Virus record (IMG/VR): IMGVR_UViG_3300032291_000155
Span: 1-21,737 of that record
Direction: 5' to 3' (one strand)
DNA length: 21,737 nt
Source of the DNA: a virus
The stretch's first letter is position 1. Every line of letters begins with the position of its first letter. Positions 1 through 21,737 of this stretch are shown piece after piece. The notes under the pieces are model-generated. The model saw only the letters and a list, made by a program, of their open reading frames with translations, ran no database searches and was not told the origin of the DNA. The position numbers and the translations under genes are program-made.

Positions 1-495
1 AGGGCCATTGAAAGGTCTTTGTAAATCTTTCTGCATCATGCGAGTATCTTCTGCAGTTGGCTTCTCACCTTTAAATGCAGCAGTAGTACCATAGTTACCT
101 AATAAAGTTTGTTCTGTAGCAGGGTTAGCAGATGGGTATTCTAAACCACCTGGAGATAAATCATTCTCAGACATGTTATCACCTCTAGACATATAGCCAG
201 GAGGTGCTGTAGGCACTGTAGTTTGTATAGGTTTATTACCTACTTGATACCCTTGGAGTCCTAATGAGTCACCTTGTTGGAAAGTACTAGGAGTTACTTG
301 ATCTCTAGTAGGTTTTGAATTAGCTAAGAGTTGTTCTTGAGCTCTTGCTTGTTCAGCCTTAAGATCTTTCTCTCTTTGCATTTCTGCTTGTACTTGTGCA
401 CCAGCATCATCGATAGACTGCTCAAACTGTCTTTGTCTGAACATATTACCAATATTTACACCTGATGCAAAGCCTTCTCCAAATGATTGTGCCAT
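1..495 (-). CDS. Putative ejection (internal virion) protein, 3' end beyond window
   Basis: An open frame of 165 codons starts at an ATG (495-493) and runs off the left edge without a stop, so the C-terminus is missing. A good ribosome site (AAGGAA) precedes the ATG. The visible part begins MAQSFGEGFASGVNIGN, then a charged, Gln/Glu/Ala-rich stretch (about residues 20-60) that looks helical or coiled-coil, then a Pro/Gly/Asn-rich low-complexity part. It follows the tail-hub and ejection genes as the last gene seen in the leftward operon. In P22-like phages this position holds DNA-ejection proteins, which leave the virion and help DNA cross the cell envelope. The role is inferred from position and composition; no diagnostic motif is visible. 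Confidence 0.6.
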   Translation of the reverse strand, partial: MAQSFGEGFASGVNIGNMFRQRQFEQSIDDAGAQVQAEMQREKDLKAEQARAQEQLLANSKPTRDQVTPSTFQQGDSLGLQGYQVGNKPIQTTVPTAPPGYMSRGDNMSENDLSPGGLEYPSANPATEQTLLGNYGTTAAFKGEKPTAEDTRMMQKDLQRPFNGP

Positions 496-510
496 AATTA
501 TATTCCTTAA

Positions 511-1311
511 TTAAATAGGTAGTTTAGAGTAGTCTACAACATAACCTATACTAGTTGTATGCACTGCATGTTTATATTGAGGCATCTCAAGTAAATCTTG
601 AGCCATAACTCCAATTGATTTAATGTAAGACCAAATGTAGTTAAAGCTATAAATTTTAATACCATTAATAGTATTAATGTGTTTAATATTAGTCTTAAGG
701 TTTTTATCAGATCCTGGCATAATTCCCTTTACAGCAAATGGATTACCCATCATACTCATACCAACACCTGCAATAGTACCAAAGATACCACTTAGAGGAC
801 TTGCACCTTGTGATTCTGATTGTTGGCCAAGACTCATATTAGCACCAGAAGGTCCTTGTACATTACCTATTAATTGTTGTAGGTAATTACCTGCGTATTG
901 ATTACCATAGTTTTGTAGTGCTAGGTCTTGGGCACCACCTTGACCTACACCAGTAGCTGCAAAGTTTCTATTTAAGGCTTCTAATCCTGTGTCAAAACCA
1001 AATTGATACCCAGGTCGGCTTTGGATAAAGTCAGTAAGAGATACACCTTCTTTACCTGGTACATATGTAGCACCCTTTTTAAAACCTTTAAGTTGCTTAC
1101 CTTTAGCATCCATATAGTATCCAGCAGTATCACCTATAGGACCTCCTAACAATAAGTCTGAAAGAAGAGCTTCGTAAGGAGCACGTTTACCTAAACCAAA
1201 GTAATCTTTAGAAGAAGATGATGAGCCTCCAGCTTTACTATCTCCACCATAGAAAGTAAAAGATTCTACTAGGTCTGTAACCCAGCTAAATAAATTAAAA
1301 AGTTTAAACAT
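511..1311 (-). CDS. Ejection-type internal virion protein with C-terminal S74 chaperone-like domain
   Basis: 266 residues. Residues 99-150 (RPGYQFGFDTGLEALNRNFA, then GGAQDLALQNYGNQYA) match a motif I recognise from DNA-transfer or ejection proteins of podoviruses. A Gly/Ala-rich hydrophobic segment (about 171-195) could insert in a membrane. Residues 201-264 resemble a peptidase S74 (endosialidase-type intramolecular chaperone) domain: SDKNLKTNIKHI, then GIKIYSFNY, GVMAQDLLE and a final VVDYSKL. In that family the chain is cut just before the conserved Ser, here Ser201. S74 domains normally assist trimeric fibres, so finding one on an ejection-type protein is noteworthy. It lies 3 nt after the GNAT-like gene and 15 nt before the partial ejection gene. 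Domain calls are from motifs only. Confidence 0.7.
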   Translation of the reverse strand: MFKLFNLFSWVTDLVESFTFYGGDSKAGGSSSSSKDYFGLGKRAPYEALLSDLLLGGPIGDTAGYYMDAKGKQLKGFKKGATYVPGKEGVSLTDFIQSRPGYQFGFDTGLEALNRNFAATGVGQGGAQDLALQNYGNQYAGNYLQQLIGNVQGPSGANMSLGQQSESQGASPLSGIFGTIAGVGMSMMGNPFAVKGIMPGSDKNLKTNIKHINTINGIKIYSFNYIWSYIKSIGVMAQDLLEMPQYKHAVHTTSIGYVVDYSKLPI

Positions 1312-1313
1312 TG

Positions 1314-1730
1314 TTAGTTCTCCAAAGAGTATTCATATGATATATAAGTTTGTTTCCAACCATCTTGTTTTAACACTTTACCCCAACCACGTCTACCTCT
1401 AAACTCAATACAAGCACAATTATTAAGTTTAGCAAAATCAGCCATAGTATCAACTATAGGCTTTCTCCATTTGTCAAGGTTATGTCCACCAATAAAGTGG
1501 CCAGTTAAAACACGTTTAGTTGGGTAATTAAATATCTCAGTTATAGCAGCACTATTTACTTCAGTACCCTCAAAAGCAATCCATAGTTGTTGGATACCTT
1601 TGTATAATTCTTTTTCTACGTGGTCTATATTAGTTCTACCACGAGAATGGTCTACTGCTCTTTTAATAAGTCCCTTTACATGAGGGAATACTTTATCGTA
1701 ATCTTCTTTAGGTACTAAGACTATTTCCAT
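1314..1730 (-). CDS. GNAT-fold acetyltransferase-like phage protein
   Basis: 138 residues. The start overlaps the preceding stop as TAATG, which implies coupled translation. The pattern fits a small GNAT-like fold of the type often encoded beside podovirus tail genes: an N-terminal helix, a central QLWIAFEGTEVNSAAITEIF strand pair, an RVLTGHFIGGHNLDKW segment, then a helix and CIEFRGRRGWGKVLKQDGW. The RGRRGWGKVLKQDGW stretch resembles the acetyl-CoA-binding loop and the typical 'GF' ending of GNAT proteins. The canonical Q/RxxGxG/A is imperfect, so catalysis is uncertain and the fold may serve a structural or assembly role. It sits between the gp10-like tail gene and the ejection genes. Confidence 0.55.
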   Translation of the reverse strand: MEIVLVPKEDYDKVFPHVKGLIKRAVDHSRGRTNIDHVEKELYKGIQQLWIAFEGTEVNSAAITEIFNYPTKRVLTGHFIGGHNLDKWRKPIVDTMADFAKLNNCACIEFRGRRGWGKVLKQDGWKQTYISYEYSLEN

Positions 1731-3817
1731 TATTCTTGAGCGTTATCCAAACGGCCATTCAAGTTAAAGTCTACTTTTTCTAAACGTAGTGGGTTGTTTC
1801 CTGTGTATAAGAACTCATAAGCTCTACGTCTAAACCTACCCAGTTGATATAAACATGGTTTTTGTAAGTTAAGGTTAACATTTCTATATTGAGACCACGT
1901 ATTATAGTCATCTTCGGTATGTCTAACTTGCATGACATCATTAATCTGATCACCAAAGACTGTTAAAGCACTGCCTACTTTAAATGCAAAGGTATTAAAA
2001 TCCATACGATCAGTGACAATACGCATCCTAATCGGACCGAAAGGGTCTACATAGTTAGTAGGACTTAAAGTAAACACTAAACCATTAACAGCATCTAGTA
2101 CATAGAAAGAACCACTGTTAAAAGGAAACTGGGTAACAAATGAACATTCAAAGTAATCTTCACCACCACCAATAAAGTCTTTACTTGTAGTCCATACATG
2201 CCATTCATTTTCTGTTAAATCATATACAAGAGTAACATTTTGATCTGTTAGTACTAAACCATACAAAGTATGGCCTGCAATCTTATATAACCAAGAGTAT
2301 GTACCTGAGAGGTCACTTGCATTTAAAAACGTCTCTACGGCCTTTGTAGATATCTTGGTGGGGGATAATCCATTAAGTATGTAAATAGCTCTACCACCTT
2401 CTACTACATTACCCATCCAAACTAATGTTTGTTCTGGGTTTTGAATTGAGTTACCATCAGCACAACCAATTTCCATGTGAGCAGATTGGTTAATAGATAG
2501 TACAGAACCTGTTGCATTACCAGCATCAAAGAAGAAGTCAGCTGTCCACTCTTTAAATGCTACAATATAGTTAAGGTGTCTAGCTAATGCTTTACCTTTG
2601 TCAGCTTCTGATTTAGCTGATGTAAAGTTTAGAGCACCCCATGCAGATGGATTCTCATTATCTGATTGCCAAATTTGACCCTGAGAGTCCATAGCAAATA
2701 CATAACCATCTAAGTATACTAAGCCAGGCACAGGATTATTTGGAAAACTATTTAATGATGCAGTAGCTGCTGCTGAAGTTGTAACAGCACCTGTAATTGT
2801 AGTACTACCTACCGTTTGAGTAGGACTAACTAAATAAGTACCTCTTAAACCTTGGTTATAAAAGTTATATGTACCTGCTGCTTGTACACTAAATGTACTA
2901 TTAATTGTAACTGTTTTAGTATCAGTATCTACAGCTGTAACTAATGTACCATTAGCAATACCAGTACCCGTTATAAGTTGATTAACTGCAATCCCTGTAA
3001 CAGAAGATAACACCACTGTATTTGCATTCTTAGCACCACCACTAACCCATGTTGTTGTAGCTGTAGCTGTCTCAGTAGATGTTATTTGACTTACAATTTT
3101 AGTACCAGCTGATACACCAGTGCCTGTAATAGTCATACCATTATATAAAGAACCTGAACTAACTGCTGTAATAGTTAATGTTGTTGCAGCAATACTACCA
3201 GTACCACTAAAGGCTGGGTTATTAAATACCACAGTAAGTGTACCAGAATAACCAGTACCAGGGTTTGTTAAAGTAACAGCAACTACAGAACCACTAAGAG
3301 TAGTATAAGTACCTGCGGCTCCTGAGCCACCACCCGAACCTGTAATGGTAAAGGTACCACCACCTGAAGGGTAACCAGAACCACCATTGGTTAGTACTAC
3401 TAAGTTTACTTGTCCATCTATTAATACAACAGTTCCAGTAGCATCCATATAATAGCCATTAACTTGGTCATGGAATACCATGTAAGGATGTGGACTAGTA
3501 GTAGCTAGAGTATTAACCCAGCTAATGTTATTAACAGCGTTTAAACCAGTCTGTTTAGTTACTCTTGTACCACCAGTTATTTGGTATAAACTACCACCAG
3601 CTACAGCATATAAATTATTATTAAAAGTCCATAAGCCTTGACCTGGATCTGGTAATGCTGGAGTTATAGTATAGTTAGCTTTACCTGGTCTTTTAATAAC
3701 TAAAGTCTTACCATCAGGGTATGATTCTTTAAAACAGTTAACCATCTTAGAGTCTTTAGTAAGACTATTGGTTCTATTCTTTAAAGAATTAGCTAAAGGT
3801 ACATTAACTATAGGCAT
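1730..3817 (-). CDS. P22 gp10-like tail hub / packaged-DNA stabilisation protein with inserted modules
   Basis: 695 residues; P22 gp10 is about 470. The N-terminus (VNVPLANSLKNRTNSLTKDS, then VNCFKESYPDGKTLVIKRPG) and the region after residue about 360 (NPVPGLVYLDGYVFAMDSQGQIWQS, ALARHLNYIVAFKEWTADFF, later VRHTEDDYNTW) are typical of this beta-rich tail protein. It closes the portal vertex after packaging and docks the tail spikes or fibres. The extra length is an insertion at about residues 138-352. That insertion has a GSGY-type beta module (TNGGSGYPSGG, NPGTGYSG), an AATTLTITAVSSGSLYNGMT module and an ANTVVLSSVTGIAVNQLITG module. These Thr/Ser/Gly-rich modules resemble surface-exposed domains found in many phage structural proteins. 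Its start overlaps the stop of the gp4-like gene (TAATG). Confidence 0.8.
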   Translation of the reverse strand: MPIVNVPLANSLKNRTNSLTKDSKMVNCFKESYPDGKTLVIKRPGKANYTITPALPDPGQGLWTFNNNLYAVAGGSLYQITGGTRVTKQTGLNAVNNISWVNTLATTSPHPYMVFHDQVNGYYMDATGTVVLIDGQVNLVVLTNGGSGYPSGGGTFTITGSGGGSGAAGTYTTLSGSVVAVTLTNPGTGYSGTLTVVFNNPAFSGTGSIAATTLTITAVSSGSLYNGMTITGTGVSAGTKIVSQITSTETATATTTWVSGGAKNANTVVLSSVTGIAVNQLITGTGIANGTLVTAVDTDTKTVTINSTFSVQAAGTYNFYNQGLRGTYLVSPTQTVGSTTITGAVTTSAAATASLNSFPNNPVPGLVYLDGYVFAMDSQGQIWQSDNENPSAWGALNFTSAKSEADKGKALARHLNYIVAFKEWTADFFFDAGNATGSVLSINQSAHMEIGCADGNSIQNPEQTLVWMGNVVEGGRAIYILNGLSPTKISTKAVETFLNASDLSGTYSWLYKIAGHTLYGLVLTDQNVTLVYDLTENEWHVWTTSKDFIGGGEDYFECSFVTQFPFNSGSFYVLDAVNGLVFTLSPTNYVDPFGPIRMRIVTDRMDFNTFAFKVGSALTVFGDQINDVMQVRHTEDDYNTWSQYRNVNLNLQKPCLYQLGRFRRRAYEFLYTGNNPLRLEKVDFNLNGRLDNAQE

Positions 3818-4818
3818 TAATGAAAGTCTCTGTTAAACCCACCACGTACATCTGGTTGGAAGTAAGTAGATGTCCACTCAATATCCCAATCCATTAATTC
3901 ATTTTTTAATGTTAAAGCCTTTTGTTCATAATATTGTTTATCATTAATAGTCTTTTCATAGTCAGAAGCCAACTCTGCTACTAGTGCCCATTTAAGAGCT
4001 AGGAACCATTCACTAGGAAAGTCAAAGTTCTCATTAGGTTTAGTAATGTCCATGATAGGACGTTGCACTGTAAGGTGTAACTCATAGTACTCAGAAGTAT
4101 TAGCGTTAGGTGTTAAGAACACGCTAACTTCACCATAGTCTCTCCATGATTTATAGAACACGGAATTTGTAGTACCTTGAGAAGATTTACTACCTAAGAT
4201 GTTATACTCTTGTTGAGATATAAGATTCATAGGTAAATCAATAAATGTATTACTAAGACTATCAACTGTTATAGTAGCAGGAGTTGTATAAGCACCACCT
4301 AATACAGTAAGTATATTACCAACTTCATAATTACCACCACTAGCTTGAAGAGCTGCATTAGTAACAACTCCACCTGAGAATGTTAAATTAAATGTAGCAC
4401 CAGAACCTGTTCCACTATTTACAGATACAGACACAGGGTTAGAAGGTTGTGAGCTATAGCCAGATCCACCTGACAATATTGAAATCTTACCTACACCATT
4501 TGTAGGGGCTGTCATGTTTCTTAAGAAAGCTTGAATAACTCTTAAAGGTTTATCAGCATTTAAATCGTAGGCAGCTGATGGTCCAATAGTATAAGAAGTT
4601 TGAGTATTAACAAGAGGTAATGTATACTCAACAACAGTCCAGAGTTTAATACCTTCTGATTGCCATTTCTTTAAAATAAGATTTAAAGAAAATGATGAGT
4701 TCTCAATTGTTGTAGCTGAAGGTTGTGCACCTTCTTCTAATACTGCTAAACTACGTAGAGCAGCTTCAATAATTTGATCTCGTGTAACGGTAAAGGTAGT
4801 TGTTCCTGAAACAGCCAT
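3817..4818 (-). CDS. P22 gp4-like head-completion / tail accessory protein with inserted GSGY module
   Basis: 333 residues; P22 gp4 is about 166. The first hundred residues (TRDQIIEAALRSLAVLEEGA, LNLILKKWQSEGIKLWTVVE, then YDLNADKPLRVIQAF) are typical of gp4-family proteins, which form the ring under the portal. The C-terminal part (VQRPIMDITKPNENFDFPSE, then WFLALKWALVAELASDYE) also matches. Between them, about residues 108-188, lies a Gly/Ser/Thr-rich insertion (ISILSGGSGYSSQP, GSGATFNLTFSGGVVTNAAL, GGNYEVGNILTVLGG) related in style to the one in the next gene. It is the first gene of the tail block after the lysis cassette, with a 2-nt gap to the upstream gene. The family call is fairly firm; the insertion's function is unknown. 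Confidence 0.8.
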   Translation of the reverse strand: MAVSGTTTFTVTRDQIIEAALRSLAVLEEGAQPSATTIENSSFSLNLILKKWQSEGIKLWTVVEYTLPLVNTQTSYTIGPSAAYDLNADKPLRVIQAFLRNMTAPTNGVGKISILSGGSGYSSQPSNPVSVSVNSGTGSGATFNLTFSGGVVTNAALQASGGNYEVGNILTVLGGAYTTPATITVDSLSNTFIDLPMNLISQQEYNILGSKSSQGTTNSVFYKSWRDYGEVSVFLTPNANTSEYYELHLTVQRPIMDITKPNENFDFPSEWFLALKWALVAELASDYEKTINDKQYYEQKALTLKNELMDWDIEWTSTYFQPDVRGGFNRDFH

Positions 4819-4820
4819 GA

Positions 4821-5006
4821 TTAATCCTTAAGTTTACCTAATAGTTTTTGTACTGTCTTAGTTTCGTAGATGCGTATTGTAGTCCAAATAATAGTAAATA
4901 AAGCAGCTATTGCTGGTAATACTTGCATCATAGTTCCTACTGCTGTTGCAATAGATGCACCATCAATTACATGTTTAGTTGCATCTGTTAAGTGTTCGTG
5001 AGCCAT
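4821..5006 (-). CDS. Small membrane protein, possible holin
   Basis: 61 residues. A hydrophobic segment spans about residues 15-46 (IDGASIATAVGTMMQVLPAI, then AALFTIIWTTIRIY) and is followed by a positively charged tail (ETKTVQKLLGKLKD). It contains one long or two short membrane helices with a basic C-terminus. Small phage proteins ending in RIYETKTVQKLLG are common beside lysis genes, and I recognise the pattern, but their role is usually only inferred. It starts as TAATG on the stop of the SprT-like gene, so it is co-translated with the lysis cassette. It could be a second holin or antiholin to the three-helix holin at 5793-6278. Confidence 0.6.
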   Translation of the reverse strand: MAHEHLTDATKHVIDGASIATAVGTMMQVLPAIAALFTIIWTTIRIYETKTVQKLLGKLKD

Positions 5007-5344
5007 TATAAGTCCTTGGGTTCCCAGCCGTATATCTCGGCTATTTGATATGTTAGTTTATAGAAGTTTTTGTTATGAAGCTCATATCGTTTACCCTGAA
5101 GGTATAGAATAAGATGCACCATTTCATGTGCCATTGTTTTCTCTAGGGTTTGAAGTAGACTCATCTTAGCTGAACTAATTGTAATACAATGAGGTTCAGG
5201 TTGATACTGTCCATACATAGATGGATCATCTACTACTAAAAATTCTATCTCTGAAGGTCTTGGTAACTTATACTTGTTGAAAGGTGGCAGATTACATAAC
5301 ATCCTATAAACTGCTTTACACGACTCAACTGTAATAAGATTCAT
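5006..5344 (-). CDS. SprT-like zinc metalloprotease domain protein
   Basis: 112 residues from the ATG at 5344. A longer frame beginning at TTG 5356 would overlap the endolysin gene and is less likely. The motif MAHEMVHLILYLQGKRYELH contains HExxH (His73, Glu74, His77), a zinc-binding and catalytic motif, and HNKNF (His90) is a plausible third ligand as in SprT/SPRTN-type proteases. The protein is short, essentially the bare catalytic domain. It lies directly downstream of the endolysin with a 1-nt gap and couples by TAATG to a small membrane protein. Possible roles are processing of a virion or lysis protein, or cell-wall cleavage. The metal site is seen; the substrate is unknown. The ribosome site before ATG 5344 is weak, so coupling to the endolysin is likely. 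Confidence 0.7.
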   Translation of the reverse strand: MNLITVESCKAVYRMLCNLPPFNKYKLPRPSEIEFLVVDDPSMYGQYQPEPHCITISSAKMSLLQTLEKTMAHEMVHLILYLQGKRYELHNKNFYKLTYQIAEIYGWEPKDL

Positions 5345-5345
5345 T

Positions 5346-5792
5346 TTAACTTTCAAATAATGCTTTTTCGTCTAATCTTCTTGTTTGTAAACCTCTTAGT
5401 ATTTTACCACCAGCACGACAATACTTAACTAACGACTCCATAGCTTTTTCTTTATTGCCCCTAAGAAGCGCTTGACGGATGGTTGAACGCTGAAAGCATC
5501 CAAGACCCAGATTAAAGCAAAAACTGACAAGGGCATCAAACTCATTTTGTTTAAGAGGTACATTAGGTAATAGTTTATTTACACCTAACTCAAAGCGACG
5601 TAAATCAGTTTTAAGAATTCCATCTATTTCTGTGCTTGTGAAAGTTTTGTTGTAAGCATCAGGGAGTTGTTTACCATCACCAATGAGGTGTCCAACACCA
5701 ACAGTCCACAACCCTGCAGGGCAACGGTAAGGCTTATTACGCACACCTTCGTGATGTTTGATAAGAGCAATCCCAGCTTTTGATACATTCAC
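5346..5792 (-). CDS. Endolysin, glycoside hydrolase family 24 lysozyme
   Basis: 148 residues, the usual size for a phage lysozyme that cleaves the beta-1,4 bond between N-acetylmuramic acid and N-acetylglucosamine. The N-terminus carries the T4-type active site: Glu15 in LIKHHEG, then position 24, then Thr30 in GLWTVGVGH, in the spacing E-x8-C-x5-T. Cys24 replaces the Asp20 of T4 lysozyme, a known natural variant position. FDALVSFCFNLG and the C-terminal GLQTRRLDEKALFE segment also match the family. There is no signal peptide or signal-anchor, so a holin must release it; that fits the holin gene immediately upstream (5793-6278). Confidence 0.9.
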   Translation of the reverse strand: MNVSKAGIALIKHHEGVRNKPYRCPAGLWTVGVGHLIGDGKQLPDAYNKTFTSTEIDGILKTDLRRFELGVNKLLPNVPLKQNEFDALVSFCFNLGLGCFQRSTIRQALLRGNKEKAMESLVKYCRAGGKILRGLQTRRLDEKALFES

Positions 5793-6278
5793 TTATTTCT
5801 TTTCCCAAGTCCTAGCACCAAAGTAGAAACCAATAATAGAACCTACAATAGCCATTTCATCACTAGAGAATATTACATCCATAGTTTCTCTACTAAAACC
5901 AGCAGTATTTACAGCCCAAATAAAACCAGCTATATCAACGAATAACAATAAACCCACAAAAGTAAAAGCAACAATAGGTCTAACCGAAGCGTTAAGTGTT
6001 TTAATCCATGGAGCAGCTTCTGATACAATCTTAGCATCATGTTCATAAAGAGCTTGCCTTTCTTGTGCAAAAGTCTCAGCATAAGTACCTTCTAATTCAA
6101 TAGCAGCTACCTTCTCTTGTGCTACAAAACCAGCTTGAGCCATAGCCATAGTCTGTTCATTTTGTAGTCTCGCCATCTCACGTTCATGAGACTGATCACC
6201 TTTTTGTTGAAAGAAACCAAGGATGCTTGGTAATCCAGCAGTAGCAAATCCTAATATAGAACTTAAAATACTAAACAT
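5793..6278 (-). CDS. Holin, GTA-type three-helix family
   Basis: 161 residues. A short hydrophobic N-terminus (residues 1-23, FSILSSILGFATAGLPSILG) is followed by a charged amphipathic helical stretch (28-90). Two clear membrane helices then come at about 102-124 (PIVAFTFVGLLLFVDIAGFI) and 140-156 (AIVGSIIGFYFGARTW). The order and the NASVRPIVAF and FYFGARTWEKK motifs match the holin family first described in gene-transfer-agent clusters. It would form inner-membrane holes that release the endolysin encoded directly downstream (stop and start nearly touch). The start overlaps the preceding stop as TAATG. Confidence 0.8.
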   Translation of the reverse strand: MFSILSSILGFATAGLPSILGFFQQKGDQSHEREMARLQNEQTMAMAQAGFVAQEKVAAIELEGTYAETFAQERQALYEHDAKIVSEAAPWIKTLNASVRPIVAFTFVGLLLFVDIAGFIWAVNTAGFSRETMDVIFSSDEMAIVGSIIGFYFGARTWEKK

Positions 6279-6550
6279 TATTTACCTTTTCTTTGCATAT
6301 CGTGTTCTTCTAGAATACGGATACGAACATTGAGTTCACCCATTTGTGTTTTTAATTCTTCTTTAAGTTTTGCTCTAGCCTCAGCAGATATAGGGCTATC
6401 AATTGGCACACCTTGTTCTGTAATAAGGTTAGGCATTTTAGACTTGATACTTATTAAGTCTGCTTGTATAGCAGTCATTGAAGTAAGTAACCATGCAATA
6501 GCAGATACTATTACAGGAAATAACATGCTAGTTATTTTAGATAAATCCAT
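6278..6550 (-). CDS. Membrane-anchored coiled-coil protein of the lysis cassette
   Basis: 90 residues. One N-terminal membrane helix (about 8-28, MLFPVIVSAIAWLLTSMTAI) is followed by a polar linker containing GVPIDSPISAEARAKLKEE and a C-terminal coiled-coil-like helix (MGELNVRIRILEEHDMQRKG). This one-helix plus coiled-coil layout is that of an inner-membrane spanin or a holin regulator, but no partner outer-membrane lipoprotein was found beside or inside it. It lies between the fibre-adjacent gene and the holin, coupled to both by overlapping stop/start codons. Function is inferred from position and topology only. Confidence 0.6.
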   Translation of the reverse strand: MDLSKITSMLFPVIVSAIAWLLTSMTAIQADLISIKSKMPNLITEQGVPIDSPISAEARAKLKEELKTQMGELNVRIRILEEHDMQRKGK

Positions 6551-6816
6551 TATACTTCTTCTGGTTCAGGTGGGGATGGAGGTAAAGGGTAAATGTTTTG
6601 ATCACTTGTATTATAGTACCATTGATCTGCCACTACATCATCATCACACTCTGTCCAAAATAATGGTAAAGCAACTTCAAAAGTTTGATTTTCTACTTCA
6701 GCTACTCTGCATGAATTATCAATAGGTGTAAAAATTGGTTGAGGAGGTGTATCTGTTGTCCATCCTGAAATATATTGAATTGGTGATTCATTAGGTGATA
6801 TTAATGCATTTTTCAT
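6550..6816 (-). CDS. Small conserved phage protein next to the tail fibre
   Basis: 88 residues, acidic and proline-rich at the end (PLPPSPPEPEEV). It starts MKNALISPNESPIQYISGW and contains RVAEVENQTFEVALPLFWTE, then CDDDVVADQWYYN. I recognise this pattern from small proteins downstream of phage tail-fibre genes, where a fibre chaperone is a common guess, but no function is established. It follows the fibre gene with a 10-nt gap and couples to the membrane-protein gene by an overlapping TAATG. A chance frame is unlikely given the spacing and the family-like sequence. Confidence 0.6.
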   Translation of the reverse strand: MKNALISPNESPIQYISGWTTDTPPQPIFTPIDNSCRVAEVENQTFEVALPLFWTECDDDVVADQWYYNTSDQNIYPLPPSPPEPEEV

Positions 6817-6826
6817 ATTATTTTCC

Positions 6827-8035
6827 TTATCCTACAAATTCTACTAAAACTGCACCACCTATACCACCAACTCTGGAAGATGCGGTTGGCGATCCTGATC
6901 CTCTTGATCCTGCTCCATATATACTTGATGCTGAATATACTAGAGCTGGAATTGAAGAAGGAGCAGCTTGTCTATGACCCCAAAAAAATAATCCTCCAAA
7001 ACTCCAACCCAGCATAGGATCATTAGTAGTTATTGTAGGTCCAACTGCTGTAGGCATAGTTTTTATTGCAGTTCCCGATGAAACTGTGCAAGTTCCAGGA
7101 ACTGCAGTAGGAGAACCTCCCACACCGCCTGTTGAACTTATTGCTGATCCAAATGACGATGTTGAACCAGGGCTTCCTATTATGGAAGGGGCTACTGCTG
7201 CTGCCCCACCTGCCCCTACTGTAACATTTACAGGTCCAGTTACAGGAACTATAGCCATTCCAGCACCACCAAAGCCACCATCAGGACCACCACCACCACC
7301 ACCACCGCCAATAACAGTTACTCTTACTGATGTAACAGAACCAGGGTTAGTCCATGTTGCAGGACCAGGTGTTGCAAATAATTCAGTTTTAAATTGACCA
7401 CCTGCTGCAGCTGCAGAAGTCCAAGTAGTTCCATTAGATGTAAGAACATTTCCTGTTGTACCTGCGGCTACTGAAGTGACTGCACCTGTGCCTGCACCTA
7501 TAAGAACATCACCTGAACCAAGTGTTGTAGCACCTGTGCCACCTTGGGCTACTGATAAAGGAGTTGTAAGTCCTGTTATAGTTGTACAAGCAGTTAATGA
7601 TGTAATATCAGAGTTAGCACCAGATGCTGCTGCTGACATAGCAGAACGAGTACCTGATTGATTTGTAAATACTGGAGCTGCTGTAAATGTTTGAGCTAAT
7701 GCAAAGGTATTAGTAGAGTCTAGTTGTGGAAAGTTAAGAAGGTCAATACGAGTTAAACGTAGTTCAACCTTGTCACCAGCACTCCATGACACTGCTGATG
7801 TACCATCTTGACCTCGAACAATAGTTGAAAATGTATCACCTGATCTAGCAGTCACTTTAATAATTTCAACTGTACCAGCAGTGTTAGCTAATGTACAAAA
7901 GAAGTACTCTGATCCTGTTAGTGTAGGGAATAAGCTTCCTGTACTTGTAGCTACCGTTAAACTAGTGTCTACGTTAGTAATACTAGAGGCTAGTGTGGTT
8001 GCTGCATTATTGGTAAATAAATTTAATCCTGCCAT
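6827..8035 (-). CDS. Tail fibre / adhesin with glycine-rich tip
   Basis: 402 residues. The N-terminal 105 residues (NVDTSLTVATSTGSLFP, TIVRGQDGTSAVSWSAGDKV, ELRLTRIDLLNF) look like a tail-attachment domain. A repetitive middle holds LSVAQGGTGATTLGSGDVLI and GNVLTSNGTTWTS, which are frequent in phage fibres. From residue 243 a run of eight glycines opens a Gly-rich C-terminal third (GPDGGFGGAG, VTVGAGGAAA, later GSRGSGS), resembling the polyglycine sandwich tips of T2/T4-like adhesins. It probably binds the host receptor. The gene precedes the lysis cassette. The tip suggests host specificity, but the receptor cannot be read from sequence. Long open frames on the other strand here come from the biased composition. 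Confidence 0.8.
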   Translation of the reverse strand: MAGLNLFTNNAATTLASSITNVDTSLTVATSTGSLFPTLTGSEYFFCTLANTAGTVEIIKVTARSGDTFSTIVRGQDGTSAVSWSAGDKVELRLTRIDLLNFPQLDSTNTFALAQTFTAAPVFTNQSGTRSAMSAAASGANSDITSLTACTTITGLTTPLSVAQGGTGATTLGSGDVLIGAGTGAVTSVAAGTTGNVLTSNGTTWTSAAAAGGQFKTELFATPGPATWTNPGSVTSVRVTVIGGGGGGGGPDGGFGGAGMAIVPVTGPVNVTVGAGGAAAVAPSIIGSPGSTSSFGSAISSTGGVGGSPTAVPGTCTVSSGTAIKTMPTAVGPTITTNDPMLGWSFGGLFFWGHRQAAPSSIPALVYSASSIYGAGSRGSGSPTASSRVGGIGGAVLVEFVG

Positions 8036-8039
8036 AATA

Positions 8040-8390
8040 TTATCCTATTGTTGTATCGTTAATGGTTGTTGTATTAAGTTGTTTTGGTTCTACGTTATAA
8101 GCAATATATCTAAGGTCTATTGTACAAGTAGTACCACCTGTTATAGCATTTAAAAAACTAGTAAAGTCAAAAGGTATAAAGTTATTAGTTGACTCACTTC
8201 TTAACCATGGTGCTATTTGATGGTCTGCTTGACCCTTAACAAAGTCTTGTGGTTGACGGATTTCCCAGTCATCATCACAACACATAAGACCATCCCAACG
8301 TTTCTGTAACATGGTAGCTTTATATAGTCTACCACATACATCACATATGGCCTTCCAATTACCTCTGTCGTATCTTGCGGTGTATGACAT
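8040..8390 (-). CDS. Conserved phage protein with Cys-rich zinc-ribbon-like N-terminus
   Basis: 116 residues. Cys16 and Cys19 (ICDVCGRLYK) and the pair Cys37/Cys38 (GLMCCDDDWEIRQPQDF) could bind one zinc ion. RQPQDFV and the following QADHQIAPWLRSE are recognisable from small proteins in podovirus structural operons, with no proven role. The C-terminal part is Thr/Asn-rich. The gene lies between the fibre-adaptor candidate and the tail fibre with 2-4 nt gaps, so a head-tail or fibre-attachment role is plausible. The zinc-site reading is inference from cysteine spacing. Confidence 0.65.
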   Translation of the reverse strand: MSYTARYDRGNWKAICDVCGRLYKATMLQKRWDGLMCCDDDWEIRQPQDFVKGQADHQIAPWLRSESTNNFIPFDFTSFLNAITGGTTCTIDLRYIAYNVEPKQLNTTTINDTTIG

Positions 8391-8392
8391 GA

Positions 8393-8704
8393 CTAGAGGT
8401 TAGTTGGACTTATTACTTGTAAGTCTGCTACAATAGTGTACACATTAGTTAATGAAGTAGTTGCTGTCATTTGAGTACGGTAAATTACACCATCTAAACC
8501 AGCTGATATTCTTTGAGTGACTTTAGAGCCACTAATAGAAGGACTACCTACTTTAATAGCACTAGGGTTTGAGTCTGTTCCTGATTGCACTGTAACAGTA
8601 CAAGCAGCTGAACTAATTGTCTCGGTTGATCCTAACACGGGTGAGAAGTCATAGGTAAACTGTTCGTTCTCGGTGGTTAGTTTATAAGAGAATGAGGCAC
8701 TCAT
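8393..8704 (-). CDS. Beta-rich protein, possible fibre-tail adaptor
   Basis: 103 residues, Ser/Thr-rich with alternating hydrophobics. FTYDFSPVLGSTETISSAAC, then TVTVQSGTDSNPSAIKVGSP, SGSKVTQRISAGLDGVIYRT and YTIVADLQVI fit a small Ig-like beta sandwich. The 'DFSPVLG..ETISSA' pattern resembles proteins annotated as phage fibre-tail adaptors. The start overlaps the stop of the 319-residue repeat protein as ATGA, and the next gene is the Cys-rich protein. Its place just before the fibre gene supports an adaptor role, which remains an inference. Confidence 0.6.
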   Translation of the reverse strand: MSASFSYKLTTENEQFTYDFSPVLGSTETISSAACTVTVQSGTDSNPSAIKVGSPSISGSKVTQRISAGLDGVIYRTQMTATTSLTNVYTIVADLQVISPTNL

Positions 8705-9660
8705 ACTTGGTTGTCCTTATTAATAAATATTGTTCTAAACTTAACAATAGTAACTTCCCTTGGTTTTTGGGTAGCTGTAAATATTGTATCAAATCTAACT
8801 TTAGCTATTTCTCTAACTTTATCAGCAGCATAGATTAACTTACCACGGTTAAAGTTTATAAATGAAATTACATTAGTTACTAAACTAATGATTACATTAG
8901 ATAAGATATTAAAATACTTATTAATACTCTTACTTAATATAATACCACAATTTACCGCAATTGTCAATACTTTTGTTAAAGATTTTACTAGGGTTACTGT
9001 TGATGTACTAACTACATCTAAGGCTTTAAAGAAGAACTTAGCACTTGCTATAGTAACTGTAGAAGCCACTGTAACTGATAAAGTTCTTATTAAACTCTGA
9101 ATATAAGTTAAAGAAACACTTACAGTTGAGGTTACTAAGTCTAAGATATGATCTATTGTTTTTGTAATACTAACTGTAGAAGAAGAATAGGCTAATAAAG
9201 TAACTAGTCTATTAACTGCTGTTAAGATAGTAGCAGCTACCACTTGTACTTCTAAAACAAGTTTACCCGTATACTTTAATAATGTTACTATTGATGTAAC
9301 ACTAGCTGTAATAAATATATTAAGTAATTTATCTATTGTTACTAAGGTAGTAGACAAAGCAGATAAAAGCTTTTGAGCTTGATTAACTAATGTAGCAGTG
9401 CCTGTTGAGGTAGCAGAAAGTGCTCCATAAGTTATAGCTTTTAATAGTGTAGTAGCAGACGTTGAAACGACTTCTACTATTTTACCTACTTGTCGTACTA
9501 TTGTTGCTGCTGAAGTGCTTGCTGCACTTATAATTGCATTTGCAGACTTAACAAAACTTGCTGTAATAGATGAGGTTGCAGTTACGTTTTGATTGTACTG
9601 AACCCCAGCAACTTCGCCATTAATGACGACAACATTAAGTGCACTTTTGTTAAGTTCCAT
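8701..9660 (-). CDS. Internally repetitive virion-associated protein (about 12 short repeats)
   Basis: 319 residues. From about residue 25 to 265 it is built of degenerate 18-20-residue units, each opening with S-T-S/T-x-x-T-hydrophobic and ending in a K/R-rich amphipathic stretch. Examples are STSAATIVRQVGKIVEVV, STSATTLLKAITYGALSA, STGTATLVNQAQKLLSAL and STSTVTLVKSLTKVLTI. The last 50 residues switch to non-repeat sequence (KVREIAKVRFDTIFTATQ, then KPREVTIVKFRTIF). Similar Thr/Val-rich repeats are familiar from phage and metagenomic structural operons, but I know of no assigned function. A solenoid or fibre-like shaft is plausible. No single membrane helix stands out despite high hydrophobicity. 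It overlaps the next gene by 4 nt (ATGA). Confidence 0.6.
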   Translation of the reverse strand: MELNKSALNVVVINGEVAGVQYNQNVTATSSITASFVKSANAIISAASTSAATIVRQVGKIVEVVSTSATTLLKAITYGALSATSTGTATLVNQAQKLLSALSTTLVTIDKLLNIFITASVTSIVTLLKYTGKLVLEVQVVAATILTAVNRLVTLLAYSSSTVSITKTIDHILDLVTSTVSVSLTYIQSLIRTLSVTVASTVTIASAKFFFKALDVVSTSTVTLVKSLTKVLTIAVNCGIILSKSINKYFNILSNVIISLVTNVISFINFNRGKLIYAADKVREIAKVRFDTIFTATQKPREVTIVKFRTIFINKDNQV

Positions 9661-9666
9661 AGCATA

Positions 9667-10035
9667 TTAACTAAACTGTGTTTTAAAAGTAAACTGAATA
9701 CTATCGCCTGTTGAAAGGTTAATAGTAGAAAAGTCACCTTTAACAAACAAGTTACCTGATGACACAGCATCAAATAAACCAGCATTAGTAATAGCTAATG
9801 TGCCTCCAGCTGTTAATGTGCCTACAACTTGATAGGTATCATTTGTTGTAGTTGTTGTTACTTGTGTTGCAGTACCCGTAGCTCTAGAACCAGTCTCAGA
9901 AAACAGAGTTGTATCTGTTATTGCTGTAGTACCAGCACCCGTGCCAAAGGCAACGTATTTAGGCTGTGTAGCAGCACCACCAGCTAGGTAGTTTGTTACA
10001 ATAGCCTTACCTGTATTGACTAAAAGTGTAGCCAT
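9667..10035 (-). CDS. Putative virion structural protein
   Basis: 122 residues, rich in Thr, Gly and Ala with few charges. It starts MATLLVNTGKAIVTNYLAGG, then PKYVAFGTGAGTTAI, and ends GDSIQFTFKTQFS. The KYVAFGTGAG..TLFSE pattern resembles small beta-structured proteins in phage head-tail or fibre regions, and the final aromatic residue is typical of assembly proteins. The start overlaps the preceding 51-residue gene by 16 nt. Position between connector and fibre-adaptor candidates suggests a head-tail or neck role. I cannot name the family with confidence. Confidence 0.55.
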   Translation of the reverse strand: MATLLVNTGKAIVTNYLAGGAATQPKYVAFGTGAGTTAITDTTLFSETGSRATGTATQVTTTTTNDTYQVVGTLTAGGTLAITNAGLFDAVSSGNLFVKGDFSTINLSTGDSIQFTFKTQFS

Positions 10036-10175
10036 TTTTTAATTCTCCATATAAGACGTTTAAGAGGGTTCTTGTGCCAGTATTGAATTGTTCCAAGATC
10101 CTGTGTTGAACCGTCTGCACGAATGATTACGGCAGACATTTCCATTTGTTTTACTTTAGCATCAGAAGTTATCAT
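10020..10175 (-). CDS. Short conserved phage protein, 51 residues
   Basis: A 51-codon frame from ATG 10175 to TAG 10020. Its ATG overlaps the upstream TGA as ATGA, and its end overlaps the next gene by 16 nt; such coupling is hard to explain by chance. The sequence MSAVIIRADGSTQDLGTIQY, then WHKNPLKRLIWRIKKWLHF, matches a pattern I recognise from small phage proteins: a charged beta hairpin with 'RADGST.DLG', then a basic amphipathic tail. No function is known to me. The basic, tryptophan-containing end could bind a membrane or nucleic acid. Confidence 0.65.
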   Translation of the reverse strand: MITSDAKVKQMEMSAVIIRADGSTQDLGTIQYWHKNPLKRLIWRIKKWLHF

Positions 10176-10522
10176 GATAAGTTTCTTAGTTTGTAAATAG
10201 TACTTAGGTATAAAGCAATTACTTCATCAATAATGTTTTGAACAGATTTTCTACTAGACGCTGATACTCTTAATTTCTCAATCATGTTAACTTGTTTAAC
10301 TAAGAAGTTATCAATAGTGTCTGTAGGCATACTAGAGAACAAAGGGATGTCAGCCATAATACCTTCATCCCCCTGAAATGCTTCTGCAAGATTATCTGCT
10401 AGATCAATAACATCATCATAGAAGTGACCAAGAGCTTTGTGTTGAGCATAACTCTTAGTCTTTAAATGCTCGATATGCGCTATAGTACGTGCATGGAACA
10501 ATAATCCTATGATTTCTTCCAT
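10172..10522 (-). CDS. All-helical phage protein (DUF5856-like)
   Basis: 116 residues from ATG 10522, chosen because GGAG lies 5 nt before it; an in-frame ATG at 10549 would overlap the upstream gene and lacks a site. The sequence is helical: MEEIIGLLFHARTIAHIEHL, KTKSYAQHKALGHFYDDVID, LADNLAEAFQG, then a C-terminal helix IDEVIALYLSTIYKLRNL. Many His, Glu and Asp residues line the first two helices (HIEHLKTKSYAQHKALGHFY), a pattern like a DPS/ferritin-type four-helix bundle. I recall this family as DUF5856, not verified. It lies among head-to-tail genes and couples to the next gene by ATGA. The role is unknown. Confidence 0.6.
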   Translation of the reverse strand: MEEIIGLLFHARTIAHIEHLKTKSYAQHKALGHFYDDVIDLADNLAEAFQGDEGIMADIPLFSSMPTDTIDNFLVKQVNMIEKLRVSASSRKSVQNIIDEVIALYLSTIYKLRNLS

Positions 10523-10523
10523 A

Positions 10524-10940
10524 TTAACTCCACTGCTTAATACATTCAATTAATAAACTGAATGATAAAGAGCCTGATGAATAACCGTCTGTATCGTATA
10601 AAACTTTACCAGTCACACCTGCACCAGCATTATTTTGTAAGAAACCAATGTGTTCTCCCATTACAAATCCCCTACCTACAAATCTCCAGATAGGTACATC
10701 TGCTGTGGCATCCCAATAAAGGTTAACAGCTAAGCCATCTTCTACGTCATAAGTTACTTTTTTAATTGCTACTTTAGTAGGTTGTTGTGAGTTTAAACCT
10801 GAAGCATTAACTGCAGCAACAAGTGCTGGATCAATTAATGTAGCTAAACTTACGTTACTTGTATCTAAAATACCAACTAATTTAACAACTAAGTTACGTT
10901 CACTATCAACTAACGTTTGAATCTGAACTGAATTAGCCAT
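10524..10940 (-). CDS. Putative head or neck structural protein
   Basis: 138 residues with a clear mixed alpha/beta pattern. It starts MANSVQIQTLVDSERNLVVK, contains VAIKKVTYDVEDGLAVNLYW and DATADVPIWRFVGRGFVMGE, and ends SSGSLSFSLLIECIKQWS. The Trp-rich strands and an aromatic C-terminus are common in phage assembly proteins, and I recognise the pattern from podovirus operons without a firm name. It follows the 238-residue putative decoration gene with a 12-nt gap and ends 1 nt before the helical protein. A connector or tail-ring role is plausible from position only. Confidence 0.55.
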   Translation of the reverse strand: MANSVQIQTLVDSERNLVVKLVGILDTSNVSLATLIDPALVAAVNASGLNSQQPTKVAIKKVTYDVEDGLAVNLYWDATADVPIWRFVGRGFVMGEHIGFLQNNAGAGVTGKVLYDTDGYSSGSLSFSLLIECIKQWS

Positions 10941-10952
10941 GTTATTCTCCTA

Positions 10953-11669
10953 TTAGCGTGTAACTTCTTGAGCTGCTAATACGTAGTCAATAGTTAAAGT
11001 GTCAGTTGCTGTTGGAGTAATTTGGAACACTGGGCTTAATACAGCATCAGTTAATGTTGTACCAGTAGAACCAATAGTAGGTTCAGATACTCTAGAGAAT
11101 ACAGCATGCTCTGAGTATACTATTAAATCAGTACCATCGTAGTAAAAAGATACTTCAATAAATGTATCAGCAGCTGCAGTAACAACACCTGTTGCTATTG
11201 TAGTAGCTGTTGAGTTAACAGTTGATACTAAGTTTAATGAAGTTGAAGCAGCAGCTTTAGCAAACCAAAGACCTTCAGTAGCTGAAGCACCATTTCTTAA
11301 ACCTACATAAAATGCTTTATTACCAGATACAGCTGAAGCTTTAAAGCGAACATTGTACCAAAGTTTCTTACCTGATTGGAATTGAACAAAAGTAGCTGGT
11401 TTGTACGCAGCAGTTGCTGTTGTTGTACCACCTGGTGTTAACACTGCTAAACCACCTACACCATTTGTTAATGCAAATGTTGAAGAGGTACCTGATACTG
11501 TATAGTCAGTACCAATTAATGTGTTAAAGTCATTAGTATATGAACTAGAACCAGTAGTATTAATACTAGAACCACTTGTGTGGAATGGATCAGGAAACGG
11601 ATAGTTGCCTAATGGATATTGTTGATCAACGGTTGCAACACCGCTTGTAAATCTTGTTGGACTTGACAT
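10953..11669 (-). CDS. Putative head decoration or lectin-like structural protein
   Basis: 238 residues, Thr/Ser-rich. After a Pro-rich start (NYPFPDPFHTSG) it has the strand pattern of a jelly roll of the concanavalin-like kind: KLWYNVRFKASAVSGNKAFY, VGLRNGASATEGLWFAKA, then FIEVSFYYDGTDLIVYSEHA and a final LTIDYVLAAQEV. A strong ribosome site (AAGGAG) precedes the ATG. It is the first large gene after the coat protein and the 19-residue frame. Decoration or spike proteins often sit here, but surface exposure is inferred. Confidence 0.55.
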   Translation of the reverse strand: MSSPTRFTSGVATVDQQYPLGNYPFPDPFHTSGSSINTTGSSSYTNDFNTLIGTDYTVSGTSSTFALTNGVGGLAVLTPGGTTTATAAYKPATFVQFQSGKKLWYNVRFKASAVSGNKAFYVGLRNGASATEGLWFAKAAASTSLNLVSTVNSTATTIATGVVTAAADTFIEVSFYYDGTDLIVYSEHAVFSRVSEPTIGSTGTTLTDAVLSPVFQITPTATDTLTIDYVLAAQEVTR

Positions 11670-11701
11670 GTAAATCTCCTTTGACGTTGTATGTTATAAC
11701 A

Positions 11702-11719
11702 ACGCTTATCTCTAAGCGT
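11702..11719 (-). terminator. Hairpin between small peptide gene and next structural gene
   Basis: Perfect 7-bp stem ACGCTTA / TAAGCGT with a 4-nt loop, followed on the transcribed strand by TGTTATAAC rather than a run of T. It lies in the longer spacer 11670-11737. It could be a weak terminator, an RNA-processing site or a stability element for the coat-protein message. Confidence 0.4.
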
Positions 11720-11737
11720 CATCAGAGAACAATAAAA

Positions 11738-11797
11738 TTACTTACCCTTTTTGACAGGTGGGCGTTTACCTTTTTTTTCTTGAATTGGGTATGACAT
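11738..11797 (-). CDS. 19-residue lysine-rich peptide gene next to coat gene
   Basis: Frame encodes MSYPIQEKKGKRPPVKKGK. Support for translation is a textbook ribosome site, AGGAG 5 nt before the ATG, in a spacer otherwise free of genes, with a hairpin on each side. The product is basic and proline-containing, like the Lys-rich small proteins encoded at 18906-19842. It could be a real micro-protein or a leader whose translation affects the flanking hairpins. No homology claim is made. Confidence 0.5.
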   Translation of the reverse strand: MSYPIQEKKGKRPPVKKGK

Positions 11798-11818
11798 ATA
11801 AACTCCTAATAAGAAAGG

Positions 11819-11841
11819 GGAGGGACATTTTAAGCCCCTCC
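11819..11841 (-). terminator. GC-rich hairpin downstream of the coat gene
   Basis: Stem GGAGGG / CCCTCC (6 bp) with an 11-nt loop, 22 nt after the coat stop codon, followed on the transcribed strand by CCTTTCTT. It is unusually GC-rich for this genome. A partial terminator or 3' mRNA-protecting hairpin just after a coat gene is common in phages and would let coat message exceed downstream message. Confidence 0.45.
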
Positions 11842-11862
11842 AACCGTTTCAATTAGATCCTA

Positions 11863-12777
11863 TTAAGGACCATTAACACCGAAGATTGCTCTTGGGTCTG
11901 TCCAGCCAAATGAGTATCTTTCGTAACCCTTAGCCTTAGCATTCATTGTATCAAAATCATTGTCTTGATCAAATTGAATACCAACACGTGAGTAGTACTT
12001 GAGACCATTTTGGATGTTAGTTCTAACAAACCATGCATTTGGTGATGTTAAGTAGTGGTTCATTACGATACCTTCTGGTAAAGCATTTGTCGCTACTAAA
12101 ACGTTCACTGCATTGTTTGCTGTTGATGGTGTATATGCTGACTTAAGAATACGATGAGCATTCCAGAAGTTTTGACGAGCAACGATTAAGCTTCTTGGCA
12201 TAACATTGATCAAGAGACCACGGTCATTTTGGAAACCCATAATTGCTGTTAATGCATCTTCTAAAGAAGCTTCAGAAAGATCAGCGTCAACTGTTGGTTT
12301 GTTAGCAAATGTACCACCTGATGTGTTAGGATGTGCTGTAGAACATAAAGCAACACCGTCACCACCTAAGTATGTACCGTTAAATGCACGGTTGTAGATG
12401 TTTGCACCAATGTTTTCTTTCGTTTGACGGAAAGACATAGCTAATGCAGCAGCTCTACGACGTGATACTTGTTCATACAAGTTGTCATCTAACTCTTCTT
12501 TTGTTACGATATAACCAAGTGCGTAAGCAACGTGAGTGTATCGTGTTGTGAAACCTTGAATTTCTGAATCGTATGCAACGCCAGAACCTTCGGATTTAAC
12601 TGGAGCTAAACCGAAACCTGTAAGTTGAACATCTTCTTCATAGTTCATTGAGGATGTGTCACTGTCAAACAATTGAGAATATTCTTCTTTATGTTCGTCA
12701 TAGACTTGACCCCACCATGCTTTAATCCCAGGCCAAAGAGCCTTAGGGTGTGAAGCGGTTGTTATAATACCAGCCAT
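11863..12777 (-). CDS. Major capsid (coat) protein, Mu gpT-like
   Basis: 304 residues. The pattern matches the Mu gpT-like branch of HK97-fold coat proteins: MAGIITTASHPKALWPGIKA, then an acidic segment YDEHKEEYSQLFDSDTSS, the ALGYIVTKEELDDNLYEQV helix, GGDGVALCSTAHPNTSGG, NVMPRSLIVARQNFWNAHRI, and the ending YERYSFGWTDPRAIFG. There is no N-terminal extension to be cleaved, so a separate scaffold (13943-14791) probably guides assembly. The next gene upstream (12793-13416) is a putative accessory head protein. A GC-rich hairpin follows the stop. Confidence 0.88.
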   Translation of the reverse strand: MAGIITTASHPKALWPGIKAWWGQVYDEHKEEYSQLFDSDTSSMNYEEDVQLTGFGLAPVKSEGSGVAYDSEIQGFTTRYTHVAYALGYIVTKEELDDNLYEQVSRRRAAALAMSFRQTKENIGANIYNRAFNGTYLGGDGVALCSTAHPNTSGGTFANKPTVDADLSEASLEDALTAIMGFQNDRGLLINVMPRSLIVARQNFWNAHRILKSAYTPSTANNAVNVLVATNALPEGIVMNHYLTSPNAWFVRTNIQNGLKYYSRVGIQFDQDNDFDTMNAKAKGYERYSFGWTDPRAIFGVNGP

Positions 12778-12792
12778 GTTATATTCTCCTTA

Positions 12793-13416
12793 TTAAGCCG
12801 TGCCAACTGGGTTGAGGAATTGATGCTTATTCCATTTTACCAAAGCTTGAGCATAGGCACCAGGAGCATTATTAACTGCTTGAACTAGACCAATGATTTG
12901 TAATGGTAAAGCTAATGAGCCAGAAGACGCAATAGCTAAGAATGAAGAAGCGTTCAATACTGTGTTTGATAGCGGAGCTGATTGAGCAAGAGTTGTTTGG
13001 TTAGCTGTAATAGTTAAACCAGCATTCTTGAATACGTCAGCAGCAGCTACACCTGTTGCATCACCAGTTACTTGGAAAATAACATTCGGATCATCAACTA
13101 CGAAAACGTAACGAAGTCCTGAGCTAAGTGGTAAGTAAATTGTGTTTAATGCTAAAGTAGTACCTACTAAAGATACACCTGCGTCTGCTACACGGATACC
13201 TACAATAACACCAACTGGTGTATCAGAAGAAGCCGCTTTTGTTACATAAGGTACACCGTTTGCATCACTAGAACCTGCAACTTTAACAATATCGCCAATA
13301 GCGTATGTGTTAGAAGCATCGTTAGCAATAGCGTAAAGGCGACCCTGTTCGTTGTACGGAGCACCAGTAATTGTTCCTACTGGGCTAAGTCCACGAGGGA
13401 TATTTGCGTTAGCCAT
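12793..13416 (-). CDS. Putative capsid accessory / decoration protein
   Basis: 207 residues, Ala/Val/Thr-rich and weakly charged. It starts MANANIPRGLSPVGTITGAP and contains RLYAIANDASNTYAIGDIVK, TPVGVIVGIRVADAGVS and YVFVVDDPNVIFQVTG, ending QALVKWNKHQF. The 'YAIGDIVKVAGS..DANGVPYVTKA' pattern resembles small beta-barrel head proteins encoded directly before the coat gene in many phages. It is separated from the coat gene by 15 nt carrying a ribosome site (AAGGAG). Decoration is inferred from position and composition. Confidence 0.65.
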   Translation of the reverse strand: MANANIPRGLSPVGTITGAPYNEQGRLYAIANDASNTYAIGDIVKVAGSSDANGVPYVTKAASSDTPVGVIVGIRVADAGVSLVGTTLALNTIYLPLSSGLRYVFVVDDPNVIFQVTGDATGVAAADVFKNAGLTITANQTTLAQSAPLSNTVLNASSFLAIASSGSLALPLQIIGLVQAVNNAPGAYAQALVKWNKHQFLNPVGTA

Positions 13417-13440
13417 TTTATTTCCTTTTAGAAATTAAGT

Positions 13441-13932
13441 TTATGTTTTGTAGTTAATACCACCCTTAGGAGTATAGAAGCCTTCAGAGGACGTACCTTC
13501 TTTGACATTTACACCACCACGGATTGCATCATCTACGCGATCATTTCGTATATGTAATTCTTTTTGATCTTCTTCCCACCACTCTTGTTTAATCTTTAAC
13601 AAGTAGGCGTAAAGTCCATCACCTTTCTCACTAGTACCAACGAGGTATCTTACCTTTTCTCCTAAATCTGTATTACCAGATGTAACACTATCTTTTACAC
13701 CGCCCACTTCGTCAGGAGCTACAAACTCCCAACCTCCATCAATTGCGGTTTGGATACGTCCTGGCTCATCATTAAAGATGTGCAGTTTATATCCAGGGAT
13801 TTGATGATTAACAGTTAACTTAGCTTGGGTACCATTAAATACGTTTCTAACACGCTCACGTGTAGGACGTTCATTAGCAGTTCTAGTAAGTGCCTGTTCT
13901 TTTTTCTCTTCAATTGTTAATGCTTTAGCCAT
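13441..13932 (-). CDS. Conserved phage protein between scaffold and head accessory genes
   Basis: 163 residues from ATG 13932, chosen because AAGGAG lies just before it and it starts 10 nt after the scaffold stop; an in-frame extension to 14070 would lie inside the scaffold gene. The protein is highly charged: MAKALTIEEKKEQALTRTAN, ERPTRERVRNVFNGTQ, then PGYKLHIFNDEPGRIQTAID, GGWEFVAPDEVGG, YAYLLKIKQEWWEEDQKEL and a C-terminal GFYTPKGGINYKT. It is a familiar member of podovirus head operons without known function. Its place between scaffold and coat suggests a head-assembly role. Confidence 0.65.
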   Translation of the reverse strand: MAKALTIEEKKEQALTRTANERPTRERVRNVFNGTQAKLTVNHQIPGYKLHIFNDEPGRIQTAIDGGWEFVAPDEVGGVKDSVTSGNTDLGEKVRYLVGTSEKGDGLYAYLLKIKQEWWEEDQKELHIRNDRVDDAIRGGVNVKEGTSSEGFYTPKGGINYKT

Positions 13933-13942
13933 AGTTTTCTCC

Positions 13943-14791
13943 TTAATTCCAGTCGTAACTGTCAATATATTCTTGTTTAGATTTAATCCATCCATTTTTA
14001 ATGAATCGATCACATGCTGTTTTAGCTTCTGGTGGTAAGTTGTCATAAGACTTTTTACCGCTACTTCCACTAGATCTTACACTACCTGAACTGTCTACGG
14101 AATTAACCTTAGGTTTTTTACCCATAAACTTTTCAGGAAAGTAGTCAGCAAGCTTTTCATCTATCTTATCAAGAAACTCACGACCTGATAGGTGAGGGAA
14201 CTGCTTTCTTACTGTAGCACCTAATGCATTAGACATTTCTGTTAACTCAGTGTCTTGACCAAACCATTTATTGCGATCTAGCCATGCTGAGATTTCAGGG
14301 TCTACTGCTACGGGTGTAGGTTCTGCTTGTGGCGGTGGAGCTTTGCTCTCCGCTTTGGCTTCCCGCTGTGCTTCTTTTAGTTCGTCAATACGATCATCTA
14401 GGTCTACTACTAGATCTCCGTTACCCTCAGCTATCGCTGTTCTCTTTTGAGACTTTAAGGCTACTATTTCAGATTCAAGTTCAATCTTCTTTTTATCGAA
14501 AGATTCTTTTTGAAACTTCTTGAATTCTTCTACATCCTTTTTAATAGTATCAATCTCTCTAGCTTTTTCATCTAGTCTCTTCATAAGAAGTTCATTGTTC
14601 TTACGAAGTATAGGATTAATTTCCTTACCACGTTTTACGAATGTATCTGCGTCTACCCAATCATCTTCTGAACCCCTAAACTCTTCTTTAGGTACCCAAC
14701 CAAATACACGAGCTTCTTTTTCTAAGACTTCGTTTCCTTGTTGTTGGTCTGGTTCTTGAACAGGTTCTACTACTTTGTTTTCTTCTGACAT
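13943..14791 (-). CDS. Capsid scaffolding protein
   Basis: 282 residues. An acidic, Gln-rich N-terminus leads to FGWVPKEEFRGSEDDWVDAD, a motif frequent in scaffold-type proteins of podoviruses. Residues about 60-150 are a long charged coiled coil (LRKNNELLMKRLDEKAREID, IELESEIVALKSQKRT, DDRIDELKEAQREAKAE). A Pro-rich hinge (APPPQAEPTP) and a C-terminal half with WLDRNKWFGQDTELTEMSNA and YFPEKFMGKK follow. It lies between portal and coat genes as expected for a protein that templates procapsid assembly and then leaves. No protease is seen beside it, so exit rather than cleavage may apply. Confidence 0.85.
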   Translation of the reverse strand: MSEENKVVEPVQEPDQQQGNEVLEKEARVFGWVPKEEFRGSEDDWVDADTFVKRGKEINPILRKNNELLMKRLDEKAREIDTIKKDVEEFKKFQKESFDKKKIELESEIVALKSQKRTAIAEGNGDLVVDLDDRIDELKEAQREAKAESKAPPPQAEPTPVAVDPEISAWLDRNKWFGQDTELTEMSNALGATVRKQFPHLSGREFLDKIDEKLADYFPEKFMGKKPKVNSVDSSGSVRSSGSSGKKSYDNLPPEAKTACDRFIKNGWIKSKQEYIDSYDWN

Positions 14792-14799
14792 ATTTTCTC

Positions 14800-15108
14800 C
14801 TAGTCTACTAACGCTACAACATCTAAATCATTAATGATACGGTACTCTTTTTCATCGGCACCCTGATAGATTAAACCAGAGTACTTACCAAAGATTACAT
14901 GATCGCCTTCGTTTGCCCAGGGGCTTGGTTGGTCTAACCATGCAGTATTGCCTAATTCGACAATAGTACCTTTTAGTTGTGCTAGTCTTTCTCTATCTCT
15001 GTTTTCGCCTACTGACAAAATAATACCGCTTTTGGATACTTCTTCCACTGGATCAGGGAGTATTAAAACTCTATGACCCTTAGGGTGAATTCCACTAGTA
15101 TTTTGCAT
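14800..15108 (-). CDS. GroES-like co-chaperonin (Cpn10)
   Basis: 102 residues, close to bacterial GroES (about 97). GHRVLILPDPVEEVSKSGII begins the first beta strand and mobile loop; SGIIL (27-31) is in the place of the GroEL-binding hydrophobic tripeptide. KGTIVELG, EGDHVIFGKYSG and a final DLDVVALVD strand match the Cpn10 barrel. It would cap the host GroEL to fold a phage protein, most likely the coat protein, as gp31 does in T4. It is placed among head genes between portal and scaffold, overlapping the upstream small gene by 14 nt. Confidence 0.85.
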   Translation of the reverse strand: MQNTSGIHPKGHRVLILPDPVEEVSKSGIILSVGENRDRERLAQLKGTIVELGNTAWLDQPSPWANEGDHVIFGKYSGLIYQGADEKEYRIINDLDVVALVD

Positions 15109-15319
15109 CTTCTCTTGCTCCTTCTACTAAGTCTTCATAAGTTAAATCTAAGATACTTATGATTGCATTACATCTACCTTTTACTTCTTCAACGTTGGCT
15201 GTGTTACCACGAACCACCATTTCTTTCATGTATTCCCTGTCATTGCGGAGTGCCTTCAGCAACGTTTTGGTCGCTGGGTGCTCCTTCCATTCCAGGAATT
15301 CCTCCTTGGTTACTACCAT
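15095..15319 (-). CDS. Small acidic/helical phage protein overlapping the portal gene
   Basis: 74 residues starting inside the last 80 nt of the portal gene in another frame, with GGAG 9 nt before its ATG. MVVTKEEFLEWKEHPATKTL, then LKALRNDREYMKEMVVRG, and a C-terminal AIISILDLTYEDLVEGARED form a helical, charged protein. 'EFLEWKEHPATK..L.ALRND' is a pattern I recognise from small proteins downstream of podovirus portal genes. The role is unknown. It ends overlapping the GroES-like gene by 14 nt, so the three genes are translationally linked. Confidence 0.7.
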   Translation of the reverse strand: MVVTKEEFLEWKEHPATKTLLKALRNDREYMKEMVVRGNTANVEEVKGRCNAIISILDLTYEDLVEGAREDAKY

Positions 15320-17390
15320 TTACATTTTCTCCTTGAACTATTTTAGAACTAATACCTGACTTTAATGAGTCATTACTTTCTGAATTGCCTGACTCAGGCA
15401 TCATACTTTTTAAGAACTTAATTGAGTCAAACAAACTTTGTTGCTTATGTTTAGCTGCACCAATCTCTGATTGGATTAAAGCAATCATATTATTTCTAGG
15501 AACATCATCTGCTTCTTCTAAAGCAAGTAGTGCTTCTGCTTGTAGTTTTAAGATTCTAGCTTCATTGACTCTTGATTCTTCTTGTAACTTAGCTAAAGCA
15601 ATCTGAGTTTTCTTATTAGTACCATCCATATCAACTTGAGCTCTAATAGTTGCAAGCTGTACTTTTGGATCTGGTTGAGGCTCAATAGCATTAGGACCTT
15701 GTGGGTTTGGTAATACTTCCTCAATGTTAGAAACTTTAAGAGCTTCTAAGTAACGTTTAGTTACTGCATACATATTAAACCCAGGTATAGTTGCAGCTGT
15801 CTGCATCAATGTCTGAGCTTGCATAATACGTTGTGAATCTGTTACTACATTAGGATCAGCTAGTGGTCTTAGTGTAGAGTCATCAATCAAGTAGTCTACA
15901 GATCTAATGAAACCCTGTGGGTACTCAATGTCACCAACAAGATATAGTTGGTTAAGTCTATAAACTTTTCTAAGCTCTTCTTTAAGTGATCTATGGATAC
16001 GTTTAAAGATACCAGAGAATACTTTCATACCTTGTTCTGCCATCGTTTGTGATGTTTGAGCTGGTGTGTTTTGACCAACATTCTCGCCTACCATAATATC
16101 AGTAGCACCAACAATACGTTCACCATAGTTAACTAGTGTCTGTAATAATTGAAACAGTGTAGCAGAAGGTTCTCTTACTGGGAGAGGTACGATACCTTTA
16201 GCAAGGTCTTCTCCAGTAGAATCCACATGCTTCCATTCAAGAGGAGCGAAATTATAATTACCTCCACGAACTTTAATTCCTCTGGAGAGGAAACCCCCTG
16301 CAGTCGTAGCCATAGTACCAGCATCAATGAGCTGATTAATAATAGTATCGATAGATTCATTTAGAGGTCCTAACAATATACCAAAACCAATATCATAGAA
16401 ACCACCGTCTGGTGATGGAATGAATGGGTACTTAGTAAAGTAAGTTTCTGCTGTAATATTAACAATTTCATCTTTATTATTTCTTGATATAGATGAATCT
16501 AAATAGTTAGCTACAATACGAACTACTTGACCTGTAGGTCTATGTACTGTAACAATGTATGGCTCTTTATAACCGTCACCATCTAAGTCTTCCCAACGAT
16601 GTTGTTCTAGGAACTCATATGGAGTACCAGAATCAGTAGCATCAATACTATTACCTTGTTGGTTATCTTGTGCTGTTGTTAAGTTATCTTGAGGTTGAAT
16701 TATTGGTTTACCTAAGTTAACATCTAACCAGAATCCTCTACGTTGTCTACTAATAACATCATTAGTTGATAGATAAAGTATATGAGTCTGACGAGTACAG
16801 TCTTTTAAACTCTTAGTCCAATAAGATACAACAAAGTCTTTTGCTAAAACATTCTCTGATACTGGATGGTTTAAATTAACGTCCCAGTATGTTTTCTTAA
16901 AAGCACAACCAACAATAGGTACTGTAATAAGTACTTTGTCCATCTCAGATTCCCAGTTCTCATCTTGAGTAAGGATCTGATAAGACATGTGAGCTTCAAT
17001 ACGTTTAGCCTTTTCATAAGGACTATTAACAATATCTGTATCACCTTCTTGAGAATCATAGTATGTTGGTACATCTAGTTTAACAAGTTGGTTAGATGGT
17101 ATTAAAGCTGGGTACGCTCTACTATGGAACTGTAATGCAGCTATAGTAATAAGAGGAAACTTAACATTAGAAGCACCAGACCAAGGGAATGATTTAGCTT
17201 CTGCTACTTGTAGTGCAAGCTTCATAGCTTCTTCTACACGATGTTCCCATGTACTTCTTGACTCTTTATCAAGGTTAAACTCTTTTAGTACAGTTGAACC
17301 AATTGTACGAAGTGCTCGTTCATCTAACATCTCAGCAATGTTAGGTGACGTTAAGAGCTTTTCCATTTTAATTTTTACATCTAGTTCCAT
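15240..17390 (-). CDS. Portal protein
   Basis: 716 residues, the size of P22-type portals (about 725). The N-terminal motif SFPWSGASNVKFPLITIAAL, then QFHSRAYPALIP, is a hallmark of large podovirus portals. DGGFYDIGFGILLGPLNESI, DTIINQLIDAGTM and GGFLSRGIKVRGGNYNF match the stem and clip region, and a long helical, Gln/Lys-rich C-terminal part follows (ATIRAQVDMDGTNKKTQIAL, then AKLQEESRVNEARIL). The final 60 residues are Gly/Asn/Ser-rich and overlap the next gene. It would form the 12-fold DNA gate, partnering with the terminase encoded 3 nt upstream. Confidence 0.88.
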   Translation of the reverse strand: MELDVKIKMEKLLTSPNIAEMLDERALRTIGSTVLKEFNLDKESRSTWEHRVEEAMKLALQVAEAKSFPWSGASNVKFPLITIAALQFHSRAYPALIPSNQLVKLDVPTYYDSQEGDTDIVNSPYEKAKRIEAHMSYQILTQDENWESEMDKVLITVPIVGCAFKKTYWDVNLNHPVSENVLAKDFVVSYWTKSLKDCTRQTHILYLSTNDVISRQRRGFWLDVNLGKPIIQPQDNLTTAQDNQQGNSIDATDSGTPYEFLEQHRWEDLDGDGYKEPYIVTVHRPTGQVVRIVANYLDSSISRNNKDEIVNITAETYFTKYPFIPSPDGGFYDIGFGILLGPLNESIDTIINQLIDAGTMATTAGGFLSRGIKVRGGNYNFAPLEWKHVDSTGEDLAKGIVPLPVREPSATLFQLLQTLVNYGERIVGATDIMVGENVGQNTPAQTSQTMAEQGMKVFSGIFKRIHRSLKEELRKVYRLNQLYLVGDIEYPQGFIRSVDYLIDDSTLRPLADPNVVTDSQRIMQAQTLMQTAATIPGFNMYAVTKRYLEALKVSNIEEVLPNPQGPNAIEPQPDPKVQLATIRAQVDMDGTNKKTQIALAKLQEESRVNEARILKLQAEALLALEEADDVPRNNMIALIQSEIGAAKHKQQSLFDSIKFLKSMMPESGNSESNDSLKSGISSKIVQGENVNGSNQGGIPGMEGAPSDQNVAEGTPQ

Positions 17391-17393
17391 ATT

Positions 17394-18905
17394 TTAGTAT
17401 CCCGTAACCTTTGATCGTCCGTTATTCATATCAGATTTTAATGATTGTAAGTATTCATACTCTTCTTCTTCTTCAGGAGTATCAGCATTTTGAACTTGAT
17501 CTACTACAAGTCCTAGCCAACTTAAAGCATCAACCTGGTCATCATGCCTTGCTTTTGGAAATCTAACCATCTCTTCTTCTAGGTTAGGGTACCATTCAGC
17601 ACTCTTATCAAACTTCACACCACCTGCTCTAAACCGTGCTTGAAAGCTTCTTGCTCTTGCTTGCTTGTCACTAGTAGGAGTCATAGGATGTAAGTTCATA
17701 TATGACTGTCTAGCTATTTGTTCACGTCTTAGAATAGCACCAATAGCTTTTTCAATTGCACCCTTCTCTGTTACAAAGTAGTAGGGTTCGTATTTCTTTT
17801 GTACTGCAAACATCTCTTCTACAATATCAAGAGCATCCCATCGTCCACGACGGATGTCTGTAATATGCATTATACCCTCAGAGTCAATTCCGCCAATAGC
17901 AATAACAGTGTAGTCGCTACGATCTCTTGTAGAGATGGCGAAGTCAACAGCAGCATAGTACGTAAGTTTCTTTTCTTTGTGTTTAATTGCATCTAGTGTA
18001 AACTTTGGTATCTCAATAAAGTCAGTACGTTTAAAATAAGCAGTAGACTCATCAATAGGGTAGTTTAAGAACTCTTGTGCATACACTTCAGGGATACCCT
18101 GTTTAGTGTAGTCATCTTTCTTATCCTTAAAAAACTCTGGTGTATACCTATCAGCCCATAGTATATGCTGATAATCTTCAGAGTGAGCTCTGTATCGTAC
18201 AGCTCTCCACTCAACTTTCTTACGAGTACTATAAGTCTTTAACGGCTCAACTTTAATATGATCGCCATCATAATCGGGAGGCATAATACGATTGAGTAGG
18301 GAATCGAGATGTAACACAGTTCCCACAACACGTACAATACCATGCTGAGACCGACAAGGAAGAAGTGCAGCATAAAACCACCTTCTGAATTTCTCTCGCC
18401 TGTCTTTGCTTTGTACTTGTTCATCGCCTTCTAAGTCGTCACAGATAATTAAGTCTGGTCGACGTTGATCCCATTTTAATCCCCGAACTCTTTGTTCGGC
18501 ACCGCGTACTAATATTCTAAACTGTTCACCATCAGAGAACTCCACTATGATGTCAGTCTGTGATTCTTTTACAAACTCTTTAATACCAAAAAGATTGATA
18601 AGGTCATCATTGTTTTTCAACTCATTGGTAATATCACCTAAGAAGTTGATAGCCTGGTTCTCAGTGTCTGAAACTATAAGTGCAAACTTACGTTCTCTAA
18701 ACATTAAGGCAGCTAGTAGGTAAGCATGAGACACTGCTGTCGACTTACCATGAGCACGAGGTGCTGCTATAGCTACTAAAGGGTCTTTACTTGCGCAAAG
18801 ATCCCACCATTCCATATGACATTGCGGGGTTGGTGTCGCTCCATCATACCTTTTAGCTAACATTGACCCAGCAAAGCCGTGTATCAGCTCAGCTGTTAAT
18901 TCCAT
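17394..18905 (-). CDS. terL: Terminase large subunit
   Basis: 503 residues, complete. ATPase domain: Walker A APRAHGKST (48-56), Walker B PDLIICDD (150-157) and coupling segment VVGTVLH (193-199). Nuclease domain: AAVDFAISTRDRSDYTVIAI with Asp321, then FVTEKG with Glu380, and HDDQVDALSWLG with Asp456/Asp459, giving an RNase H-like acidic site. It drives headful or site-specific packaging through the portal and cuts the concatemer. It is separated from the small terminase by the cupin gene and a run of small basic genes rather than lying next to it. It starts immediately after the HNH-like small gene. Confidence 0.93.
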   Translation of the reverse strand: MELTAELIHGFAGSMLAKRYDGATPTPQCHMEWWDLCASKDPLVAIAAPRAHGKSTAVSHAYLLAALMFRERKFALIVSDTENQAINFLGDITNELKNNDDLINLFGIKEFVKESQTDIIVEFSDGEQFRILVRGAEQRVRGLKWDQRRPDLIICDDLEGDEQVQSKDRREKFRRWFYAALLPCRSQHGIVRVVGTVLHLDSLLNRIMPPDYDGDHIKVEPLKTYSTRKKVEWRAVRYRAHSEDYQHILWADRYTPEFFKDKKDDYTKQGIPEVYAQEFLNYPIDESTAYFKRTDFIEIPKFTLDAIKHKEKKLTYYAAVDFAISTRDRSDYTVIAIGGIDSEGIMHITDIRRGRWDALDIVEEMFAVQKKYEPYYFVTEKGAIEKAIGAILRREQIARQSYMNLHPMTPTSDKQARARSFQARFRAGGVKFDKSAEWYPNLEEEMVRFPKARHDDQVDALSWLGLVVDQVQNADTPEEEEEYEYLQSLKSDMNNGRSKVTGY

Positions 18906-19163
18906 TTATCTCTTTTTCTGTTTTTCGCCAGGTTTATGGCCATTATCACTACGATTAGCTGACACTGAACGTGTCCGTGTGTTACTTAGAGCTCTAGATC
19001 CACCAGAACGTAAAGGTTTCTTGTGATCTACATCAGTAGGTCCTGCACCTTTAGCTCTAGAAGCTTTATTTCGAGCAGCTCTATCTTTTTTAGCTTTGGT
19101 AGAGTCACCAAATAGGTCATACTCTTGTTTATAGTTACGTTTATAGTTAGGACTACTTGGCAT
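18906..19163 (-). CDS. Small basic protein with HNH-like core
   Basis: 85 residues from ATG 19163. A TTG seven codons earlier keeps the frame open, but the ATG matches the MPSSPNYKRNYKQEY start I recognise in this type. A Lys/Arg-rich half (TKAKKDRAARNKASRAKGAG) precedes DVDHKKPLRSGG and ALSNTR, which resembles the central part of HNH endonucleases. The flanking CxxC pairs and the final catalytic His/Asn helix are not evident, so it may be a reduced HNH or a DNA-binding relic. HNH proteins next to terminases take part in packaging cleavage in several phages. It overlaps the upstream gene by 11 nt. Confidence 0.6.
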   Translation of the reverse strand: MPSSPNYKRNYKQEYDLFGDSTKAKKDRAARNKASRAKGAGPTDVDHKKPLRSGGSRALSNTRTRSVSANRSDNGHKPGEKQKKR

Positions 19164-19425
19164 TACCACATTTCCATCTAGCAAGCGCAGCTGCTTTACG
19201 TGTTGGACGTCCTTTAGAGTCTTTCATAGGGCCAGGCATGCCAGACATGCGGGCACAAAAGGACTTTTTACGTGGTCCACCACCTGGTTGAGGTGCTTTT
19301 AAGTTAGAACCTGTAGCAGCATTGTACTTAGCACGGCCTTTAGCCGTAAGTCCAGCACCTTTTGAGACAGGAAGCTTCTCACCACGACCAATAGATAGGC
19401 TTACACCCTTCTTTTTAGTAGCCAT
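19153..19425 (-). CDS. Lys-rich small protein (GLTAKGRAKYN family)
   Basis: 90 residues, strongly basic. MATKKKGVSLSIGRGEKLPV, then KGAGLTAKGRAKYNAATGSN, LKAPQPGGGPRKKSFCARMS and GRPTRKAAALARWKC. This order (GLTAKGRAKYN, LKAPQP, KSFCARM, a final ARWKC) is a conserved small phage protein; I recall a DUF6321-like family, not verified. Two cysteines (in FCARM and WKC) could pair or bind metal. The start is at the stop of the preceding gene in the same run of micro-genes. Role unknown; DNA or RNA binding is possible from charge alone. Confidence 0.65.
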   Translation of the reverse strand: MATKKKGVSLSIGRGEKLPVSKGAGLTAKGRAKYNAATGSNLKAPQPGGGPRKKSFCARMSGMPGPMKDSKGRPTRKAAALARWKCGNAK

Positions 19426-19610
19426 TATTTCTTCATACCCTTAAGTGTTTGAGCTAAACGAGCACGTTGACCCATCTTACCAGGTTTTTTAGCAGCAGCT
19501 GCCAATTTACCTGCAGGGATCTTTTCACCCTTCTTAACTCCTAGAGACTTTTTAAGAGCTCCAGGCTTTTTGATTGCAGAAGCAATCCAGTTTTTAGATT
19601 TAGTAGCCAT
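19425..19610 (-). CDS. Lys-rich small protein (KNWIASAIKKPGAL family)
   Basis: 61 residues, very basic. MATKSKNWIASAIKKPGALK, then KSLGVKKGEKIPAGKLAAAA, KKPGKMGQRARLAQTLKGMK. The segments 'W I..AIKKPGAL.K.LGVKKGEKIP..KL' and 'GQRARLAQTLK' recur in small phage proteins, so this is a real family with no known function. Its start codon lies 5 nt after the preceding stop. Sequence layout suggests a short amphipathic helix, a turn (GVKKGEKIP) and another helix. Confidence 0.7.
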   Translation of the reverse strand: MATKSKNWIASAIKKPGALKKSLGVKKGEKIPAGKLAAAAKKPGKMGQRARLAQTLKGMKK

Positions 19611-19615
19611 GTTTG

Positions 19616-19768
19616 TTATTTCTTCTTTGCAGTTTTAGCACTTTGTTTAAAATCTTTTGCAGTAGGAGCACCTTTAGCCCCTACCTTACGCATCTTCTCT
19701 CCAGAGCCAGCTTTGATCCTTGCTTTTTTAGCATGAATGTTAGCATAGAGTCCTGGTTTAGTAGCCAT
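19616..19768 (-). CDS. Lys-rich small protein (GLYANIHAKKARI family)
   Basis: 50 residues, frame ATG 19768 to TAA 19616. MATKPGLYANIHAKKARIKA, GSGEKMRKVGAKGAPTAKDF and KQSAKTAKKK. The core GLYANIHAKKARIKAGSGEK, then MRKVGAKGAPTA, is a pattern I recognise from small phage-encoded proteins of unknown function. It begins 2 nt after the stop of the 23-residue overlapping gene and ends 5 nt before the next one, consistent with a coupled run of micro-genes. The first four residues MATK are shared with its two downstream neighbours. Confidence 0.7.
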   Translation of the reverse strand: MATKPGLYANIHAKKARIKAGSGEKMRKVGAKGAPTAKDFKQSAKTAKKK

Positions 19769-19770
19769 GA

Positions 19771-19842
19771 TTAGCACTTACCCTTTTTCATTGGCATCTT
19801 TTTCATTGGTTTCTTCATTGGTTTTTTCATTGGTGTTGCCAT
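19771..19842 (-). CDS. 23-residue Met/Lys/Pro-repeat protein overprinted on cupin tail
   Basis: Frame ATG 19842 to TAA 19771, out of frame with and inside the 3' end of the cupin gene. AAGGAG at 19849-19854 lies 6 nt before the ATG, the best ribosome site in this cluster. The product is MATP followed by MKKP, MKKP, MKKM, P and a final MKKGKC, so the 12-nt DNA repeat reads as MKKP here. Its start and Lys-rich content resemble the three following MATK genes. The next gene begins 2 nt after its stop. Translation is inferred from the ribosome site and context. Confidence 0.6.
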   Translation of the reverse strand: MATPMKKPMKKPMKKMPMKKGKC

Positions 19843-20284
19843 TTGGTTCTCCTTGAATTAAAGTACTGTTATCGTAGTTAATACTACCTATATGATCTTT
19901 CCAGTCATTACCCACAAAATCAGGTTCTATACCGTTAAGCCATTTCTGTATGGAAAGAAAACTACCACCTTGTGGTCCAAAGTACCCTCCATGCCATGAG
20001 TTTGTTTTAACTCTAACAGGTTCCCCTGAAGTGTGTAAAACACCATCACAGTAAAAATCTATATCACCAGTTAGATTCACTTCATATGAATCAACATTAG
20101 GATGTATATGTTGTACAATAGTAACGTTAGGTTTAACAATAAACAACTCTACTTGGAATTGTCCTTTCCTATAGAGTACTACACCAGAGAGGTCTCCTTC
20201 TTGTACAATAGCATTTCTAGCAGGAGGGCAAGTAGGTTTATGTTCTAACCACCACTCTAGAAACTCTGTAAGATCATCCTTCAT
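19778..20284 (-). CDS. Cupin-fold protein between the terminase genes
   Basis: 168 residues. The core (about 40-115) reads VELFIVKPNVTIVQHIHPNV, then DSYEVNLTGDIDFYCDG and NSWHGGYFGPQGGSFLSIQK. His59, His61, Glu68 and His98 are in the right order for a cupin metal site, though the spacing of the first motif is not the textbook one. Residues 148-168 are a low-complexity tail of TNEK-type repeats that shares its DNA with another gene. It overlaps the small terminase by 11 nt. Cupin proteins in phage structural operons are recurrent, with roles such as metal- or sugar-binding guessed; the enzyme function cannot be stated. Confidence 0.7.
   Translation of the reverse strand: MKDDLTEFLEWWLEHKPTCPPARNAIVQEGDLSGVVLYRKGQFQVELFIVKPNVTIVQHIHPNVDSYEVNLTGDIDFYCDGVLHTSGEPVRVKTNSWHGGYFGPQGGSFLSIQKWLNGIEPDFVGNDWKDHIGSINYDNSTLIQGEPNGNTNEKTNEETNEKDANEKG
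19784..19834 (-). repeat. Four 12-nt tandem units, dual-coding
   Basis: Units on the plus strand are TTTTTCATTGGC, TTTTTCATTGGT, TTCTTCATTGGT and TTTTTCATTGGT, with 3 extra bases after the first. Spacings are multiples of 3. One frame gives TNEK-like repeats at the cupin C-terminus; another gives MKKP repeats in the overlapping small gene. Confidence 0.85.
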
Positions 20285-20873
20285 TAGGAATCTTAACCTC
20301 AGGTATGACTTCTATTTCTTTAGCGTTAGCAAACTTCTCGAACTGTTTAGCTAAGAGTCTTAGTCTATCGTCTACAGCTACTTGCGTTGTTATGTTAGTT
20401 GGTTCACCCCGTATAAGCTGTCGTCTGTGGACAAGGGTGTTGAATAGGTTGGATAAGACTTTAGTGTCTATAGGTTTGCGGACTAGTTTAGATTTCCTTA
20501 CATCCCAAAGATAATCTCCGTTATCGAGTCGATCGACAATATGAGTAAGAGAGTTATCAAGCACACCGTTAATTCTAGAAGCCAACTTTTCATTTTGTTC
20601 TGTAAAAACCTTCTTCTGTATTTCACTCCACCATGGTTCTTCTTTCCATTGACGGATATGTTTAACTGGTACATTAGTTAACTTACTTACTTCGTCAGCA
20701 TCACCATATACGCAGTATAGGGTGCATGCATCTACTTTAGTCTGTTGAGGAAACCAATCAGGAGCGTGGTGTGAGGCTTTAAGTGGTCTACCCCTTCTAG
20801 GTGTTAAAGAGATTTCTTTCCCTTCATAGTAATATCCACTTGACACTTCTTCACTTTTCTGATCTTCACTCAT
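20274..20873 (-). CDS. terS: Terminase small subunit
   Basis: 199 residues. A Pro/Arg-rich RRGRPLK segment (AT-hook-like) precedes a helix-turn-helix region: QQTKVDACTLYCVYGDADEV, then SKLTNVPVKHIRQWKEEPWW. A helical oligomerisation part follows (SEIQKKVFTEQNEKLASRIN, then a C-terminal LRLLAKQFEKFANAKE). This layout fits small terminases that recognise the packaging site and bring DNA to the large subunit. It is the first gene of the leftward operon. The ATG (20873) has no ribosome site; the promoter placed just before it implies a message starting at the ATG. A GTG at codon 10 is the only nearby alternative. Confidence 0.8.
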   Translation of the reverse strand: MSEDQKSEEVSSGYYYEGKEISLTPRRGRPLKASHHAPDWFPQQTKVDACTLYCVYGDADEVSKLTNVPVKHIRQWKEEPWWSEIQKKVFTEQNEKLASRINGVLDNSLTHIVDRLDNGDYLWDVRKSKLVRKPIDTKVLSNLFNTLVHRRQLIRGEPTNITTQVAVDDRLRLLAKQFEKFANAKEIEVIPEVKIPNEG

Positions 20874-20879
20874 AATAAT

Positions 20880-20908
20880 AGTATATCACAAGTTTTAGTA
20901 TTTGTCAA
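20880..20908 (-). promoter_or_regulatory. Strong sigma70-type promoter for the late operon
   Basis: On the minus strand: -35 TTGACA (20908-20903), 17-nt spacer, -10 TATACT (20885-20880), with TG one base before the -10 (extended -10). The last -10 base is 7 nt from the A of the small terminase ATG, so the predicted first transcribed base is that A. No ribosome site could fit. Confidence 0.8.
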
Positions 20909-20928
20909 GAAGTATATAAGGGCATGTT

Positions 20929-20944
20929 AATATATTTTTATATT
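20929..20944. repeat. Inverted repeat between divergent promoters
   Basis: AATATA-TTTT-TATATT, 6-bp arms, lying between the two -35 elements and overlapping the first two bases of the rightward -35. It could bind a regulator of both promoters; in AT-rich DNA it may also be chance. Confidence 0.35.
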
Positions 20945-20971
20945 GACAAGAATATAATATTGTGTTAAAAT
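20943..20971 (+). promoter_or_regulatory. Strong rightward sigma70-type promoter
   Basis: -35 TTGACA (20943-20948), 17-nt spacer, -10 TAAAAT (20966-20971), with TG one base before the -10 (extended). Predicted start is near 20978. It points away from all genes in the window, into the gene-free structured region. A TATAAT at 20973-20978 lacks a matching -35. Confidence 0.7.
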
Positions 20972-21022
20972 CTATAATTATTAATTAGTAATTATATTAT
21001 TATAATAGTAATATATAATATA

Positions 21023-21047
21023 ATAATACTATAGTATTATAATACTA
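21023..21047. repeat. Two overlapping perfect palindromes
   Basis: 18-bp ATAATACTATAGTATTAT (21023-21040) overlaps 16-bp TAGTATTATAATACTA (21032-21047). The shared half-site TAATACTA / TAGTATTA therefore occurs three times in alternating orientation, like a multi-operator or a cruciform-forming site. Confidence 0.6.
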
Positions 21048-21048
21048 C

Positions 21049-21071
21049 TAATTAGTAATTAGTAATTACTA
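21049..21071. repeat. Tandem TAATTAG heptamers and palindrome
   Basis: TAATTAG, TAATTAG, TAATTAC in tandem, ending in the 12-bp palindrome TAGTAATTACTA (21060-21071). A further TTAATTAGTAATTA lies at 20981-20994, so the heptamers flank the palindromes. Confidence 0.5.
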
Positions 21072-21073
21072 GA

Positions 21074-21211
21074 GGGGGTATCAAACGTAATTGTACGTTA
21101 CACGTAGTACCGAAGGACGAAGTCCGAGGTCGTCTTTCCCGAGGACATAGTTAAGTGTTCCCCCGGTAGGGTGTTCAAGATCGCATTACCCAGTAATGCT
21201 ACTAGACCCTA
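21074..21211 (+). ncRNA. Candidate structured RNA downstream of rightward promoter
   Basis: Pairings seen: GGGGG (21074-21078) with CCCCC (21160-21164), enclosing AACGTA-ATTG-TACGTT (21084-21099) and a hairpin with ACC/GGT, a GAA/GA internal loop and GGAC/GTCC closed by GAA (21109-21130). Next, TAGGGT (21167-21172) pairs with ACCCTA (21206-21211) around a perfect 7-bp hairpin GCATTAC-CCA-GTAATGC (21183-21199). It matches no ribozyme or riboswitch core that I recognise. It lies about 100 nt from the predicted start of the rightward promoter and is less AT-rich than its surroundings. Confidence 0.45.
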
Positions 21212-21350
21212 TTGTAAATATTATTATAAATCTAGAAGAGTGCCCCTCTACTATAATTAAAGAATGCTTATTTCCCTCCCCCCCTAGGCTTAGGGATAAC
21301 CATGCTGCATATCACCAACTATAACTATCAATAACTTACACGATAGTAAT

Positions 21351-21425
21351 CATTGCATTATACATCCCTCTATAACGCACGCTATACTATCTAGAACGCA
21401 CGATGTATTACATCTAATACCAATG
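21351..21425. repeat. Inverted repeat enclosing two AACGCACG direct repeats
   Basis: CATTG (21351-21355) pairs with CAATG (21421-21425) and ATACATC (21360-21366) with GATGTAT (21402-21408). The enclosed segment carries AACGCACG at 21374-21381 and 21395-21402, start to start 21 nt, about two helical turns, as expected for two protein-binding sites on one face. Confidence 0.5.
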
Positions 21426-21451
21426 CTAACCCTCAGTATATTACCAGTGTA

Positions 21452-21506
21452 ATTGTAATACTGTAATCAAGACTACACTATCGTTAGTCTCAATTACGAT
21501 TACAAT
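21452..21506. repeat. Long imperfect hairpin, 20 paired positions
   Basis: Stem from outside in: ATTGTAAT/ATTACAAT (8 bp), a 2-nt bulge, TGTAAT/ATTACG (6 pairs, one G-T), a 2x2 internal loop, AGACTA/TAGTCT (6 bp), 9-nt loop CACTATCGT. Foldable on either strand. Confidence 0.65.
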
Positions 21507-21545
21507 AACTTCCTTGTTGAGTCAATCAATCCTCGGACATATAAC

Positions 21546-21660
21546 TCTAACTAAGTAATCATATAATCCTTATCCCTTTCTTTGTGTCGGACTAAAAGCA
21601 ACCACTGTCCGCCACGGTTTGTTGTATAACTTCTCAGGATTATATAATTCCTAAGTTAGA
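21546..21660. repeat. 25-nt inverted repeat, 22 of 25 matched, 65-nt loop
   Basis: Arm 21546-21570 (begins TCTAACTAAG, ends ATATAATCCT) pairs with arm 21636-21660 with three mismatches. Inside the loop CGGAC (21588-21592) pairs with GTCCG (21607-21611). This is the longest inverted repeat found in the window. Confidence 0.75.
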
Positions 21661-21737
21661 TTAATATCTCAGCGAGGAGTGCCTCCGCACACGTGCTCCG
21701 TTGATTTGACTATATATATAAAAGACCTTGCGCGGTC

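Follow-up and report, generated by a model that had tools for sequence, protein, structure and literature searches.

Long unidirectional overlaps of the "phase 1" type can form when an upstream gene is extended at its 3' end, which Fonseca, Harris and Posada (PMC3887535) find to be the commoner origin; phase 1 overlaps with an ATG start cannot be short. Overprinting (e.g. PMC4683798) is the rise of a de novo gene inside an older one. Spatially or translationally coupled ORFs favor spacings of -4, -1 and -8 nt, and more than 80% of overlapping pairs share <30 bp (review PMC12548453). The overlap described here is of an already known kind, and the micro-protein family encoded in it has no match in Pfam or PHROGs. 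We put at roughly 0.9 the probability that the locus holds a real micro-gene whose frame is constrained and which overlaps the end of whichever gene precedes it.

The window, that is, the whole 21,737-nt stretch of viral DNA analyzed, carries on its minus strand a 23-codon micro-gene (19771..19842; product MATPMKKPMKKPMKKMPMKKGKC, net charge approximately +8.5), recognized by its reading frame, its conservation and the synonymous bias of its changes. Its ATG occupies 19842-19840 and its TAA stop 19773-19771. The gene upstream of it, a 168-aa cupin-fold gene (19778..20284, minus strand), ends at a TAA (19780-19778) inside the micro-gene, giving an overlap of 65 nt (19778..19842, minus strand) in which the micro-gene's ATG falls at cupin codon position 2. 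The coordinates thus bear out the original prediction of a 23-codon out-of-frame ORF inside the 3' end of the cupin gene, with an AAGGAG at 6-nt spacing: this Shine-Dalgarno-like motif (19849..19854, minus strand) is separated from the ATG by AACCAA. The site, presented there as the best of its cluster, is present in the window and in five relatives (L001, L102 and L103-L105) but is not universal, as most relatives carry the weaker AAGGGG at the equivalent spot. A 12-nt tandem repeat (19802..19834, minus strand; 2.8 copies, 95% match) encodes PMKK when read with the micro-gene and TNEK when read with the cupin, confirming the predicted MKKP-type and TNEK-type units in both frames.

Like the overlaps analyzed in PMC3887535, the two genes share a strand, use different frames and place the upstream stop inside the downstream gene, and the overlap is phase 1 by that paper's ATTAA example. 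Unlike in them, the overlap takes up 65 of the downstream gene's 72 nt, almost its full length, and two unrelated upstream genes receive the same tail. The MKKP overlap fits the upstream 3'-extension model, with no need for selection on the overlap itself. The likeness to overprinting is that two frames of one DNA would both be translated; the difference is that here the upstream tail is the derived product and the micro-gene no newcomer inside the cupin. We considered an overprinted de novo gene and rejected it, since the micro-gene exists without a cupin, following a putative terminase small subunit gene (TerS) with none between. As in the coupled ORFs of PMC12548453, the MKKP start is close enough for translation of the upstream gene to reach it; unlike in those, the overlap is 65 nt long.

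The micro-gene was found in at least 19 other IMG/VR contigs, some of them near-identical locally, so that these counts are not independent events. A cupin precedes it in six contigs (the window, L001, L002, L003, L094 and L102), and in these the cupin bears the TNEK tail while TerS is tail-less. In at least 14 contigs (L103-L105, L107-L115, L117 and L125), TerS directly precedes the micro-gene with no cupin between, and most of these have a TerS ending in a TNEK-type tail, for example GETYGNTNEKSTNEETNEKDANEKG in L107. The leader AAGGGGAAAC is common to copies of the L002 type, after a cupin, and of the L107 type, after TerS; the Shine-Dalgarno-like site therefore moves together with the micro-gene. 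The downstream gene also occurs without overlap: in L138 (MATYKKAAPMKKTAKKPMKKGKC), it starts 40 nt past the TerS stop, behind an AAGGGG site. L133 and L136 have similar Lys-rich ORFs that have diverged further but still end in KKPMKKGKC. These lie just past another gene's stop, with no gene-length frame open across them, and ahead of a gene homologous to MATKSKNW of the window.

The micro-proteins of the window and its relatives are 21-48 residues long, rich in lysine, methionine and proline, and end in K(G/A)KC. A tblastn search of INPHARED, for which the 43-aa long form was the query because the 23-mer is of low complexity, returned nothing, a weak absence as the BLAST filter may hide the query. 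Scanning genome contigs for the C-terminal pattern gave a single, chance-like match, CAKPMKKGKC at the end of an ORF in an Alphaproteobacteria MAG (L230), and one further pattern scan yielded no new contigs.

The substitutions among relatives point to the frame that is constrained. Across nine disjoint sequence pairs, the overlap differed at 38 sites, which are small counts, distributed over MKKP codon positions 1, 2 and 3 as 6, 7 and 25 (binomial p=4e-5). In the same pairs, the MKKP frame had 19 synonymous and 9 nonsynonymous changed codons, whereas for the tail frame the numbers were 2 and 29. The third positions of the upstream genes' own frame took 68% of the changes in the non-overlapping cores of these genes, but only 18% of those falling within the overlap (Fisher p=1e-9). 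The original prediction was that the cupin tail is the by-product frame, and that relatives with a broken MKKP frame and a conserved TNEK tail would speak against this. The opposite was found: MKKP proteins are identical where the tails vary in sequence, charge and length. L110 and L112, for example, encode an identical peptide with tails of 25 vs 19 residues, and L103, L104 and L105 all encode MKSKKSPMPMKSKKPMKKGKC, the L103 upstream protein being seven residues longer because TCT is TCC there. Among the 21-25-residue forms, the charge of the peptide runs from +7.5 to +8.5 and that of the tail from -6.2 to +1.8. Together with the exchange of upstream genes, the substitution pattern strongly supports selection maintaining the MKKP frame, with the tail translated along with the upstream gene and not detectably selected.

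A tandem repeat of 12 nt will always give a 4-residue repeat in every frame that is open, and why both frames are open here follows from the amino-acid composition of the micro-gene. Its Met, Lys, Pro, Ala and Thr codons, in their order, leave no room for a stop in the tail frame. The earliest possible stop is at Gly-Lys written GGT-AAR; the window has GGT-AAG there, and the TAA within it ends the tail. When we randomly recoded the window's micro-gene with synonymous codons, the tail stayed open for its full 21 residues in 100% of the recodings and the third frame closed after approximately four residues. The idea that such dual use of a tandem repeat is uncommon is thus not supported, openness being a matter of arithmetic. 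Selection of the repeat for two proteins was rejected, given the outcome of the substitution tests and of the recodings. In the long forms L108 and L114, the tail is open longer than in 98-99% of synonymous recodings, which may reflect weak selection on the tail, or codon usage or bias.

The upstream gene in the window was classified as cupin-fold only, on the basis of its predicted fold and the conserved H59/H61/H98. In the AlphaFold2 model, pLDDT is approximately 90 over most of residues 1-130, with a fold core spanning roughly residues 1-138; the predicted structure has the double-stranded beta-helix of the cupin superfamily, and Foldseek matched it to RmlC-like cupins (E about 1e-6). The protein had no Pfam match at E<=5, and tblastn against INPHARED phage records found nothing. 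The tail produced by the overlap, NGNTNEKTNEETNEKDANEKG, is predicted to be disordered, with pLDDT below 50 across residues 139-168. Among the cupins collected by a profile search, about 30 distant ones lack this micro-gene. Their last residues fall around 140-155, before the overlap region, they adjoin portal-like or other genes, and none has a TNEK tail. The cupin represents a family widespread in phage contigs (L156-L229) and often stands just before a portal-like gene starting MAIDKSLY.

We propose that in an uncultivated tailed phage, within a run of small basic genes, the micro-gene carries its own Shine-Dalgarno-like site behind an upstream gene that has no stop of its own before it. 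Ribosomes translating the upstream gene would therefore read on through the site and the micro-gene to the first stop, one base off the micro-gene's frame, which in the window means the TAA inside GGT-AAG. The outcome would be a hydrophilic TNEK-type tail added to the upstream protein, the cupin here and TerS in cupin-less relatives. Initiation at the micro-gene's ATG, either independent or coupled to the arriving ribosomes, would yield the polycationic peptide ending in K(G/A)KC. Its conservation suggests that the peptide is made, from its own site and perhaps aided by ribosomes from the upstream gene.

Both frames could instead be functional, the TNEK tail being a selected disordered tail of cupin and TerS, a reading that we regard as improbable. 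Translation of the upstream gene has to include the tail, as the sole stop of that gene is inside the micro-gene; the tails are always hydrophilic and mostly acidic, and those of L108 and L114 exceed the expected length. However, of 31 changed codons in the tail, 29 are nonsynonymous. The tail also moves from one protein to another, unrelated one, is absent from the roughly 30 cupin homologues and is predicted to be disordered, and in the window its openness needs no selection. It is very improbable that the micro-gene serves as a portable tag for C-termini, the shared hydrophilic, mostly acidic disordered tail having gained a role on the cupin and TerS, for example by holding the basic peptide from the same DNA beside the upstream protein. 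Conservation of the segment as a nucleic acid, an RNA or DNA element such as a leader or packaging signal, would suit its place beside the terminase genes and the leader common to cupin and TerS contexts, but this has hardly any probability: RNA folding gave no stable structure for the segment (z = +0.8 and +0.2), its changes concentrate at MKKP third positions and are mostly silent for the amino acid, and its length varies by whole codons.

The window sequence by itself is only mildly suggestive of a real micro-gene. When the cupin is randomly recoded with synonymous codons, 90% of the recodings have an ATG ORF out of frame that reaches 20 aa or more, and 9% do when an AGGAG at 4-9 nt is added to the definition. 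What places the micro-gene beyond chance is its conservation in the other contigs and its substitution pattern. The former figure is what a chance MKKP ORF in A-rich DNA, with the cupin frame alone real, has in its favor, and that reading is refuted by the cross-contig conservation, the third-position bias, the non-overlapping copies and the exchange of upstream genes.

With the preferred reading of a constrained micro-gene, the locus becomes a clean natural experiment on gene overlap, in which two unrelated proteins get the same tail from one downstream gene, and in which tails can differ in length although the micro-proteins are identical. It illustrates how a tail on a protein can be read-through debris, and advises caution before shared tails are taken as functional. 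It also provides evidence for a phage micro-protein family whose 21-25-aa forms gene callers could miss. As to its role, the micro-protein is possibly, though this is a tentative guess drawn from composition (charge) and gene position only, a small polycation binding to DNA or to partner proteins in packaging or head assembly. A comparable gene is gp26 of Pelagibacter phage HTVC142P (L149), a 34-aa Lys-rich ORF directly before the MAKRGLYANIHAKRKRIK (YANIHAK) gene; unlike the MKKP gene, it lies between scaffolding and capsid genes and not in an overlap, and no alignable similarity is claimed. By analogy, its position is suggestive of an assembly role, not of homology.

The surroundings of the micro-gene agree with its proposed membership of a Lys-rich cluster, for which the relatives, the substitution pattern, the tail-less cupins and the stand-alone copies all argue. 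In the window, a putative TerS-like gene (20274..20873, minus strand; weakly matched by a PHROG for terminase small subunit, E=0.011) stands a few genes before that of the large terminase, TerL, and small basic genes (MKKP, YANIHAK, KNW and DUF6321) follow one another between the two. All three ORFs after the micro-gene, on the same minus strand, start with MATK. The next gene, beginning MATKPGLYANIHAKK (MATKPGLY...; 19616..19768; phrog_16028), has its ATG 2 nt past the micro-gene's stop and is followed by one beginning MATKSKNWIASAIKKPGALKK (19425..19610) and by a DUF6321 gene beginning MATKKKGVSLSIGRGEK (19153..19425; Pfam PF19846, E=7e-23). These genes are modular in relatives such as L002, L107 and L110, where YANIHAK, a GQWSARKAQLVAKKYK gene (phrog_17747), KNW and DUF6321 come and go.

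Several further observations concern the same region. TerS or cupin homologues without the MKKP gene (L097-L101, L106, L116 and L118-L122) often have their ends within another small gene, in most cases a Lys-rich one, at the same frame offset and with tails of very different length and sequence; in general, it seems to be the next gene that determines their C-termini. Small basic proteins encoded after TerS, 21-66 aa in length (L098-L101, L108, L114 and the window) share a C-terminal K(G/A)KC with its final cysteine, the remainder differing. Upstream of the TerS-like gene, approximately 860 bases of the window (20880-21737) are AT-rich, with short AT repeats and without a long ORF. Elsewhere in the window, near capsid-type genes, a 19-codon Lys-rich ORF on the minus strand (11738-11797; MSYPIQEKKGKRPPVKKGK), with TATTAGGAGTTTAT ahead of its ATG, is a candidate micro-gene.
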